Part shown: piece after piece, positions 1-64,000 of the stretch
Layout: the number at the start of each line of letters is the position of its first letter
Position numbering within the stretch: the first letter of the stretch is position 1
Source of the DNA: an uncultured Cyclobacteriaceae bacterium
GTDB taxonomy: Bacteria > Bacteroidota > Bacteroidia > Cytophagales > Cyclobacteriaceae
Direction: 5' to 3'
DNA: 64,000 bases
Assembly (NCBI GenBank): GCA_937146645.1
Contig: CAKZRQ010000057.1
Location: 1-64,000, forward strand
The notes under the pieces: model-generated
The model's input: the letters and a program-made list of their open reading frames with translations, nothing else
Database searches by the model: none
Told to the model about the DNA's origin: nothing
Made by a program: the position numbers and the translations under genes

Positions 1-2124
1 AACTTCTCAGATGCGGTATTGCTTGGAGAACCAGATGAGTTTCAAAATGAGGATCAAGTCTTTAGAGAATTTAATCTCGGCATTCCGGATAGTCTGAAAG
101 GAAAAGAAATTCAATTCAGGTTTCAAATTCGGTATGGAGAAGGTACAGGAACGGCTGCCCGTTGGATCTTGGATGACTTCTGTTATGGAGATTTTGTTCC
201 CGATACTACGCCACCTGAGATTACGGAAGTCCGTGGTTTTGATTTCAATGAAATCCAGGTTGGATTTAGCGAACCCATAGATCCGGTCTTTTCTCAGTTT
301 TTCATCAATTATACCCTTGATGGTATAGAGCCAATAGAAATTGAGTTGGTTAAAAATTCTATCGTCAACCTTCGATTTGAGCAAGACCTTGAAGAAGGAA
401 TAGATTATGAATTGCTCGTTCAGTCTATTTCAGATCTTTCAGGAAATGAAAGTCAGGGTCTAAGCTTTTCGTTTGAGTTTTTTGACCCGACTAACATTCC
501 AAAAAATGGTCTGATCGTAAATGAGCTAATGCCTGCACCAAGATCAGGTAATGATCTTCCTAATTCTGAGTATCTAGAATTGATACACACAGGTGAGAAG
601 TCTTATCGATTGGATTCCGTGATCCTGGAGGTGGAAGAGAGGTCCGTTATACTTCCTGAAGTTTGGATGGAACCTGATGAATTAGTGTTGCTTGTACCCG
701 AAGGTTCTGGAGTTGATTTTTTAGAATATGGGCCAGTGATTGAGTTGGATCCCTGGCTAACTCTTTTGAACTCTGGTGCTATGCTCAAATTAAAAAATGG
801 GCAAGAGTTTATAGATAAGATATCATACTCTTCTACTTCCTGGGGGGATTCTGAATTGGCTAGTGGAGGATACAGTCTTGAAGTAATGAATCCTTTTTTG
901 CTTTGTGATCAGTCACCATTTCTTCAACCTTCGATTGATCCTATGAGAGGAACACCAGGCAAAATCAATTCTGTACTGGATTTAACTCCAGACCAAGACC
1001 CTCCCCGATTACAAAATTTTGGATTCATGAATGCGAATAGTCTCTATTTTGAATTTGACGAGTCAATTTCTGAAAGCGCAGAAGACACGATTCTCGAGCT
1101 GGTTGGATTTACAGGGCTGGATAGCGTGTCGTTTGTTGGAGCCATGGTGACTTTCTATTCTTCGGTTCCTTTTAATGCGAATCAAGTTTACGAAGTAATA
1201 AATCTATCCGTGCTGGATTGCTCTGGAAATGTTTTTGAAGGTCCATTTCCTTTTGAGATGGTCTTCCCAAGGGAGGCTGAAATAGGAGAAGTTTTGATCA
1301 ATGAACTCTTGTTCAATCCTATTTCGGGTACACCCAAATTCCTTGAGTTGGCCAATGCGACTCAGGACTACCTTGAAATTGGAGGTTGGTTTCTTGGGAA
1401 TGAGGATGATTTTGGTGAGGCGAATAGCCTAAAGCAACTATCTGAAAAAAGTTTAATTCTTACCCCAAATTCTTTCCTTGCCATAACTTCAGATACCAGC
1501 AGATTAAAGCTTACATATCCTCAATCTCAGAATGGCAACTTCTTTCAAATCAACTCTCTCCCAAGCTACCCTATTTCCGGTGGCGTAGTCAGGCTTTTGG
1601 ATTCAGGAGTAAGCCCTGCCGATAGGTTCGAGTATAACGAGGATTTACATCATCCTTTGATACGAGATTCAAAGGGAGTTTCACTGGAAAGGATTTCACT
1701 GAAACAGGAAACTCAAGATCCGCAGAACTGGCAATCGGCCGCTGAGGACAAAGGCTTTGCGACACCCGGTGGAGCAAATTCTCAAACCTTCGAAGCTGAA
1801 CGAACGGATGAGTTGATATCCATTGATCCAGAGGTATTTGATCCAGAGGGAAGTAATGGAGAAACATTCACTCAAATCTCCTATTCTTTCGAGCAAAGCG
1901 GTTGGGTGGGTACGTTCAGAATCTATGATTTGAATGGGCGTTTGGTGCAACCGCTGGCAGAAAATGCTGTTCTGGGAACTTCTGGTTTTTACACATGGAC
2001 TGGCACTGATCAAACGGGAACCAGAGTTCCTGTGGGCTACTATGTTCTATTGGTTGAACTTTTCAATCCTTCTGGAGAAACACTAGCCATAAAGAAAACT
2101 ATTGTGATAGCTCGCCGACTATAA
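1..2124 (+). CDS. Secreted lamin-tail-domain protein with FlgD-like C-terminus (5' partial)
   Basis: The frame is open from base 1, so the true start lies upstream; the TTG used by the ORF track is only the first start-like codon. In track numbering there is an Ig-like segment from about residue 62 (DTTPPEITEV), a lamin-tail-like domain from about 160 (GLIVNELMPAP...YLELIHTG), a second Ig-like segment near 325 (DQDPPRLQNF) and a second lamin-tail domain near 425 (GEVLINELLFNP...FLELAN). The end (FRIYDLNGRLVQPL, then GTDQTGTRVPVGYYVLLVEL) is a FlgD-like Ig fold, which in Bacteroidota often ends type IX-secreted or surface proteins. Inferred to be a secreted, possibly surface-bound protein of unknown ligand; no enzymatic motif is visible. 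Confidence 0.8.
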   Translation, partial: NFSDAVLLGEPDEFQNEDQVFREFNLGIPDSLKGKEIQFRFQIRYGEGTGTAARWILDDFCYGDFVPDTTPPEITEVRGFDFNEIQVGFSEPIDPVFSQFFINYTLDGIEPIEIELVKNSIVNLRFEQDLEEGIDYELLVQSISDLSGNESQGLSFSFEFFDPTNIPKNGLIVNELMPAPRSGNDLPNSEYLELIHTGEKSYRLDSVILEVEERSVILPEVWMEPDELVLLVPEGSGVDFLEYGPVIELDPWLTLLNSGAMLKLKNGQEFIDKISYSSTSWGDSELASGGYSLEVMNPFLLCDQSPFLQPSIDPMRGTPGKINSVLDLTPDQDPPRLQNFGFMNANSLYFEFDESISESAEDTILELVGFTGLDSVSFVGAMVTFYSSVPFNANQVYEVINLSVLDCSGNVFEGPFPFEMVFPREAEIGEVLINELLFNPISGTPKFLELANATQDYLEIGGWFLGNEDDFGEANSLKQLSEKSLILTPNSFLAITSDTSRLKLTYPQSQNGNFFQINSLPSYPISGGVVRLLDSGVSPADRFEYNEDLHHPLIRDSKGVSLERISLKQETQDPQNWQSAAEDKGFATPGGANSQTFEAERTDELISIDPEVFDPEGSNGETFTQISYSFEQSGWVGTFRIYDLNGRLVQPLAENAVLGTSGFYTWTGTDQTGTRVPVGYYVLLVELFNPSGETLAIKKTIVIARRL

Positions 2125-2195
2125 AATTTTCTTTTTTCATACAACCCAAGTGCACTAATTTCAGTAAATTAAGTGTGGAATTAACCGAACACCCT

Positions 2196-2366
2196 ATGGA
2201 AAATGACCTAATCACTCAGGCGCTTAAGGATTTGCATATAGCCCAGAACAAATCTCTTAAAGACGTACAAAATTACCTTAGCTTAAGGTATCGAATAGAC
2301 CTCGAATTAAGGGTTTTGGAAATTCGTCTCAGTAAAATCGAGCAAGAAGAAAAAGCCGTCGCCTGA
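2196..2366 (+). CDS. Small helical hypothetical protein
   Basis: A 56-residue protein from ATG 2196; the track's GTG at 2175 would add seven residues. It is charged and amphipathic (RYRIDLELRVLEIRLSKIEQEE), probably a short helix or coiled coil, with no signal peptide or known domain. The stop codon lies inside the hairpin of a strong terminator, so it could be a genuine short gene or simply an open frame in the 3' region of the upstream transcript. Function unknown. Confidence 0.45.
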   Translation: MENDLITQALKDLHIAQNKSLKDVQNYLSLRYRIDLELRVLEIRLSKIEQEEKAVA

Positions 2367-2377
2367 CGGTTTTTTTT
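2351..2377 (+). terminator. Rho-independent terminator
   Basis: Stem CCGTC/GACGG with loop GCCT, preceded by an A-run and followed by eight T. The TGA stop of the small ORF is in the hairpin. It separates the lamin-tail transcript from the dksA-like/scpB unit. Confidence 0.8.
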
Positions 2378-2503
2378 GTGCCAAAGCCGCAATATTACCA
2401 ATCCCCATTCTAGTTTTTGGCTGAAAACTAGAGGGTTGGAAATCATTAGATTATTCACAAAAAAATATCCTAAAATATATTTCCCCGTACAGCCGTTTTA
2501 AGT

Positions 2504-2533
2504 TTGCAATTTTGCCCCGGAAATGTATTTTTA
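2504..2533 (+). promoter_or_regulatory. Candidate Bacteroidota sigma-70 promoter for the dksA-like gene
   Basis: TTG at 2504-2506, then 19 bases, then TATTTTTA, which is one base off the Bacteroidota -7 element TAnnTTTG. The ATG of the DksA-like gene is about 50 bases downstream. Position and spacing fit; the last base of the -7 box does not. Confidence 0.5.
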
Positions 2534-2584
2534 GCTAGCTTTTTCAGAGAAGAAGCCCAGCACTAACAAAAAATAAATACCATT

Positions 2585-2968
2585 ATGAGTGATAGTACTA
2601 AAACAGCATACTCTCCTGATGAATTGAAGGAGTTTGAAGAGATAATCTTGAAGAAACTGGACGTTGCTAAAGAGGAACTTCACATGTTAAAAGATACCAT
2701 TAGTAAAAAGAATTCTAGTGGTACTGATCATACTGCTTCGACTTCAAAACTTCTTGAGGATGGAGCTGACACTCTTGAGAGAGAAAGTATGAATCAGCTA
2801 GCTGCAAGGCAGCAAAAATTCATCATCAACTTAGAGAATGCCTTGGTTCGAATTAAGAATGGAACCTATGGCGTATGCGTGGATACAGGAAATTTGATTT
2901 CTAAAGAGAGACTTCGTGCGGTACCACATACCATGCACTCTATAGCTGCAAAGCTTGCTAAAAAATAA
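2585..2968 (+). CDS. TraR/DksA-family protein lacking the C4 zinc finger
   Basis: 127 residues. The N-terminal half is helical (coiled-coil-like, SPDELKEFEEIILKKLDVAK). The C-terminal half carries the family signature NGTYGVCVDTGNLISKERL...RAVPHTMHSIAAK. Classical DksA proteins have four zinc cysteines here; only one Cys (GVC) is visible, with Thr at the second position and no second CxxC. Known DksA proteins enter the RNA polymerase secondary channel and act with ppGpp; this one probably binds polymerase through a metal-free fold. It lies one base upstream of scpB, so the two are probably co-transcribed. The family call is firm; the regulatory role is inferred. Confidence 0.85.
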   Translation: MSDSTKTAYSPDELKEFEEIILKKLDVAKEELHMLKDTISKKNSSGTDHTASTSKLLEDGADTLERESMNQLAARQQKFIINLENALVRIKNGTYGVCVDTGNLISKERLRAVPHTMHSIAAKLAKK

Positions 2969-2969
2969 G

Positions 2970-3530
2970 ATGGATTTTCTCCATCGTCATATTGAGGCCC
3001 TCATCTTTTGTTCTCCTAATCCACTTCATGAAGAAGATATTCAGAAGTGCTTAACGGAAATGTTTGAAGCTGACATTCCTGAAGCGGATGTCAGTGGAGC
3101 AATAGTGGCGCTCAAAGAAAAATATGACGATGAGGAATTTTCCTTTACGCTTGAGAAGGTCGGTGGGGGATATCAGTTTCTTAGCAAACCGGCCTATCAA
3201 ACTTCCATTGGAATTCTGCTAAAACAGCAGTCTAAAAAACGTCTTTCCACGGCACAGCTTGAAACACTTTCAATAATCGCGTATAAGCAGCCCGTTACAA
3301 AGGGCGACATCGAACAGATTCGAGGTGTCAATAGTGACTATTCCGTGCAAAAGCTTCTTGAAAAAGAGCTTGTTGAAATAAAAGGAAAGTCCGAAGGATT
3401 AGGAAGACCAATTCTATACGGAACCTCAGAAAAGTTTATGGAGTATTTTGGTATCAATTCCATTCAGGACCTGCCTCAGCCAAAAGACTTCGCTAAACCG
3501 GATAACGAAATCGGGGAAGAGAGAGAATAG
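2970..3530 (+). CDS. scpB: Segregation and condensation protein ScpB
   Basis: Non-SMC kleisin-associated subunit of the SMC-ScpA-ScpB condensin complex. I use ATG 2970, directly after the upstream stop codon (2966-2968), giving 186 residues; the track's TTG 2955 lies inside the preceding gene. The two winged-helix halves are recognisable: HIEALIFCSPNPLHEEDI at the N-terminus, and the family hallmark LSTAQLETLSIIAYKQPVTK then IRGVNSDYSVQKLLEK in the second half. Length is normal. scpA is not in the window, so the complex partners are encoded elsewhere. Confidence 0.95.
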   Translation: MDFLHRHIEALIFCSPNPLHEEDIQKCLTEMFEADIPEADVSGAIVALKEKYDDEEFSFTLEKVGGGYQFLSKPAYQTSIGILLKQQSKKRLSTAQLETLSIIAYKQPVTKGDIEQIRGVNSDYSVQKLLEKELVEIKGKSEGLGRPILYGTSEKFMEYFGINSIQDLPQPKDFAKPDNEIGEERE

Positions 3531-3566
3531 GCAAAAAAGCGGAAGACTGAAGGTAGAAATCTAAAA

Positions 3567-4184
3567 TCAGGAGGGTTTGACCTTGGCTAATAGGTTTACA
3601 TAAAACTTTCTCTTGCTGCTAAGCTCCAGGCAAAGAGCTCTTGTTCGTTTTACGGATTCCTTTCGAAACATCCGTCCTGATAATTCGAATGAGCTGCCCA
3701 AAGGCAGATCTGCCAAAAAGCACTCCTCTGATTCTTTCACTTCATCATATTTTCCCATTTCCTTCATAAGCCAAAGGTCTCCAGCAGAACTCGCCTTTGG
3801 GTTTTGCATGTGCTTTCGTAGCGGGATAAGGATATTTTGTGGGAACACATCTTGATTCAAAAGGGGAGCTATCAATGACTTAAAAGTAGACTTCCATTCT
3901 GACCCATGTGGTTTGATTCGCCTTCCATAATTTTTGAAAGCTCTGAGATGGGCTACTTCATGTATGAATGTCAAAAGAAACTGGTAAGGATTTAGGCTAC
4001 CGTTTATCGTGATGGTCTGGAATGGCTGATCCGGCCGAAACCTGAAGTCCCCGAGCTTAGTTTTTCGCTCCCTTGTGACCTTGAAGGAAAATGGAGTTTC
4101 AGTCCAAATAGCAATGCAGTAATCCAGTGCTTCATTGGGTATTTTATCCCTTAGTATTTCCTGGAATTTCTCAGCTGATCCCAT
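3567..4184 (-). CDS. SprT-like zinc metalloprotease-domain protein
   Basis: 205 residues. A HEVAH zinc motif near residue 75 (LTFIHEVAHLRAFKNYG) followed by HGSEWKSTFKSL matches the SprT/Spartan-like layout, in which HExxH and a downstream His bind zinc. No signal peptide, so cytoplasmic. Eukaryotic relatives cut DNA-protein crosslinks; the bacterial role is poorly defined and not inferable here. It converges on scpB with 36 bases between, and the acidic lipoprotein gene lies upstream on the same strand behind its own terminator. Confidence 0.82.
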   Translation of the reverse strand: MGSAEKFQEILRDKIPNEALDYCIAIWTETPFSFKVTRERKTKLGDFRFRPDQPFQTITINGSLNPYQFLLTFIHEVAHLRAFKNYGRRIKPHGSEWKSTFKSLIAPLLNQDVFPQNILIPLRKHMQNPKASSAGDLWLMKEMGKYDEVKESEECFLADLPLGSSFELSGRMFRKESVKRTRALCLELSSKRKFYVNLLAKVKPS

Positions 4185-4197
4185 TCTGAAAAGTACA

Positions 4198-4222
4198 TAA
4201 AAAAACCCCGGAAAACCGGGGT
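4198..4222 (-). terminator. Rho-independent terminator of the acidic lipoprotein gene
   Basis: Perfect 6-bp stem CCCCGG/CCGGGG with AAAA loop. Read on the minus strand it is followed by a run of T, immediately downstream of the 86-residue lipoprotein gene. Confidence 0.85.
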
Positions 4223-4246
4223 CTATTTCTTCGATTGAGAAGGAAA

Positions 4247-4507
4247 TTAGTTCTTTTCTTCAACGATTTCTTCTACTTCCTCTACCACTTCTTCCACAGT
4301 TTCTTCCACATCATCTGCCGCATCTTCGATAGCTTCAGCAGCATCCTCTGCTACCTCCTCTACTGTATCGGCGGCATCTTCAGCTACTTCCTCGATAGTT
4401 TCAGTAGTTTCTTCTACCATTTCCTCCATGGCAGAAACATCTTTTTTACCACAAGCGCTGAATCCTAAGAATCCAGCAATTGCGAATAGTGTAAATAATT
4501 TCTTCAT
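4247..4507 (-). CDS. Acidic repeat lipoprotein
   Basis: 86 residues. A signal peptide ends in a lipobox (FLGFSAC, Cys about residue 19), so a small lipoprotein. The mature part is almost wholly Glu/Ala/Val/Asp/Thr in short near-repeats of the type TVEEVAEDAA and IEDAADDVEE, strongly acidic and predicted helical or coiled-coil. No enzyme motif. Such proteins may act as periplasmic spacers or cation-binding helices, but that is speculation. It has its own minus-strand -7 box and terminator, so is monocistronic. Confidence 0.8.
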   Translation of the reverse strand: MKKLFTLFAIAGFLGFSACGKKDVSAMEEMVEETTETIEEVAEDAADTVEEVAEDAAEAIEDAADDVEETVEEVVEEVEEIVEEKN

Positions 4508-4533
4508 ATTTAAAAGGGTTTCGATTGAAACGG

Positions 4534-4541
4534 CAAATCTA
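4534..4541 (-). promoter_or_regulatory. Perfect -7 promoter element, acidic lipoprotein gene
   Basis: Minus strand reads TAGATTTG, an exact TAnnTTTG match, 27 bases before the lipoprotein ATG. The -33 position has no clear TTG (TAG instead), so only half the promoter is convincing. Confidence 0.5.
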
Positions 4542-4580
4542 TTAGAATATTTCTAATGAACTACCATAATCATTAAACTC

Positions 4581-5894
4581 TTATTTGTTTTTATAGATGA
4601 TCTTGATGGGTACACCTTCAAAATCGAAATTCTCTCTAAGACGGTTTTCCAAAAACCGGGTATACGGTGGCTTAATGTACTGCGGGAGATTACAGAAGAA
4701 TGCAAATACCGGATTTTTCGTAGGCAGCTGTGTGATGTATTTAATCTTTATGTACTTCCCTTTAATGGCTGGTGGAGGATACCGCTCTATCTCCGGGCCA
4801 ATCAAATCATTCAACTTCGAAGTAGTGATTCTCCTGTTTTTATTTTCATAGACTTTTACCGCCAGTTCTATGGCCTGCATGATTCGCTGCTTTTCAGTCA
4901 CAGAAGTGAAGATGATAGGAATCCATTTATTTTCACCTAATCTCTCTATCATCTCATCCTTGAACTTCTTCATGGTTTTGTGATCTTTTTCGATGAGGTC
5001 CCATTTATTCACCATGATCATGACGCCTTTATTGTTCTTGATGGCTAGGCCAATGAGATTAATGTCCTGAGATTCCAGCCCTCTGGTAGCATCCACCATT
5101 ACGATGACCACATCGGATTCTTCAAGAGTTCTTAAGGAACGCATTACGGAATAAAACTCGATGTCTTCTTTAACCTTGGATTTCTTTCGGATTCCTGCTG
5201 TATCTGTTATGATAAAGTCCTTCCCATACAATTGATACCGTGTATGGATGGCATCTCGGGTAGTACCTGCTTCGTTGGTGACAATGGATCTTTCTTTTCC
5301 AAGGAGTGCATTGAGATAAGAGGACTTACCTACATTCGGTCTGCCAAGAATGGAGATTTTAGGGATTCCTGCCTCAGGGTCTTCTACCCCTTCATCTTCA
5401 AATTGATCTACGACTGCGTCCAATAAATCCCCGGTTCCTGATCCATTGATGGCCGCGATAGGAAATATCTCAAAGTTGCTGATTCCCATGGCATAGAATT
5501 CATTCGCCATGAATTCCTGTTCCTGATTGTCAGCTTTGTTCGCAACAACAAAAATGGGCTTTTCGGTGCTTCTGAGTTCATTTGCGAATTCAGTATCCAG
5601 ATCAGTAAGTCCATCATGGCAATCCACTACAAACAAAATGACGTCTGATTCTTCAATCGCGAGGGTCACCTGCTTTCGAATCTCTGCTTCATAAACATCG
5701 TCTGATCCGGTAACATATCCACCTGTATCGATTACAGAAAAGAATTTACCTGTCCATTGAGCATGACCGTAATGGCGATCTCTTGTGACTCCGCTGAGGT
5801 TATCTTCGATAGCCTTTCTCTGCTCCACCAATCGATTAAAAAGAGTGGATTTACCCACATTGGGCCTACCAACTATTGCTGCAATATTTGCCAT
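4581..5894 (-). CDS. der: Ribosome-associated GTPase Der (EngA)
   Basis: Double GTPase required for 50S subunit maturation. Two tandem G domains are visible, each with a P-loop: GRPNVGKST near residue 8 and GRPNVGKSS near 180, with DTGG and DTAG switch-II motifs and NKAD/NKWD specificity motifs. A KH-like C-terminal domain ends IKIIYKNK. I start at ATG 5894 (MANIAAIVGRP), two bases after the era stop; the track's start at 5900 is a TTG inside era. 437 residues, usual length. Probably co-transcribed behind era. Confidence 0.97.
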   Translation of the reverse strand: MANIAAIVGRPNVGKSTLFNRLVEQRKAIEDNLSGVTRDRHYGHAQWTGKFFSVIDTGGYVTGSDDVYEAEIRKQVTLAIEESDVILFVVDCHDGLTDLDTEFANELRSTEKPIFVVANKADNQEQEFMANEFYAMGISNFEIFPIAAINGSGTGDLLDAVVDQFEDEGVEDPEAGIPKISILGRPNVGKSSYLNALLGKERSIVTNEAGTTRDAIHTRYQLYGKDFIITDTAGIRKKSKVKEDIEFYSVMRSLRTLEESDVVIVMVDATRGLESQDINLIGLAIKNNKGVMIMVNKWDLIEKDHKTMKKFKDEMIERLGENKWIPIIFTSVTEKQRIMQAIELAVKVYENKNRRITTSKLNDLIGPEIERYPPPAIKGKYIKIKYITQLPTKNPVFAFFCNLPQYIKPPYTRFLENRLRENFDFEGVPIKIIYKNK

Positions 5895-5896
5895 GA

Positions 5897-6790
5897 TCAA
5901 GTCGGATCGTATCCGAATTTTTTCAGTTTTGATTTATTCTTTCTCCAGTCGGCTTCTACTTTGACAAAGGTTTCCAGGAAGACCTTCTTGCCAAAAAACT
6001 TCTCCAGTTCCTCTCTTGCCTCTATTCCAACCTTCTTGAGCATTTTACCCTTCTCCCCAATCAGAATTCCTTTTTGAGAGTTCCGCTCCACGTAGATGGT
6101 CGCACGGATTCTGATGATTTTCTTCTCATCATGAAAGTCTTCAATATTTACCTCGGTACTATAAGGGACTTCCTTTTTGTAATTTTTGAAGATCTTTTCC
6201 CGAATAATTTCAGAAGCAAAAAAGCGTTCTGTTCTATCCGTGAGATCGCCTTTGTCATAAAAAGGTGGGTGAACGGGGAGTCTATCCAGGATTTCCTGAA
6301 GAATTCGTTCGGTATTGAATTTTTCTAAAGCGGAAATAGGGATAACCGTTTCTACTTTTATTCGGTCTGTCCAATACTTCGTTACTTCTGCCAGTTTATC
6401 TCCTTTTGCTAAATCGATCTTGTTGACCACCAAGAGAACCGGAAGTCCGCTTTTATTTATCCTTTCCAGAATTTCCTCGATCTCATCTGCTGTCTCAAAA
6501 AGGTCAGTGACGAAAACGATCACATCCGCATCTTCCAGTGAGATATTCACAAAGCCCATCATATTTTTATGAAGCTCGTATTGTGGCTTCAGCATACCCG
6601 GAGTATCAGAAAAGACAATTTGATAATTCTTTTCATTGATCATCCCAAGGATGCGATGACGGGTGGTCTGAGCCTTTGAAGAAATGATCGAAAGTCTCTC
6701 ACCCACAAGGATATTCATCAATGTAGACTTACCTACATTTGGTTTTCCAATGATATTAACAAAGCCTGCCTTGTGTTGAGAATCGCTCAT
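5897..6790 (-). CDS. era: GTPase Era
   Basis: Single-domain GTPase plus KH domain that binds the 16S rRNA 3' end during 30S assembly. The P-loop GKPNVGKST is near residue 13, then DTPG switch II (FSDTPGMLKP), NKID, and a KH domain with GILIGEKGKMLKKVG in the C-terminal third. The start at ATG 6790 gives 297 residues; the track's 6799 start is TTG. Downstream der follows with two bases of spacing, so both late ribosome-assembly GTPases form one unit. Confidence 0.97.
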   Translation of the reverse strand: MSDSQHKAGFVNIIGKPNVGKSTLMNILVGERLSIISSKAQTTRHRILGMINEKNYQIVFSDTPGMLKPQYELHKNMMGFVNISLEDADVIVFVTDLFETADEIEEILERINKSGLPVLLVVNKIDLAKGDKLAEVTKYWTDRIKVETVIPISALEKFNTERILQEILDRLPVHPPFYDKGDLTDRTERFFASEIIREKIFKNYKKEVPYSTEVNIEDFHDEKKIIRIRATIYVERNSQKGILIGEKGKMLKKVGIEAREELEKFFGKKVFLETFVKVEADWRKNKSKLKKFGYDPT

Positions 6791-6807
6791 TATGGACAAA
6801 TTTTTGA

Positions 6808-6815
6808 CAAAGGTA
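6808..6815 (-). promoter_or_regulatory. Candidate -7 element for era-der
   Basis: Minus strand TACCTTTG matches TAnnTTTG exactly, 18 bases upstream of the era ATG, which would leave a leader of about 12 bases. No -33 TTG at the right spacing. Confidence 0.4.
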
Positions 6816-6816
6816 C

Positions 6817-6846
6817 TTGATTTTCGAGAGTTTGTCTTTACCTTTG
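6817..6846 (+). promoter_or_regulatory. Bacteroidota sigma-70 promoter of tRNA-fMet
   Basis: TTG at 6817-6819, exactly 19 bases, then TACCTTTG at 6839-6846: a full match to the Bacteroidota consensus. It faces the tRNA and would leave a leader of roughly 110 bases that contains the 18-bp palindrome. Confidence 0.7.
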
Positions 6847-6916
6847 TATCACAATTCGCCGGAAGGGCAATTTGAAAAGAAATATTAGCGAAAGCTTAAC
6901 TATATATCGAGGAGTG

Positions 6917-6934
6917 GATCCGCCGCGGCGGATC
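6917..6934. repeat. Perfect 18-bp GC-rich palindrome in the tRNA leader
   Basis: GATCCGCCG followed by its exact reverse complement CGGCGGATC. It is GC-rich in an AT-richer intergenic region and has no T-run, so it is not a standard terminator. Just after it, CGTCGGGCT occurs and is repeated inside the tRNA anticodon arm. It could be a processing hairpin, a protein site or a copy of a dispersed palindromic element. Confidence 0.6.
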
Positions 6935-6962
6935 GTCGGGCTTCCTCGCAAAAATAGCATAT

Positions 6963-7035
<73 letters not shown>

Positions 7036-7041
7036 CTACAA

Positions 7042-7068
7042 GCCAGTCAAACATGACTGGCTTTTTTT
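7042..7068 (+). terminator. Terminator downstream of tRNA-fMet
   Basis: 7-bp stem GCCAGTC/GACTGGC, loop AAACAT, followed by seven T. It lies directly behind the tRNA and before the convergent isochorismatase-family gene. Confidence 0.92.
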
Positions 7069-7081
7069 GTTTGGTTCAAAT

Positions 7082-7633
7082 TTACAATGGACCTGAAAGG
7101 ATAGATTCCGCACTCTTTACGATAATTCTTCCTTTGGTCAGAATCATATTCTCCCAAACCCAATTGTAATGATCGATTACCTGTTTAGCGCTTAGATTAG
7201 GTCGATCTGCAGTGGTGTGGGCATTCGAAACAACGGTGATAAAATAATCTTTTGAAAGTGCAGACTGGATCGTGGATTCCACACAGAAGTCAGTTGCGCA
7301 GCCAGTGATGACTAATTCCTGGATGGATAATTCATTTAGCTTCGATTCGAGACCTGAATTGTAAAAGCAGTCATTTGCGTATTTATCGATCAATAGATCA
7401 GAATCTTCTGCCTCTAATTCCTCGAGCAGTTCCCAATCCCAATTATGCTTTTCAAACTCCCCTGAATCTGTACCATCATGCTGGATAAAAATCACAGAAT
7501 GACCTTCCCTTCGGAATTTTTCGGCCAACTTGTTTATTTTTTTAACGACTCCCTCTGTATCAAATCTTGGAGTTTCTGGCACAAAAGAGCCCTTTTGCAT
7601 ATCGATGACTAAAAGGGCTTTTTTATCAATCAT
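7082..7633 (-). CDS. Isochorismatase-family cysteine hydrolase
   Basis: 183 residues, with the family layout: Asp in LLVIDMQKGSF near residue 11, Lys in LIDKYAND near 84, and nucleophile Cys in TGCATDFCVEST near 117-121 after the cis-peptide-like segment ELVITGCATD. Relatives hydrolyse isochorismate, nicotinamide or other small amides; the substrate cannot be told from sequence. Cytoplasmic. Upstream on the same strand, 18 bases away, is the EthD-like gene, so the two may be co-transcribed. Confidence 0.88.
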   Translation of the reverse strand: MIDKKALLVIDMQKGSFVPETPRFDTEGVVKKINKLAEKFRREGHSVIFIQHDGTDSGEFEKHNWDWELLEELEAEDSDLLIDKYANDCFYNSGLESKLNELSIQELVITGCATDFCVESTIQSALSKDYFITVVSNAHTTADRPNLSAKQVIDHYNWVWENMILTKGRIIVKSAESILSGPL

Positions 7634-7651
7634 ATTTAGTGAATGTTAAGG

Positions 7652-8053
7652 TTACTTGATCACTCTGCTCACAAGCACCTCCGGCTCAATATTCGTGTAG
7701 TTCGGGATATCCTCTCGAATCTTTAGGGCATTAGGTCCCATCGCTGCACCAAATTCTTCCACGGACTTAAAGTAAAAATATCCCATGGCTAAATAGGGAA
7801 CCGGAGCATCAGGCGTACGACCGCCAATTCCCTGCTCTATTCCATAACCCACCAAAGCTTCTCCAAATAGCTCTGCGACCATAGGCATATGCTTTTCCTG
7901 ATAGTAATCCATGTCAAAGGTTTTGCCCTCTCCGTTAGGATAAATAATGGAGATTTTAATCATACCTTCTTGATGCATGTTCTCCTGAGCCATAGTTTGA
8001 GAGCTGAGGGCGAATATGGCTAATGCGAAAATTAGAGTGAGTAGTTTTTTCAT
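7652..8053 (-). CDS. Exported EthD-family protein
   Basis: 133 residues from ATG 8053 (MKKLLTLIFALAIFALSSQ); the track's 8074 start is TTG. A signal peptide ends near TMAQ, followed by an EthD-like ferredoxin fold: MIKISIIYPNGEGKTFDMDYYQEKHMPM, with the family's Y-x(4)-H-x-P motif, and LAMGYFYFKSVEEFGAAMGP. EthD was named from ether-degradation clusters; most members have no known reaction. Export of an EthD protein is a little unusual. Confidence 0.8.
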   Translation of the reverse strand: MKKLLTLIFALAIFALSSQTMAQENMHQEGMIKISIIYPNGEGKTFDMDYYQEKHMPMVAELFGEALVGYGIEQGIGGRTPDAPVPYLAMGYFYFKSVEEFGAAMGPNALKIREDIPNYTNIEPEVLVSRVIK

Positions 8054-8132
8054 GGTGTAAGTTTTTTGGTTCAAGAATATAATTAATTCTGCCTTAGCAG
8101 TTTATTGGATTCTTATCCGAAGCCGAAAGAAA

Positions 8133-8675
8133 TCATTCGAAGATTCCCGTCTCAAAACCATCGATACTTTTTCGGTTTTTCTGATCCCAATACTCTTCTA
8201 CTCCAGCCTCACCCTTTTTTGAGGACCAATCGCTCAAGATGCTTCTTTCTTCTCTGAAATCCATTAGCGGCACCGCAAAGCCACAGGAAGTCTGTACCAA
8301 ATCCACATCCAGTACAATGATTTGTCTGGCTCCGGCATCAGTAGGGAAATGAGGAGCATATTCCTGAAAGACCGAATCGCGTTTATGGAAGATTTTAGCT
8401 TTGCCGTACAGGCGAAGAATCAATGGCTTCCCTTCAAAGGCACAAAACATGATCGTCATCCGGGGATTTTTCAGCAAGTGAGCGGCCGTCTCATTTCCGC
8501 TGCCTGTAAGATTCATCCAGACCACCGTGTTCTGATCAATTACTCTCAGTGAATCCATCCCTTTGGGAGATACGTTGATCCGACCTTCTGCTGCAGCCGT
8601 CCCAACGAAAAAAACCTTTTGCTCGCTAATAAAATCCGCGAGCCTTGCGTCTATGTGAGGGAATTGTTTTGCCAT
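8133..8675 (-). CDS. Pyridoxamine 5'-phosphate oxidase-family flavin-binding protein
   Basis: 180 residues with a split-barrel signature: KVFFVGTAAAEGRINVSPKG at the N-terminus, then VVWMNLTGSGNETAAHLLKNPRMTIMFCAFEG, typical of PNPOx-like proteins that bind FMN or F420. Ends with the charged tail common in this subgroup (DFREERSILSDWSSKK). Substrate unknown; probably a cytoplasmic flavin or heme-related reductase. Monocistronic in context. Confidence 0.85.
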   Translation of the reverse strand: MAKQFPHIDARLADFISEQKVFFVGTAAAEGRINVSPKGMDSLRVIDQNTVVWMNLTGSGNETAAHLLKNPRMTIMFCAFEGKPLILRLYGKAKIFHKRDSVFQEYAPHFPTDAGARQIIVLDVDLVQTSCGFAVPLMDFREERSILSDWSSKKGEAGVEEYWDQKNRKSIDGFETGIFE

Positions 8676-8826
8676 ATCCTAAGGTACGAAATCTGGTATT
8701 TACGTATGAAGCGGGCCATTTGGAGACCGGCTGATTTTTTAATCCTTCGATTTGTCTTAGCTTCATTTGCTGTTAGCACTCATGTGCAAAGCCAATTAGG
8801 CTCAATTCGTCCTGGAGAAATTCAAA

Positions 8827-9528
8827 TTGAAGAAGTACGAGATCATAGAAGACCATTTTAAGAAGAAAATCCAAAGTGGAGATTTTCCCGTGGATAGTCT
8901 TTTGCCTTCTGAATATGATATCTGTGCCCGATTCTCAGCGACTCGAACCACAGTCCGAAAGGCGCTGGATGAATTGCTAAGAGAGGGTTATATCAAAAAA
9001 GAACATGGTCGTGGTTCCAGGGTAATTGAGCGAATCAAAACCCTGGGGCTCCCTTCTGTCAAAGGTTTTTCCAATGCCATGAAACAGGAGGGGGATGCGG
9101 TTTTCACTCAGGAACCCATTATTCAAAAATGGTCTGATCAACAGATTTTTGCGTTATCCGATAAAGAGGGAGAAGGAGATTGTGTTTATTTCCAGCGTCT
9201 ACGCCTCATAGATCAGAAACCAGTGCTGGTGGAGAATAATTGGTATTCCGGAAGCATGCTTGAGCTGGTCCGTTCTGAAGAGTTCTTGGATGGTTCCTTT
9301 TTTAAAACCTTAAGCCAGCGATTTCATATCGATATCATAGGAGTGGAGCAGGAAATCATGGCGAAATCTGCTAGTGCTGAAATAGCGTCTATGCTGACGA
9401 TTCAAGAGGGTGATCCTGTCCTTTTCATAGCTGTCAGATATCAAACCAGTCTGGAAGACTTTCACATTTATGGAAGCTGGTTCTGCAATACGGAGGATTT
9501 TCCCATCGTCAGTAATACTTTTTCTTAA
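8827..9528 (+). CDS. GntR-family (HutC/UTRA) transcriptional regulator
   Basis: 233 residues. The N-terminal winged helix is clear (LLPSEYDICARFSATRTTVRKALDELLREGYIKKEHGRGSRV), followed by a UTRA-type effector domain (QRLRLIDQKPVLVENNWY...EQEIMAKSASAEIASML...GDPVLFIAVRYQ). The start is TTG 8827: it gives the family N-terminus KKYEIIEDHFKKKIQSGDF, an in-frame stop lies just upstream, and GGAG sits 9 bases before it. A perfect palindrome follows the gene and precedes six catabolic genes, so this is very likely their repressor, released by a sugar-like ligand. Confidence 0.92.
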   Translation: MKKYEIIEDHFKKKIQSGDFPVDSLLPSEYDICARFSATRTTVRKALDELLREGYIKKEHGRGSRVIERIKTLGLPSVKGFSNAMKQEGDAVFTQEPIIQKWSDQQIFALSDKEGEGDCVYFQRLRLIDQKPVLVENNWYSGSMLELVRSEEFLDGSFFKTLSQRFHIDIIGVEQEIMAKSASAEIASMLTIQEGDPVLFIAVRYQTSLEDFHIYGSWFCNTEDFPIVSNTFS

Positions 9529-9542
9529 TTTTTTGTAGGTCT

Positions 9543-9564
9543 TCAACTTGTACGTACAAGTTGA
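9543..9564. promoter_or_regulatory. 22-bp perfect palindromic operator, probable GntR site
   Basis: Half-site TCAACTTGTAC followed by its exact reverse complement. The core CTTGTAC/GTACAAG resembles sites of HutC-subfamily regulators. It sits between the GntR stop and the first catabolic gene. Confidence 0.8.
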
Positions 9565-9577
9565 GTTTAGTATCTTG
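9548..9577 (+). promoter_or_regulatory. Candidate promoter overlapping the GntR operator
   Basis: TTG (9548-9550, within the palindrome), 20 bases, then TATCTTG, one T short of TAnnTTTG. If real, repressor on the palindrome would cover the -33 region. Leader to the ATG is about 45 bases. Confidence 0.4.
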
Positions 9578-9628
9578 AAAAGAATTGTTGAATTCACTGA
9601 AATCTCTGATAAACCTAAATACTGACAA

Positions 9629-10828
9629 ATGAATATTGCAATGCTTGGCTCCGGGTTTATTGCCCGTTTTTATGCCGAATCCCTTCACGCCCAGCGTCGA
9701 AAAGATCGCGTGGTAATGGTTTATTCTCGCAACGAAGAAAATGCCAAGCGCTATGCGAGCGATTACGATTTACCACATTACACCACCGACATGAATGAGG
9801 CCATTGCTCATCCAGATGTGGATGTGGTGCTGATTTCTTTACCGAATGATCTGCACGAAATGGCTGTGATGGCATGCGTTGAAGCAAAGAAGAATGTGAT
9901 CTGTACGAAACCATTGGGAAGAACAGCAGCTGAGGCAAAACGGATGTTAGATGCCGTGGAGGGAGCTGGGATTTTTGCAGGTTATCTGGAAGATTTATGC
10001 TACACACCCAAATTTCTTAAGTCCGTTGCCAGTGTGAAAAATGGTGATGTCGGTGATGTGCTTTGGACGAAGTCCAGAGAAGCCCACCCGGGACCTCACT
10101 CCGACTGGTTCTGGGATAAGGAAAGATCGGGTGGAGGAGCTATCATCGATCTGGGATGTCACTGTGTGGAAATCAGTAGGAATTTTATTGGGAAGAACAT
10201 CAAGCCCATGGAGGTGATGTGCTGGGCGGATACTCAGGTGCATCCCATCGATGCGGAGGATCATGCGATAGGCCTTGTGAAGTTTGCGAATGGAGCCATC
10301 GGGCAGTTTGAAGTAAGCTGGACCTTCCGAGGGGGGATGGATTTGCGGGATGAGGTAATGGGAACTGAGGGAACCATTTGGGTGAATAGCTTTCTTAGAA
10401 CAGGTTTTGAGATGTTCTCTACCGGAAAGGGAAATGAAGGGTATGTGGCCGAGAAAGCCGAGACGGCTACCGGCTGGCTTTTCCCGGTAGGGGATGAGGC
10501 TCATGAATTGGGATATCCACACATGTTTACGGATATGTTTTCGGCGATGGAAGAAGGGAGAGAGCCACTTGAGACCTTTTATGATGGCTATATCGTGAAT
10601 GCGATTTTGGATGCGGCTTTTAAGTCTGCGGAGACCAAGCAGTGGGAGCCAATTTTGATTGAGGACTGGCGTGGAGATGCTCCAGAAGACAGTCAGAGAC
10701 AATGGGAATCCTATGATGAGGAAAACTATCTGATCAAAGAAGAAATCCTTCCAAATGGGGATGTGAATTTGATTCTCAAGAATAAGGCAACAGGCAAAGT
10801 ATTCAAAAAAGTGACTCAGGCCGATTAA
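9629..10828 (+). CDS. Gfo/Idh/MocA-family NAD(P)-dependent oxidoreductase
   Basis: 399 residues. N-terminal Rossmann fold (IAMLGSGFIARFYAES, GxGxxA type) and the family KP motif as CTKPLGRTAAEAKRM, where EKP is commoner. The substrate-domain segment GGGAIIDLGCHCVEISRNFIG holds the position of the usual catalytic D/H pair. Family members oxidise sugars, inositols or cyclitols, or reduce keto forms. First gene of the GntR-controlled operon and directly downstream of the operator, so a catabolic sugar dehydrogenase is the likeliest role. No signal peptide. Confidence 0.9.
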   Translation: MNIAMLGSGFIARFYAESLHAQRRKDRVVMVYSRNEENAKRYASDYDLPHYTTDMNEAIAHPDVDVVLISLPNDLHEMAVMACVEAKKNVICTKPLGRTAAEAKRMLDAVEGAGIFAGYLEDLCYTPKFLKSVASVKNGDVGDVLWTKSREAHPGPHSDWFWDKERSGGGAIIDLGCHCVEISRNFIGKNIKPMEVMCWADTQVHPIDAEDHAIGLVKFANGAIGQFEVSWTFRGGMDLRDEVMGTEGTIWVNSFLRTGFEMFSTGKGNEGYVAEKAETATGWLFPVGDEAHELGYPHMFTDMFSAMEEGREPLETFYDGYIVNAILDAAFKSAETKQWEPILIEDWRGDAPEDSQRQWESYDEENYLIKEEILPNGDVNLILKNKATGKVFKKVTQAD

Positions 10829-10842
10829 TAGACCTTATCCAA

Positions 10843-11631
10843 ATGGAATTCAAGAACACGGCTTATGTGATTATGGGAGGGACTTCAGGTCTTGGATTGG
10901 CTTCCTCCAAAGCTTTAATATCACAGGGTGCCAAAGTGATGGTTGTGGGTCGAAACCCGGAAACCTGTAAAGCTGCACAAGAAGAACTTGGGGAGGATGC
11001 CATTTCTCTTTCAGGAGACGCTACAGATCCTAAAACTGTTGAGACAGCCTTAACGAAAGCTCATGAGGCATTCGGTCAGGTCAACGGACTTTTCCATGTT
11101 GCCGGGGGCAGTGGAAGGAGATGGGGGGATGGCCCACTTCACTCCCTTACCTTGGATGGCTGGAACAAGACCATGGATTTAAACCTTACTTCACTCATGC
11201 TTTCAAACCGAGCTGCCGTGAATTATTTCCTTGATAATAAGATTCCAGGATCCATCTTGAATATGGGTTCAGTTTTGGGCTATTCTCCTTCGCCAAAATA
11301 CTTCACGACCCATGCCTATGCAGCGGCAAAGTCTGCAATCATCGGTTTTTCAAAGTCTATCGCTTCTTACTATGCCGAACACAAAATTCGAGTGAATGTA
11401 ATCGCTCCTAGTCTTTTTGTGACGCCTATGGCGCAAAGAGCGGCAAGTGATGAAGAGATCATGGGTTTCCTCAAAACGAAGCAGCCCTTGGATGGAGGAC
11501 GTGCTGGTGATCCTGATGATATCAATAACGCGGTACTTATGTTTTTGCATCCCGATTCGAAATTCATCACAGGACAGGTTCTGGCTGTCGATGGGGGTTG
11601 GACTCTAAGTGAAGGTCAATATATTTCCTGA
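10843..11631 (+). CDS. Short-chain dehydrogenase/reductase (SDR)
   Basis: 262 residues, classical SDR: TGxxxGxG equivalent MGGTSGLGLASSKAL near residue 12, HVAGG (NAG-like) near 87, catalytic Ser in LNMGSVLGYS, and Y-x-x-x-K as YAAAKSA near 159-163. Uses NAD(P)(H) on an alcohol or ketone substrate, unknown. Starts 14 bases after the MocA-type gene. With two dehydrogenases and an FAD enzyme in one operon, the substrate probably undergoes several oxidation or epimerisation steps. Confidence 0.92.
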   Translation: MEFKNTAYVIMGGTSGLGLASSKALISQGAKVMVVGRNPETCKAAQEELGEDAISLSGDATDPKTVETALTKAHEAFGQVNGLFHVAGGSGRRWGDGPLHSLTLDGWNKTMDLNLTSLMLSNRAAVNYFLDNKIPGSILNMGSVLGYSPSPKYFTTHAYAAAKSAIIGFSKSIASYYAEHKIRVNVIAPSLFVTPMAQRAASDEEIMGFLKTKQPLDGGRAGDPDDINNAVLMFLHPDSKFITGQVLAVDGGWTLSEGQYIS

Positions 11632-11673
11632 TATGATTTCGGTTTTATCACATAATCCATTGCGAAATACCTG

Positions 11674-12576
11674 ATGCACTATCTGGGAATCGATATTGGT
11701 GGCACCAAAGTTAAAACACTCATTTTGAATGAGCAAAGTGATGTGATTCATCAGGATGAAGTTTTTACCGAGGATGGTTCTGGGGAGCTTTGGAAGCAGA
11801 AGATTATTCAAATCCTTAATAGGCAATTTTCAACCTATGGGAAAAGGGAATTGGTTTGTGGAATCTCCGCCCCAGGACTCGTAGATGAAACGAATCGCAA
11901 AACAATGTACATGCCGGAACGGCTTCAGGGAATTGAAAATTACAATTGGTCTGAAGAGCTGGGCCAGGAAATATGGGCGCTAAATGACGGTCATTCTGCC
12001 TGTCTGGCTGAATACGAGAGCTTTTTTAAAAAAGAAGGTGTTCAGAATTTGGTGATGCTCACTCTGGGAACTGGAGTTGGTGGAGGAATTGTCATCAATG
12101 GAGAACTCTACCAAGGGAAGCTTCAGCGGGCTGGTCATTTAGGACATATGACTGCTGACCTCCATGGCCCGAACACCATGACCAATATGCCGGGCAGTCT
12201 AGAGTATGCCATAGGAAACTTTTCAGTTGGCCAAAGAACTGAAGGAAAATTTCAAACGGTACTTGATCTGGTCAAGGCTTTCGAAAATGGAGATGAGATC
12301 GCTAAAAGATTTTGGTATGAAGCGGTGGAGAAACTGGCTGTTTCATTGGCAGGATTAAATAACATTTTAGCACCAGAGGTCATCGTTTTGGGTGGTGGAA
12401 TTACGAAAGGAGCCGGCGATTCCCTTCTTAAGCCACTGGCAGAATTCATGGAAAAATTCGAGTGGAGACCTGGTGGCAATAAAGTCCGAATCGAAACGGC
12501 TAAATACGGAACCTTTGCAGGAGCGATAGGGGCGGCACTTTTCGCCAAAAAACAACACGAAAAAGGAATCAAATGA
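11674..12576 (+). CDS. ROK-family sugar kinase-like protein lacking zinc cysteines
   Basis: 300 residues. ATP-binding GIDIGGTKVKTL at the N-terminus, sugar-binding Asp in WALNDGHSACLAEY, GTGVGGGIVINGELYQG, and the C-terminal glycine-rich PEVIVLGGGITKGAG. The usual ROK zinc motif CxCGxxGCxE is absent: the segment reads GHLGHMTADLHGPNTMTNMP then GSLEYAIG, with no cysteine. It may still phosphorylate a sugar, as some ROK proteins lack zinc. The last four bases overlap the SIS gene (ATGA), implying translational coupling and shared substrate flow. Confidence 0.88.
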   Translation: MHYLGIDIGGTKVKTLILNEQSDVIHQDEVFTEDGSGELWKQKIIQILNRQFSTYGKRELVCGISAPGLVDETNRKTMYMPERLQGIENYNWSEELGQEIWALNDGHSACLAEYESFFKKEGVQNLVMLTLGTGVGGGIVINGELYQGKLQRAGHLGHMTADLHGPNTMTNMPGSLEYAIGNFSVGQRTEGKFQTVLDLVKAFENGDEIAKRFWYEAVEKLAVSLAGLNNILAPEVIVLGGGITKGAGDSLLKPLAEFMEKFEWRPGGNKVRIETAKYGTFAGAIGAALFAKKQHEKGIK

Positions 12577-13352
12577 GTCTTACCAAAGAATACCTAGAGA
12601 AAGGGCGTGAGATAATTTCAACCGTTGAAAAGCAAGAACCGATCATTCAGGAAGTGGCCAAAATCTTTGCTGAATCGATCTTAAATGGGCGAATGGTCCA
12701 TCTTTTTGGCTCGGGTCACAGCCGAATTATGGTGGAGGAAATGTGGCCACGCTATGGTTCATTTCCTGGTTTTAACCCCATCGTCGAGCTTTCACTATCC
12801 TTCCATAATTTGGTGGTTGGTGCCAATGGACAAAGACAGGCCATGTTCCTGGAGAACATTCCAGGACTTGCTGATCGAATCCTTAGGAACTTCGATTTGA
12901 GCACTCAGGATACCGCTTTGGTGATCTCTTCCAGTGGTTGCAATGTGGTGCCTATTGAAATGGCAGAGTTATTTCAAAAAAATGGGATCAAGGTAGCTGC
13001 TTTGGTCAGTAAACTGCATTTGGAAGGAAGTACTTCAAAAAGAGCAGATGGCAAGAAACTGACTGATTTCGCTGACTATGTACTTGACACAGGCGCACCG
13101 CTAGGGGATGCCATGATCTATTTGGATGGATTGGATAGTCCTGTTTCTCCGGGGTCTACTCTTGGTGGCGTCATGATTATCAACACCATTAAAGCTGAGG
13201 TGGCTAAAATTCTTCATGAAAGTGGGCATTCGCCCAAAGTGCTAAGCAGTGGTAAGATAGTGGGAGATAAGAGAGCCGTGGAGCTTTTTGAAAGTGCGTA
13301 TGATGAGCATGCCCATAGAATGGCAAAGCTTTATGAAAATGTTGGGAAGTAA
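12573..13352 (+). CDS. SIS-domain phosphosugar-binding protein
   Basis: 259 residues, single SIS domain of the type once called UPF0309. The phosphosugar loop is GRMVHLFGSGHSRIMVEEMW and a second one is DTALVISSSGCNVVPIEMAELF. SIS enzymes isomerise or cleave phosphosugars; this subgroup has no assigned reaction I can name. Translational overlap with the ROK kinase-like gene suggests it acts on that enzyme's product. Cytoplasmic. Confidence 0.88.
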   Translation: MSLTKEYLEKGREIISTVEKQEPIIQEVAKIFAESILNGRMVHLFGSGHSRIMVEEMWPRYGSFPGFNPIVELSLSFHNLVVGANGQRQAMFLENIPGLADRILRNFDLSTQDTALVISSSGCNVVPIEMAELFQKNGIKVAALVSKLHLEGSTSKRADGKKLTDFADYVLDTGAPLGDAMIYLDGLDSPVSPGSTLGGVMIINTIKAEVAKILHESGHSPKVLSSGKIVGDKRAVELFESAYDEHAHRMAKLYENVGK

Positions 13353-13378
13353 ACCTATTTGAAGAACACTTAAACTCT

Positions 13379-14743
13379 GTGGATATGAGTTTTTCTCCAG
13401 TCATTCAGAAAAGTTACGACACCGATATTCTGATAATCGGAAGTGGAAGCGCCGGATCTGTTGCAGCTTTGGCGGCAGCCGATTCCAAGTACAAGGTTAC
13501 CTTGGTGGAACGCTACGGATTTCCAGGTGGAACGTCCACCCAAATGCTGGATACTTTTTATGGCTTTTACACCCCTTCAGAGAGTCCAAGGAAGATCGTG
13601 GGTGGGATTCCTGATCTGATCGTTAATCAGCTGAATAAATCTGGAGATATTTTCCTTCGACCTAATACCTATGGGGCGGGAACAGGTGTGAATTATAATC
13701 CGGAGCGATTAAAACTGGTTTGGGATCAGCTTTTCGCGACTCGTGGAGTAGAGGTTTTCTATCATAGCACCCTTGTGGGAGTCGAAGATACTTCTGAAGT
13801 AAAGAGCTGTGTGTTTTTTTATAAAGGTCTAGGGTTTTTCCGGATTCGAGCGAAGCGAGTGATTGATGCCTCTGGCGATGCGGATTATTGCCGATGGGCA
13901 GGCTTGCACTTTGAGAGGGCCGGCGAAAAGGAACCCGCGCAAAGTTTGACCACCACCTTCCGAATGAGCAATGTGGATTTGGAAGAGTTTGAACACGCCG
14001 GTGGAAAAAAGATGCTGAAAGAAAAGATGTCGGAGGCTTTCAATTCTGGAACCCATGCGCTACCCAGAAAAGAGGGATCCGCACACGAAATGTGCCAGCC
14101 AAAATGCATTTCTACTGTGGCCGTGAAGGTGGTGGATCGAAACGCTCTAGATCTAAAAGAACTGACTGAAGCAGAAATTGAGGGTAGGAAACAGTCATTT
14201 ATCTACGAGGAGTTTTTCAGGGATATGGTGCCCGGTTATCAGAATTCAAAGGTTATTGGCCTATCGCATCAGATTGGCGTGAGAGAGACAAGAAGAGTCT
14301 ATGGCTTGCATCGTTTGACCAAGGAAGATTGTATGAGTGCCAAGACTTTTGAGGATCAGATTTTCCTTTGTGGAGCTCCGATTGAAGATCATAGGAAGAC
14401 TAAAAATGGCTCAGAAACATATTGGCAGTATGTTCCGGATGGAGGAGTTTATGGAGTACCGTATGGGACTATTGTGCCTCGGGAAAGTGAGAATACCTGG
14501 GTGGTGGGAAGATGTTTTTCTGCGACTCATGATGCGCATGCTTCATGTCGATCTATGGCGCAAACCATGAGTATGGGGCAGGCTGCTGGTTTTGCTGCAG
14601 TGATAACCTTGGATGAGGATCAGGATGCAAAGGACATTTCCATTTCCACACTTCAATCAAAAATTATTCAAAATGGGGGCATTCTAGAAATGCCTGAAGA
14701 GATCGCAGATACCAGCCGAGATGGATGGGGTAAATATTTGTAA
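13379..14743 (+). CDS. FAD-dependent oxidoreductase (FAD_oxidored type)
   Basis: About 454 residues. N-terminal dinucleotide fold DILIIGSGSAGSVAALAAA, then KVTLVERYGFPGGTSTQML, matching the PF12831-like family often found in Bacteroidota carbohydrate loci. C-terminal FAD region: NTWVVGRCFSATHDAHASCR and MSMGQAAGFAA. The start may be GTG 13379 or ATG 13385. No signal peptide. Probably oxidises a sugar-derived intermediate; the electron acceptor is unknown. Confidence 0.88.
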   Translation: MDMSFSPVIQKSYDTDILIIGSGSAGSVAALAAADSKYKVTLVERYGFPGGTSTQMLDTFYGFYTPSESPRKIVGGIPDLIVNQLNKSGDIFLRPNTYGAGTGVNYNPERLKLVWDQLFATRGVEVFYHSTLVGVEDTSEVKSCVFFYKGLGFFRIRAKRVIDASGDADYCRWAGLHFERAGEKEPAQSLTTTFRMSNVDLEEFEHAGGKKMLKEKMSEAFNSGTHALPRKEGSAHEMCQPKCISTVAVKVVDRNALDLKELTEAEIEGRKQSFIYEEFFRDMVPGYQNSKVIGLSHQIGVRETRRVYGLHRLTKEDCMSAKTFEDQIFLCGAPIEDHRKTKNGSETYWQYVPDGGVYGVPYGTIVPRESENTWVVGRCFSATHDAHASCRSMAQTMSMGQAAGFAAVITLDEDQDAKDISISTLQSKIIQNGGILEMPEEIADTSRDGWGKYL

Positions 14744-14749
14744 GAAAAC

Positions 14750-15712
14750 ATGGAGAAGACTTTTTTCAGAACAGTTTTGGGAGATTTTCCCTCTGAACAA
14801 ATGGGATTAACCTATGCTCACGAGCATATCATCATCGAAGATTCCTATGTGACTGCAAAGCACCCTGAGTTCTTATTGAATGATATCGGTAAAATTTCAA
14901 CCGAGCTCAAGGAGTTCTACGATGCGGGTGGACGAACTGTAGTAGACACAATGCCTTCAAATTCGGGAAGGAATGTCCTAAAATCTGCGGAATTGACGAG
15001 GCTAACGGGAGTTCGGATTATCGTTCCCACCGGCATTCATTTGGAGATTTATTATCCAGAAAACCACTGGCGATATTCCATATCTGAGGATCAACTGACC
15101 GAGCTATTTATAGCTGATATTGAAAAGGGAATTGATGAGTTTGATTACACAGGGCCTTTTGTGAAGCGGACTGGGCATAAGGCGGGTATGATCAAATTGG
15201 CTACGGGTGATCAAAAGTTTTCAAAGCATCAGGAGATGGTCTTTCAAGCTGTTGTCAATGCTCATCTAGCTACAGGTGCACCTATTTTGACGCATACTAA
15301 CTTTGGCCGACAGGCCTATGAGCAGGCAAAACTTTTCGAAAAGCTAGGCGCAAAGCTAGACCATGTGGTGCTTTCGCATGTGGATAGAGCTAAGGAAGTG
15401 GATTACAATCGGAAGGTTCTGGATGTAGGCGTGAGGCTGGAGTATGATAGCGCATTTCGATGGGGGCTAAAGAATGAGCCGAATTATACTTTGCAGTTGG
15501 TGGAGAATCTGGCTCCGGAGTTTCCAGAGCAGATAGTGATGGGTATGGATATGGCGAAGAATGCGTATTGGAAGAGTTATGGAGGCCAACCAGGACTGAA
15601 TTACCTCATTGAAACGATGCCTGAATTTTTAAATGAAAGAGGATTAAGTGAGCATTTTCAAAAAATATTTTTTGATAATCCTAAACGTTTGTATAGCTTT
15701 TTTAAAGTATAA
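14750..15712 (+). CDS. Phosphotriesterase-family lactonase-like metal hydrolase
   Basis: 320 residues of the amidohydrolase superfamily. Visible metal ligands: HEH at residues 24-26 (TYAHEHIII), bridging Lys in GMIKLATG, His in ILTHTNFG and VVLSHVDR, Asp in VMGMDMAKNAYW. Characterised bacterial relatives (COG1735) hydrolyse sugar lactones, some phosphorylated. Last gene of the operon, six bases after the FAD gene. Inferred role: open a lactone made by one of the dehydrogenases. An organophosphate substrate is unlikely in this context. Confidence 0.88.
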   Translation: MEKTFFRTVLGDFPSEQMGLTYAHEHIIIEDSYVTAKHPEFLLNDIGKISTELKEFYDAGGRTVVDTMPSNSGRNVLKSAELTRLTGVRIIVPTGIHLEIYYPENHWRYSISEDQLTELFIADIEKGIDEFDYTGPFVKRTGHKAGMIKLATGDQKFSKHQEMVFQAVVNAHLATGAPILTHTNFGRQAYEQAKLFEKLGAKLDHVVLSHVDRAKEVDYNRKVLDVGVRLEYDSAFRWGLKNEPNYTLQLVENLAPEFPEQIVMGMDMAKNAYWKSYGGQPGLNYLIETMPEFLNERGLSEHFQKIFFDNPKRLYSFFKV

Positions 15713-15726
15713 ATCTCTTGTCGAGA

Positions 15727-16431
15727 TTAGGTTCGAATTTCAAAAGCCTTACGAATCTCTTCCCGGTATTTTCGCCCAATCGGGATGTCCTTTTTTTCAA
15801 GAGAAAGATAAGAATAGCTCATTTTTTTAATCCTTGATAGATTTACGGCGAAAGACTTATGAACTCTTTGAAGGTTGATTTTAGGATTCTCTTCCAGGAA
15901 TTGCTGCAGACCAGATTTGATGACAATGGTGTCTGATTCAGTGTAAACTTTAACATAGTTCCCAAGAGATTCCAGATACAAAATCTCTTCTGGGTGGATT
16001 TGATAAGTATTTCCTGAATCTTTGAGGGTAAGGGAGGTCTGCTTAATTGTCTCTTGACTGGCAGGATAAATAAGGGTGGAGGCCTTATTTACAGCCTTGA
16101 CAAATCTTGGAAATGCAATGGGTTTAAGAAGGTAGTCCAGGACATTGTACTCATAGCTCTCCAAGGCAAATTCAGAATAAGCCGTACTTAGAATAATTAA
16201 GGGAGGATTTGTGAGGCTCTTGATAAAATCCAGACCCGACATTTCAGGCATGTTTATGTCTAGAAAAATAAGTTGAACCGGATTACGATTAAGATAGGAA
16301 ATGGCCTCAAGAGGATTTCGGAATGTCTTTGCCAATCCTAATCCTGGTAGCTTTTCTGCAAATTTCTCAATGATCCGTAAGGCGGCGGGTTCATCATCCA
16401 CCGCAATGCTCACTATCCTAGATTCATCCAT
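15727..16431 (-). CDS. LytTR-family response regulator
   Basis: 234 residues. Receiver domain first (SIAVDDEPAALRIIEKFA, phospho-acceptor Asp in LIFLDINMPEMSG, then LSTAY and LLKPIAF), then a LytTR DNA-binding domain (IHPEEILYLESLGNYVKVYT ... LQRVHKSFAVNLSRIK). Its start lies 19 bases inside the kinase gene, so the pair is co-expressed. Convergent with the lactonase-like gene 15 bases away. Repeated GTCGTTTA motifs upstream of the kinase are candidate targets. Confidence 0.95.
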   Translation of the reverse strand: MDESRIVSIAVDDEPAALRIIEKFAEKLPGLGLAKTFRNPLEAISYLNRNPVQLIFLDINMPEMSGLDFIKSLTNPPLIILSTAYSEFALESYEYNVLDYLLKPIAFPRFVKAVNKASTLIYPASQETIKQTSLTLKDSGNTYQIHPEEILYLESLGNYVKVYTESDTIVIKSGLQQFLEENPKINLQRVHKSFAVNLSRIKKMSYSYLSLEKKDIPIGRKYREEIRKAFEIRT

Positions 16432-17462
16432 AAGTCCAATTTATACAATCCATCTTCTTTACGGGTCTCTAACTTGTGATGGCCAGGATAATTCAATTCC
16501 AAAATCCTCTTCGTTTTGGCATTTCCTCCATCTTCGTTGGCTCTAAGAGAATGATCCGAGTTTTCAATTTTGAAATGAATTTCATTGCCATTTTGAATTA
16601 AGTCGATGTTGATGGAAGAAGCTTTGCCGTATTGATATCCATGCTGAAATGCATTTTCAACATAATTCAATAAGATCATAGGAGTTATGTCCATATCATC
16701 ATTTAGGCTTGGGAATGAAGTTGAAAGTTCTAATTCCTCTAAGCCCAGGCGTTCCTTTTGGAGTGCTATGTAGCTTTTAATCGCATCAATTTCCTTGAAT
16801 AGTGAAACCTTAGATTTATTGGACTGGTCGAGCGAGTATCGAAGGGTTTCAGTCAGATTGAGAATGGAACTCTGAATTCTTTCATTTCCCTCTTCCACGG
16901 CAATGTCGTAAAAACTATTGATGGTATTGAAAATGAAGTGTGGATTTAGTTGTCTTTGAAGGGTGTCGTATGACTTTTGAGTTTGATGGAGTTTTTTTAG
17001 GTTTTTAAATTCGACGATCCAATTTCGCGCTGATTTAAGGGTCCAGCCAACCAGAAGCAGGCTCAAATAAATTCCTGTGATGGCAAAAAGATCATAGCTC
17101 CATGTCAGTCGAAATCCTTCTTGAGAAGAAGACGAGAGAAAAAGATAATATCCCTTACATACTAAATAATCTAACGAAAGAAATCCTGCCAACCAAAATG
17201 GGGCAAGTAGGATTTCTTTTTTGGTAATGCTAAGTTTTTCGCCAAGAAAATATAAAACTAGAATTAGGTAGCTCCCGCGTAAAAGGCTCAGGATAATATA
17301 CCATCCGAGCTGTTTGTCATTGGTAGTGACGACATAACCCAGGTCTTTATATCCATCTACAAACCAGGAGAATAGATCGATCCGAGCCTCAACCCAGAAA
17401 ATCCATGCAATAAAGGCGCATGCCCAAAAGATGATATGAAACAATTTTTCCTTAGAACTCAT
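16413..17462 (-). CDS. LytS/YehU-type sensor histidine kinase
   Basis: 349 residues. Four or five hydrophobic segments fill the N-terminal 150 residues (e.g. LFHIIFWACAFIAWIFWVEA), without an obvious extracellular sensor domain. The His_kinase signature is QLNPHFIFNTINSFYDIA, followed by ATPase motifs PMILLNYVENAFQHG. Partner of the overlapping LytTR regulator. The signal is unknown; the divergent thioredoxin gene may be a target. Confidence 0.93.
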   Translation of the reverse strand: MSSKEKLFHIIFWACAFIAWIFWVEARIDLFSWFVDGYKDLGYVVTTNDKQLGWYIILSLLRGSYLILVLYFLGEKLSITKKEILLAPFWLAGFLSLDYLVCKGYYLFLSSSSQEGFRLTWSYDLFAITGIYLSLLLVGWTLKSARNWIVEFKNLKKLHQTQKSYDTLQRQLNPHFIFNTINSFYDIAVEEGNERIQSSILNLTETLRYSLDQSNKSKVSLFKEIDAIKSYIALQKERLGLEELELSTSFPSLNDDMDITPMILLNYVENAFQHGYQYGKASSINIDLIQNGNEIHFKIENSDHSLRANEDGGNAKTKRILELNYPGHHKLETRKEDGLYKLDLWMNLG

Positions 17463-17508
17463 GCCTCCAAAGTACTAAGGTATTTAAGACTCTAATAGCG
17501 CTGAGGAT

Positions 17509-17605
17509 AAACGACCATACTAATTGTATGAACGACCAGAAAATCAATTAATGGTCGTTTAAACTCGTTTCCTGCCTATTTACATAGTATTTGAGTCGTT
17601 TAAAT
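17509..17605. promoter_or_regulatory. Cluster of GTCGTTTA-like motifs, candidate LytTR sites
   Basis: Four copies in 97 bases: AAACGACCAT (17509-17518) and AACGACCA (17531-17538) as seen on plus, then inverted ATGGTCGTTT (17551-17560) and GTCGTTTAAA (17595-17604). A weaker TCGTTT sits at 17565. LytTR regulators bind short repeated elements of this kind; the position between the LytTR pair and the thioredoxin gene fits. Binding is inferred. Confidence 0.55.
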
Positions 17606-17664
17606 TCGAGGCTTTGTCCTTCGATTTTCACCCTCTATGATTGAGGAAAACAAAATCGAAAATC

Positions 17665-18588
17665 ATGAAAGCGAATTACAAAAAACTCTTCTGGCTGGTA
17701 CCAATTTTCATCTTAATAATCAATGTAAGTGTGGCTACTTCCTTCAGTCAGTTTATCTACTTTTTCTTTGAAGGATCCATGATCGCAATCACTCTTTGTG
17801 GCATTGTTTGGTTAACATGGACAAAGAATATTAAGGGAGAAGCCGGGAAATGGCTAGGAGCCAGCCTTTTTATTCTACTGGTTCTTACTCACATCACCCG
17901 GATCATCTGGCTTTGTATTCGTGGAGGAAATGAAATCCTTCTCAAGCATTTTGTACGAACTGATCTTATGGAACCTACTATTGAGCATTTTGTAGGAAGC
18001 TTGGTTGCCGCATTGGTGGTTTCATTTCTTATTTGGCTTTTCAGGCTACCTAAAAAACAGCTTATAAAAGTAGGAGGAACTGTAGGGGGATTAATTCTCA
18101 CAGGGGCTCTGACCTTCACTTGGTATGTGAATCGTGACCTAAGCTCGGATGAAATTTTCTTCCAGTATGGAATTACAGATCTTGATGGAGTACGTGGCTT
18201 GGCTCAAGAAAAAGGTAAAACTCTCTATGTAGATTTTTGGCACTCGGGCTGTAAGCCATGCATAGAGCAATTCATGGTGCATCAGGAATTTAGTTCTCAG
18301 GTGGACCATGGGAACGTCCATTTTCTCTTTGTCGGGGCAGATTTGTCAATGCCGGGCGAGAAGCAAAGACAGAGACTTATCGTGGAAAAGTATGATTTGA
18401 AAGGAACCCATGCCTTCGTTTCAAGAGAGGCATTTGCGGAGATTCTTGATTCCGCGGGCTATTTGGATAGCGTACATGGGACTAAGGCTTTTCCCCATTA
18501 TATGATTTTAGACTCAGCAGGAGAAGTAGTAGAAATAAAGGCAGGAAAGCCTTCTCGTCTTGTTGCACAAAGGTTGAATTCATTATAG
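17665..18588 (+). CDS. Membrane-anchored thioredoxin-like protein
   Basis: 307 residues from ATG 17665 (MKANYKKLFWLVPIFI); the track's 17641 start is TTG. About five transmembrane helices occupy the first 170 residues, followed by a thioredoxin fold with the redox motif in VDFWHSGCKPCIEQF and a cis-Pro-like FPHYMIL. Likely orientation puts the thioredoxin domain in the periplasm, for disulfide reduction or exchange. Transcribed away from the LytTR pair and ended by a strong hairpin. The electron donor is not encoded nearby. Confidence 0.85.
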   Translation: MKANYKKLFWLVPIFILIINVSVATSFSQFIYFFFEGSMIAITLCGIVWLTWTKNIKGEAGKWLGASLFILLVLTHITRIIWLCIRGGNEILLKHFVRTDLMEPTIEHFVGSLVAALVVSFLIWLFRLPKKQLIKVGGTVGGLILTGALTFTWYVNRDLSSDEIFFQYGITDLDGVRGLAQEKGKTLYVDFWHSGCKPCIEQFMVHQEFSSQVDHGNVHFLFVGADLSMPGEKQRQRLIVEKYDLKGTHAFVSREAFAEILDSAGYLDSVHGTKAFPHYMILDSAGEVVEIKAGKPSRLVAQRLNSL

Positions 18589-18610
18589 TAATAGCCTCAC
18601 TAAACCAACA

Positions 18611-18635
18611 AAAAGGGACCGCATAGGTCCCTTTT
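18611..18635. terminator. Bidirectional terminator
   Basis: Perfect 10-bp inverted repeat AAAAGGGACC/GGTCCCTTTT with loop GCATA between the convergent thioredoxin and SRPBCC genes; A/T flanks serve both strands. Confidence 0.85.
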
Positions 18636-18639
18636 CAAG

Positions 18640-19191
18640 TCACGCTGCCAGAGGGCTTTTTTGTTTTTTGAGTTCCTCAATTCTCTTTCTTTTGGCTTCT
18701 GAAATCAATCCCGTTTCAGCATAAATTTTTGCATCCTTCAGAACGATTTCTAAGGTTTCTTTGAGATTTTTTTTCATTAAAGGGTTCATTAATATGGCCA
18801 CCACACCTTTTGACCTGAACTTTGCAGACATAGTGAGAATGGATTTATTGGGCCCATCCTCAAGAACGGACCATTCATTCGTTGCGCTTTCCACAAAGTT
18901 TGGCATGCCTCCTGTAACACTGTATGCTAAAACTCTGTCCTGATCACTGTACTTGACAAGCCTCTCACTGATCTTATCAAATCCTTTCACATTTACATTG
19001 CAAAACCGGTTTCTGACGGCTGCTCCTTCAAATTCAGGCTCGCCTGAGCCTTCAGCGAAATCCACATTTGAAGACCACTTGTAAACGTCTACAAAGCCAG
19101 GACCAATCATTTCCCAGAGTTTTTCTGCAGATACATCAATGCTAATCTGCTTTTCGATATCAAATCCTTTTTGTGCCATAATTTCTTTCAT
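18640..19191 (-). CDS. SRPBCC-family lipid/ligand-binding protein
   Basis: 183 residues with the START-like fold pattern: KQISIDVSAEKLWEMIGPGF, then RNRFCNVNVKGFDKISERLV and NEWSVLEDGPNKSILTMSAKF, ending in a long helix (MKKNLKETLEIVLKD). Resembles polyketide cyclase-like SRPBCC proteins; ligand unknown. The C-terminal tail is basic (KRKRIEELKKQK). Start may be ATG 19191 or 19179. The next gene upstream encodes an AraC regulator on the same strand. Confidence 0.8.
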   Translation of the reverse strand: MKEIMAQKGFDIEKQISIDVSAEKLWEMIGPGFVDVYKWSSNVDFAEGSGEPEFEGAAVRNRFCNVNVKGFDKISERLVKYSDQDRVLAYSVTGGMPNFVESATNEWSVLEDGPNKSILTMSAKFRSKGVVAILMNPLMKKNLKETLEIVLKDAKIYAETGLISEAKRKRIEELKKQKSPLAA

Positions 19192-19276
19192 TTTGAGTAA
19201 GACATAAATTCAATCCTTCATAAGGCTTGTATCTCAAAATTCTCGAAATCGGCTGGCTCCGGCTTTCTGAAATGGT

Positions 19277-20122
19277 TCAAATACTTGCTGAATTGGACAG
19301 CCGATATTCTCGTGGGGAGATTTTATATTTTTGCTGGAAATTCGCAGAAAATGTTGTGGGATCCACGAAGCCACAATCGTAAGCTATCGCTGAAATGGGA
19401 TCCTTGGTGGTGATTATTTTTTTGGCTGCCTTTTCTAGTCTTTGGGACTTAATATATCTGGCAGGACTCTCATTGAATTCCTTTTTAAATTCCCTCTTGA
19501 ATTTAGAGAGGCTCATGTGGCATATGAAAGCCAACTCTTCAATACTCAATGGATTGAATAGATTTTGCTCAAGTGCTTTTCGGAATTCATGGTTAACAGG
19601 ACTGAATATGTCGGTGAGAAGTGTCCGAACACTTTGATGATTTGCAGATTTCAGCAAAATCATGATCAGTTCCTTGAGCTTTAAAACGCCAAGTTCCTCA
19701 TCCAAGGCCTCAGGTTCTTCGAAGTAAATGGTGAGATTCTTTATGTACTGCTCGATCAGCTTGTTGCCAATAAATTTTTCTGGCTTTCTGCTGACTTCCT
19801 GTTTAAGGGAAGAAGGAAGCTCGTCTTTAAAAATTGACTGGAGCATCTTTGGGTATAGATACACCGCTATGGCCTCTACCTCATCTGAGTTTTCGTTGGG
19901 TCTAAACTTCTGAACATAATTATTGCAGTTTTTGATCACTGCTTCATTCATGCTAATGATGTGTTCACCTCTTGAGTCATAGGAGTACATGTTTCCTTCG
20001 GTGATGTAGAAAAAGCAAGCGAAATCCTGGATGGTACCCTGCGATCCAAAAGGGGCTTTGATTCGCATTTTTTGGAACAAGGGCATCCCCTTGAATTCTA
20101 TGATCTCATTTTTTAGAATCAT
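19277..20122 (-). CDS. AraC-family transcriptional regulator
   Basis: 281 residues. The C-terminal double helix-turn-helix is typical: LSIEELAFICHMSLSKFKRE and DPISAIAYDCGFVDPTTFSANFQQKYKISPREYR. The N-terminal half is a cupin-like sensing domain (FACFFYITEGNMYSYDSRGEHI). Target unknown; the SRPBCC gene downstream on the same strand is one candidate, the GH16 gene upstream another. Confidence 0.92.
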   Translation of the reverse strand: MILKNEIIEFKGMPLFQKMRIKAPFGSQGTIQDFACFFYITEGNMYSYDSRGEHIISMNEAVIKNCNNYVQKFRPNENSDEVEAIAVYLYPKMLQSIFKDELPSSLKQEVSRKPEKFIGNKLIEQYIKNLTIYFEEPEALDEELGVLKLKELIMILLKSANHQSVRTLLTDIFSPVNHEFRKALEQNLFNPLSIEELAFICHMSLSKFKREFKKEFNESPARYIKSQRLEKAAKKIITTKDPISAIAYDCGFVDPTTFSANFQQKYKISPREYRLSNSASI

Positions 20123-20191
20123 GCTTCAAGGTTAGGTAATGCCTTTCGAAAAGACTTTCTGAAAAAGCTCAAATGATTAAGCTAGTCTCTA

Positions 20192-21061
20192 TTACTGATA
20201 AACCCGAATATAATCCACCAGCATGGAGCTTTCTTGAAAATTTGGATCCAGGTTGGGTTCCAAAGCAATGTTCATTAAGAAATAATATTTGTCGTCGTAA
20301 GGCCAGGTATCCTTGTTCTTTTCCGAAGGAGCATATTCTAAATGCTGTTTACCATCTACACTGAAGGTCATTTTGTCCTCTGTCCATACAAAAGAGTAGA
20401 CGTGAAATTCACTCGAAGCACCGTTTATTTTCTGCGCCCCGAAGTTTTTGGTTTGATCTCCATAGCTTGATCCATTATGCAAAGCACTGGAAACCACATC
20501 CTGATTTTTTCCCCAATGCTCTACAATATCAATTTCACCGCAATGCGGCCAAACGGTGGTTCCATAACCCTCATTATCCCAATATGCACCATCTTCGTCA
20601 ATATTTGTATTGAGCATCCAGATCGCTGGCCAGGTACCATATCCTTCTGGCATCTTGGCTCGTACTTCCACTCGTCCATAAGTAAAAGAGAACTTAGAAT
20701 TCAAGCGAGCTGACGTATATTCTTTTAGCTCACCCTGGTCCTCGTAGGACTCTTTCTTAGCAACTACATGTAAATGGCCATCCTTGACGAAGGCATTGTC
20801 TTCCTTATCTGTATAATGCATTAAGAGACCTCCCCACCAGCTTCCGTTACCGCTCTCAGGTAGTTGGGTTTGCATAAACCACTTTTCAGGGTCAATAGGG
20901 CCATCTTCATTAAATTCATCAGACCAGATAAGCGTATCGAATTCTGATTCTGGGAATTCTACAGCAACCAGCGGTTCCTCAAAGTTGAGGCTAATGAATC
21001 CTGAAACAGTGATTACGGTGAATGCCAAAAGGCTCCAAAGGATGGTTCTCTTATTCTTCAT
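20192..21061 (-). CDS. Glycoside hydrolase family 16 (laminarinase-like)
   Basis: 289 residues. An N-terminal hydrophobic segment (ILWSLLAFTVITVSGFISL) is a signal peptide or membrane anchor. The catalytic signature is HCGEIDIVEHWG, with the two Glu as nucleophile and acid/base. Other GH16 landmarks are LIWSDEFN near the start, SRLNSKFSFTYGRVEVRAKMP-like strands, GTWPAIWML, and IRVYQ at the end. Most similar in motif to beta-1,3-glucanases; exact linkage uncertain. An esterase lies upstream on the same strand, but no SusC/D pair or transporter is nearby. Confidence 0.93.
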   Translation of the reverse strand: MKNKRTILWSLLAFTVITVSGFISLNFEEPLVAVEFPESEFDTLIWSDEFNEDGPIDPEKWFMQTQLPESGNGSWWGGLLMHYTDKEDNAFVKDGHLHVVAKKESYEDQGELKEYTSARLNSKFSFTYGRVEVRAKMPEGYGTWPAIWMLNTNIDEDGAYWDNEGYGTTVWPHCGEIDIVEHWGKNQDVVSSALHNGSSYGDQTKNFGAQKINGASSEFHVYSFVWTEDKMTFSVDGKQHLEYAPSEKNKDTWPYDDKYYFLMNIALEPNLDPNFQESSMLVDYIRVYQ

Positions 21062-21143
21062 AATTGATAAAGGTGCTAAGGGATTTTGAATCTAGTCAAC
21101 CAGAAGTAAATATGAAATTTGGGTGGTCCAATTTATCTGTACC

Positions 21144-21977
21144 TCATTCAATCTTGACTGTCGGGCTGCTGGACAAATACCCCAAACTTTGAAGGAATGA
21201 ATCCGCTTCCTGAACCGTTTGTTTATAGAAGTCAAAGTTGCCATAATTGAAAAAACCATGGCCTTCTCCTTCGTAAAGTTTGAGTTCGCATCGACTTCCA
21301 ACTTTTTCCATTACAGTTTTGTAATATTCAGCAGTTTCTACAGGAATCAGTTCATCCTCTGTTCCGAGAAATACAATGGTTGGAGGGGCTCCTTCCCTGA
21401 TGTTGTGCAATGGAGAGAACTTGAGGTAATCCTCACCAATTCGCTCAAAACCATAACCTCCAGGGCCATTATCAATCACGGGATTAAATAAGACCAATGC
21501 ATTGGGAACGGCATCAATCATGATGTCATCCATTGGGTCGTTGTATGCTTCGATTAACGCGGTAGCTGCAGCCAGATGGCCGCCAGCTGAGCCACCGGAA
21601 GCGATGATTTTATCTGGATCGATTTTGAAATTTTCGGCGTTTATTCGAATAAATCGGATGGCAGATTTGGCATCTTTTAAAGATTCAAAAGGAGTGATCT
21701 GATGGATGCTCGCAATTCTATAATCTACGAGAAAGCAAGTCAATCCCCGTTGAGAAAAATACTCCGCATGTTTTCTAAAGTGACTTCGATTCCCTCCGGT
21801 CCATCCACCACCAAAAAAGAAAATCATTGCGGGGTTTATGGACGCTTCAGTTTCAGCTTGATACACTTCCAGATAAAGTCTTGTAGTATCAATTTCTTTA
21901 TACAGGACTGTGTCTTGGGCTTTGACTCTGAAGCAAATAGTAATTCCGATAAGAAGAAAACCAAAAAGCTTTTTCAT
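21144..21977 (-). CDS. Exported alpha/beta hydrolase, esterase type
   Basis: 277 residues with a signal peptide (LFGFLLIGITICFRVKAQ). Oxyanion-hole motif FFGGGWTGGNRSHF and nucleophile elbow ASGGSAGGHLAAA (GxSxG), acid in GTEDELIPVE and His in GEGHGFFNYG complete the triad. Resembles the BD-FAE/acetyl-xylan-esterase-like lipase group that removes acyl groups from polysaccharides. Encoded just upstream of GH16 on the same strand (82 bases between), so the two may act together on a beta-glucan-type substrate. Confidence 0.88.
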   Translation of the reverse strand: MKKLFGFLLIGITICFRVKAQDTVLYKEIDTTRLYLEVYQAETEASINPAMIFFFGGGWTGGNRSHFRKHAEYFSQRGLTCFLVDYRIASIHQITPFESLKDAKSAIRFIRINAENFKIDPDKIIASGGSAGGHLAAATALIEAYNDPMDDIMIDAVPNALVLFNPVIDNGPGGYGFERIGEDYLKFSPLHNIREGAPPTIVFLGTEDELIPVETAEYYKTVMEKVGSRCELKLYEGEGHGFFNYGNFDFYKQTVQEADSFLQSLGYLSSSPTVKIE

Positions 21978-22041
21978 GCCTCTAAAATAGGCTGTTTAAT
22001 TAAGCAGGCAAGCGAGTGTTAAACCGGAATAGGGGTACTTC

Positions 22042-22854
22042 TTACATCCGAATTTGGCCATATTTCAAGATTCCTACAAAAATGGTTCCACCCAATACAT
22101 TGCCCAGCGTGGCCCAAACCTGAAAATTGACATAATCTATCAACCTGATTTTCTCACTTGTCATAAGACCAGCCAATACTTCGATGGAGCCGACGATACA
22201 GTGATGTAATCCTGCTAAACCAATTACAAAAGTCACCAAAATAATAACGAAAATCCTACTCAAGCTGTCTTTTGAAGAAGTAACAAGCCAGCCTAAGAGC
22301 CCCATCATCCAACCAGCTAGGATTGCACTCACAAGAATAGTACTCCAGTCATGGTCAACCATTTTATCCGCTAGATGGAAGAATGAGTTTATTTCAATAA
22401 AACCGACGGACGGACCAATTTTAATCAGAAGAAGGGAAAAAATTAATCCTCCTAAGAGGTTGCCTACATAGACTAGGGACCATAGAGAGATTAGACTTCT
22501 TATCGTAACTGAGCGATTTAAAACGGGAAGCAATGCAAGAGCTGTATGCTCTGTAAAAAGTTCAGAACGACCAATTATGACAAAAATGAAACCTAACGGA
22601 TAAGAGAGCGCAAGTAGAACGGTTAAAAGTTCAGGGCTAGTGTTCCCTCCGAAAAGTGTGTAGAGGGTTCCCATCAAAAGCACACTGAATCCAATCTCGA
22701 GACCAGCAATGAAGGCAGAAATAAACAGATTGGTATTTGATCTCTTAAACTCTTTTAAGCTTGCAGCAATTTGTTCTTCCAATATCTCTTCTGATTCTTT
22801 TGGCTTGGACTGCGGTTCAATTTTTTTCTTCTGTTCAAAAAGCTTTTTAATCAT
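22042..22854 (-). CDS. Formate/nitrite transporter (FNT) family membrane protein
   Basis: 270 residues with a charged N-terminal tail (QKKKIEPQSKPKESEEI) and six hydrophobic segments. FNT-type features: SNTNLFISAFIAGLEIGFSVLL, PLGFIFVIIGRSELFTEHT, VGNLLGGLIF, GLAGLHHCIVGSIEVLAGL and WATLGNVLGGTIFVG. It belongs to the YfdC-like branch with a long N-terminus; substrate (formate, nitrite, hydrosulfide or none) unknown. Divergent from the two-component cluster. Confidence 0.88.
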   Translation of the reverse strand: MIKKLFEQKKKIEPQSKPKESEEILEEQIAASLKEFKRSNTNLFISAFIAGLEIGFSVLLMGTLYTLFGGNTSPELLTVLLALSYPLGFIFVIIGRSELFTEHTALALLPVLNRSVTIRSLISLWSLVYVGNLLGGLIFSLLLIKIGPSVGFIEINSFFHLADKMVDHDWSTILVSAILAGWMMGLLGWLVTSSKDSLSRIFVIILVTFVIGLAGLHHCIVGSIEVLAGLMTSEKIRLIDYVNFQVWATLGNVLGGTIFVGILKYGQIRM

Positions 22855-22974
22855 TTTGGTTCTCTAATTTTTCCTTCTGTAATGGTCGGAAGAATCATGC
22901 CATTAAATGAATGTGGGTTAATAGCCCAGTTATCTTAGACTTTGAGCTTATATTGTAGAATTATTACACAGTTT

Positions 22975-23331
22975 ATGGGGATTCTTGTTGTAGATGATGA
23001 AGCGGATATCCGGCACATGATAACAGTTTTTCTAAAAAAATCTAATAGGGAGGTTATTACTGTAGGGACTTTTAGCGAAGCTAAAGAAATGCTGATTAGC
23101 CATAATTTTGATTTACATTTCCTGGATTTGAATTTACCTGATGGTACCGGTTTTGATTTGATTCCCTTTGTACGAAAGAAATATAATTATTCGAGGATCA
23201 TCGTGATGAGTGCCTACCACAATGAATCTGAGATGATTAGAGCACAAGAGTTGGGAGCAGATATGTTTTTAAAAAAACCATTTAGCAAGGTCCAAGTGCT
23301 GAATGCAGTTAATAATTTTTTATCTGAATAA
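22975..23331 (+). CDS. Stand-alone response regulator receiver domain
   Basis: 118 residues from ATG 22975 (MGILVVDDEADIRHMI); the track's start at 22942 adds an unsupported TTG extension. Receiver only: acidic pair in VVDDEAD, phospho-acceptor Asp in LHFLDLNLPDGTG, Thr/Ser in VMSAY and Lys in FLKKPFSKVQ. No output domain, so it probably works in a phosphorelay or by protein contact with the kinase two genes downstream. Three bases separate it from the sigma-54 activator gene. Confidence 0.92.
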   Translation: MGILVVDDEADIRHMITVFLKKSNREVITVGTFSEAKEMLISHNFDLHFLDLNLPDGTGFDLIPFVRKKYNYSRIIVMSAYHNESEMIRAQELGADMFLKKPFSKVQVLNAVNNFLSE

Positions 23332-23334
23332 GCA

Positions 23335-24702
23335 ATGCAAAAAATTTTAATAATCGACGACGAACAGGATATCTGTACACTATTAAAACGATTTTTTGAA
23401 AAGAAAAATTTTCAGGTTAGTACTGGACTTTCTGGTAAAGAAGGTCTTAAAATGATTCAGAGTGAAGCCTTTGATTTAGTTATATGTGATTTTAGACTAC
23501 CGGATCATACGGGCTTGGAGATGCTGGAGAGAATCAAGATTCTTCAAAAAGACCTTCAGGTTATAATAATTACTGGATATTCGGATGTCCGAATTGCTGT
23601 GGAGGCCTTAAAAAAGGGAGCATTCGATTATGTTACGAAACCGCTATATCCTGACGAAATATTATTGACGGTAAATAAAGCCTTGAATAAGGAAAATGTC
23701 ACTCAGTATAAATCCAAATCTGGGGCAAAGAAGAAGCAAAGAAAAAACTTTATTGTTGGAGCAAGTCGTCCATCACAGACTGTCCGGAATCATATTGATC
23801 TAGTTGCTCCAACGGATTTATCCGTGATTGTTACGGGAGAAACAGGAACTGGTAAGGAATTCGTTGCAAGGTCTATTCACGAAAAAAGTAACAGAAGCGG
23901 TAAAAGTTTTGTGGCTTTGGATTGTGGGGCACTTCCTCAGGAACTGGCTGGAAGTGAACTTTTTGGACATATAAAAGGGGCTTTCACGGGTGCAGTTTCG
24001 GATAAAACTGGCTGCTTCGAACTAGCCTCCGGCGGTACATTATTCCTAGATGAAATAGGTAATCTTTCTTACGAAAATCAAATCAAGCTTTTGAGGGTTT
24101 TGCAGGAAAGGGTCATAAAAAAGGTAGGGGGAACGAAAAATATTCCAGTAGATGTGAGGTTAATAGCGGCTACGAATGAAGACCTTAAATCTGCTGTAAG
24201 AGAAGGAGATTTCAGAGAGGACCTTTATCACAGACTTAATGAATTCAGCATACCACTAGCCCCACTTAGAGAAAGAAAGGAGGATATTATTCTTTTTTCC
24301 AATCACTTCTTAAAGGAGTCCAATGAGAGGCTTGGAAAAGCTGTTGAAACTTTTGATCCTGACGTTCTTGAACTCCTTTCCGCCTATCCTTGGTATGGGA
24401 ATCTGAGGGAATTAGGCAATGTGATTCGTCGATCAGTTTTACTATCCTCAGGAAAAAATATTAGTTCTTCCACCATTCCTTTAGAGATCAAAAATCCAGA
24501 TTCTGAAGGGTCGCGAATAAATGATTCTTCAGCTTTTTATAGAGGAAAAACATTAAAAGAGGTTGCCGCATTGGCGGAGGCCAAAGCTATTCGGTCGGCC
24601 ATGGAAGCGACAAATAACAATAAGTCTGAAATGGCGAGGCTTTTAGGTGTGGATAGAAAAACTCTCTACAACAAACTCAAATCCTACAATATTGACATCT
24701 AA
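23335..24702 (+). CDS. Sigma-54-dependent response regulator (NtrC/AtoC type)
   Basis: 455 residues in order: receiver ([12 protein letters not shown], Asp in [13 protein letters not shown]), AAA+ domain with Walker [10 protein letters not shown], the sigma-54 contact loop GAFTGA, Walker [13 protein letters not shown] and R-finger region, and a Fis-type HTH at the end ([22 protein letters not shown]). It activates RNA polymerase holding sigma-54. A matching -24/-12 promoter lies in front of the ytxH gene downstream, suggesting the adjacent stress genes are its regulon. Confidence 0.96.
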
Positions 24703-26137
24703 TCGATCTACCCACGAATTTTTGCACAGCATTCTTCAGGGTTCCTTTAGTGGCATCATGGCCTTTAAATCTATAAGGAATGAGAATGACGATATTGTGG
24801 ATTTTGAGTGGACCTTTGTTAATCAACTCGCCAGTAAATTGGTTGGCATACCCTCAGACGAACTAGTAGGTTCAAGACTTTTAGATTTGCTACCAGGTAA
24901 TAAAGAAGCAGGCTTATTTGATCGATACAAGGAGGTGGTTGAGTCTCGTAAAATGGTCACGTTTGAGCAGTTTTATCCTGGAGAAGAGATAAATAAATGG
25001 TTTAAAATTTCGGCAGTTCATCTTGAAGACGGTTTTACTGTAAATTTCCAGGATATTTCAGACCTGAAGGAGGCCATGATCGAATCAGAGTCTAGAGGCA
25101 AGAAATACCAAAAGCTTTTTGAAGAATCTCTTGATCCTATTTTTCTCGCTGATGAAAAGTTTAATGTGATGGAATCCAATGACGCTTTTGTCAAACTTTT
25201 TTCAAGTGAAAAAAATCTTAATTCTTCATCTCTTGATTCTCTCTTTGCCCTAACATCGGATTTTGAAAAATTTCATGATGAAATACGAAAATCGGGAAAG
25301 GTGGTCGAGTTTGAAGCAGACTTATTGAATCAGCTGGGGAAAAAGCGTCCATGCCTGATTAATTGCTCTCACCTGATTGGCGAAAACGATAAGGAAAAAT
25401 TCTTTCTGGGTGTGGTGAGAGATTTAACTAAAAGAAAGCGTGCAGAGCGCGAACTAATCCTGGCGGAAAAAATATCTATGACTGGAAAGCTTTCTCGAAC
25501 CATTGGCCATGAGGTCAGAAATCCGCTGACCAATTTGGGCTTGGCTCTGGATCAATTAAAGGATGAAGTTGAGCAGTATTCAGCGGATGTGGAGATCTAC
25601 TTTGAGATCATTGAAAGAAATCTAAAGCGGATCAATAATCTAATTAATGATTTGCTAGACTCATCAAAACCCAAAGAGCTTAAACTTCAAAAGAAAAGCT
25701 TAAATGAGGTAGTTCAGTCATCTATCGCCTTGGTGAGGGATCGTCTCAATCTTAGAAACTTGAGGCTAGAGGAAAATTATGATCGCCACCTTACTGAGTG
25801 TTTGATTGATGAAGATCAGCTTAAAGTTGCGCTATTAAATTTGATGATTAATGCCATAGAGGCCATGGAGGATGGGAAAGGTATTTTATCTGTAAAGAGC
25901 TACTATGAGGAGAGTTCCATCTATCTGGAAATTGAGGATAATGGCATTGGTATACCTAAAGAAAATCTAACGAAATTATTTCAGCCTTTTTTTACTTCTA
26001 AAAAGGAAGGTACAGGACTGGGACTGGTTACCGTACAAAATATCATTCAAAGCCATAGGGGAGAGATTCAGGCAGAGAGTGAAGTTGGAAAGGGTACCCG
26101 ATTTACCATGAGCTTCCCAATCCTGGTTGAGGATTAA
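24692..26137 (+). CDS. PAS-domain sensor histidine kinase
   Basis: About 481 residues. Two PAS-like domains (LHSILQGSFSGIMAF...; YQKLFEESLDPIFLADEKFN) precede a HisKA domain with the phospho-His in RTIGHEVRNPLTNLGLAL and HATPase motifs MINAIEAMEDG, DNGIGIP and GTGLGLVTVQNI. No transmembrane helix, so a cytoplasmic NtrB-like kinase. No ATG fits: TTG 24692 overlaps the end of the activator gene by 11 bases, GTG 24647 is the alternative. Cognate partner of the NtrC-type regulator. Confidence 0.92.
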   Translation: MTSNRSTHEFLHSILQGSFSGIMAFKSIRNENDDIVDFEWTFVNQLASKLVGIPSDELVGSRLLDLLPGNKEAGLFDRYKEVVESRKMVTFEQFYPGEEINKWFKISAVHLEDGFTVNFQDISDLKEAMIESESRGKKYQKLFEESLDPIFLADEKFNVMESNDAFVKLFSSEKNLNSSSLDSLFALTSDFEKFHDEIRKSGKVVEFEADLLNQLGKKRPCLINCSHLIGENDKEKFFLGVVRDLTKRKRAERELILAEKISMTGKLSRTIGHEVRNPLTNLGLALDQLKDEVEQYSADVEIYFEIIERNLKRINNLINDLLDSSKPKELKLQKKSLNEVVQSSIALVRDRLNLRNLRLEENYDRHLTECLIDEDQLKVALLNLMINAIEAMEDGKGILSVKSYYEESSIYLEIEDNGIGIPKENLTKLFQPFFTSKKEGTGLGLVTVQNIIQSHRGEIQAESEVGKGTRFTMSFPILVED

Positions 26138-26207
26138 TCACCCCACCTGAGAAATATTTTCTACATCGTAACCCCACCAAGTCTCGTTATTTGGCTTCCC
26201 TGCTCCT

Positions 26208-26223
26208 TGGTACATGATTCGCT
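26208..26223 (+). promoter_or_regulatory. Candidate sigma-54 promoter
   Basis: TGGTAC-N5-TCGCT, two bases from TGGCAC-N5-TTGCW, with the invariant GG and GC exactly 12 bases apart. It is 55 bases upstream of the ytxH ATG and right behind a gene for an NtrC-type activator. Confidence 0.6.
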
Positions 26224-26278
26224 TCTAAAATCATTGAACGTTCTAAAGATTTTAGAATAGCTGACAAAAATTAAAATT

Positions 26279-26542
26279 ATGGATTATTTAAAAACTACAT
26301 TTTCATTTTTATTAGGAGCCGGACTAGGAGTAGCAGCCGGAATTCTGACTGCACCAAAGAAAGGAAAGAGAACCAGAGCTGATATCTCCAACTTCATAGA
26401 CGATACCAAAAGCGAGTTAGAGGAAATGAGTAATCAAAAGTTGGCTGAAGCTAAAAGCTATCTCAACCAAACAGTAGAAACTCAAAGAAAAAATGCCAAG
26501 AAGGGCATTAAAAAGGTAAAAGAAGTAGCTACTATTTCATAA
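26279..26542 (+). CDS. YtxH-domain small protein
   Basis: 87 residues. An N-terminal glycine/alanine membrane segment (FSFLLGAGLGVAAGILTAPKKGKRTR, including the typical G-x-A-x-G-x-L-x-A-P-K-x-G motif) is followed by an amphipathic basic helix. YtxH proteins are small stress-induced proteins of unknown biochemical function. It sits behind the candidate sigma-54 promoter and ends at a bidirectional terminator. Confidence 0.88.
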   Translation: MDYLKTTFSFLLGAGLGVAAGILTAPKKGKRTRADISNFIDDTKSELEEMSNQKLAEAKSYLNQTVETQRKNAKKGIKKVKEVATIS

Positions 26543-26561
26543 GCCGAATTCAATTAACTGA

Positions 26562-26591
26562 AAAAAAGCCGCCATTTTTGGCGGCTTTTTT
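26562..26591. terminator. Bidirectional terminator between ytxH and the EEP-family gene
   Basis: Stem GCCGCC/GGCGGC with loop ATTTTT, A-run before and T-run after. The TAA stop of the minus-strand gene lies in the tract, so the hairpin serves both converging genes. Confidence 0.9.
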
Positions 26592-27657
26592 ATTGATCAA
26601 TTGCCCGTCTTAATTTATCCTTCGCTTCTGCTTGGTCGTCCGAGTCCAATTTCTTCGAAGTAATGCTTTTTTTACTTCCCTCCGAAAAATCAGGAAGATA
26701 GATTTCTGCAAGAATGGGGAAATGATCTGACCCGAAGTGTTTCAACCTCTTCAGCTGGGTTATTTGAAATTCAGAACTCAAGAAAAAATGGTCAAGCGGC
26801 CACCTGATTAATGGGTAGTTAGCATTGAAAGTATTGAAGAAACCCCTTCCCTTTCTTGGATCCTTCAAGCCACTAAGTCTTAAGAAAAGTCTGGTGGTAT
26901 GAGACCATGCCACATCATTCAAATCGCCAGCTACGAGTACAGGACATTCACTGTTCCGAACCTCTTTACCCACTTGAATCAATTCAGCGTCCCTTTCTAA
27001 AGAACTTTTATTTTCGGATGGAGATGGAGGTTTTGGGTGTAATCCAAAAAACTTGATAGATCTATCATTTCCTAACTCAATAATAGATTCAATGGAAGGT
27101 ACATCATTTTCAATTCTGAAATGAATCTTCGTGTCCCTTAGTTTTAATCTACTGTATAGCAATAATCCATACGTATTTTCAAGAGGATGCAAGACGCTGT
27201 ACGGATATTCTGCGCTAATAGCCTTATCAATGTTTTCTTTCCAAAGCGTATTGGTTTCGAGAAGAAAAATTAAGTCTGGATTTTCTTCTTTAATAATTCG
27301 AATCAATGCCTCAAAATTCTTATTAGGCATTAAAACGTTCGCTGCCATAATTTTAACGGAGACTCCATTTTCTTGATATTTTGCACTTTTTACAGACTTT
27401 GAAGCGATAGCGGTGTATGGGAAAATAATCCATAGTCGAATTGCTAGACAAAGCAATAGCAGGCAAATCATACCGACTTGGATTAAGGGGTTTTCGTTGG
27501 GCCATAAAATGATAAAAAATATTGCCCCAATATTTATGGTAGAGAATTGAACGTAAGGAAAATCAAAGAATCTAAATGCCCAATGCTCCAATTTTAAAAA
27601 GGGCAAGACGGTACCGAGTAAAATTAGAAGACTTAATGATAAGGAAACGATGTTCAT
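26590..27657 (-). CDS. Membrane endonuclease/exonuclease/phosphatase (EEP) family protein
   Basis: 355 residues. Three hydrophobic segments in the first 80 residues, then an EEP domain: MAANVLMPNKNFEALIRII, Glu in PDLIFLLETNT, FGLHPKPPSPSE, VAGDLNDVAWS (Asp/Asn catalytic), and the terminal GSDHFPILAEI (catalytic His). YafD-like architecture. Phosphodiesterase activity on nucleic acid or phospholipid is possible; substrate unknown. It follows DUF1328 on the minus strand with a hairpin between them. Confidence 0.88.
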   Translation of the reverse strand: MNIVSLSLSLLILLGTVLPFLKLEHWAFRFFDFPYVQFSTINIGAIFFIILWPNENPLIQVGMICLLLLCLAIRLWIIFPYTAIASKSVKSAKYQENGVSVKIMAANVLMPNKNFEALIRIIKEENPDLIFLLETNTLWKENIDKAISAEYPYSVLHPLENTYGLLLYSRLKLRDTKIHFRIENDVPSIESIIELGNDRSIKFFGLHPKPPSPSENKSSLERDAELIQVGKEVRNSECPVLVAGDLNDVAWSHTTRLFLRLSGLKDPRKGRGFFNTFNANYPLIRWPLDHFFLSSEFQITQLKRLKHFGSDHFPILAEIYLPDFSEGSKKSITSKKLDSDDQAEAKDKLRRAIDQ

Positions 27658-27663
27658 AAAATA

Positions 27664-27687
27664 AAGCCAGGCTTCAAAACCTGGCTT
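27664..27687. terminator. Hairpin between DUF1328 and the EEP gene
   Basis: Perfect 8-bp stem AAGCCAGG/CCTGGCTT with an 8-base loop, seven bases before the EEP start codon and just after the DUF1328 stop. The T-run is weak, so it may only attenuate read-through. Confidence 0.55.
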
Positions 27688-27695
27688 ATTAAGAC

Positions 27696-27854
27696 TTAAG
27701 AGAAAACTTGCCCTAGCAGAGACACGACCACAAGTACTAGGAAAATAAAGAATATTATTCTAGCTATTGAGGCGGCTCCTTTCGCTATTCCTGTGAAGCC
27801 TAATAATCCTGCTATAATTGCGATGACGACAAATGCTATAGTCCATTCTAACAT
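27696..27854 (-). CDS. DUF1328 (YtjA-family) small membrane protein
   Basis: Too short for the ORF track. Translation from ATG 27854 gives 52 residues: [20 protein letters not shown], then [19 protein letters not shown] and a hydrophobic end, stop TAA. This is the typical DUF1328 pattern of two membrane helices with a GxxGxAxGAAxIA centre. Members are common next to stress genes such as csbD and ytxH, as here; no biochemical role known. Confidence 0.9.
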
Positions 27855-28190
27855 AATTTTAAATTTTTTAGTGAAACATTTTTTACTCTACTCCCTGTAC
27901 CCAGATAATAACATTTGATAACCCATTTTCATTTTAATCGACTGGCATAGGTTTTACTGATACTAATCATGAGTATGTATTTGTATAATCTAATTCAGAT
28001 TACTCAGAGAAGTGAGAATACTATTCCAAATGCCAAATCCTCTGAAAACGCTTATTTCGGCGATAATGTGTAGAGAATTCTACACAGTATTGAGGCATTG
28101 ACTACCCAATTTTTTACAAAAAGCAGCCTGTCAGCGGTCTAAACAGGGATGGCATGAAGTTTCTCTGTTATTGGGTGTTTTTAACCAACA
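27855..28190. other. 336-base intergenic region of the stress locus
   Basis: No convincing gene; a 34-codon ORF at 27969-28073 has no support. It holds a TGGCAT...TTTACT sigma-54-like sequence (27943-27958, two mismatches) and the inverted repeat at 28067-28086. It separates divergent DUF1328 (minus) from the lipoprotein-dps-csbD-mscS run (plus), so must carry promoters for both. Confidence 0.6.
28067..28086. promoter_or_regulatory. Inverted repeat TGTGTAGA-N4-TCTACACA
   Basis: Perfect 8-bp arms with a 4-base centre (GAAT), about 105 bases before the lipoprotein start. No T-run, so an operator rather than a terminator is likelier. A similar but less symmetrical TGTAGA...TACACAGT lies just before the lone receiver gene (22954-22972). 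Confidence 0.5.
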
Positions 28191-28646
28191 ATGAGAAAAA
28201 TGAAAAAAGGAAAATTAAAATACAGCATCAAAGGATCTATTTTTCTTCTTCTACTCACCGGAGCTATTGTTTCTTGCGCTCCTCAAAAGGAGAAATCTCT
28301 TTCTGAAGAATTTGAAAGCGAGAAAAAAGAAATGATTAATGAGTTAGAATCTCTAGAAGCAGATATTGATAAAAGCATAGATGAGCTTGAGGACGAGATG
28401 AATATAAATGAAGGTCCCATCGAAAGAAACTTTGAAAAAGCAATGGCTGAACTCAAGGCCAAGAAAAAGGATGTAAATGAATCCTTAGAGGAAACAAAAA
28501 ATGCCACCAAAGAAAATTGGGATAGCGTGAAAAATGATTCAGAAAAGCTATTTGAAGAGGTAAAGTCGGACTTTAATAAACTGGTTAAAGAGGTTGAAGA
28601 AAGTGCTTCAGAAGTTAATTCAGAGTTGAATGAATCTGATGCCTAA
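28191..28646 (+). CDS. Coiled-coil lipoprotein
   Basis: 151 residues (start 28191 or ATG 28200). A signal peptide with lipobox TGAIVSC, Cys about residue 29, then a long highly charged helix (EFESEKKEMINELESLEADIDKSIDELEDE ... heptad-like) to the end. Resembles stress-linked periplasmic coiled-coil proteins but carries no named domain. First gene of the plus-strand run leading to dps, csbD and mscS; 42 bases before dps. Confidence 0.8.
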   Translation: MRKMKKGKLKYSIKGSIFLLLLTGAIVSCAPQKEKSLSEEFESEKKEMINELESLEADIDKSIDELEDEMNINEGPIERNFEKAMAELKAKKKDVNESLEETKNATKENWDSVKNDSEKLFEEVKSDFNKLVKEVEESASEVNSELNESDA

Positions 28647-28688
28647 TCGATAGAATTGGAATATTAAAGAACCTAAGACTTAGACAAA

Positions 28689-29198
28689 ATGAATTTAGAA
28701 GTAAAAAAAGAAAGAAATAAAAAGATATACGCAAAACTCGGTTTTAAGCCTATGGAAACTGTGGAATTAACTGAGGCATTAAATAATCTGCTGGCTAACT
28801 ATAGTGTACATTATCAAAAGTTGAGAAACTATCACTGGAACGTGAAAGGACCAGAATTTTTCGATGTACATGAAAAGTTTGAAGACCAATACAATCAAGC
28901 CAAGGTGGCCATCGATGATATCGCTGAGCGAATTAGAGTATTCAACCAAACTCCATATAGTACCATGAAGGATTATTTGGATAATGCAGAAATCAAGGAG
29001 ACGGGTACTGATTTGACTGCTATGGAAATGGTAGAGGAAATCTTAAATGACTACCGAATTATATTAGAATACTTGGTAAGGGTTGTGGAAAAATCCATAG
29101 AATTCGGAGATAGTGGGTCAGAAGATTTGGCCAAAGGATTCATTAAGAAGGTGGAAAAGAACCACTGGATGATGTTGGCTTTCAGTCAGCAATCATAA
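28689..29198 (+). CDS. dps: Dps-family DNA-protecting ferritin
   Basis: 169 residues. The dinuclear ferroxidase site typical of Dps: His in KLRNYHWNVKGPEFF, then HEKFEDQYNQAKVAIDDIAERI with the Asp and Glu ligands. Oxidises and stores iron using hydrogen peroxide, in a 12-subunit cage. The N-terminus is Lys-rich (KKERNKK), which in some Dps proteins aids DNA binding. In the stress cluster between the coiled-coil lipoprotein and csbD. Confidence 0.94.
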   Translation: MNLEVKKERNKKIYAKLGFKPMETVELTEALNNLLANYSVHYQKLRNYHWNVKGPEFFDVHEKFEDQYNQAKVAIDDIAERIRVFNQTPYSTMKDYLDNAEIKETGTDLTAMEMVEEILNDYRIILEYLVRVVEKSIEFGDSGSEDLAKGFIKKVEKNHWMMLAFSQQS

Positions 29199-29228
29199 AA
29201 TAATTTTGAACTAAAAATTTTAGAAACA

Positions 29229-29417
29229 ATGGAATTAGAATTAAAAGGAAATATAAAATTGATTAAAGGGAAGCTTCAAGAGAAATATGGTCAACTGACT
29301 GATGATGATCTTCAGGTTATGGAAGGCGAGGAGAACCAATTAATTGGTCTCCTTCAAAAAAAACTCGGCAAAACTGAAGCTGAGATCAAAGAAGAAATAG
29401 ATGCTTTACTGAAATAA
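29229..29417 (+). CDS. CsbD-family general stress protein
   Basis: 62 residues: ELKGNIKLIKGKLQEKYGQL then DLQVMEGEENQLIGLLQKKLG matches the CsbD pattern (KGxxKxxKGxxKExxGxLTDDDL). CsbD-like proteins rise in many bacterial stress responses; molecular function unknown. Between dps and mscS with short gaps, so part of the same transcript. Confidence 0.9.
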   Translation: MELELKGNIKLIKGKLQEKYGQLTDDDLQVMEGEENQLIGLLQKKLGKTEAEIKEEIDALLK

Positions 29418-29423
29418 TAAGTT

Positions 29424-30335
29424 ATGACCATCGATTTAAAAGAGGCGTTGAACGTTGCAGTTGGTAAAATCGAAGGGTGGATAGAATCACTCGCTGCCAT
29501 GATCCCTAATATGGTCGTGGCAGTGGTCATTTTTTCTCTCTTCTTTATACTTGCTCGAATGACTCGTCGATTTTCGGGTAAATTACTTCGAAGGTTTTCG
29601 AATAAATCTGCGCTTAATACTTTAGCCACCACATTAATTCAATTTCTAGTTTTAGGAGGTGGTTTAATCATAGTATTGAATGTTCTGGAATTAGAAAAAA
29701 CAGTTACCTCACTCTTGGCTGGTGCAGGTATTATCGGTTTGGCACTTGGTTTTGCCTTTCAGGACATTGCGGCCAATTTTATGTCAGGCGTCGCTATGGC
29801 CATCCGACAGCCTATCAAGGTAGGGGACATCATAGAAACGAACGATTTTATGGGTGAGGTGGAGAAAATTGATCTTCGCGTTACCACAATTCGAACGTTT
29901 CAAGGAATTCATGTTCTTATTCCGAATAAGGAAGTTTTTCAGAATCCTTTATTGAATTACACTAAAACTCATGAAAGAAGGATAGACCTTTCTGTCGGAA
30001 TATCTTATGCAGATGACCTAGAGCGAGTAAAGGATATTGCTGAAAAGGCCATCAGAAATTTACCTTTCTTACTTGAAGGTAAAGAGGTTAATCTTTTCTA
30101 TAAAGAGTTTGGTGATAGTTCGATCAATTTTGACATCATGTTTTGGATCCAATATCCAGGACAGGCAGGTTATTTAAAGGCAACGAGTGATGCCATAATC
30201 GCCATTAAGAAAGCTTTTGATGAAAATGATATTACCATACCATTCCCTATCCGTACTATGGACTTCGGGATTAAGGGTGGTGAAAAATTATCTGAAATGA
30301 AAATTCTTAGCGAAGAGGATGCAATGGCGTCATGA
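29424..30335 (+). CDS. Small-conductance mechanosensitive channel, MscS family
   Basis: 303 residues. Three transmembrane helices: about residues 25-48, 70-92 and the pore helix LLAGAGIIGLALGFAFQDIAANFMSG, the alanine/glycine-rich TM3 of MscS. Then the beta domain (KVGDIIETNDFMGEVEKIDLRVTTIRTFQG) and a C-terminal alpha/beta domain ending in IPFPIRTMDFG. Opens under membrane tension to release solutes on hypo-osmotic shock. Follows csbD by six bases, which places osmotic protection in this stress set. Confidence 0.94.
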   Translation: MTIDLKEALNVAVGKIEGWIESLAAMIPNMVVAVVIFSLFFILARMTRRFSGKLLRRFSNKSALNTLATTLIQFLVLGGGLIIVLNVLELEKTVTSLLAGAGIIGLALGFAFQDIAANFMSGVAMAIRQPIKVGDIIETNDFMGEVEKIDLRVTTIRTFQGIHVLIPNKEVFQNPLLNYTKTHERRIDLSVGISYADDLERVKDIAEKAIRNLPFLLEGKEVNLFYKEFGDSSINFDIMFWIQYPGQAGYLKATSDAIIAIKKAFDENDITIPFPIRTMDFGIKGGEKLSEMKILSEEDAMAS

Positions 30336-30362
30336 AAACTCTTTGGAGAGGAGAGATAGAGA

Positions 30363-30746
30363 ATGAAGGAAGAAATTAAAATTTTGGTACAAAATTTAGT
30401 AGAAGCTGAGAAATTGTACGATGAACAACTGGATAGAATAAATGACGGTTCAATTAAACTGCTTTTAGCTTTCGCGAACAGGCGAAAAGCTCTGCATTCA
30501 AAAGAAATAGGTCGACTGTTCCAAATCGATTTGAAAGAGCTAGAATCGTCAAAAAATAATACTCTAGATTTTGCAGAAGACGTTAATCAAGCATCCATTA
30601 AAAATTGGATTGCGACAGTCGAGAAAGATATTATGAATCAATATGAGAGAATTCTATCTGCGAACAAATTCGATCCTGTTCAGACCTTCGTGTTAAAAAA
30701 TCATATGAAAAGCCAAAAAATTATACTAGATGAAGTTCGGTCCTAG
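30363..30746 (+). CDS. Helical hypothetical protein, end of stress operon
   Basis: 127 residues, predicted all helical, no signal peptide: EIKILVQNLVEAEKLYDEQLDR, then ALHSKEIGRLFQIDLKELES and IVEKDIMNQYERILSANKF-like helices. The pattern hints at a ferritin-like or four-helix protein, but metal-ligand motifs (ExxH) are not clear. 27 bases behind mscS; its TAG stop lies in the loop of the terminator. Function unknown. Confidence 0.7.
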   Translation: MKEEIKILVQNLVEAEKLYDEQLDRINDGSIKLLLAFANRRKALHSKEIGRLFQIDLKELESSKNNTLDFAEDVNQASIKNWIATVEKDIMNQYERILSANKFDPVQTFVLKNHMKSQKIILDEVRS

Positions 30747-30760
30747 GCCGAACTTTTTTT
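30733..30760 (+). terminator. Terminator of the stress operon
   Basis: 8-bp stem AAGTTCGG/CCGAACTT, 7-base loop TCCTAGG, then seven T. The stop codon of the last gene lies at the loop. Confidence 0.88.
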
Positions 30761-30868
30761 GTGCTCGAGAAAACCAAGGAACTAATTATTGGCAGATTTT
30801 ACTAAAATCAAATTTGAGTTTGGGATTTTTTGCAAAGAGGTTTCAAGTGGTTCTATCTAATATGAGGT

Positions 30869-31363
30869 ATGAAAAAATGTATCTACTTTTTATTGATTTT
30901 GATCCTGGCTAGCTGTAGCGAAAATAATCCGGAGCCAGATCCTGTACCATTATCTACTCTATCGGGTAGGTACTCTGGAAGTATCCAGCATGACGTCATA
31001 GTACCGGGGGCGGGCGGCCTTGAAGAAATTGACACTACTCTTTTCTCTGGGATTATTGAAGCTCAGGTCAATGTAGTAGAAGATGAACTTTCGGTTGTCG
31101 TGACTGGATCTGACCGATATCAGATACCTGAGTTGAGATATGAGATTTATAAAGTAGAGCAAGGAGCATTTTTCAATCAATCATTTGTCACCTTGAGACT
31201 CCTGTCGAGAAACCAATACAGAGAAAGGGTGAGAGAGACTGATCCTCTGCGAAATTATTCCTTCACATTCAATGAAATGCGATCCAATATGACCCTGTTT
31301 TTACGCAGTCAGGATCCAGACAGTGTCTATAATATCTGGATTCAAGGGGAGAAGATGAATTAA
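30869..31363 (+). CDS. Hypothetical lipoprotein
   Basis: 164 residues. Lipobox ILASC puts the acylated Cys near residue 16, followed by the acidic/proline linker SENNPEPDPVP. The rest is beta-rich (LSGRYSGSIQHDVIV..., VNVVEDELSVVVTG), lipocalin-like in pattern but not assignable. The stop codon abuts the stop of the convergent gene with no base between. Confidence 0.75.
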   Translation: MKKCIYFLLILILASCSENNPEPDPVPLSTLSGRYSGSIQHDVIVPGAGGLEEIDTTLFSGIIEAQVNVVEDELSVVVTGSDRYQIPELRYEIYKVEQGAFFNQSFVTLRLLSRNQYRERVRETDPLRNYSFTFNEMRSNMTLFLRSQDPDSVYNIWIQGEKMN

Positions 31364-32197
31364 TTACCTCCCATACCTTTCAAAAAACTCCTGCGTGTCC
31401 TTAATGTCTTCCAGACCCAGGATATAGCAAACCTCGGAAAGGTCTGAAAAATCCACACCTCCACTTGCTACGGCTTCATTGTTATATCTTCCTTCTTTGG
31501 CATTAAATTCTAGTCCGATCTCTACAGCCAGCTCCCAGATTTTTAAAAGCTCTTCATCAGAAAGCATGGTCTTCCAGGCATCAAACTCTGGAGTTCTGAA
31601 CCCGGGAGTGCCATTTCCTACAGCATTTCCATCTGGAATTTTATGATAATCTGTTTCTTCCTGCACAAATGCCAAAGCCTGAGGCGAGGTAACTTCTTCG
31701 TTCCAGTTGCTATGCTGAACGATGTGAATCCTTTCAGCAATTATCAGATCAGGAATATCCCTTTCAACTACCTTCACAAGCATGGCAGAAAAATCGGATT
31801 GACCACCATCAGCTATCCAAATATCACCTCCATTTTTGAGCGTGTTCGTCGCTAATTTGGCTACTCTCTCCACAGCCTGATTTCTATCTGCATGGGCATC
31901 ACTCCAATCTTTATCCTCCAGAGCCAACTCAAAAAGAGGATTCGGAGGGACATAAAGACCTTCCTGAATTCCATAGGTTCCAGCCACCACGTGATAGTTG
32001 ACTTTTGGCATATCTGGATGAGATAAAAGCGTTACGAATCCAGCTAAAGTATGAACATCATCCACATCGGTTTTACAATCCAGATTGAGCAGCAAGAGAT
32101 CCTTGTTAGCATCGAATGGCTTTTTTGAATCTGAGCTTTGGCCGGAGGCCAAAAAGGGAATAAGCGTAATTAAGCAGAAGATGAGTCGTAATTTCAT
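31364..32197 (-). CDS. Exported nucleoside-hydrolase-like protein
   Basis: 277 residues from ATG 32197; the track's 32212 start is TTG. Signal peptide (LRLIFCLITLIPFLASGQ), then LLLLNLDCKTDVDDVHTLAGF, which resembles the acidic N-terminal calcium motif of nucleoside hydrolases (DxDxxxDD) with Lys at the second Asp position; DUF1593-type proteins have a similar TDxxxDD. Later GGDIWIADGGQSDFSAML fits the fold. Exported location and the altered motif argue against a plain purine salvage enzyme; possibly a glycan-related glycosidase. Confidence 0.65.
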   Translation of the reverse strand: MKLRLIFCLITLIPFLASGQSSDSKKPFDANKDLLLLNLDCKTDVDDVHTLAGFVTLLSHPDMPKVNYHVVAGTYGIQEGLYVPPNPLFELALEDKDWSDAHADRNQAVERVAKLATNTLKNGGDIWIADGGQSDFSAMLVKVVERDIPDLIIAERIHIVQHSNWNEEVTSPQALAFVQEETDYHKIPDGNAVGNGTPGFRTPEFDAWKTMLSDEELLKIWELAVEIGLEFNAKEGRYNNEAVASGGVDFSDLSEVCYILGLEDIKDTQEFFERYGR

Positions 32198-32261
32198 ATA
32201 GATCGTTTTCAAATTTTACAACTAGATTTTTATGGTGAATTCCAAGGCCAACTGGGATTAA

Positions 32262-33959
32262 TTACCAGCTTCCCCCGCCTCCGCCGCCAAAACCACCGCC
32301 TGAAGAACCACCTCCGCTGCTGCTACTGGATGAAGGTTGACTGACCATGTTCGATTGGGTATTTGACATACTTCGGCTGAAGGATTTAGAGAAATTATTC
32401 ATAGAACCATAGCTGCCATGCGGAGTGTGATACCATTCGGGTGGTCTTTCGCCAAGAGCATCAAACTTATCCGACCATCTCTCCAGAGACCCAAAAGCCA
32501 GAGCATAGGACATGGTGTCTTCAAAATAATTCGGGGATTCCCTGATGAGTATTTTAATTCGATTTTCTTCTGCTGTCTTAATGAACTGCCGAAAGCCCTT
32601 CAGCTCAGAGAAAATTTCATTTCCTTGAGGATTTTTCTTGCTCATGTAGAAATTGAGTAGAAGGAGAGCGATGCAGGTCAGCACCAGAGCAATGGTAGCT
32701 ATAAACCCCCAGAAAAAAAGAAAGGCAAAACCAACGAACATAATGGTAAGAATCAATCCAAGTGTCACTTTCCCCTGGACTTTGCGGGATTTTTCCAGAT
32801 AATATTTCTGAGCTTCCTTTTTTAGAAGCCTTTTGCAATCGTCCATTTTTCGATAAAAGCTATCCTTCAGATCGCTGATTTTCACAGAGTTTTTTCCATC
32901 GAATAATTCTTCAAAAAAGAGCCTTTCATAGCTTGGCAATGGCTTGGCTGGTAATTCCTGAAGTTTCACGATTTCAGTGTCCTTCTTTGAGAACCAGCCT
33001 CCATCATCGATTTCATTAATTTCTATTAAACCTTGAGCTCCCCAGTAAGGAATTAGGGATATAATATCCATGGAATCTTGCCTGTCATTAATGAGAAATC
33101 CTACCATGGCTGGATCCATTTTTTCAGGAGGAAAATAGGTGATGGCCATAGGAGATGGTTCTTCTTTTCCGTGTCGGTTCCAGATCAGGTAGAAAGTTAG
33201 GATCAGGGCTAGAATTAATAAGGTCCATCCATAATCTGACCAAAAAGGCCAGAGTGGTTTGATTTCTTTGACTGAATCGGGGGGCAAATTTATGAGGAGT
33301 GTAACGGCTTCTCCGTAGGATGAATTGAAACCCGGTTTGGCTTTCCCGACGATCTCATTTCCCGTTACTGAAACATCAAAAGCCTCGCTTTCAGAACTGT
33401 TGCCAAATGAACCTGAATAGATAAAAACATTATTCTCAGTGATTCGGACTCCTTCCGGTAATTGAATTCGGAAAGACATGTCCTTGAAGTCAGCAAACCA
33501 CCCTGTTGGCTTTAGATTCCAATAAAACTGTATGGCTTCCTTATTATGCAGGAAGGCTTTTTTTACCCGGTAATTGATCTGGTAATTGACATCTCCTTCC
33601 ACAAATTCATCGGCATCACCAATCCGGATTTGTGAAGTGCCAAACAGCCTACGGGCAAATTCTCCATCGGCATCAAACTTATGGTTTGGAACATCAATAT
33701 TACTGAGTGAAATTTCTCGCCTTTCTTCTTTCCCATCGGCTCCGAGGACATCATAATTCAGGACGATGTCTCTGTAGATTCCATGTTTTTGCCGGAAAAA
33801 GAATACATCATAATTCTCCTTGATATCAAAGAATCCCTCTTTGTCAATTCGTACGGATACCTGGTAATCTTTTACTTCGAAATCCTGTGCTTTGGCCGAT
33901 AGGCCTAAGGCAAACAAGGTTCCTAGAAAAAGAAGTGCCGATATGAACCTGAATTTCAC
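32262..33959 (-). CDS. DUF2207-domain predicted membrane protein
   Basis: 565 residues from a GTG two bases behind the lemA stop. Signal peptide, an extracytoplasmic DUF2207 domain (YQVSVRIDKEGFFDIKENYDVFF), a helix near residue 245 (GWTLLILALILTFYLIW) and two near 400-450, then a Ser/Gly-rich tail (GGGSSGGGFGGGGGGSW). This pairing with LemA is widespread. Function unknown; a role at the cell envelope is usually assumed. Confidence 0.9.
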   Translation of the reverse strand: MKFRFISALLFLGTLFALGLSAKAQDFEVKDYQVSVRIDKEGFFDIKENYDVFFFRQKHGIYRDIVLNYDVLGADGKEERREISLSNIDVPNHKFDADGEFARRLFGTSQIRIGDADEFVEGDVNYQINYRVKKAFLHNKEAIQFYWNLKPTGWFADFKDMSFRIQLPEGVRITENNVFIYSGSFGNSSESEAFDVSVTGNEIVGKAKPGFNSSYGEAVTLLINLPPDSVKEIKPLWPFWSDYGWTLLILALILTFYLIWNRHGKEEPSPMAITYFPPEKMDPAMVGFLINDRQDSMDIISLIPYWGAQGLIEINEIDDGGWFSKKDTEIVKLQELPAKPLPSYERLFFEELFDGKNSVKISDLKDSFYRKMDDCKRLLKKEAQKYYLEKSRKVQGKVTLGLILTIMFVGFAFLFFWGFIATIALVLTCIALLLLNFYMSKKNPQGNEIFSELKGFRQFIKTAEENRIKILIRESPNYFEDTMSYALAFGSLERWSDKFDALGERPPEWYHTPHGSYGSMNNFSKSFSRSMSNTQSNMVSQPSSSSSSGGGSSGGGFGGGGGGSW

Positions 33960-33961
33960 CT

Positions 33962-34522
33962 TTATGAAAAATCCACTTTCACATTTTCTCGAGCAGCTTC
34001 TTCCACCTCGAAATAGTCAAAATGCTGATAGTTGAACATTCCTGCGAATAGCGTCCCGGGGAGGCTTTCACCATAGGTGTTGTTTTCTCGAACCGTTCCA
34101 TTGTAGTATCGTCGACTGCGCTCCAGATTTTCTTCCATTTCATTGAGTTTGCCCTGCAGATCCAGAAAATTAACATTGGCTTTAAGATCAGGGTACGCTT
34201 CGCTCAAAGCAAAAAGACTTTTTAGGGCTTGCTGAAATACATTTTCAGCCTTGATCTTTCCATTGACATCATCAGGTGCCACACCCATGGCCTGATTACG
34301 GGCCTTGATTACCGCATCTAGCGTTTCCTTTTCATGAGAGGCGTAGCCTTTTACGGTTTCGACCAAATTGGGAATCAGATCGTACCGACGCTTGAGTGCA
34401 ACGTCGATATTGCTCCATGCATCTTTGACCAGATTACGGTTTCTGACAAATCGATTATAAACAGAAATGGCTAGTAGAGCTAAAGCCAAAATGACAGCTC
34501 CAAAAATCAAGATTCCAGACAT
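33962..34522 (-). CDS. LemA-family protein
   Basis: 186 residues. N-terminal transmembrane helix (ILIFGAVILALALLAISVYNR), then the LemA core: LVKDAWSNIDVALKRRYDLIPNLVETVKGYASHEKETL, AYPDLKANVNFLDLQ and ending with FNYQHFDYFEV. One membrane helix with a helical extracytoplasmic domain. Leads the two-gene unit with DUF2207; biochemical role unknown. Confidence 0.95.
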   Translation of the reverse strand: MSGILIFGAVILALALLAISVYNRFVRNRNLVKDAWSNIDVALKRRYDLIPNLVETVKGYASHEKETLDAVIKARNQAMGVAPDDVNGKIKAENVFQQALKSLFALSEAYPDLKANVNFLDLQGKLNEMEENLERSRRYYNGTVRENNTYGESLPGTLFAGMFNYQHFDYFEVEEAARENVKVDFS

Positions 34523-34704
34523 GCTTATTGAATTATTGGATTGATTCAGCCCTTCTCAAAAAATGGCTTTCGCTTGCTTAATGGGAGAGCTGAGTTAAAA
34601 GATTGCTTCAGAGTAAGATAGGGAATTTCGAGATGAATTGATAATTCGATTCTCCTGAAAAGGGTGTGAATTGAGCGGACTTTGTATTGGAAAACAATAT
34701 TTAC

Positions 34705-34736
34705 TTGACATTTGTATATATAATTATATACTTTAC
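34705..34736 (+). promoter_or_regulatory. PadR-type promoter/operator
   Basis: TTGACA at 34705 followed after the right spacing by TATACTTTAC. Within it lies an inverted repeat GTATATA-TAAT-TATATAC (34714-34731). The operator would lie between -33 and -7, a good layout for PadR autorepression. AT-rich, so the repeat alone is weak evidence. Confidence 0.55.
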
Positions 34737-34760
34737 AATTGTTAAGTAAATTAAATTGCT

Positions 34761-35090
34761 ATGAACATACCGTCGATCGGGGAATTTGAGGAATTGGTGC
34801 TTTTGACTGTCGCCGCTCAGCATGATGAGGCATATGGGGTCTCTATCCAGGCTAGCCTTGAGGGGAAGCTTGAAAAAAGTATCAACATTAGCAGCATTCA
34901 TGTGGTGCTCAAAAGGATGGTGGATAAAGGTCTGGTGAAGTCACGCTATGGTGGCATCACTCAGGATCGAGGAGGAAGACGGAAGAAGTTTTATGTCATT
35001 ACTGCTTTGGGCAAAGCTGCTTTAGATCAGCAATACGCCATCCGCACCAGCATTTATAATCAGATTCCAAAAATCGCTTTTGGAGAATGA
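34761..35090 (+). CDS. PadR-family transcriptional regulator
   Basis: 109 residues, a short winged-helix PadR: SIGEFEELVLLTVAAQHDEAYGVSIQ, then ISSIHVVLKRMVDKGLVKSRYG and RGGRRKKFYVITALGKAAL. PadR proteins usually repress their own operon, often an efflux or ABC system. Stop and next start overlap as ATGA, so translation of the permease is coupled. Confidence 0.95.
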   Translation: MNIPSIGEFEELVLLTVAAQHDEAYGVSIQASLEGKLEKSINISSIHVVLKRMVDKGLVKSRYGGITQDRGGRRKKFYVITALGKAALDQQYAIRTSIYNQIPKIAFGE

Positions 35091-37711
35091 GCTTACAGCC
35101 TCCAAAATACAGCCTAAAATTCCTTCGATGGTTTTGCAAGGATGATTACCTCGAAGAGATCGAAGGGAATCTCTGGGAGATTTTTGATGTGGATTCAGAG
35201 ACCTCTCCTAATAGAGCGAGGCGAAGATTTACATGGAATGTGATTCGACATTTCCGACCGGCCTTCATTCGCTCCTTTTCTACCGAACCAACTAACTACC
35301 GCGATATGCTACGACACAATACACTTCTCGCTTTTCGAAACTTTAAAAAATACTCCGGATCATTCGCCATAAATCTGGTGGGTCTTTCCACTGGCATAGC
35401 CTGTGCCATTCTACTCTATCTCTGGGTGGGGAGTGAAGTTTCTATGGATAAATTCCATGAAAATGATTCCAGGATTTTTCAGGTGATGCAGAATCTGGTG
35501 AGGCCGGGGGACACCCTAACGATTTCAAGTACACCAGGAATTTTGGCAGATGCCTTGAAAGAAGAATTACCTGAGGTGGAGTATGCTGCAAGTGTAATTC
35601 CAACAGATTGGTTTGAAAATCCTGAAGGGATTGTGGGTTATGAGGATCAATTCGTTCAAGCAAAAGGTCAACTCGTCCAGCCTGACTATCTAAAGATTTT
35701 TTCATGGGAAATAACTCAGGGCAATCCCGATCAGGTTTTGGCTGATAGGAATTCGATGGTAATCTCTGAAGAACTGGCTATAAAACTTTTTGGCTCTACG
35801 GATGCTGCTTTGGGCAAAGCCCTGCAATGGGATCAAGGTGTTTCTGAAGGCACTTATCAGGTAAGTGGTTTATTTAAAACCCCGCCTTCAAATTCTACTC
35901 AACAATTCGATGTACTGCTCAATTATGACATTTTTTACCAACGAAGAAAAGAGCAAATGGATAAATGGAGCAATAGTGACCCGGATACTTATGTTCTTCT
36001 TCGTGAAGGCTCGAGCAAAGCTGATTTCGATGCTAAGTTGAAAAACTTTGCAAGAGATAAATTCGAAGCGATTAATGGACCAGAATACTTACACTATGTA
36101 GGAGTCCTATTTAGCCGCAAGTTTTCAGATGGATATCTTTATAATTCCTATGACAATGGGCAACAAGCCGGAGGCCGTATTAGCTATGTCAAGCTGTTTT
36201 CTGTTATCGCTATTTTCATTCTAGGAATCGCTTGTATCAATTTCATAAATCTCACCACGGCAAGAGCCTCCAGGCGAGCCAAAGAAATCGGAGTAAAGAA
36301 AGCCATCGGTGCAAAGAGAGGATCTCTGGTAAATCAATTTCTTATCGAATCCTTACTGGTTACAGCCTTCTCCATGGTACTGGGATTAGTTTTGGTGTTT
36401 ATTCTTTTACCAGCATTTAATGCCCTTACGGGCAAAGCTATTTCGCTGGGCTTGGACTTAATACTTCCCGTAATAGGGATTACTGTCATTGTAAGCTTTC
36501 TGGCAGGCTTGTACCCGGCTATTTATCTCTCCGGTTTTAAGCCCGTTGGAATTTTAAAGGCTAATGTGATTGGAAAAACTGTAGATGGTTTTTCTACCCA
36601 GATGGTTCGAAAAGGCCTGGTAGTTTTCCAATTCTCCATTTCCGTGGTTTTGATCATCGCTGTGGTGGTGGTGTATAATCAGATGGAGCTAATTCAAACC
36701 AAGAAGCTTGGCTACAACGATGAAAATGTGGTAGCACTAAAGAGTTCAGGAAAGCTTTATGATGAAATGGAAACCTTCGTTCAGGAGTTAAAGAAAGTTC
36801 CGGGGGTGATTAATGCGAGTCCATTTGGGCACGACATGGTAGGAGATTATGGCGGAACCACTGGTGTTGCCTGGCCAGGGCAATTGCCGGATGAAAAAAT
36901 ACGCTTCGGAAATCTTGAAGTGGGACATGATTGGATAGAGCTTTTGGACATTGAGCTGCTAGATGGGCGGACTTACACAGATAATTATTTAGCGGAAGAA
37001 GACAACATTATTTTCAATAAGACAGCTATCGAGGCGATGGGCTTGGAAGATCCCGTTGGGCAAACCGTAAGGATTTGGGGAAAGGATCGATTGATCATAG
37101 GAGTTGTTGATGACTTTAACTTCGCTTCCCTTTATGAAGATGTGGCCCCATTATTTATCCAACTTTACCCTGATCTATCTACTGTATTGATAAAAGTAGA
37201 TGGTCAACGAACGGCTGAAACCCTGGCGCAAATTGAAGATTTCCATACCGAATTTAATGACGGACTTCCTTTCGATTATACCTTTATGGATGACGACTAT
37301 CAGAGGCTTTATGAATCCGAACAAAGAGTGTCGGTGCTATCAAGATACTTTGCAGTGGTAGCCATATTAATCTCGAGTTTAGGGCTTTTGGCTTTAGCCG
37401 CTTTCACTACGGAAAGGAGACAAAAAGAAATAGGAATCAGAAAGGTTATGGGATCTTCGGCAATCGGTATCGTAGCCTTGCTTTCCAGTGACTTTATCAA
37501 AATGGTGCTAATCGCCATTATGATTGCAACACCTATAAGTTATTGGTTTGCGGAAGAGTGGCTGAGCTCCTTCGCTTTCAGAATCGATCTTTCCTGGTGG
37601 TATTTTGCACTTTCAGGTGGTGCAGCCCTCCTCATTGCCGGATTAACTGTAAGTCTACAAACCTTAAAGGCAGCGTTTTTGAATCCGGTCCTTTGCCTAA
37701 AAGACGAATAA
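35087..37711 (+). CDS. Large ABC transporter permease (FtsX/MacB type) with prefix domain
   Basis: 874 residues. An N-terminal cytoplasmic prefix of about 80 residues (LRWFCKDDYLEEIEGNLWEIF), typical of PadR-linked Bacteroidota permeases, precedes the first membrane helix (FAINLVGLSTGIACAILLYLW). Two MacB-like periplasmic regions alternate with FtsX domains (RAKEIGVKKAIGAKRGSLV; RQKEIGIRKVMGSSAIGIV). No ATP-binding domain is present or adjacent, so an ATPase from elsewhere must serve it. Substrate unknown; related systems handle peptides, lipoproteins or antibiotics. Confidence 0.93.
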   Translation: MSLQPPKYSLKFLRWFCKDDYLEEIEGNLWEIFDVDSETSPNRARRRFTWNVIRHFRPAFIRSFSTEPTNYRDMLRHNTLLAFRNFKKYSGSFAINLVGLSTGIACAILLYLWVGSEVSMDKFHENDSRIFQVMQNLVRPGDTLTISSTPGILADALKEELPEVEYAASVIPTDWFENPEGIVGYEDQFVQAKGQLVQPDYLKIFSWEITQGNPDQVLADRNSMVISEELAIKLFGSTDAALGKALQWDQGVSEGTYQVSGLFKTPPSNSTQQFDVLLNYDIFYQRRKEQMDKWSNSDPDTYVLLREGSSKADFDAKLKNFARDKFEAINGPEYLHYVGVLFSRKFSDGYLYNSYDNGQQAGGRISYVKLFSVIAIFILGIACINFINLTTARASRRAKEIGVKKAIGAKRGSLVNQFLIESLLVTAFSMVLGLVLVFILLPAFNALTGKAISLGLDLILPVIGITVIVSFLAGLYPAIYLSGFKPVGILKANVIGKTVDGFSTQMVRKGLVVFQFSISVVLIIAVVVVYNQMELIQTKKLGYNDENVVALKSSGKLYDEMETFVQELKKVPGVINASPFGHDMVGDYGGTTGVAWPGQLPDEKIRFGNLEVGHDWIELLDIELLDGRTYTDNYLAEEDNIIFNKTAIEAMGLEDPVGQTVRIWGKDRLIIGVVDDFNFASLYEDVAPLFIQLYPDLSTVLIKVDGQRTAETLAQIEDFHTEFNDGLPFDYTFMDDDYQRLYESEQRVSVLSRYFAVVAILISSLGLLALAAFTTERRQKEIGIRKVMGSSAIGIVALLSSDFIKMVLIAIMIATPISYWFAEEWLSSFAFRIDLSWWYFALSGGAALLIAGLTVSLQTLKAAFLNPVLCLKDE

Positions 37712-37724
37712 ACTTTGATGGGGG

Positions 37725-37746
37725 AAAGGCCGTCTAGGCCTTTTTT
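37725..37746. terminator. Bidirectional terminator, permease/patatin
   Basis: 7-bp stem AAAGGCC/GGCCTTT, loop GTCTA, T-run behind. The TAG stop of the minus-strand patatin gene is in the hairpin. Confidence 0.85.
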
Positions 37747-38630
37747 CCAATAGTTTTAAATGTTCTTTTTGCTGTTTTAAAGCCCAGATCGATCATTTCT
37801 TTTGCGCGATCAAATTCCAAAGTACCACATGCATTCCTAGGAATCTCTATCACCATATCTGGTGGATAGGCCGCTATCTTTTGCCTTGAGATAGCACTTT
37901 GCATGGTATCGAATGCCCGGTCCATGACTTCATACATTCCGATCTTTTCATCCTTCGAATCCTTTTCAGGTTTTTGGATGGAACGAAAGAATTTTCGCAA
38001 ACTTTCTTCGAATGAAAATTCTGTGTCCTTCAGTTCTTCTACCAGCTCTTCAGCTTTGGTCTCCTGAACCAAATCCCCGCCCAGATTCACAGCGATGGTG
38101 AGGTCTGTTTTGTATTTAAAAGTAGGGGCGATAGGTACTGGATTTAGAACTCCGCCATCGATTAAAATAGAGTCCTTATATCTCACGGGCGTAAAGAATA
38201 GAGGAAGAGAAATGGAGGCACGGATCGCGTCAAAAAGAGATCCGGAATTAATCCAAACTTCCTTTTCAGTAGCAATATCTGTTGCCACTGCCGTGTATGG
38301 AATGTCCAGATCTTCAATCTGAATGTCCTCCAAAAGTTCAATCAGAGTCTTGATAATTTTGTCTCCTTTAAATAGACCTGCTCGCCCCCAGGAAAGGTCG
38401 AGGAGATTTACGATATCGAGTTCCTCTATGGAAAGCATCCATTTTTCCAACTCATCCAATTTTCCTGCGGCATAGACACCGCCAATTAGGGAGCCGATTG
38501 AGCATCCGCTAATGGCTTTGATTTCATGTCCGTTCTTTTCCATCCATCGGATAACCCCGATGTGAGCAAGTCCACGAGCACCTCCGCTGCCAAGAACAAG
38601 GGAAACTGTTTTGGAATTTTTCTTATTCAT
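37734..38630 (-). CDS. Patatin-like phospholipase (RssA type)
   Basis: 298 residues. Oxyanion motif LVLGSGGARGLAHIGVIRW, nucleophile Ser in ISGCSIGSLIGG (GxSxG) and catalytic Asp in ILIDGGVLNPVP (DGG). These Ser-Asp hydrolases cleave acyl esters of phospholipids. No signal peptide; cytoplasmic RssA-like rather than secreted toxin-like. The C-terminal half is charged and helical. 22 bases behind the S41 protease gene on the same strand. Confidence 0.93.
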   Translation of the reverse strand: MNKKNSKTVSLVLGSGGARGLAHIGVIRWMEKNGHEIKAISGCSIGSLIGGVYAAGKLDELEKWMLSIEELDIVNLLDLSWGRAGLFKGDKIIKTLIELLEDIQIEDLDIPYTAVATDIATEKEVWINSGSLFDAIRASISLPLFFTPVRYKDSILIDGGVLNPVPIAPTFKYKTDLTIAVNLGGDLVQETKAEELVEELKDTEFSFEESLRKFFRSIQKPEKDSKDEKIGMYEVMDRAFDTMQSAISRQKIAAYPPDMVIEIPRNACGTLEFDRAKEMIDLGFKTAKRTFKTIGKKA

Positions 38631-38652
38631 GGGATCAAATTAAGAAGCTTAA

Positions 38653-40056
38653 TCAATCCGGCAAAAGGGAGCTATTACTCTTTAAAAACTCAATGGCTTT
38701 GTCCAGAACTGGGTCTCCATCATTCATGAAATCTTCCACGGTCTTACTGACCAAAATGTCTGGTTGGATTCCGTAGCCCACGAATTCTCGCCCGTCCGGA
38801 TAGGTGTCTTTTTTGGTGCAGATTCTCGCACTTCCTCTACCCGGTAAAACTATTCTCAAAGGCTGACCAGTGCTCCCAAAGGTAGGTTCTCCAATTTTGG
38901 TCATGTGCTCCTGATTATCCGCAGCGATTAGAAAGTCTTCCGCTGCAGAAGCTGTGTTGTTGCCAATTAGAATCACAGTAGGAACTACGATTCGCTCGTC
39001 CATTTTAAGATCAACTTTAGTAATGTTGGATCCAAATTCATGGAAATAATCATCCCTTGCAGAGAGAAATGCCTGCTTATTCCATGCGATGCTTTCCGGG
39101 GACCCTTCTATGGTATCCTTTGGAGTTTTCCATGCTCCCCAAGCCTTAAAGGATGGGATATGTAAGCGGCTTTCTGAGGCAGATAAAAAGAGCACATCAT
39201 CATTCGTTAGATATTGGAGAATATCTGTTCCAATGTTCGTGTTGCCTCCTCCATTGTATCGAAGATCGAGGATCATTTTTTTTGCTTTTCTGATCTCAGA
39301 GAGCTTCTCTGTGAAAAGACTGTTGATTTCTGGATTGGAAAAAGTATTTAGGGAAATGTACGCCGTGCCGTCCTCAAGCCATTCAAACTCCATTGGAGGC
39401 CTTCTTTTAATCTCAGGAAATACTGCTTTGTCTTGGGTTTCTGTCAAAGTCAAATTCATAGCTTCTGTCTGCCCATCCGGATATTTCAAAACCATCTCAA
39501 AGGAAGTTCCTGTTGGTCCCTGGAGCAGCCTTCTGTTGGCTTTATCCATTCGGACATAATCTGTGGAGGAAGATACGTACGGCAGGACCTCTTCTTCTAA
39601 ATAGGATTGCGTGTCCATGCCGTTGACCTCAATTATCTCGGTTCCAATTGGAATATCATCCTTTTTATTTGGTGTGATATGTGTGATGATCGCCCTGTCA
39701 TCAATATTGGTTATAACAAACCTGAAATCTCCGAATGACGCATTTTGCAGCTTATCGGTTACTCTCTTTGGTAGATAGACATTGGTATGGCCATCCTTGA
39801 GCGAGGCGCAGAATTTTTGAAGCAACATGAAGTATTCATAGTCGTTCTCCGTTTCCTGAACTTCGGTGATCAGGCTTTGGTAATCCTTATCCCATTGATT
39901 TCTATCGATCTTGTTGAGGTAGACGAAGTTGTAATTGACCTCTTGCCAGAATTTTGACAGGCCATAAACTTTTTCAGCGGGAGTGAGTGTGTTGGGCATT
40001 TGAGCATACGCGGCGCTAGCGCCAAAGCATAGCAATGCCAGGAGTAGATTTTTCAT
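38653..40056 (-). CDS. Exported S41-family peptidase
   Basis: 467 residues with a signal peptide (LLLALLCFGASAAYA). A small N-terminal domain, a PDZ-like segment (ITPNKKDDIPIGTEIIEVNGMD) and the S41 core: LRYNGGGN and catalytic Ser in IGNNTASAAEDFLIA. The position of the usual tail-protease Lys reads GEPTFGSTGQP, so this is closer to the tricorn-like (S41B) branch. Periplasmic or surface peptidase of unknown substrate. Confidence 0.9.
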   Translation of the reverse strand: MKNLLLALLCFGASAAYAQMPNTLTPAEKVYGLSKFWQEVNYNFVYLNKIDRNQWDKDYQSLITEVQETENDYEYFMLLQKFCASLKDGHTNVYLPKRVTDKLQNASFGDFRFVITNIDDRAIITHITPNKKDDIPIGTEIIEVNGMDTQSYLEEEVLPYVSSSTDYVRMDKANRRLLQGPTGTSFEMVLKYPDGQTEAMNLTLTETQDKAVFPEIKRRPPMEFEWLEDGTAYISLNTFSNPEINSLFTEKLSEIRKAKKMILDLRYNGGGNTNIGTDILQYLTNDDVLFLSASESRLHIPSFKAWGAWKTPKDTIEGSPESIAWNKQAFLSARDDYFHEFGSNITKVDLKMDERIVVPTVILIGNNTASAAEDFLIAADNQEHMTKIGEPTFGSTGQPLRIVLPGRGSARICTKKDTYPDGREFVGYGIQPDILVSKTVEDFMNDGDPVLDKAIEFLKSNSSLLPD

Positions 40057-40165
40057 AGTGTGGTTGGTTGGTTTTTTAATTTACTAATGAACCCAAAAAG
40101 GAACAATTAGCCTTGATTTCACGGTGAATCTGAAAGGAGGGTTGTCTAAGCCCGATATCGAATCA

Positions 40166-40708
40166 TCATCTAAACTCCAGAATATCTTTTTTTAAATAGC
40201 CTTCATACCATTCTACCCTAACTTTGACCCAATCATTCGAATCCTCGAGGATGTAAACTTTTGTGCCTTTAGCTATTTCTTCTAGAACTTTGGAGTCTGG
40301 TTTCGGATCTATTCGAATACTTGCTTTTTCTCTTGTTTCAGCTTGCTGAAGCTTTTCAAAATCAACCTTCCTAAAAATACAGCCCATGTAACTGATGGTG
40401 TTGGAATCTATGATAATCATTCCAACATTGGTCGGTCCAAAAGCAGTACTATTCAGAAAAATGGTATCATTTTTTATCTCATATGCGGTGCCAAATTCGA
40501 ATTTCAAAGGTTTAGTGAAGCAGGAATCATTTCTGAATTCAATAATCCCTAATGCTTCGCAAGCGCCTTCTTTACCCCAACCTGAAATTTTCTTAAGTAA
40601 GTTTTCATTTTCTCTTGGGAAATAGGTGTAGTGAAACTTTCCTTCAGGGGATCTGGGTTTGCATCCAATGAGGAAAATGATTAAGACCAGATATACAGCG
40701 TATTTCAC
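40166..40708 (-). CDS. SH3-domain lipoprotein
   Basis: 180 residues. Lipobox IFLIGC near residue 16, then a beta-rich region (FHYTYFPREN..., IIEFRNDSCFTKPLKF-like) and a C-terminal bacterial SH3 domain (SIRIDPKPDSKVLEEIAKGTKVYILEDSNDWVKVRV...GYLKKDILEF). SH3b domains often bind peptidoglycan or proteins. Single gene between the S41 protease and xdhC. Confidence 0.82.
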   Translation of the reverse strand: MKYAVYLVLIIFLIGCKPRSPEGKFHYTYFPRENENLLKKISGWGKEGACEALGIIEFRNDSCFTKPLKFEFGTAYEIKNDTIFLNSTAFGPTNVGMIIIDSNTISYMGCIFRKVDFEKLQQAETREKASIRIDPKPDSKVLEEIAKGTKVYILEDSNDWVKVRVEWYEGYLKKDILEFR

Positions 40709-40837
40709 GGAGATTTTGCTTTGGACAAGGCTATAATAGTTTAATTCCTATTAAAAAGCGCATCTTTTGGATCTGGGATAAAGGTTTGTAGTTTCAGTTA
40801 AACTCTTTTCTAATTGCAGTAGTATATTCAAAGCGAA

Positions 40838-41863
40838 ATGACCCACGAATTCAAATCTATAGTACAACAGGCCGCAGCCTGGCAAAATGAAAACCTTAAA
40901 ATAGTTTTGGCAACGGTGGTCGCTCTTAATGGCTCTTCCTACAGAAGGCCTGGAGTTCGGATGCTACTGGCAGAAAATGGAAAGTGGGTTGGTGCGGTGA
41001 GTGGAGGCTGTGTGGAGAAGGAGGTTTATCGTCAAGCTCAGCATGTATTCGATAATGGAAAAGCTCGCTTGATGAGCTATGATGGAACTTATAGGTTGGG
41101 GTGCGAAGGAACACTCTATGTTCTTTTGGAACCTTTTGTGATAAGCGATGAGTTTTTGTCTTCTTTTGATCGAGCTCTGGCATTGAGACAAGAATTTAGC
41201 ATTAAGAGCATTTTTGAACCGGGCACTGAAAATCAGGATTCAAACAAAAAACAGGGTTCCATCATATCCTTCGGATCAAACCAATTGACTTTCCAGCCTA
41301 ATTTAGAACCAAAGGATTTTGATGCTTCTGAGAACTTTGATCAAAGGTTCGGTCCACTGTTTCAGCTTTGTATTTTCGGAGCGGAGCATGATGCGGTGGC
41401 CTTGGCTAAATTAGGCGCTAATCTGGGTTGGGAAGTGCATGTTTTCGCCAGCCCGGATGAGCATAAAACCATAGATTTCTTTCAAGGTGCCAGCACTTTA
41501 AAAACTCCGACTTTCGATCAGATTGATCCTGTGGATTTTGGAGAGAATACGGCTGTAATTTTGATGACCCACAGCTTCAATAAAGATGTGCAATATCTGC
41601 TTGCACTTAAGGATTCGAATCCAGAGTATTTTGGTCTTTTGGGCCCAGCCCACAGACGAGAGAAGCTACTGGCAAAGTTTCTCGAATACCATCCTGAAGC
41701 TGAGCTTGAGTTTTTAGAAAAGCTACACGGACCTGCTGGAATTGATATTGGAGCTGAGTCTGCCTATGAGATCGCGGTTTCCATCATCGGAGAGATTCTC
41801 TCTGTGACGAGAAATAGTAATCCGCAATCTCTTCGAGACAAATCAGGCCGAATTCATGCCTGA
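40838..41863 (+). CDS. XdhC-family molybdenum cofactor chaperone
   Basis: 341 residues. N-terminal XdhC_CoxI domain (VVALNGSSYRRPGVRMLL then GAVSGGCVEKEVYRQA, the conserved GGC-E motif with Cys) and a Rossmann-like C-terminal domain (LCIFGAEHDAVALAKLGANLGW; FGLLGPAHRREKLL). XdhC proteins bind Moco, aid its sulfuration and insert it into xanthine-dehydrogenase-type enzymes. The structural molybdoenzyme is not in the window. Overlaps the mocA-like gene by 8 bases. Confidence 0.92.
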   Translation: MTHEFKSIVQQAAAWQNENLKIVLATVVALNGSSYRRPGVRMLLAENGKWVGAVSGGCVEKEVYRQAQHVFDNGKARLMSYDGTYRLGCEGTLYVLLEPFVISDEFLSSFDRALALRQEFSIKSIFEPGTENQDSNKKQGSIISFGSNQLTFQPNLEPKDFDASENFDQRFGPLFQLCIFGAEHDAVALAKLGANLGWEVHVFASPDEHKTIDFFQGASTLKTPTFDQIDPVDFGENTAVILMTHSFNKDVQYLLALKDSNPEYFGLLGPAHRREKLLAKFLEYHPEAELEFLEKLHGPAGIDIGAESAYEIAVSIIGEILSVTRNSNPQSLRDKSGRIHA

Positions 41864-42449
41864 GTTGAGTATTGCCTTGATGGCGGCAGGATCATCCAGT
41901 CGTATGGGGAGCCCTAAAGCTCTTCTTGATTGGGGAGGACAAAGCTTGCTTTCCTTCCAAATTCAAAAACTTCATGATTTAGATCTTCCAGTTAATTTGA
42001 TCCTTGGGTCAGAATCAGAACAAGTCCAGAGCCATATTTCTGGTTTTCAAGGAAAGATATTTGTCAATGACAACTGGTCAGAAGGGATGAGTTCTTCTAT
42101 GGCCTTTGCCACCCAATGTCTTGAAGATTCAGAAGCAACTCTCTTTTATTTGGTTGATCAGCCCCTGATCGAATTATCTGATTTGAAGAGGCTAATTAAC
42201 TTTCACAGGCAGAATCCTCAAAAAATCATTGTTTCAAGATCAAGTGAAGCTTGGTCTGGGCCGCCGGTAATTTTTCCAAAAAAGTTCTTTCAGGAATTGA
42301 TGCAGCTTAGCGGGGACTTAGGTGGAAAACCTTTGGTGAAAAAACATCCCGATGACGTGATTTTTGTGGAATTGGATTCTTCCATGGAGGATATGGACAC
42401 ACCCGAAGCCTACCAAAAGCTTTTGGCGAAGGCTAACCTCCGATCCTAA
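41856..42449 (+). CDS. MobA/MocA-like molybdenum cofactor nucleotidyltransferase
   Basis: 197 residues. NTP-binding signature MAAGSSSRMGSPKALL, sugar-nucleotide-type core and Asp motif (LFYLVDQPLIELSDL), then VIFPKKFFQEL and GDLGGKPLVKKHPDDV. Its coupling to xdhC favours the cytidylyltransferase (MocA) type, which makes molybdopterin cytosine dinucleotide for xanthine-dehydrogenase enzymes; MobA (guanylyl) is the alternative. The gene overlaps convergent moaA by 17 bases. Confidence 0.9.
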   Translation: MPELSIALMAAGSSSRMGSPKALLDWGGQSLLSFQIQKLHDLDLPVNLILGSESEQVQSHISGFQGKIFVNDNWSEGMSSSMAFATQCLEDSEATLFYLVDQPLIELSDLKRLINFHRQNPQKIIVSRSSEAWSGPPVIFPKKFFQELMQLSGDLGGKPLVKKHPDDVIFVELDSSMEDMDTPEAYQKLLAKANLRS

Positions 42450-43437
42450 TCATGCTTCGGTTATGATGCATCTCTGGATTGTTAAAATCATCCGGATTGG
42501 ATAAGCCTCCACGCATTGCGAATTTCTTTCCAACCGCATTCTGAATCACTGGAAGAATGTCTTCCCCATTCCTGAACGGAGTAAGAAGATCAGACTCGGA
42601 TTGGGAGAATAGGCAGTTTTTGATCTGTCCATTTGCCGTCAACCTGATTCTATTGCAGCTATCACAGAATGGATTCGTCACGGTGCTGATGATTCCAAAG
42701 TCACCTGAGTAGCCTTTGATTTTATAATTCTTGGCCGTGTCATTCGGGGCATCCTGAATTCTGAGAATATCTTTTTCGGCGTAAAATGCACGAAGTCTAT
42801 CCAGAATTTCTTCCAGGGATACAGTTTGCTCTCTATTCCATTTGTTCCCTTCGAAGGGCATAAACTCAATAAAGCGAACCACAAATGGGTAATCTTTGGT
42901 CAACTCAATAAAATCGATGATTTCATCCTCGTTGACTCCTTTCATGAGGACTACATTGATTTTGACTTTGAATCCGTGATCCAAGAGCTTGAACATGTTT
43001 TCATGAACCTTGTCAAATTGATCACGGAAAGTAATTTTCTTGAATTTGTCTTTTTGAATGGTATCCAAACTCAGGTTTAAGGTCTGCATATCACATTCCT
43101 TCAGCAGATCGAAATGCCTGTCGATGGTCACCCCGTTGCTGGTCATGGTAAGCTTTACCGGAAGGCTGGCTAGCATTCTGAGTATCTCGGGAAAGTCCTT
43201 CCTTACCAAAGGTTCTCCTCCTGTCAGACGTATTTTATCTACCCCCTCATTAACAAAAATCTTTGCGATCTGATAGACTTCCTCGGCATTCATTAGATGC
43301 TCTTTTGGAAGCAAGGGCACTCCTTCCAGCGGCATACAGTAAGAGCATCGCAGATTGCACCTTTCGGTAAGAGAAATCCGAAGATAGCTGTGCTTTCTCC
43401 CAAAGGAGTCTTTCAATATTTCTTTGCTTTGGCTCAA
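42433..43437 (-). CDS. moaA: GTP 3',8-cyclase MoaA
   Basis: Radical-SAM enzyme for the first step of Moco synthesis. N-terminal cluster LTERCNLRCSYCMP, C-terminal cluster NPFCDSCNRIRLTANGQIKNC, and the terminal GG (SMIRIGG). There is no ATG in frame near the N-terminus: TTG 43437, four bases after the moaC stop, gives 334 residues, close to the family norm; TTG 43416 is the alternative. The track's 43551 start runs through moaC and is unlikely. Last gene of the Moco operon. Confidence 0.95.
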   Translation of the reverse strand: MSQSKEILKDSFGRKHSYLRISLTERCNLRCSYCMPLEGVPLLPKEHLMNAEEVYQIAKIFVNEGVDKIRLTGGEPLVRKDFPEILRMLASLPVKLTMTSNGVTIDRHFDLLKECDMQTLNLSLDTIQKDKFKKITFRDQFDKVHENMFKLLDHGFKVKINVVLMKGVNEDEIIDFIELTKDYPFVVRFIEFMPFEGNKWNREQTVSLEEILDRLRAFYAEKDILRIQDAPNDTAKNYKIKGYSGDFGIISTVTNPFCDSCNRIRLTANGQIKNCLFSQSESDLLTPFRNGEDILPVIQNAVGKKFAMRGGLSNPDDFNNPEMHHNRSMIRIGG

Positions 43438-43441
43438 ATCT

Positions 43442-43885
43442 TTAGGCGATTGCGGGTTCGGAATAATTGATGTCTGACTTGCCACCACTTTTGTGAAGCA
43501 GTCGGATGTGGTGAATTTCCACCTGCTTATCGATAGGTTTGAGCATGTCATAAATGTTCAAGGCAACCACGCTGGCGCCATGCATGGCTTCTACTTCAAC
43601 ACCTGTTTTGTAGATGGTTTTGATGGTGCAAAGGATGGTGATTTCCAGTCCTATGATTTCAAATTTCACACCTCCAAATTCTATGGGGAGCGGATGGCAA
43701 TCAGGAAGGATATCAGGAGTTTTTTTGATAGCCAAGAGTCCGGCAGCTCGGCTCATTTCAAAAACGTCTCCCTTTGGAACGGTGCCATTTTGAATCGCTT
43801 CAATAGTGCTTTCGCTTCCCACTTTCACCACCGCCTGAGCAGTCGCAATTCGGAGCGTATTTTGTTTATGTGTGATATCTACCAT
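43442..43885 (-). CDS. moaC: Cyclic pyranopterin monophosphate synthase MoaC
   Basis: 147 residues. Acts after MoaA to form cPMP. Family motifs: MVDITHKQNTLRIATAQAVV at the N-terminus, DILPDCHPLPI, VEVEAMHGASVVALNIYDMLKPID with the active-site Asp-Lys. Slightly shorter than the usual 160 residues but complete. Two bases after moaE, four before moaA. Confidence 0.95.
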   Translation of the reverse strand: MVDITHKQNTLRIATAQAVVKVGSESTIEAIQNGTVPKGDVFEMSRAAGLLAIKKTPDILPDCHPLPIEFGGVKFEIIGLEITILCTIKTIYKTGVEVEAMHGASVVALNIYDMLKPIDKQVEIHHIRLLHKSGGKSDINYSEPAIA

Positions 43886-43887
43886 GA

Positions 43888-44328
43888 TTATTTATTCACT
43901 TTCCATTGATGCGATTCATCTTCGAAAATCTCCTTTCCGAAGATTGGAAGTCGCGACTTGAGTTCATTTACCACATGTGGCAAGGCTTCAAAAACCTGCT
44001 GGCGATGACCGGAAGAAACCATCACAAAAATGCAGAGACCACCTGCCTCAACCTTGCCAATGCTGTGCGAGATATGAATGCTTTTCAGATCAAATTTTTC
44101 AAAGCTTTCAGTTCGTATTTCTTCGGCCACGGCATTGGCCATTTCCTCCTGTGCGGTAAAATCGATGGCCGCTACCTTCTTGCCATCGATCTCATCTGAC
44201 CTCACCCGACCGAGGAAAATATCGTGTGCTCCCTGATCAGTTTCTGCTTCTAAACCAGCAATGGCCCCAGCCACCAGTTCAGGACTTATTGCTCCTTGTA
44301 CAAAGATTTTGTTTCCTTTTTCCGTCAT
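43888..44328 (-). CDS. moaE: Molybdopterin synthase catalytic subunit MoaE
   Basis: 146 residues. Works with thiocarboxylated MoaD to put the dithiolene sulfurs into cPMP. Motifs: GAHDIFLGRVRSDEIDGKKVAAIDF, SIGKVEAGGLCIFVMVSSGHRQQVF, and the catalytic Lys region KSRLPIFGKEIFED. ATGA overlap with moeB upstream implies coupled translation. Confidence 0.94.
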   Translation of the reverse strand: MTEKGNKIFVQGAISPELVAGAIAGLEAETDQGAHDIFLGRVRSDEIDGKKVAAIDFTAQEEMANAVAEEIRTESFEKFDLKSIHISHSIGKVEAGGLCIFVMVSSGHRQQVFEALPHVVNELKSRLPIFGKEIFEDESHQWKVNK

Positions 44329-45386
44329 TTATTCAACCAGGTTTCCAGTTCATCTGCTCCCTCCATCAGGCTATAGCAGTTTGGTATATTTTGTTTTTTG
44401 GCTTTCGCCAAAGCTTGATTACTTCGGATTCCCGAGGCACAGAAGAAAACTTTCATTCCTTCCACCGGAATGCTTTTTATCTCCTTGGAAAACTGACTCA
44501 TCGGCAATTCAGATACATTGACTTTTTCAACTCTTGGTAGCTCATCCAGTTCGCGCACATCGATAAAAAGTGTGCTTTCCAGATTATCCAATTCTTCAAT
44601 GGAAATCTGAGTTTCTAGCTGGCAATCATTGGTGTCCACCAGAGAGATAGTATCCAAGTCTTTGATTTTTTTGATCTCTCCTTCATTTCTCGAAAACTCA
44701 ATGATTCTCTGGCGATGATCCAGCAAATTATAATGCATTAGTTTTCTGCTCAAAGGAGAACCAAGCCCAAGAATCATTTTTATAGCCTCCGTTGCCTGAA
44801 GGGTACCGATGATACCCGGAAGCACGCCGAGAACCCCGACTTCATTGCAATTGGGTATATCTCCAGATTTTGGTGGATCTGGGAAAAGACATCGATAGGA
44901 GGGGCCGCTTTGATAATTAAAGACGGAAACTTGCCCTTCGTATTTGTACAGTGACCCATGTACAAAGGGCTTTTCCAGCCGAACGCAGATATCATTCACG
45001 AGATATCGGGTCACGAAATTGTCGCTGCAATCCAGAATGATGTCATACTTTCCTAAGAGCTCTTCTGCATTTTCCAGCCCCAGATGATTTGGAAAAGCCT
45101 CTATTTCAATCTTGGAATTCAGCGCTTCCAGCTTTTCTTTTGCCTGAATGGCTTTGTTCAGTCCTACATCCTTTTCATCGAAAAGAACCTGTCGCTGGAG
45201 GTTCGTTAATGAGACTCTGTCGCCATCGACTATTCCAATTTTGCCAACTCCAGCGGCAACTAAATACTGGAGAGCGGGGCATCCCAGCCCACCAGTCCCC
45301 ACCACCAGGACCTTGGCAGCACTGAGCTTTTCCTGACCTGATGCACCAACTTCAGCTAATTGGATATGTCTTTGGTAACGATTCAA
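44325..45386 (-). CDS. moeB: MoeB/ThiF-type adenylyltransferase with rhodanese-like domain
   Basis: 353 residues. E1-like fold: ATP motif GTGGLGCPALQYLVAAGVGKIGIVDGD, SLTNLQRQVLF, DCSDNFVTRY, and GVLGVLPGIIGTLQATEAIK. The zinc CPxC pair common in MoeB is not seen (that region reads RQRIIEFSRNEGEIKK). A C-terminal rhodanese-like domain ends with Cys in FFCASGIRSNQAL. It adenylates the MoaD C-terminal Gly-Gly and may also transfer sulfur. Start is TTG 45386 behind GGAGGT. Confidence 0.92.
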   Translation of the reverse strand: MNRYQRHIQLAEVGASGQEKLSAAKVLVVGTGGLGCPALQYLVAAGVGKIGIVDGDRVSLTNLQRQVLFDEKDVGLNKAIQAKEKLEALNSKIEIEAFPNHLGLENAEELLGKYDIILDCSDNFVTRYLVNDICVRLEKPFVHGSLYKYEGQVSVFNYQSGPSYRCLFPDPPKSGDIPNCNEVGVLGVLPGIIGTLQATEAIKMILGLGSPLSRKLMHYNLLDHRQRIIEFSRNEGEIKKIKDLDTISLVDTNDCQLETQISIEELDNLESTLFIDVRELDELPRVEKVNVSELPMSQFSKEIKSIPVEGMKVFFCASGIRSNQALAKAKKQNIPNCYSLMEGADELETWLNK

Positions 45387-45389
45387 ATT

Positions 45390-45623
45390 TCAACCTCCGG
45401 AAAATGGTGGAAATACATCAATGTCCAGCTCCTCTATCGGAGTCTCGGACTTCATGATTTTATTCTTTTGCGCCAGCTGAAATGTAGTTTCTCTCAACTG
45501 CGGTCTGTGGGTAATAATCTCCTTGATCAAATCCCCTGCATTCTGGGAAGTGATTTGAAGCCTCTCCGAATTTCGGCCGAGAACCTCCGAGAGTTTTCCG
45601 TGATATCTGAATTCAATGTTCAT
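45390..45623 (-). CDS. moaD: Molybdopterin synthase sulfur carrier subunit MoaD
   Basis: 77 residues, a ubiquitin-like beta-grasp: MNIEFRYHGKLSEVLGRN at the start and the obligate C-terminal Gly-Gly in FPPFSGG. MoeB adenylates this end, it is then thiocarboxylated and donates sulfur in MoaE. Stands three bases after the TauE/SafE gene and directly before moeB. The Gly-Gly codons also form the GGAGGT ahead of moeB. Confidence 0.94.
   Translation of the reverse strand: MNIEFRYHGKLSEVLGRNSERLQITSQNAGDLIKEIITHRPQLRETTFQLAQKNKIMKSETPIEELDIDVFPPFSGG
45393..45398 (-). promoter_or_regulatory. Shine-Dalgarno-like GGAGGT setting the moeB TTG start
   Basis: Minus strand GGAGGT (the last two moaD codons) lies six bases before TTG 45386. 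Bacteroidota rarely use strong SD sites, and the bases are also needed for Gly-Gly, so function is plausible but not proven. Confidence 0.5.
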
Positions 45624-45626
45624 TTC

Positions 45627-46370
45627 TTAAAAGAGTAATAGTTTGATAGAAGCGGTGAGCAAAACCGTCGCTAGAGCATATTCCAGAATTCGGTTATTCC
45701 ATCTTTGGCTGCCAAGGTAGCTGCCGGCCAGGCCACCTAAAACCGCGATGAAAACCATAATGCCTGAAATAGGTAATAACTCCACTCCAGAAGTGAATTG
45801 GCCGATCAAGCCAGCGGCAGAATTCACCCAGATAAACAAAGCTGAAACAGCTGCTGCTTCCTTCATATTTCCCCAATGAAGGAGTAAGATGATGGGAGTC
45901 AGAATGATGCCACCTCCGATGCCAATAAGCCCGGAAAAGAATCCAACCAAAGCACCAAGAGTGAAAGCTTGAATAAACTTGATCGATTTAGCCGGATGGT
46001 CCTTATCAGAGCTTTGCCAAAGCATCCTTGCTACTGCAAAAATCAGAAGCACTCCCAGGACTTTCTTATAAATATCTGGGTCTAATTCCGTCAATCCACC
46101 GAAAAAAGCAGCAGGAATAGAAGCAAGTGCAAAAGGCCAGAATAAATCCTTTCGGAAATGTCCTGCTTTCTGATAATGATAGAAGGCCACTCCGGCAACG
46201 AAGAGATTCAGAAGTAAGGCTGTTTGCTTCATCATTTCATTTGGGAAACTGAATAGGGCCATAAGTGCCAGGTATCCACTCGCCCCGCCATGTCCTACAC
46301 TCGCATAGAGGAATGATAAAATGGGTAAGATCACCATGAATAGCACGAATGTCCCAGATCCTATTTCCAT
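45627..46370 (-). CDS. TauE/SafE-family membrane transporter
   Basis: 247 residues, about seven to eight hydrophobic segments, with the family's repeated glycine motifs (FLYASVGHGGASGYLALMAL; GLIGIGGGIILTPIILL; GGLAGSYLGSQRWN). TauE/SafE proteins move sulfur compounds (sulfite, sulfoacetate, taurine-derived) or other anions. Its position between modE and moaD, with short overlaps, suggests it serves sulfur or oxyanion supply for Moco; molybdate itself is possible but unproven. Confidence 0.88.
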   Translation of the reverse strand: MEIGSGTFVLFMVILPILSFLYASVGHGGASGYLALMALFSFPNEMMKQTALLLNLFVAGVAFYHYQKAGHFRKDLFWPFALASIPAAFFGGLTELDPDIYKKVLGVLLIFAVARMLWQSSDKDHPAKSIKFIQAFTLGALVGFFSGLIGIGGGIILTPIILLLHWGNMKEAAAVSALFIWVNSAAGLIGQFTSGVELLPISGIMVFIAVLGGLAGSYLGSQRWNNRILEYALATVLLTASIKLLLF

Positions 46371-46705
46371 AAACCTTCGTGCTTTTGAACATAATCCTGC
46401 ATTTTCTCAGCGAACTCTACCTGAAGCCCAGAGTAAAATTCAAGAAGCTGGAAGCCATAGGGAGTTATCTTGGTGCCTCCGCCTTTAGCACCACCTTTTT
46501 TTAGTAGTACCACTTCCTCCTTTCCAAGCTCATTGATTTGATGGATCAGCCTCCAGGCTTTCCGATATGAAATCCCGGTTTGCTTTGCCGCACCATTAAG
46601 TGAGCCAGTTTTTTCAATAGCATTTAGCAGCTGGAGATGCCCTTTTCCCATGAACTTCTCACCTTCCAGCTCCACCCAGATTCTGCCCTTAATCTTAGCT
46701 TCCAT
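46361..46705 (-). CDS. ModE-type winged-helix regulator (HTH only)
   Basis: 114 residues from ATG 46705, overlapping the moeA end by 11 bases; the track's 46792 start lies within moeA. N-terminal ModE-like helix-turn-helix: GKGHLQLLNAIEKTGSLNGAAKQTGISYRKAWRLI, then GGAKGGGTKITPYGFQLLEFY. There is no molybdate-binding (MOP) domain, so it probably senses something else or acts with a partner. Expected to regulate this Moco operon. Confidence 0.88.
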   Translation of the reverse strand: MEAKIKGRIWVELEGEKFMGKGHLQLLNAIEKTGSLNGAAKQTGISYRKAWRLIHQINELGKEEVVLLKKGGAKGGGTKITPYGFQLLEFYSGLQVEFAEKMQDYVQKHEGLWK

Positions 46706-47879
46706 AAGGCAGGAATATGGTTTCGACCGGGTCGCCTTTATGAATTTCCTTGGTCTGAGCTGGGATATAGACCAGTGCATTTGCTTTCGCAAAGCTGATC
46801 ATCGTACTACTGGCTTGATGATCGAGAATTTCAACGGACTCATTATTTACTCTCGCCTTCAGAAATAAGGCTCTTCCAAATTTATTCCCGTAATCCTGGT
46901 TGATTGGAAGCTTTATTCTTAGCAGACCAGGATGATTTTCTGCTTTGCAAAGATCAATGAGCAGGTTCACATAGATATAAAAGCAAGTAAGCGTGGAGGC
47001 GGGATTTCCGGGAAGTGCAAAAACGAAAGTTTCGTTTCGCTTTCCAAAAAACAGGGGTTTACCTGGCTTTTGCAGAACTCTGTAAAAGAGCTCCTCCACT
47101 TCCAAAGTCTTCAAAGCTTTGCCTACGAAATCATATTCCCCAACAGATATCCCACCGGAAATCAAAACCAGGTCATTTTCATCCAGAGCTGTTCTGAGTT
47201 GAGAAATCGTGTCATCCAGATTATCTCTGATGGTAATTTGGTTAACTTCATAAATGCCCTTGGATTTTAATGCCGCTTCGATGACTGCGCTATTGCTTTC
47301 GTAGATCTGCCCTTCCTTAAGCTCCTGTCCACTTTCCACCAGCTCATTTCCAGTCACAATCACAGCAGCCCTTAAATTTTTAACGACTTCCACCTCCTGA
47401 ATTCCAAGGCTTTTTAATAACCCCAAGGAAGAAGGATTAAGTGTATGACCTTTGTCTAATGGGATAGATCCTTTTTCAATTTGCTCCCCTATATTTCTTA
47501 TAAAGTCCCCAGGTTTCGGCTTTCCCTGAAGCTTGATTTGGTTTTCTTCACGAATCACATTTTCCTGAATGACAATGGAATTGGCTGAATCTGGGACTTT
47601 AGCGCCTGTGAAAATTCTGGCCGCCTGACCGGGCTCAAGGTTAATATCTACTTCGTCACCAGCTTTCACTTCGTCGACTACTTCGTATCGATGCGAATCA
47701 CTCAAATTAAGCGCATAGCCATCCATAGCAGATTGTCGAAAGGAGGGAAGGTTAAGTGGAGACTTGGGTCCTTCGCTCAAAGTCCTACCCACGGCTATTT
47801 CCAATGAAATCAATTCACTGCCTGAAATTGAGGTTGCATTGTCTTTGACTATTTGAATGGCTTCTTCTACTGAAATCAT
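46695..47879 (-). CDS. moeA: Molybdopterin molybdotransferase MoeA
   Basis: 394 residues. Inserts molybdate into adenylylated molybdopterin. Motifs: GRTLSEGPKSPLNLPSFRQSAMDGYAL, the RIFTGAKVPDSANSIV loop, the MPT-binding domain VIVTGNELVE and DDLVLISGGISVGEYDFV, and FALPGNPASTL. First gene of the minus operon moeA-modE-tauE-moaD-moeB-moaE-moaC-moaA. No adenylyltransferase MogA is seen in the window. Confidence 0.95.
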   Translation of the reverse strand: MISVEEAIQIVKDNATSISGSELISLEIAVGRTLSEGPKSPLNLPSFRQSAMDGYALNLSDSHRYEVVDEVKAGDEVDINLEPGQAARIFTGAKVPDSANSIVIQENVIREENQIKLQGKPKPGDFIRNIGEQIEKGSIPLDKGHTLNPSSLGLLKSLGIQEVEVVKNLRAAVIVTGNELVESGQELKEGQIYESNSAVIEAALKSKGIYEVNQITIRDNLDDTISQLRTALDENDLVLISGGISVGEYDFVGKALKTLEVEELFYRVLQKPGKPLFFGKRNETFVFALPGNPASTLTCFYIYVNLLIDLCKAENHPGLLRIKLPINQDYGNKFGRALFLKARVNNESVEILDHQASSTMISFAKANALVYIPAQTKEIHKGDPVETIFLPYGS

Positions 47880-47968
47880 GAGTTTTCATTATGCAAATCT
47901 GAATATAACGAAACCTGATGAATCCCAAATCGAAAATTTGATTTAGCAGAGTTCAAGAAGATTAATGG

Positions 47969-49213
47969 TTAAAATCGGTCCACGGCAAAGCCTTCCACTT
48001 CCATGTCCAACTCTTGATTTTGATGTAATGCAGTCAGTAATTTACCTGTAGCTGGACCCATAGTCACGCCAAGCATGGCATGGCCAGATCCCACCAAGAC
48101 ATTTTCATATCCTGGCGCATGACCGATGTAAGGAAGCCCATCCGGAGAGCAAGGTCGCAAGCCTTTCCAGATTTCACTTTCCTTTGGAAATGTGGCCTTA
48201 AACTCCGGATAGTATTGATTGATCGATTCGTAGATTCCTTCTACCCTCTTCATATTAACCCTTTGGTCTGTGCCAGCGACTTCCAGAGTTCCTCCGAACC
48301 GGACCTGGCCCTGATATGGGCTAACCGCCACTTTTCTTTCAGTTAGGATCGTGGGCAACTGGATTTGAGGTTGATTTGGTAGGACAAAGCTATAACCTTT
48401 TCCACCCATCAAAGGTAAAGTGAAGCCAAGTTTTTTACCGAGTTCTGAGGTCCATGCACCTGCAGCAAGGATGAATTTATCCCCTTCGATTTTTCCCTGT
48501 TCGGTAACCACAGCACGGAGCTTTCTATGTTCTTTTTCAAAATCAAGTACTTGGGTATTGGAGAAGAATTTAGCTCCATTTTCTTTGAGATGACTCTTTA
48601 GGAAATCGTACAAAGCTTTTGGATCTAGGTGGGTATCTCCGGGGAAATAAACTCCACCTCTAGATTTGACCTCGATATTTGGTTCCAATGCCTGTACTTC
48701 TTTCGTATCCAGGATATCAGCCTCCAGGCCATATTCTCGAGCCAGTTTGGCCAACTCCTTCTCTTCTTTTTCCACTGCTTCGGTTTGGTAAATCATAACC
48801 AGCCCTTTTTTGGAAAGGAAAATTGGAGCATCAGGATGTTCCTTTTCCAAATCCACAAAGAGAGACTTGCTCAGCAAGGTGATTCTATTCAGAAGTGGGA
48901 TTCCCCTTTGAACCTGAGTCTCGGAGGTAGATTTAAAAAATAGGAGACACCATTTTAGCAATTGATAATCCAGCCGAGGGTGAATGTAGAAAGGACTCTT
49001 GGCAGAAAACATCCAAGAAATGCCTTTGCTGATCATACCCGGTGCAGCTAAGGGAATGATATGGCTGGGGGTAATCATCCCAGCGTTGCCCGTTGAGCAA
49101 TTTTGCTCCATGTCAGACTTATCGATGATGCTTACTTCGATCCCTTCTTTTCGAAGGAAATAGGCTGTAAACAATCCAACTACCCCACCTCCAATGATTA
49201 CTGTTTGTTTCAT
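47969..49213 (-). CDS. FAD-dependent D-hydroxyproline (D-amino acid) dehydrogenase
   Basis: 414 residues, DadA-like. N-terminal FAD fold VIIGGGVVGLFTAYFLRKEG, then CSTGNAGMITPSHI and the C-terminal GLRPCSPDGLPYIGHAPGYENVLVGSGHAMLGVT. In hydroxyproline clusters this type oxidises cis-4-hydroxy-D-proline to pyrroline-4-hydroxy-2-carboxylate; D-alanine dehydrogenase has the same fold but the neighbours decide. Last gene of the minus-strand group led by the deaminase. Confidence 0.87.
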   Translation of the reverse strand: MKQTVIIGGGVVGLFTAYFLRKEGIEVSIIDKSDMEQNCSTGNAGMITPSHIIPLAAPGMISKGISWMFSAKSPFYIHPRLDYQLLKWCLLFFKSTSETQVQRGIPLLNRITLLSKSLFVDLEKEHPDAPIFLSKKGLVMIYQTEAVEKEEKELAKLAREYGLEADILDTKEVQALEPNIEVKSRGGVYFPGDTHLDPKALYDFLKSHLKENGAKFFSNTQVLDFEKEHRKLRAVVTEQGKIEGDKFILAAGAWTSELGKKLGFTLPLMGGKGYSFVLPNQPQIQLPTILTERKVAVSPYQGQVRFGGTLEVAGTDQRVNMKRVEGIYESINQYYPEFKATFPKESEIWKGLRPCSPDGLPYIGHAPGYENVLVGSGHAMLGVTMGPATGKLLTALHQNQELDMEVEGFAVDRF

Positions 49214-49238
49214 TAATTCAGGCTATTTCAAAGAATGA

Positions 49239-50306
49239 TCAATTCGCTTCTCCCAAGGAGTAAGGCTGACAGTTGTCCGTGATTTGCTTCTGGAATTCCT
49301 TGTCATCTTTTAGAATTTCGAAAAACTCAGACATAAACTTACTCGCCTCCTTAAACTGGGATTTAGGAATTTCATTTTCTAAGCTATTCACCAATCCCAT
49401 TATGTTTGACTCCTTAGAAAGGAAAATAGCTTTGGCGTAAGCCATAAGTTCTGCATCCCTGCAGATTCCCCGGTACAATCTGTCTTTTGTGCTCTCGATT
49501 TGGAGGTGATCATATGGTTTAGCATATGGAGCATCTACAAAACCTGCCTGATCAAAATCATAAGGAAATGGCACTAATTTTTGGCCTTCTCTTTCCATGA
49601 CTTTTACATTATGCTTTGTGGTGTTGGACCAGTCTGTGTTCCCAACCATGAAGGCAAAAATATCCTGAATAAGTGCAGTTGTATCATTGAGCAAGTCCGG
49701 ACGAATGATCCTTAGATCGGTTATTTGTCCTCCGAATCTTTCTGCAGTCTTATCGTCATCCTCTATTAAAAATGCCGGAATCTCATACGTTTTTGGTTTT
49801 CGACCTTCAGTATCGGTAAGGCTGAGGTTTACCGAAGTAGTGTTAAAGTGATATGGAGTCACCTCTTCATAAAATTTATAAATCAGATATTCCTTCCTGA
49901 CCAAGGCCAGATAGTTATTAAACTCTTCACATGGCACCACTAGCTTAAGTGCTTTTTCCCCTTCGAAAAGGGTATTCTTTGAAGCTTCTTCTTCAATTTT
50001 TATTCGGATAGGAGGGAAATCGCAGCGAGTTCGCCTTGAATTTCCTCTGGCTCTCACCAAGACTTCCAAGGAATCCCAATCACTGCCCTGAGTTTTGTAG
50101 TGCAGAATGGATGGGAAGTAAACCGTATCTGATTCAGATAGGCGGAGTTCTTCGATGGAGAAACCAAGCTTTATTTCAACGGGCTCAGAAGTACTAAACA
50201 GTGTCTCATTGGCTTGAGCACGGATTTGGCCTCTAGAACCAATTAGGGTCACAAGGAAAAGAAGAAAAGTAATTCCAGATTTCATTTTAAGCTTAAGTCT
50301 TTTCAT
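49239..50306 (-). CDS. Exported hypothetical protein, CotH-kinase-like in part
   Basis: 355 residues. Signal peptide (GITFLLFLVTLIGSRGQIRAQ), then a beta-rich N-terminal half (LEVLVRARGNSRRTRCDFPPIRI). The C-terminal half reads LIQDIFAFMVGNTDWSNTTKHNV and LVPFPYDFDQAGFV, a pattern like spore-coat CotH atypical kinases (NWDW ... PWDFD). That match is by eye only. No obvious link to hydroxyproline, though encoded between the dehydrogenase and the STAS-like gene. Confidence 0.65.
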   Translation of the reverse strand: MKRLKLKMKSGITFLLFLVTLIGSRGQIRAQANETLFSTSEPVEIKLGFSIEELRLSESDTVYFPSILHYKTQGSDWDSLEVLVRARGNSRRTRCDFPPIRIKIEEEASKNTLFEGEKALKLVVPCEEFNNYLALVRKEYLIYKFYEEVTPYHFNTTSVNLSLTDTEGRKPKTYEIPAFLIEDDDKTAERFGGQITDLRIIRPDLLNDTTALIQDIFAFMVGNTDWSNTTKHNVKVMEREGQKLVPFPYDFDQAGFVDAPYAKPYDHLQIESTKDRLYRGICRDAELMAYAKAIFLSKESNIMGLVNSLENEIPKSQFKEASKFMSEFFEILKDDKEFQKQITDNCQPYSLGEAN

Positions 50307-50335
50307 AATAGGCTATCCTTGTTAATTGAAAATTC

Positions 50336-50722
50336 TTATTCAAACCTGCTTTCAACCCAGACTTGGGCTTCGGCATTACTTCCAAAAATTTCATAAGGCA
50401 CCGGTTGCTTCTGAAGAGCAAAGATTCCTTTTAAAATCATTCTCACCGCTGGATTAGAAATCACATAGGCCGTCCCCAGACAGAATTCTTTCATCAAGCC
50501 CTCGTGTTCCTTCAGCCAATCCGCCTGTATTTTCTGATGCTTAAATGATGGCAGTGATGCCTTGCTCGCATCGAAGATGATGGCAAGATTTTTTTCGTGT
50601 CGGTAACAATTCTTATTTCCATTAAGATACGCCTGAAAATTTTCATCCGTACTCTTTTCTCCTGTGAATCGAACATTAATAATTGGGAATTTCGATTCGT
50701 CTATTTCTGCGTAGGGAATCAT
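50336..50722 (-). CDS. Small alpha/beta hypothetical protein (STAS-like)
   Basis: 128 residues, no signal peptide. The pattern INVRFTGEKSTDENFQAYLNG, then LAIIFDASKASLPSFKHQK and GTAYVISNPAVRMILKGIF resembles the beta-alpha order of SpoIIAA/STAS-like domains, including Asp-Ala-Ser at the phospho-serine position of anti-sigma antagonists. Not firmly assignable. Directly upstream is the hydroxyproline epimerase gene. Confidence 0.6.
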   Translation of the reverse strand: MIPYAEIDESKFPIINVRFTGEKSTDENFQAYLNGNKNCYRHEKNLAIIFDASKASLPSFKHQKIQADWLKEHEGLMKEFCLGTAYVISNPAVRMILKGIFALQKQPVPYEIFGSNAEAQVWVESRFE

Positions 50723-50784
50723 TTTTTATCTGTATTAAGTACAAAATACAAAGTCTCAGGCATGTCGTATTGTTCTTACAACAA

Positions 50785-51783
50785 TCAGATCACCTGAAAT
50801 CCGTGAACGTATGGATCATCATCATCTAAAATGATGGTATTATATCCATAAACTTTTGCCCAACCTTCAATGCTTGGAACGATGGCGGGCTTACCCTTTA
50901 TTTCAGTTTCTTCTTCGATTCGACCAATGAATTTTGAGCCGATAAAGCTCTCATGGATAAATTCTTCTCCTGGTGTAAGTTTTCCTTTTGCATGCCATTG
51001 AGCCATTCTTGCAGATGTTCCGGTACCACAAGGTGATCGGTCAATGGCCTTGTCACCATAGAAGACCGCATTTCTTGCTGTACTCTCGGAATCCATGGTT
51101 TTTCCGGTCCAAAGGATATGGGAAAGCCCGGAGATCTCTGGATGCTCAGGATGGATGAATTCATACTTATCATTCATTCTTTTGCGCAAGCTTCTGGACA
51201 TTCCAATCAGCTCCTCAGCCTTGAAATTTTCAATCCCAGAAAAATTCTCCTGGGGATCCACGATACAATAGAAATTTCCGCCATATGCCACATCCACCGT
51301 AAGTATTCCTAAATGCTCGCTTTCGATTTCCAGTCCTTCATTTGCCAGGAAGCTTTTTACATTGGTAAGCTTCACTGATTTTACTTTTTTTCCTTCCTGA
51401 GAATAATCTACGATTACCAAACCAGCTGGGGTCTCCATTCTTAATTTTCCCGGAGTCTTCGGATGGATTAGACCTTCTTCGATTGCAATAGTCACCGTAC
51501 CAATACTTCCATGGCCACACATGGCAAGGCAACCAGAAGTCTCTATAAAAAGGACGGCGAAGTCATTTTCGGGATTATGAGGAGGGAAGAGCATAGAGCC
51601 GGACATCATATCATGTCCACGAGGCTCGAACATCAGCCCGGTGCGAATCCAATCGTAATTCTTCAGAAAGAATTCACGCTTTTCCAGCATATTGGAACCT
51701 TCCAAAAATGGTACACCACCAGAAACAACTCTGACCGGATTCCCACAGGTATGAGCATCGATACAAGAAAATGTATTTCTCAT
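50785..51783 (-). CDS. 4-hydroxyproline 2-epimerase (proline racemase family)
   Basis: 332 residues. Both catalytic cysteines are present: MCGHG (GCLAMCGHGSIG) and SPCGTGTSAR, which marks racemase/epimerase rather than 3-hydroxyproline dehydratase (Cys/Thr). N-terminal CIDAHTCGNPVRVVSGG is typical. Interconverts trans-4-hydroxy-L-proline and cis-4-hydroxy-D-proline, first step of this catabolic route. Proline racemase is excluded mainly by the neighbouring genes. Confidence 0.93.
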   Translation of the reverse strand: MRNTFSCIDAHTCGNPVRVVSGGVPFLEGSNMLEKREFFLKNYDWIRTGLMFEPRGHDMMSGSMLFPPHNPENDFAVLFIETSGCLAMCGHGSIGTVTIAIEEGLIHPKTPGKLRMETPAGLVIVDYSQEGKKVKSVKLTNVKSFLANEGLEIESEHLGILTVDVAYGGNFYCIVDPQENFSGIENFKAEELIGMSRSLRKRMNDKYEFIHPEHPEISGLSHILWTGKTMDSESTARNAVFYGDKAIDRSPCGTGTSARMAQWHAKGKLTPGEEFIHESFIGSKFIGRIEEETEIKGKPAIVPSIEGWAKVYGYNTIILDDDDPYVHGFQVI

Positions 51784-51793
51784 CCGCTTAGTG

Positions 51794-52585
51794 TTATTTT
51801 GGAAACAAGAAAACGAAAACAGCTCTCCAACCTATATCGGCTTTTGCGCCTTCTGGGGAGGCCACATTGAACCGAGGACCCAGGACCAGTTGAACTTTCT
51901 GTTTGCCGAGAGATGTAACCCCAGAGATCGTTGGATTTATCCAGATGGTTGCTGCTGAGCTCGTCCAGTTCTGAACCCATTCCATGTTTCCACCAACTCC
52001 TGCCCCAGATTTCCAATTGTAAACCAAAAAGGGTTGAAAAAACATTTGATTCAAATCAGGTTTCTCGGTGTTACCTGAAACACCCCAGATTTGATTAATT
52101 AAACCACCCACCGTGAACCCGTTAATTTGTTTTAGAGCAACAGCGGTAGGACCAAGGCCGAATTGATCCGCTGTCAAGAAGTTGTTGCTCCCAGTAGGGA
52201 GTACGAAAGCTGGACCAGCTCCCCAGATCAGCTTTTCTGAATTAGTTGGAGAAAAGAACGCTGAGACTACAGCATCACCTATTCCGGACTGTTTTTCCCC
52301 CTCACCAGTAATGTTATTTTGAGTGATTACTGGAAGAATTACACGTCCTATCAGATTCCAATTTTCATTAATCCCTATAGGCACTACGGGCTGGATATTC
52401 ATTGTATTCCTTGAGCCCCTAAATTCACCAATGCCGTAATCAGTATTGTTTTGCAATGGAACTGAGATGAGCGATGCGATTGGATTCGCAAGCTTTTTAG
52501 CAAGCTCTTCTGCCTCAGATTGCGTGAATGCTGGGTTTTGGAAAATTAAGAAGCTGATGAAGAAAAGAAGTAAGACTTTTTTCAT
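51794..52585 (-). CDS. Outer-membrane beta-barrel protein (MetA-pathway-like)
   Basis: 263 residues. Signal peptide, then repeated amphipathic strands with the pattern of the MetA-like phenol-pathway family: LANPIASLISVPLQNNTDYG, NENWNLIGRVILPVI, GIGDAVVSAFFSP, GAGPAFVLPTG and the end DIGWRAVFVFLFPK. Such proteins are taken to be outer-membrane channels. Placed in the middle of the hydroxyproline genes, so it may admit hydroxyproline or a related compound. Confidence 0.78.
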   Translation of the reverse strand: MKKVLLLFFISFLIFQNPAFTQSEAEELAKKLANPIASLISVPLQNNTDYGIGEFRGSRNTMNIQPVVPIGINENWNLIGRVILPVITQNNITGEGEKQSGIGDAVVSAFFSPTNSEKLIWGAGPAFVLPTGSNNFLTADQFGLGPTAVALKQINGFTVGGLINQIWGVSGNTEKPDLNQMFFQPFLVYNWKSGAGVGGNMEWVQNWTSSAATIWINPTISGVTSLGKQKVQLVLGPRFNVASPEGAKADIGWRAVFVFLFPK

Positions 52586-52622
52586 TTAAGAATTTATTCT
52601 GGTAGTCGTATTTAAGTTAAGA

Positions 52623-54068
52623 CTATTTCTTCCACTCTCCATTTACTTGCCTCATTAAACCAAGTGGATTTTCATCCTGCAGCTCCTTAGGTAATAATGC
52701 CGAAGGCATATCCTGGAAGGCAATAGGTCTGGCAAATCGTTTGATCGCATTGGCTCCAACTGAAGTGCTTCGGGAGTCTGTAGTCGAAGGAAATGGCCCT
52801 CCGTGCTGCATGGCATATCCCACTTCAACTCCAGTGGGCACACCGGTAAAAAGGAGTCGTCCACACTTTTCTTGCAAAAGAGAAATCAATTCTTGCTCGG
52901 CCTTTAGCTCACCCCCATCTCCCCAAAGAGAAATGGTCAATTGGCCCTTGAGCTTTAAGGACACTGCATTCAATTCTGAGGAATCATCATAAACCACCAT
53001 CAATCCAAATGCTCCAAAAACCTCTTCCTGAAATACATCATCGCTTAACCAGTCCTTTACGGAGATTCTGGCTATGGCTGGATGCGTCTCTAGTTCAGAT
53101 TTAGCTTGGGGAGATTTAATCCAGTTGAGCTCGGAGCGTAATTCCAATTCATTGACTGATTTATCATATGCTTCAGCAATGCCTCCATGGAGCATTGGTG
53201 CGCCTGAAACCTTATCAACGGACGTAGAAACTGCATTAGCAAAACCATCGGCAAGAGACGACGGCACGAATATTAATCCTGGGTTGGTACAGAATTGACC
53301 TACTCCCAGAGTTAAGGAAGCTACATAGTTTTCTGCCAAAGGAACCAACTCGCTTTCCAGTCTTCCTGCAAAAGCGAATATCGGATTCACAGAACCCATT
53401 TCAGCATAAACCGGAATAGGTTCTTCCCTGTCGTTGGCGATATTGAAGAGGGATTTCCCAGCATGAAAGGATCCTGTGAAGCCTACTGCTTTCGCTAGAG
53501 GGTGCTTCACCAAATCCTGACCCATTTTTACCCCGCCTTCCACATGAGTGAAGACTCCAGAAGGAAGTCCTGACTTTTGAGCTGCCTGAGAAATGCATTG
53601 ACCAACGAATTTTGAAGTATCCGGATGGGCGGGATGTCCCTTATAGATTACCGGGCAGCCTGCGGCCAAAGCTGAAGCCGTATCCCCTCCGGCAGTCGAA
53701 AATGCCAAGGGAAAATTGCTAGCTCCGAAAACTACTACTGGTCCCAGAGGCACCAACATCCGTCTGATATCCGCCTTTGGCAAAGGAGTTCTTTCAGGAT
53801 CGGCAGGATCGATGGTGGCTTCTACCCAACTTCCCTCTCTGACAATATTGGCAAATAGCTTCAGCTGACTAGTAGTTCTTCCAAGTTCACCATTAATTCT
53901 TCCATCTGGAAGATTAGATTCTTTGGTGGCCATAAGAACTATCGCACTTCTATTCTCCTCAAGTGTTTCTGCTATCAGGTCTAGGAAATCAGCCTTCTTA
54001 GCTGGAGGAAGATTTTTAAAACTTAAAAATGCTTCTTGAGCGGATTCAAAAATTTGGTCTAGGTTCAT
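52623..54068 (-). CDS. 2-oxoglutarate semialdehyde dehydrogenase (ALDH family)
   Basis: 481 residues. ALDH hallmarks: nucleophile Cys in VGQFCTNPG, general base Glu in VYAEMGSVNP, and FGASNFPLAFSTAGGDTASALAAGCPV. The AGGDTASALAAGCPV/EMGSVNP type is characteristic of NADP-dependent 2,5-dioxovalerate dehydrogenases, which oxidise 2-oxoglutarate semialdehyde to 2-oxoglutarate. Last enzymatic step of the hydroxyproline route here; glucarate or arabinose pathways use the same enzyme elsewhere. Confidence 0.9.
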   Translation of the reverse strand: MNLDQIFESAQEAFLSFKNLPPAKKADFLDLIAETLEENRSAIVLMATKESNLPDGRINGELGRTTSQLKLFANIVREGSWVEATIDPADPERTPLPKADIRRMLVPLGPVVVFGASNFPLAFSTAGGDTASALAAGCPVIYKGHPAHPDTSKFVGQCISQAAQKSGLPSGVFTHVEGGVKMGQDLVKHPLAKAVGFTGSFHAGKSLFNIANDREEPIPVYAEMGSVNPIFAFAGRLESELVPLAENYVASLTLGVGQFCTNPGLIFVPSSLADGFANAVSTSVDKVSGAPMLHGGIAEAYDKSVNELELRSELNWIKSPQAKSELETHPAIARISVKDWLSDDVFQEEVFGAFGLMVVYDDSSELNAVSLKLKGQLTISLWGDGGELKAEQELISLLQEKCGRLLFTGVPTGVEVGYAMQHGGPFPSTTDSRSTSVGANAIKRFARPIAFQDMPSALLPKELQDENPLGLMRQVNGEWKK

Positions 54069-54154
54069 AGCGATTAGGTTTTTGAAAATAAATTGGCCCT
54101 TGTCTGTCCAAATTAGTCAACGGTTAGCATAGGGCTGACAACTGACAACTGAAA

Positions 54155-55045
54155 TCACAATTTAGGCCTTTTGGCTATGCCATCCGTTATGATTTTTTCT
54201 ATTCTTTCTCTCTCTTCACCAATCAACGTCAAGCGGGGTGCTCTCACATGCTCACTTCCCACACCACAGTGATGCTCGGCTAGTTTGATGTATTGAACCA
54301 GCTTTGGATGAATATCCAATTCCAAAAGAGGAAGAAACCATCTATAAATCTCTTTGGCCTCCTGAATTTTACCTTCCTGAACCAGATTAAAAATGGTAAC
54401 AGTTTCCTTGGGGAAGGCACAAACCAAACCCGCAACCCAGCCGCAGGATCCCATCAAAAGTTCTTCCATGGCCAGCGTATCTACCCCACAAAGAATTTTA
54501 TAACGATCCCCAAAACGATTGATCATTCGAGTGACATTTGATATATCTCGGGTGGATTCTTTAATCGCTTGAATATTTTCGCATTCGGCAAGCTCTTCAA
54601 ACATCTCCACAGTTACCAATGTCTTGTAATCCACTGGGTTGTTGTAGATCATCATCGGAAGTGAGGTAGAATTCGCTACGGTTTTGAAATAAGTTACCAC
54701 TTCTCTGGCATCAGCAGCATATCTCATGGGAGGGAGAATCATTAATCCGGAAGCACCTAATTCCTCGGCCTTCGCAGCCCAGAAAAGCGCATCCTGTGTA
54801 GCTCCTTCGGCAATGTTAAGGATCACCGGAACTTTACCATCTAAATGTTTGACAGTTTCTCTGGTGAGGGTGATTTTTTCCTCAGTGGTCAAAGCAGAGC
54901 TCTCGCCAAGCGTACCTCCCAAAATAATTCCATGAACTCCCGATTCTATTTGAAAATCAAGGTTCTTGAAAAACAAGTCCATATCTAAACTTCCATCAGG
55001 GTGAAACTTAGTTGTCACCGCAGGAAAAACGCCATACCAATTCAT
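54155..55045 (-). CDS. Dihydrodipicolinate-synthase-family deaminase/lyase (pyrroline-hydroxycarboxylate deaminase)
   Basis: 296 residues, TIM-barrel DapA family. Motifs: GGTLGESSALTTEEK (substrate loop), Tyr in MMIYNNPVDY and Schiff-base Lys in IQAIKEST. In company of the epimerase, D-amino acid dehydrogenase and semialdehyde dehydrogenase, the best reaction is deamination of pyrroline-4-hydroxy-2-carboxylate to 2-oxoglutarate semialdehyde. Leads the minus-strand group, divergent from the AraC regulator. Confidence 0.88.
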   Translation of the reverse strand: MNWYGVFPAVTTKFHPDGSLDMDLFFKNLDFQIESGVHGIILGGTLGESSALTTEEKITLTRETVKHLDGKVPVILNIAEGATQDALFWAAKAEELGASGLMILPPMRYAADAREVVTYFKTVANSTSLPMMIYNNPVDYKTLVTVEMFEELAECENIQAIKESTRDISNVTRMINRFGDRYKILCGVDTLAMEELLMGSCGWVAGLVCAFPKETVTIFNLVQEGKIQEAKEIYRWFLPLLELDIHPKLVQYIKLAEHHCGVGSEHVRAPRLTLIGEERERIEKIITDGIAKRPKL

Positions 55046-55123
55046 AGTTTTTTATTTCAAAGGTAGCTGTGTTCTTATTTGAATTCTTTCACTCATTTAG
55101 TAAAAAAGTATACTATATTGACC

Positions 55124-55145
55124 ATTATAAATTAAATTTTATAAT
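55124..55145. promoter_or_regulatory. Inverted repeat in the divergent lhpC-like/araC region
   Basis: 8-bp arms ATTATAAA/TTTATAAT around a 6-base centre, between the deaminase gene (minus) and araC (plus). AT-only arms are weak evidence, but position fits an AraC or promoter site. Confidence 0.4.
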
Positions 55146-55160
55146 TATGAATCAAAATAG

Positions 55161-56057
55161 ATGAGAAAAGCAATTCAAGGTAGGATAGTACCATTTCAAA
55201 TTCCGAAGTCTGACAGGGAGTTCATCCGATACCAGGAAGATTGTGGGGTTCATTTTTACGATAGACTTCATCAACATCCGGAAATCCAGCTTACTCTCAT
55301 CAGGGCAGGCTATGGCCAATTCATGAGTCGAGATTATATCGGGAGATTTGAGCCCGGAGATATTTTCTTACTTGGCGAAAATGTGCCCCATGTTTTTCGA
55401 AGTGATCCAGAATTCTTTGAGGTAGGTTCCAAACTTAATTCTCATTCGCTCACTATTTTTTTTGATTTGGCCACCATGCATCAAGCCGTAAAAGAGGTTG
55501 AGGATTTAAGAAGCCTTTCCACCCTAAATCAGTTTTCTGGAAAGGCATTTCAAATTCTTGGTGAACGAAAAGTGGTTTTGGCTGATGGGATTCGTGGTTT
55601 CCACAGAAAAAAGGGATTATCCAGATTAGGAGCGGGTCTCGAGTTTTTGGATTTAATTCTCTCCGGAAAACCTGAGCTAATTTCTCTGGGAAAAGATGAG
55701 TTGCCAACGAGATTTTCAGAAAAAGATGGTCAAAGAATGAATAGAATTATTCAATTTATTCTCGCAAATCAGTCCAATAAAATTTCATTGGAAGAGGTGG
55801 CGGGAGAAGCGAATCTTAGTAAGGAAGCCTTTTGTCGGTTTTTTAAGGAGAGAACCAGAATGACCTTTACCGAATACCTTAATCAACTTCGAATTATGGA
55901 GGCAAAGAAGCTTCTCGAAAATTCGAATTCGGATATCACCCAACTCGCCTTTCAGGTAGGCTTTGAAAATATGTCATATTTCCATAGGGTATTTCGGCGG
56001 CAGACAGGAAAGACACCGCTTCAATATCGAAAGCAATTACTACAGACTAGCGCTTAA
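55161..56057 (+). CDS. AraC-family transcriptional regulator of the hydroxyproline cluster
   Basis: 298 residues. Cupin-like N-terminus (VHFYDRLHQHPEIQLTLIRAG, typical sensing fold) and a C-terminal double HTH: ISLEEVAGEANLSKEAFCRFFKERTRMTFTEY, then DITQLAFQVGFENMSYFHRVFRRQTGKTPLQYR. Divergent from the deaminase gene, so the probable activator of hydroxyproline use. Ends 11 bases inside the convergent paraoxonase-like gene. Confidence 0.93.
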   Translation: MRKAIQGRIVPFQIPKSDREFIRYQEDCGVHFYDRLHQHPEIQLTLIRAGYGQFMSRDYIGRFEPGDIFLLGENVPHVFRSDPEFFEVGSKLNSHSLTIFFDLATMHQAVKEVEDLRSLSTLNQFSGKAFQILGERKVVLADGIRGFHRKKGLSRLGAGLEFLDLILSGKPELISLGKDELPTRFSEKDGQRMNRIIQFILANQSNKISLEEVAGEANLSKEAFCRFFKERTRMTFTEYLNQLRIMEAKKLLENSNSDITQLAFQVGFENMSYFHRVFRRQTGKTPLQYRKQLLQTSA

Positions 56058-57090
56058 GGATAAGTACTTTTTCATCCATCACCGTACCTATAAAAAGATA
56101 ACCTCCCCAAGGGACGGCTACGGATGAAGCTGAAATGGTTTCACCAGAATCAACATAAATAGACTCAATGGTACTACCACTTCCTTTGTAGTTAATTTTG
56201 ATCACTTCAGAGGGGGCCGAGGGCTTATTTCCAGCGGCATAGGAAGCGAAGGCCATGAGGTTTGGGTGAGAACCTATCCATAAATTCCCCGATTCATCCA
56301 ACTCAATATTGTCCACTCCAGAGCCTACATCTATATCCTCCCGTAGGTTTAGGTTCCAATTTGAATCCACTTCATAAACCTTCACCATAAACCCTCTGGG
56401 AGATGCCAGATAAAGGAGCTTATCTGATCCATTGAATTGCATTCCATTTGCATATGCGATCGAACCTGCCTTCAGACTGGCTGATTCACCATCATAGAAC
56501 CCTACACTCGCTGCTTTATAACCCAGATAGTTTTCGGCGAAAACCCCTAAGCCACTTGTATATCCATGGTCATTTGAAAAATAGAATTGATCCTCATTCA
56601 CCAGAACCAAATCATTTGGGCTGATGAAATTTTCGTCTGTTATGGTCTCAAGATGGGTCAGTGACTTTCCTTCCAGAAGGAATTTCTCCACAGAGTGATT
56701 TCCATCGACATGATTAATAGCTACCAAAGAATACTTACTCTCACTCAAGGGATAAATGCTAATTCCGTGAGGATAAAATGGGAAATTAAGATGCTCGGAC
56801 AAATGAATTAGAGGTGAACTCAAATCCCTCAAATCTTTTAGATAAAGTCCGGAAGAAACATCTCTACCGTCTCTCCTTGCCGCCCGATCATCAGAAGAAA
56901 GGATAAGGAGACTATCTGCTCTGGCAATGGTAATATCTTCTACTCCCGGGAGTTTAATTTCAGAATGAATGGCACCGAACTCATTTCTATTCTCAATTTC
57001 TCTGAAATATCCGGTGGAAGAGAAAATATGGAACACGAAGGCGACTAATGCGATAACCAGAATAAGTAAAACAAGACCGATTTTCTTCAT
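56047..57090 (-). CDS. Paraoxonase/arylesterase-family lactonase
   Basis: 347 residues with an N-terminal membrane helix (GLVLLILVIALVAFVFHIF). Six-bladed propeller motifs of paraoxonases: YPHGISIYPL, FISPNDLVLVNEDQFYFSNDHG, YANGMQFNGSDKLLYLASPRG, VDNIELDESGNLWIGSHPN. The Asn/Asp/Glu calcium ligands are in these segments. Known relatives hydrolyse lactones and aryl esters. Probably anchored and facing the periplasm; physiological substrate unknown. Confidence 0.88.
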   Translation of the reverse strand: MKKIGLVLLILVIALVAFVFHIFSSTGYFREIENRNEFGAIHSEIKLPGVEDITIARADSLLILSSDDRAARRDGRDVSSGLYLKDLRDLSSPLIHLSEHLNFPFYPHGISIYPLSESKYSLVAINHVDGNHSVEKFLLEGKSLTHLETITDENFISPNDLVLVNEDQFYFSNDHGYTSGLGVFAENYLGYKAASVGFYDGESASLKAGSIAYANGMQFNGSDKLLYLASPRGFMVKVYEVDSNWNLNLREDIDVGSGVDNIELDESGNLWIGSHPNLMAFASYAAGNKPSAPSEVIKINYKGSGSTIESIYVDSGETISASSVAVPWGGYLFIGTVMDEKVLILKR

Positions 57091-57152
57091 GTGATAAGGG
57101 TAAATTCTTTCAAGGTAATATACAGCTTAATTTTTCCTGAAGAGATAAGAGA

Positions 57153-57178
57153 AAAGGCGTGGAATTTCCCACGCCTTT
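57153..57178 (-). terminator. Terminator downstream of the DUF2807 gene
   Basis: 10-bp stem AAAGGCGTGG/CCACGCCTTT around AATTTC; on minus the T-run is short (CCTTTTC). It ends the fecR-to-DUF2807 run. Confidence 0.65.
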
Positions 57179-57205
57179 GTTGGTCTAGTTTTCCTAATCC
57201 GTAGA

Positions 57206-57859
57206 TTAGTTTTCGTTGATAACCTTGGCAGCATCCTCCGTACTGACGTTGATAGAAGGGTTGCCTTTGTACATGATTTTGGAACCGTCGGTAGCTTTGC
57301 CATGCAAAAGATCCATAACTGTGATTTCAAGTTTAGAGGCATCCTGAGATCTTACATTGACCGTGTTCGCCATGAAATCAAAGCCATACACCTTACTCGC
57401 ATCTGACATCTCGATAGTCAAGACATCAGCATTTCCACGAAGATCTAGTTTTGAAGCATCCTCCATTTCAATGGTGATTTCATCTGAGATCATGAATAAT
57501 TCTCCATCTACAGCGTCTTCAAATCGAAGCCTATTCAAATCCGGAACCTGAATATCCAGAATAAAGGTCGTGCTTCTGTAAGCTCCATTCTTCAGGTCTA
57601 TTTTCAGAGTATTGTTCTCAACTCTGGTGATGAGGTTTTCAGTGAGATTAGCATTGGTCGTGACCAAGACTTGTTGTGCTTCCCCTTGAGAAACATTTAC
57701 GGTCATTCCATCTTGAGCAATGATATTTTGGAAGGACCCCAGGTCTCTTTCGACGGTCACAAGATCATCTGAACCTTTGTAATCATCTGTCAGATCGCAA
57801 CTTACTAATAGCAATAGGCCAAGTAGAATGAAGCTGTTTTTTACAATGTAGTTTTTCAT
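57206..57859 (-). CDS. DUF2807 (head-GIN) lipoprotein
   Basis: 217 residues. Lipobox LLLLVSC near residue 21. The mature part has DUF2807 beta-helix strands with recurring DASKL-like turns: ITIEMEDASKLDLRG, LTIEMSDASKVYG, VNVRSQDASKLEI, GKATDGSKIMY. The domain is often called an autotransporter-adhesin head fold; surface or outer-membrane attached. Last gene of the FecR/TonB unit, 22 bases behind the receptor gene. Confidence 0.9.
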   Translation of the reverse strand: MKNYIVKNSFILLGLLLLVSCDLTDDYKGSDDLVTVERDLGSFQNIIAQDGMTVNVSQGEAQQVLVTTNANLTENLITRVENNTLKIDLKNGAYRSTTFILDIQVPDLNRLRFEDAVDGELFMISDEITIEMEDASKLDLRGNADVLTIEMSDASKVYGFDFMANTVNVRSQDASKLEITVMDLLHGKATDGSKIMYKGNPSINVSTEDAAKVINEN

Positions 57860-57881
57860 AGTTTTTGGATTTAAAAATGAG

Positions 57882-60227
57882 TTAGAATTCTACCCTGTAG
57901 CTCAGGATAGGGATAAGAGATGTCTGATAGGAAGTGTTAAGTCCACCCAAGGATGGATCATAGTATTGTCCGTACACGTTTTTCCTGTTTGTGGCATTTT
58001 GAAGGTCAAGTGCCCAGGTTCTTGTGGATTTAGGTCGGTTTCTTTTAAGGCTGATTCTCAGATCAGTTCTGAAGTAATCTGGGATTTGTTCCTCAAATGC
58101 TCTGGATTCTATGTACACCGTTTCATCCTCCAGAATGGATTGCTCGAGATCGATTGGCGTGGTCCAAAGTCCTCCAGCGTAAATAGCTCTGACATTAATG
58201 CCAAGCGTTCTATTTTTCCTGAGTTGGAATTCCTTCCCACCAGTGAAAGTCAAATTCGCGCCCGTATTAAATCGTGTGTTTCGCCACACGTTTTCATTCG
58301 TTCTATACTGAGATTGAAATATGGAAGCGGACAGAAGAAAATACAGATCATTTCTGGTGAATTGTTCCAAAGTAAACTCCACTCCATAGTTCCTTCCATT
58401 CCCTTCGCTAACCAGCGGGTCCGTAGCAAAAGTCCATTCCTGATTTAAGATGGAGTAGGTTTCATCTACCCCTGGACGAATTGGAATCTGGTATAGGTAC
58501 TGATAATACGTTTCGATCTTCATCCTTAAGAAAGGATTTAGCGATCTATCATATCCGAGTACAAAATGATGGGATTTGCTTAGGTCTAAGTTTTCGTTCG
58601 GAAGGAAAATCTCTCCATCGATTTCTTGCTCCGCAAAGTAGGTACCCAAAGGTTGCACCTGACTATGCATTCCATATCCCAAATTCAACCTTTGCTTTTC
58701 GTCCATCTGATAGGAAGCGGAAAACCGTGGCTCAATTGATTTTGAATTATTTAGCATAAGCTGCAGGTAATGTAAACCAAAGTTGAAAGTCAGCTTCTCT
58801 GAGGCTTTGTAATTGATTTGAGAAAAGGCCTGTACACTTTGGGTATCTCCTTTTGAATTGATTTCGGTCTCCAGCTGATCCGTCTCATCCGAATGATATC
58901 TCTGTTTGAGATTGTAATTCATTTGATTCAGAAAGACTCCACTTCTTAGGCTAGCACGCGCAGAAAGCCGTGTATTCAGAACTGAGCTCAGGGTGTATTT
59001 TGAAGTCCCAAAGCTTTCAAAATATTCGTCTTGAAGTTGGAGTTCATCGGTCATGTAAAAACCTTCGTCACCTATGGAATTGCCTGAAGCGAGAAAAGTG
59101 GTTTGGAGGAAGTTATTGTCATTGATTCCCAAAGAATACTTAACCCCGACTGCTCCAGTGTTGGAGAAATAAGTCGAATTGTATCGATCAAACTCATTCT
59201 CCCAGTCCAGAGAGTCAGCGATTGGATCTTCATTTTGATCACTCAAACCGCCAAAGCCAAATACCGTCAAGCTACTTTTCTTTCCGGTAGGCAAGTACAC
59301 AATGAAGGAAAGATCCTGGAAATTGGTCACAAAATCTCCAAGCGGCAGTCCCATTTGCCCGAGTAGAGAAAGTGTGGAGTACCTATAGTTTACCAAATAA
59401 GATCCTCTGTAATTCTTGGCGATTGGACCTTCAGCCGCAACGTCTAATCCAAGGAATCCTGCCTGCAAGGTGAATTCCTGATTCTCATTGTTCCCTTTTC
59501 TAAGATTGAGATCAAAGACACCTCCCAAAGCATTGCCATATTCAGCGGGAAAGGCACTGGTGATAAAGTCGGAATTAGCCAGAAGCTGTGAGCTCAAAAT
59601 GGAGATTCCTCCTCCCGAAGTACCCGGGTAAACGAAGTGGTTTGGATTCGGAATATCGATACCTTCCATTCTCCAGAGCAGGCCATTGGGGCTATTCCCC
59701 CTGATTGAAATATTGTTATTACCATCATCCGTTCCTACTACCCCACTGAAAGAGGTTGCCATCCTTCCTGGGTCATTCACCGCTGCCGCAAACTTTCTCG
59801 TTTCTTCCACGGAGAAAGTTCTTCCGCTGACCGCCACCATATCATTGATGGTTCGATCTTTTTCATTTGCAGTTACCACAAACTCTTCAATAGTAGAAAT
59901 ATCTTCCTCAAGTTCGATCGGAAGAATGACCTCCTTACCAGAATTCACCTGAATCGCTGGAATGATCAAATCTTTGTAACCCACAAAGCTGATTCGTATG
60001 CTTTGTGGACCTACAGGAACGTTCTTGATTTTGAATTCACCATTTTTATCGGTGATTTCTCCAAGAAGAGGATCGGTGTCGAGGACCATCACGGTAGCCC
60101 CAATCATTGGGACCTGTGATACCTGATCTACCACGCGACCTCTGATGGTCTGGGTAAGATCCTGAGCTAAAAGATTTCCCGTGCTGAGGACACCAAAGAG
60201 GAAAAGCAGTTTAAAATAGGTTTTCAT
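57882..60227 (-). CDS. TonB-dependent receptor with carboxypeptidase-like N-terminal domain
   Basis: 781 residues. Signal peptide, a carboxypeptidase regulatory-like domain (TIRGRVVDQVSQVPMIGATVMVLDTDPLLGEITDKNGEFKI), a plug domain (NNNISIRGNSPNGLLWRMEGIDI ... SAFPAEYGNALGGVFDLNLR) and a barrel ending in an aromatic residue (LSYRVEF). Energised import across the outer membrane; ligand unknown. There is no SusD partner, so a siderophore, peptide or polysaccharide role is open. No STN domain of its own; the STN is on the repeat protein two genes upstream. Confidence 0.93.
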   Translation of the reverse strand: MKTYFKLLFLFGVLSTGNLLAQDLTQTIRGRVVDQVSQVPMIGATVMVLDTDPLLGEITDKNGEFKIKNVPVGPQSIRISFVGYKDLIIPAIQVNSGKEVILPIELEEDISTIEEFVVTANEKDRTINDMVAVSGRTFSVEETRKFAAAVNDPGRMATSFSGVVGTDDGNNNISIRGNSPNGLLWRMEGIDIPNPNHFVYPGTSGGGISILSSQLLANSDFITSAFPAEYGNALGGVFDLNLRKGNNENQEFTLQAGFLGLDVAAEGPIAKNYRGSYLVNYRYSTLSLLGQMGLPLGDFVTNFQDLSFIVYLPTGKKSSLTVFGFGGLSDQNEDPIADSLDWENEFDRYNSTYFSNTGAVGVKYSLGINDNNFLQTTFLASGNSIGDEGFYMTDELQLQDEYFESFGTSKYTLSSVLNTRLSARASLRSGVFLNQMNYNLKQRYHSDETDQLETEINSKGDTQSVQAFSQINYKASEKLTFNFGLHYLQLMLNNSKSIEPRFSASYQMDEKQRLNLGYGMHSQVQPLGTYFAEQEIDGEIFLPNENLDLSKSHHFVLGYDRSLNPFLRMKIETYYQYLYQIPIRPGVDETYSILNQEWTFATDPLVSEGNGRNYGVEFTLEQFTRNDLYFLLSASIFQSQYRTNENVWRNTRFNTGANLTFTGGKEFQLRKNRTLGINVRAIYAGGLWTTPIDLEQSILEDETVYIESRAFEEQIPDYFRTDLRISLKRNRPKSTRTWALDLQNATNRKNVYGQYYDPSLGGLNTSYQTSLIPILSYRVEF

Positions 60228-60257
60228 TATGTAGTTTTCTGGGTTGGGAAAAAGTGC

Positions 60258-61397
60258 TTAGAAGAATCTCACGCCCGTTCGGATTCCGTACCAAAGCTGA
60301 CCACCTATCTTTCCGTTGTCATAGGTGCGCTCATGCTGGATTTTTGGGTTACCGTAGGCAAAGAGATCCGGGTGGTTTTCGTATCCGGTTTCAAACACCC
60401 GATAGTTCACGGTTGGTCCTCCGAAGACAGCCAGCTTCGGTGTGATCTGATATTCAAAGCCTAGATAAAATCTATTCACCAGATTGAGTTCTACTACTCG
60501 GCCTTTGCTCACTTGCTCAGAAGTGGCTTCTATGTTTAGGTAAGTTTTCTTACCGAGTCTCGGAGCAGTTCCAATACCATATCCAAAGGACCAGGTGACC
60601 TCATCTTCGATTTCAGGTCGGATACCGGCAAACAGAATATTATAAAATGATCTCACTCCGGTCCTCCATGCCAGATTGATTGGCATCACTTCATTCGTGC
60701 TAAGCTCCACGGTGTTGTATCCTGATTTCACTACACTCACCAGGCCGATAGGCACTCCTGAGATGCTATCCGAATAATTGAAGAGTCCTACTTGAACTCC
60801 ATCCACATTTCTGGCGAAATTCAGCACTCCACTTACCTGGGCACCATCCACATCCCCGATGGCGAAGTTGCTCACACCGGCTAGTTGGGTTCCTTTGATG
60901 CTGCCTACCGCAAAGTTCATTACTCCGGCGCCCTGAAATCCTTTCACACTTTTGGTCGTGAAATTCAGCACTCCGGCTATTTGAGCTCCGTCCACGGAAC
61001 CAGTGGTGAAATTGGTCACCCCAGCACCCTGGAACCCATTCACTGAATCAAGATTGGAGTTGATCACTCCTGCGAATTGAGCTCCTTCTACTTTACCGTT
61101 TACCTGATTGAAGACTCCGGCAAACTGAGCATATCTCACATCACTTTTATTGATGTTGAAAAGTCCAGCCAATTCCAGCTTATTGGTTCCAGCAGAGAAT
61201 CCTCCAAGTACATTGAACGAATAGTCATTGATGGTGACTCCCGAGTTAGTTCCATTGGTTCCCAAGAATGGGACAAAGGAGATCTGAAAATCTTTGTGGA
61301 AATACACCGTGGAATTCTCTTCACTTTCGGTTTGAGCCTGTAGAGGATTCAAGGCGAAAAGGAAGATGACAGCGAAAATTCGATTTAAATTTTTCAT
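60258..61397 (-). CDS. LA_2272-type surface-repeat protein without STN domain
   Basis: 379 residues. Signal peptide (IFAVIFLFALNPLQAQ), then about nine 20-residue repeats such as GVNNFxxGxVxGAQxAGVxNF (VEGAQFAGVINSNLDSVNG, VDGAQIAGVLNFTTKSVKG) and a C-terminal region with beta-strands ending in GVRFF, an aromatic terminus as in outer-membrane barrels. Nearly parallel to the repeat and barrel parts of the gene upstream (e.g. GYGIGTAPRLGKKTYLN in both). Probably a tandem duplicate that lost, or never had, the STN part. Confidence 0.88.
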   Translation of the reverse strand: MKNLNRIFAVIFLFALNPLQAQTESEENSTVYFHKDFQISFVPFLGTNGTNSGVTINDYSFNVLGGFSAGTNKLELAGLFNINKSDVRYAQFAGVFNQVNGKVEGAQFAGVINSNLDSVNGFQGAGVTNFTTGSVDGAQIAGVLNFTTKSVKGFQGAGVMNFAVGSIKGTQLAGVSNFAIGDVDGAQVSGVLNFARNVDGVQVGLFNYSDSISGVPIGLVSVVKSGYNTVELSTNEVMPINLAWRTGVRSFYNILFAGIRPEIEDEVTWSFGYGIGTAPRLGKKTYLNIEATSEQVSKGRVVELNLVNRFYLGFEYQITPKLAVFGGPTVNYRVFETGYENHPDLFAYGNPKIQHERTYDNGKIGGQLWYGIRTGVRFF

Positions 61398-61497
61398 TGG
61401 TCTAAGTTTGTTTCGCTTCTATGACAGGCGAACAAGACCTTACCCCTATGAGAGATTTAAATTTTTTTGAAAAAAGATTGAAAAACTTTGCGAAGCG

Positions 61498-63150
61498 CTA
61501 AAAAAAGCGGATTCCAGCCCGGAAACCCCACCAAAGTTCCTGTCCCAAATCCTGATCTTCGAAGGATTTTCTGCCAAAAACTCTGGGTGTGAGATAGCCA
61601 AAAGTTTCTGGATGGTCATCATAGCTAGTATCAAAAATCCGAATGTTAAAGGATGGGCCACCGTACAAAGCCACTCCTTTAGCTAGTTGATAATCCAATC
61701 CGAGATAGGCTCGATTGATGAGATTCGTGGCCAGGACATTTCCTTTATTCATCTGTGAGGAATTCAGCTCAAAGTTCAGGTAAGTCTTCTTCCCGAGTCT
61801 TGGGGAAGTACCGATTCCATACCCGAATGACCAAGTGGTAGAGTCGGCCTGTTCTGGCCGAAAACCAGCAGATAGGATATTATAGAATCCCCGGGTACCC
61901 GTTCGCAATGCAACATTAATAGGATAGATTTCATCGGCTCCGATCTCCACTGTGTGATATCCTTTTCTCACAAAGCTTAGTAATCCTATCGAAGCTCCTT
62001 TCACGCTATCTGCGTAGTTGAATAGACCAAACTGAAACCCATCCACATAGCCTCCAGCGATGTTTCCAAGGATACCGGCCTGAACTCCTTTGACATTACG
62101 ATTCGTGTAATTGGCTAGGGCGGTTGCCTGGAAACCATTCATATTCCCCCCGGAAATATTTAGTAGGGGTGAGGCTTGTACTCCATTCACATCCTTCAGA
62201 TTAAAGTTCAAAAGTCCAGCGCCCTGGAAACCTGAGAGGGAATCGAAATTGACATTGGCTAATCCTGCTAGTTGTACCCCTTGAACTTTTCCACCCACCT
62301 GATTGAAAAGCCCTGCGAGTTGAAGACCATTGACCTGACTTCGGTCAAGGTTGAATAAACCACCAATCTCAAATTTATTGGTGCCCGCAGAGTAACCTCC
62401 CAGTAAATTGACCGAGTAATCGTTTACCACATTCCCAGAGAGTTTATGATTCGTGCCAACGAAGGGCAGCAAAGAAAACTGGAATTTCCGAGTAAGGGTA
62501 TCTCTTACGTTTTTACTGTTTTGGACACCAATGGATTCTTTGGCCCACTGCAAGAAATCCTTCATAGGTTTAGTTAGCGTCTCAGCTGTTTCCGGCTTCA
62601 GGAAAACCCTTGAAAAGGAAGACCTTTTCTGATCTACCAGAAGTGTATCTGAATACATTTCCTGGTTGATGATCAATTCAAAATTTTCGTCCGGATTCTT
62701 TACTGCTATCTCGAAAAATCCGAACTCATCAGTGGTAGAGGATTTGAGGGTGATGGGATCATAAACGGTGGCATTTCGAATTCTTTCGCCGGAAGTTTCA
62801 TCGACCAGATACCCACTAATTGTAATTTCTTTTTCCGGGGGAGGTGCAGGTGAAAGGATTATGTAAACTCCCTTTTGCTTGTATTTAATGCTGCCTTGAA
62901 ATACGGCCTCAAGGATTTCCCTGCAAGATTCATTGGTGAAATTACCAGTGATTCTCTGACTCACATCCAAAGCTGAGGGACTATAAGAAAATACCCCGCC
63001 TACTTGCTGCGAGAGGCGATTTAGAAAGTCATCTAATCTTTCATTTTCAACTTTTATCGTGATTTCCTTTTCGAGTAGACGGTTGTCTTCTGCCCGTAGG
63101 GCAAAGCTGAATAGAGACAAAAAGATCAAAAAAAGTAAGGATTGCTTCAT
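61498..63150 (-). CDS. STN/CarboxypepD_reg-like/LA_2272 surface-repeat outer-membrane protein
   Basis: 550 residues. In order: signal peptide; STN domain near residues 25-95 (VENERLDDFLNRLSQQVGGVFSYSP, ITGNFTNESCREILEAVF); a carboxypeptidase-regulatory-like fold near 105-170 (ISGYLVDETSGERIRNATV); a linker; 20-residue repeats near 265-375 (LQLAGLFNQVGGKVQGVQLAG); and a barrel-like end GFRAGIRFF. STN domains normally contact FecR-type signal relays in TonB receptors. Directly behind fecR (10 bases), so probable partner of the anti-sigma factor. Confidence 0.88.
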   Translation of the reverse strand: MKQSLLFLIFLSLFSFALRAEDNRLLEKEITIKVENERLDDFLNRLSQQVGGVFSYSPSALDVSQRITGNFTNESCREILEAVFQGSIKYKQKGVYIILSPAPPPEKEITISGYLVDETSGERIRNATVYDPITLKSSTTDEFGFFEIAVKNPDENFELIINQEMYSDTLLVDQKRSSFSRVFLKPETAETLTKPMKDFLQWAKESIGVQNSKNVRDTLTRKFQFSLLPFVGTNHKLSGNVVNDYSVNLLGGYSAGTNKFEIGGLFNLDRSQVNGLQLAGLFNQVGGKVQGVQLAGLANVNFDSLSGFQGAGLLNFNLKDVNGVQASPLLNISGGNMNGFQATALANYTNRNVKGVQAGILGNIAGGYVDGFQFGLFNYADSVKGASIGLLSFVRKGYHTVEIGADEIYPINVALRTGTRGFYNILSAGFRPEQADSTTWSFGYGIGTSPRLGKKTYLNFELNSSQMNKGNVLATNLINRAYLGLDYQLAKGVALYGGPSFNIRIFDTSYDDHPETFGYLTPRVFGRKSFEDQDLGQELWWGFRAGIRFF

Positions 63151-63160
63151 TCCTTCAGAT

Positions 63161-64000
63161 CTAAAAACATCCTTCTCCTGACAGGGTAATAGACTCCTCT
63201 GTTTCGCTCACTTCGAGCCCAAGAGTTTCTGAAATGATCGAAATTATATCGTCTAATTCTTCATCCTCAAAGTTCACCGTCAGGGCACATCCAGCAATAT
63301 CTCCTTCCAGAATTATCGGGATTTGATACACCTCACTAAGCTGAGCCGCAATGGTCTCTAGGCTTTGATTTTGATAGGTGAAAATTTTGGACTGATATGC
63401 CCCCACATTTTGGTCTGCGACGTCCATCTGGAATTCTCCTGTGGTCTTATTATAAATACCTTTCTCACCCGCTGCAATACTTATTCCATCCTCATCGGCT
63501 TTGTAAATGCGAACCTCTCCGGATAAAACAGAAACTTCCACCTGATCACAATCTGGATAGGCTTTCACATTAAATTCCGTTCCTATATCTTCTATGATCA
63601 GCTCCTCAACTTGCACCTGCCAATTCACTTTTTTTTCATCCGGGATCGAGACCAGGGCCTCACCACTCAGTTCTATGATTCCTATGTTTTTGCGCTCATC
63701 ATAGGTCACCTTCGATTCAGATTCTCGATTCAGAGCAAGGGTAGTCTGATCTGGAAGAGTTTGAATTTGTACCTCCGTTTTGCTAGAGAAATTGAATTCT
63801 TCGGAGGTATCTAATTGCTGGAAGAAAAGATAGGAGAGAGCAGCGATAAGAATTAATCCGGCAGCAAATTTCCATAGCCCTATAAAGGCAGATCGGCCTT
63901 CTGGTTCACTTTCAATTCTTGCTGAAACATTCTTCCATGCTTGTTGAGAATCGAACTTCTGATCCACGGCCAATTCAGCACGCTGATAAATCAAAAGTGC
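63161..64000 (-). CDS. FecR-family anti-sigma factor (5' partial)
   Basis: At least 280 codons remain; the frame is open to base 64000, so the start lies beyond the window. A membrane helix (LWKFAAGLILIAALSYLFF), a FecR domain (LIIEDIGTEFNVKAYPDCDQVEVSVLSGEVRIYKADEDGI) and a C-terminal DUF4974-type segment (LETIAAQLSEVYQIPIIL...LTVNFEDEELDDIISIISETLGL). Such proteins hold an ECF sigma factor and release it on a signal from an STN-bearing outer-membrane protein. The FecI-type sigma gene is expected just upstream, outside the window. Confidence 0.93.
   Translation of the reverse strand, partial: ALLIYQRAELAVDQKFDSQQAWKNVSARIESEPEGRSAFIGLWKFAAGLILIAALSYLFFQQLDTSEEFNFSSKTEVQIQTLPDQTTLALNRESESKVTYDERKNIGIIELSGEALVSIPDEKKVNWQVQVEELIIEDIGTEFNVKAYPDCDQVEVSVLSGEVRIYKADEDGISIAAGEKGIYNKTTGEFQMDVADQNVGAYQSKIFTYQNQSLETIAAQLSEVYQIPIILEGDIAGCALTVNFEDEELDDIISIISETLGLEVSETEESITLSGEGCF

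Follow-up and report, generated by a model that had tools for sequence, protein, structure and literature searches.

A conserved 21-bp repeat register suggests a LytTR operator between a kinase-regulator operon and a divergent membrane thioredoxin gene

Is the cluster of short repeats that separates a LytTR two-component operon from a thioredoxin gene an operator, and if so, of which protein and for which genes? In the window (i.e.: the whole 64-kb stretch of DNA analysed here), the array has the kinase-regulator operon on its left, on the minus strand, and the thioredoxin gene on its right, on the plus strand. The operon encodes a LytS-class histidine kinase (PF06580; 16413-17462, minus strand) whose N-terminal part has about four TM segments, and a receiver-LytTR response regulator (PF00072 and PF04397; 15727-16431, minus strand) whose gene overlaps that of the kinase by about 19 nt. 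The PF04397 match of the regulator reaches 61.7 bits against a cut-off of 22.6, and the LytTR DNA-binding domain that a LytTR operator calls for is hence present in the cognate regulator. The divergent gene (17665-18588, plus strand) encodes a membrane protein of about five TM segments, whose C-terminal thioredoxin domain is ResA/TlpA-like and bears the motif WHSGCKPC. We set its start at the ATG at 17665; an in-frame TTG also lies upstream, at 17641. No Pfam or NCBIfam family covers its membrane part. The structure model of the thioredoxin was of moderate confidence (mean pLDDT 75.6, pTM 0.46), while that of the kinase, of low confidence in its sensor part, was left out of the analysis. Five TM segments following an N-in start would place the thioredoxin domain in the periplasm.

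An earlier note on this DNA had described two inverted and two direct copies of about 10 bases within 97 bases, and this description was correct, the measured span being 17508-17602. The repeat search returned a direct pair 21 bp apart on the minus strand (17507/17528) and, inverted relative to it, a direct pair 41 bp apart on the plus strand (17554/17595). Facing the kinase are half site A (ATGGTCGTTTA, 17508-17518, minus strand), the proximal one, and half site B (CTGGTCGTTCA, 17529-17539, minus strand), 21 bp from A; the registers of both are matched in three orthologs. Facing the thioredoxin gene are the distal half site C (ATGGTCGTTTA, 17551-17561, plus strand) and the proximal half site D (TGAGTCGTTTA, 17592-17602, plus strand), which ends 10 bp before a -33-like box. 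The four sites thus stand where the note had placed them, but its count overlooked a fifth register, D' (CTGCCTATTTA, 17572-17582, plus strand), a degenerate thioredoxin-facing half site, weak alone, which lies 21 bp from C and 20 bp from D. Together, A, B, C, D' and D form a five-register grid with steps of 21, 22, 21 and 20 bp, in which the degeneracy of D' accounts for the 41-bp spacing between C and D.

Taken alone, the copy number of the array is weak evidence, since some 10-mer occurs at least four times within two mismatches in 28% of dinucleotide shuffles of the intergenic region (278/1000). A stricter count, of some 9-mer present four times within one mismatch, is reached in 15 of 1000 such shuffles. 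The motif GTCGTTTA occurs three times in the window, always within the array (17508, minus strand; 17554 and 17595, plus strand), for an expected count of 0.9 per window, and at least three copies were obtained in 6 of 100 shuffles. At the scale of the 4.3-Mb genome, a search by pattern alone (best matches listed first) found GGTCGTT-N14-GGTCGTT with no mismatch once, at the array. Other exact matches to TGGTCGTTTA were considered as further sites and discarded: among the matches listed they fall inside open reading frames, one of which has just 92 codons. It is the register and its conservation, and not the number of copies, that make the array convincing.

Conservation was assessed in three full-length kinase orthologs, which a search of 397 genomes of the family turned up in three other genera: G270 (L128; 46% identical), G390 (L129; 40-41%) and G262 (L130; 42%). 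The kinase-regulator gene overlap is the same in the three, and a divergent membrane thioredoxin gene (39-42% identical) is present at all three loci. No close kinase ortholog was found in the 60 other genomes of the same genus that were searched, the contig search giving distant kinases only, and no close thioredoxin ortholog in 75 other same-genus genomes; the orthologs' own genera, samples of the order, class and phylum, and relatives of G262 yielded no further close orthologs. This patchy spread of the three-gene module suggests horizontal transfer or repeated loss. A more distant relative of the module is found in G115 (L131; coordinates 272-1285 and 1444-3206), with a kinase-LytTR pair, the kinase being 28% identical, and a divergent CKPC thioredoxin frame, the N-terminal part of which is in a different frame in that assembly. 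The intergenic region of G115 is similar in length, yet the 21-bp pair is not evident at equivalent positions.

At all four full-length loci, positions 46-56 and 67-77 from the kinase ATG are occupied by two direct repeats, the distance between them being exactly 21 bp. Their letters are AAACGACCAT/GAACGACCAG in the window, AAACAGCAGG/AGACAGCATC in G270 (core ACAGCA), AGACAACATG/AGGCGACATG in G390 (cores GACAACAT/GGCGACAT) and AATCGACGAG/CAACGACAAT in G262 (core AACGAC), that is, alike within a locus and different between loci. The joint score of the pair over the four loci was 33 out of 44, compared to a shuffle mean of 23.2 and a maximum of 29 in 2000 shuffles, in each of which every period and position was searched. 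The signal holds when the window is left out: the three orthologs score 23 out of 33 at period 21, a value reached in none of 2000 shuffles at that period and in 3 of 2000 at any period. The earlier note had proposed conservation of the array beside orthologous LytTR pairs as a check on its reading, and the outcome is favourable, with the pair found in 3/3 full-length orthologs while its letters drift. Agreement within loci together with drift between them is as would be expected of a co-evolving regulator and operator. The LytTR domains of the window and G262 are the most alike (50%), and the AACGAC core is common to both loci. The kinase-facing pair is the best-conserved part of the array.

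On the thioredoxin side, we scanned for triples with steps of 20-22 bp, using a matrix built from the kinase-side copies. Scanned with each locus's own matrix, the window and G270 have their best thioredoxin-facing triple at 89/110/130, and G390 and G262 have theirs at 90/111/131; in each of the three orthologs the best middle member lies at the offset of D'. With a leave-one-out matrix, the triple was significant in the window (p 0.01) and in G390 (p 0.001) and not individually so in G270 and G262. Three registers, C, D' and D, spaced by 21 and 20 bp, would face a single promoter, with a degenerate middle member and significance in two loci, the window and G390.

Promoters were sought with the Bacteroidota consensus, in which TAnnTTTG is the -7 element of the phylum (PMC9723704); a scan for E. 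coli-type promoters had given chance-level results and was abandoned. The candidate thioredoxin promoter (17613-17643, plus strand) consists of TTTG (17613-17616), a 19-nt spacer and TATGATTG (17636-17643), and agrees with 9/10 consensus positions, a match that about 6% of shuffles equal when the window region is taken alone. In the three orthologs the best candidates lie at the equivalent place and score 9, 9 and 8. Half site D ends 10 bp before the -33-like box of this positionally conserved candidate and does not overlap that box. The kinase side is weaker: a candidate -7 box (TACTTTGG, 17467-17474, minus strand), accompanied by a weak -33-like element, ends 4 nt before the kinase ATG and would therefore leave a very short leader, and leaderless mRNAs amount to just 5.5% in a flavobacterium (PMC9723704). 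The TAnTTT element about 4 nt before the kinase ATG is found in the window, G270 and G390 and is poorer in G262; counted back from the ATG, columns 7-9 and 11-12 are invariant in the four loci. A perfect 9-bp inverted repeat (TTCGATTTT/AAAATCGAA; 17620-17628 and 17652-17660, 23 nt apart) spans the candidate -7 box and the leader of the thioredoxin gene, and could be an RNA hairpin, another operator or chance.

The same period recurs in other operons. Among the periods scored upstream of the kinase in 33 other, non-redundant kinase-LytTR operons, 21 stands out as the strongest, with a mean best match of 7.24/11 versus about 6.2; six of these loci match at least 9 positions at period 21, and no other period has more than two such loci. 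In clean control genes the excess at this period is smaller (6.62 vs 6.24), and the excess of LytTR operons over controls is significant (permutation p 0.003). The signal is then part generic and part specific to LytTR operons, and period 21 across LytTR pairs was rejected as decisive proof, since control genes carry a smaller excess of their own, which may reflect helically phased promoter DNA or operators that went unrecognised. Locus-specific 21-bp direct repeats can be seen in several Bacteroidota kinase-LytTR operons (e.g. L034, L042, L043, L053 and L155), such as AAATGTGACAG, present twice in L042 and L043, and GATGACGAACA/GATGACCAACA in L053. These data suggest that autoregulation may be widespread among kinase-LytTR operons of Bacteroidota.

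How does the array compare with known operators? LytTR sites described in the literature have no letters in common and consist of direct or inverse repeats, 9-11 nt long, separated by spacers of 11-13 nt (PMC4847170), and direct repeats of this size with such spacers, about 21 bp from start to start, are what A, B and their orthologous counterparts display, beside the regulator gene in 3/3 full-length orthologs. In AgrA P2/P3, YpdB at yhjX and VirR at pfoA, as in the array, two direct repeats of about 9-11 nt lie upstream of the promoter at a distance of two helical turns from each other, with no universal consensus letters (PMC4847170, PMC4227749), the centre of the AgrA pair being near -60 (PMC4227749). 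Unlike these, the array is shared by two promoters with sites facing both ways, its letters are locus-specific and its target would be a membrane thioredoxin. The repeats of LytTR Regulatory Systems are 9 bp long, mostly with 12-bp spacers, and show a strong bias to 10 bp upstream of -35; positive feedback or autoregulation is found, and letters drift while geometry is kept (PMC6193735). HdrRM, BrsRM and their relatives resemble the array in their 12-bp-spaced repeats about 10 bp upstream of the -35 box of their own promoter, their drifting letters and their kept geometry (PMC6193735); they pair a regulator with a membrane inhibitor, whereas the window has a kinase and a receiver domain. The receiver domain of the regulator and its PF06580 kinase partner rule out a LytTR Regulatory System of the HdrRM type. 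Three direct repeats about two helical turns apart, as in the apparent thioredoxin-facing triple, are known from CoxC/RcoM, the three of CoxC being spaced at 18-21 bp (PMC11347149); CoxC and RcoM differ in being one-component sensors, with a CoxC operator that lies over the -35 box and represses. The thioredoxin itself shares with ResA/TlpA-like membrane thioredoxins a CxxC-bearing domain that is probably extracytoplasmic, yet has about five predicted TM segments instead of a single anchor. In size, spacing and position, the geometry of the putative operator is a close fit to published LytTR operators, and the array would belong with them.

From these data, we consider it likely that the array serves as operator for the LytTR regulator encoded beside it, which would autoregulate its own operon and co-control the periplasmic thioredoxin. 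The conserved register and the published repeat size, spacing and position support the earlier note's view of the array as a LytTR operator, with binding as the putative step. A grid of 21 bp corresponds to two helical turns, so that regulator molecules, once bound, could stack along a single face of the helix; A and B read toward the kinase-regulator operon, and the thioredoxin gene is faced by C, D' and D. In the likeliest scheme, the regulator would, when phosphorylated, bind just upstream of both promoters and activate both, and the outcome would be positive autoregulation of the operon and co-induction of the periplasmic membrane thioredoxin. Binding by the regulator, its dependence on phosphorylation, activation over repression and any stimulus are what we infer from the arrangement of sites and genes. 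We counted against this reading that the orthologs are just three, that the triple falls short of individual significance in two of them, that D' is degenerate, that control genes also show an excess at period 21, that G115 has no clear pair, and that the kinase side has a poor -33 box and a very short predicted leader.

Some of these observations would also suit an operator controlling the kinase-regulator operon only, or repressing, with auxiliary thioredoxin-facing copies and a thioredoxin gene that is no target. The kinase-facing pair is the best conserved, the triple is individually significant in 2/4 loci, and LytTR repressors exist, as exemplified by CoxC with its three repeats over the -35 box (PMC11347149). 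However, the divergent thioredoxin is kept in all orthologs, C and D are good copies facing its gene, and D stands 10 bp before a conserved promoter candidate with no overlap with the -33-like box, and we consider this alternative unlikely.

The array might instead serve a different DNA-binding protein, either a global regulator or the product of the AraC-type gene that lies 2 kb from it (19277-20122), binding by the LytTR regulator being inferential. Yet the kinase-LytTR-thioredoxin module is accompanied by the operator in different genera, the operator's 21-bp direct-repeat geometry is of the published LytTR type and the strict pair is found nowhere else in the genome among the matches listed, which makes another protein very improbable. 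Chance repeats within a short intergenic region would explain the copy number, which 28% of shuffles reach, and the three GTCGTTTA copies, reached in 6 of 100, but hardly an exact 21-bp register at the equivalent position in three diverged orthologs, and we give coincidence almost no credit. Returning to the operator of the adjacent LytTR regulator, a bolder version of it can be formulated, that we hold to be rather doubtful: the five sites, phased by 20-22 bp, two facing one promoter and three the other, would act as a single cooperative switch, tying the LytS/LytTR pair to a dedicated periplasmic five-TM thioredoxin within a patchy three-gene module, and the thioredoxin would feed back on the envelope state sensed by the kinase.

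Whether the pair senses redox through thiols can be asked from its cysteines. No invariant cysteine was found in the alignments of kinase or regulator from the four orthologs, and a thiol-based redox-sensing two-component system was rejected on the lack of conserved sensing cysteines in both proteins. The pair may still receive redox input by some other route. Any link to redox would come solely from the predicted nature of the divergent thioredoxin gene.

These Bacteroidota genomes carry LytTR two-component pairs in abundance, and we found little literature on the operators of such pairs. The array offers a precise candidate operator and a candidate target for one of them, and connects a particular kinase with a so far uncharacterised membrane thioredoxin. 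A practical rule may also be drawn from it: because letters drift while the 21-bp register stays, such operators should be sought by period and position across orthologs, and not by consensus. Elsewhere in the window, ROK-family, SIS-domain, FAD-dependent oxidoreductase and phosphotriesterase-family genes, all on the plus strand (11674-15712), form what looks like a small catabolic operon, and at 22042-24702 a formate/nitrite-type transporter gene is divergent from genes for a stand-alone receiver and a sigma-54 activator of the NtrC type.
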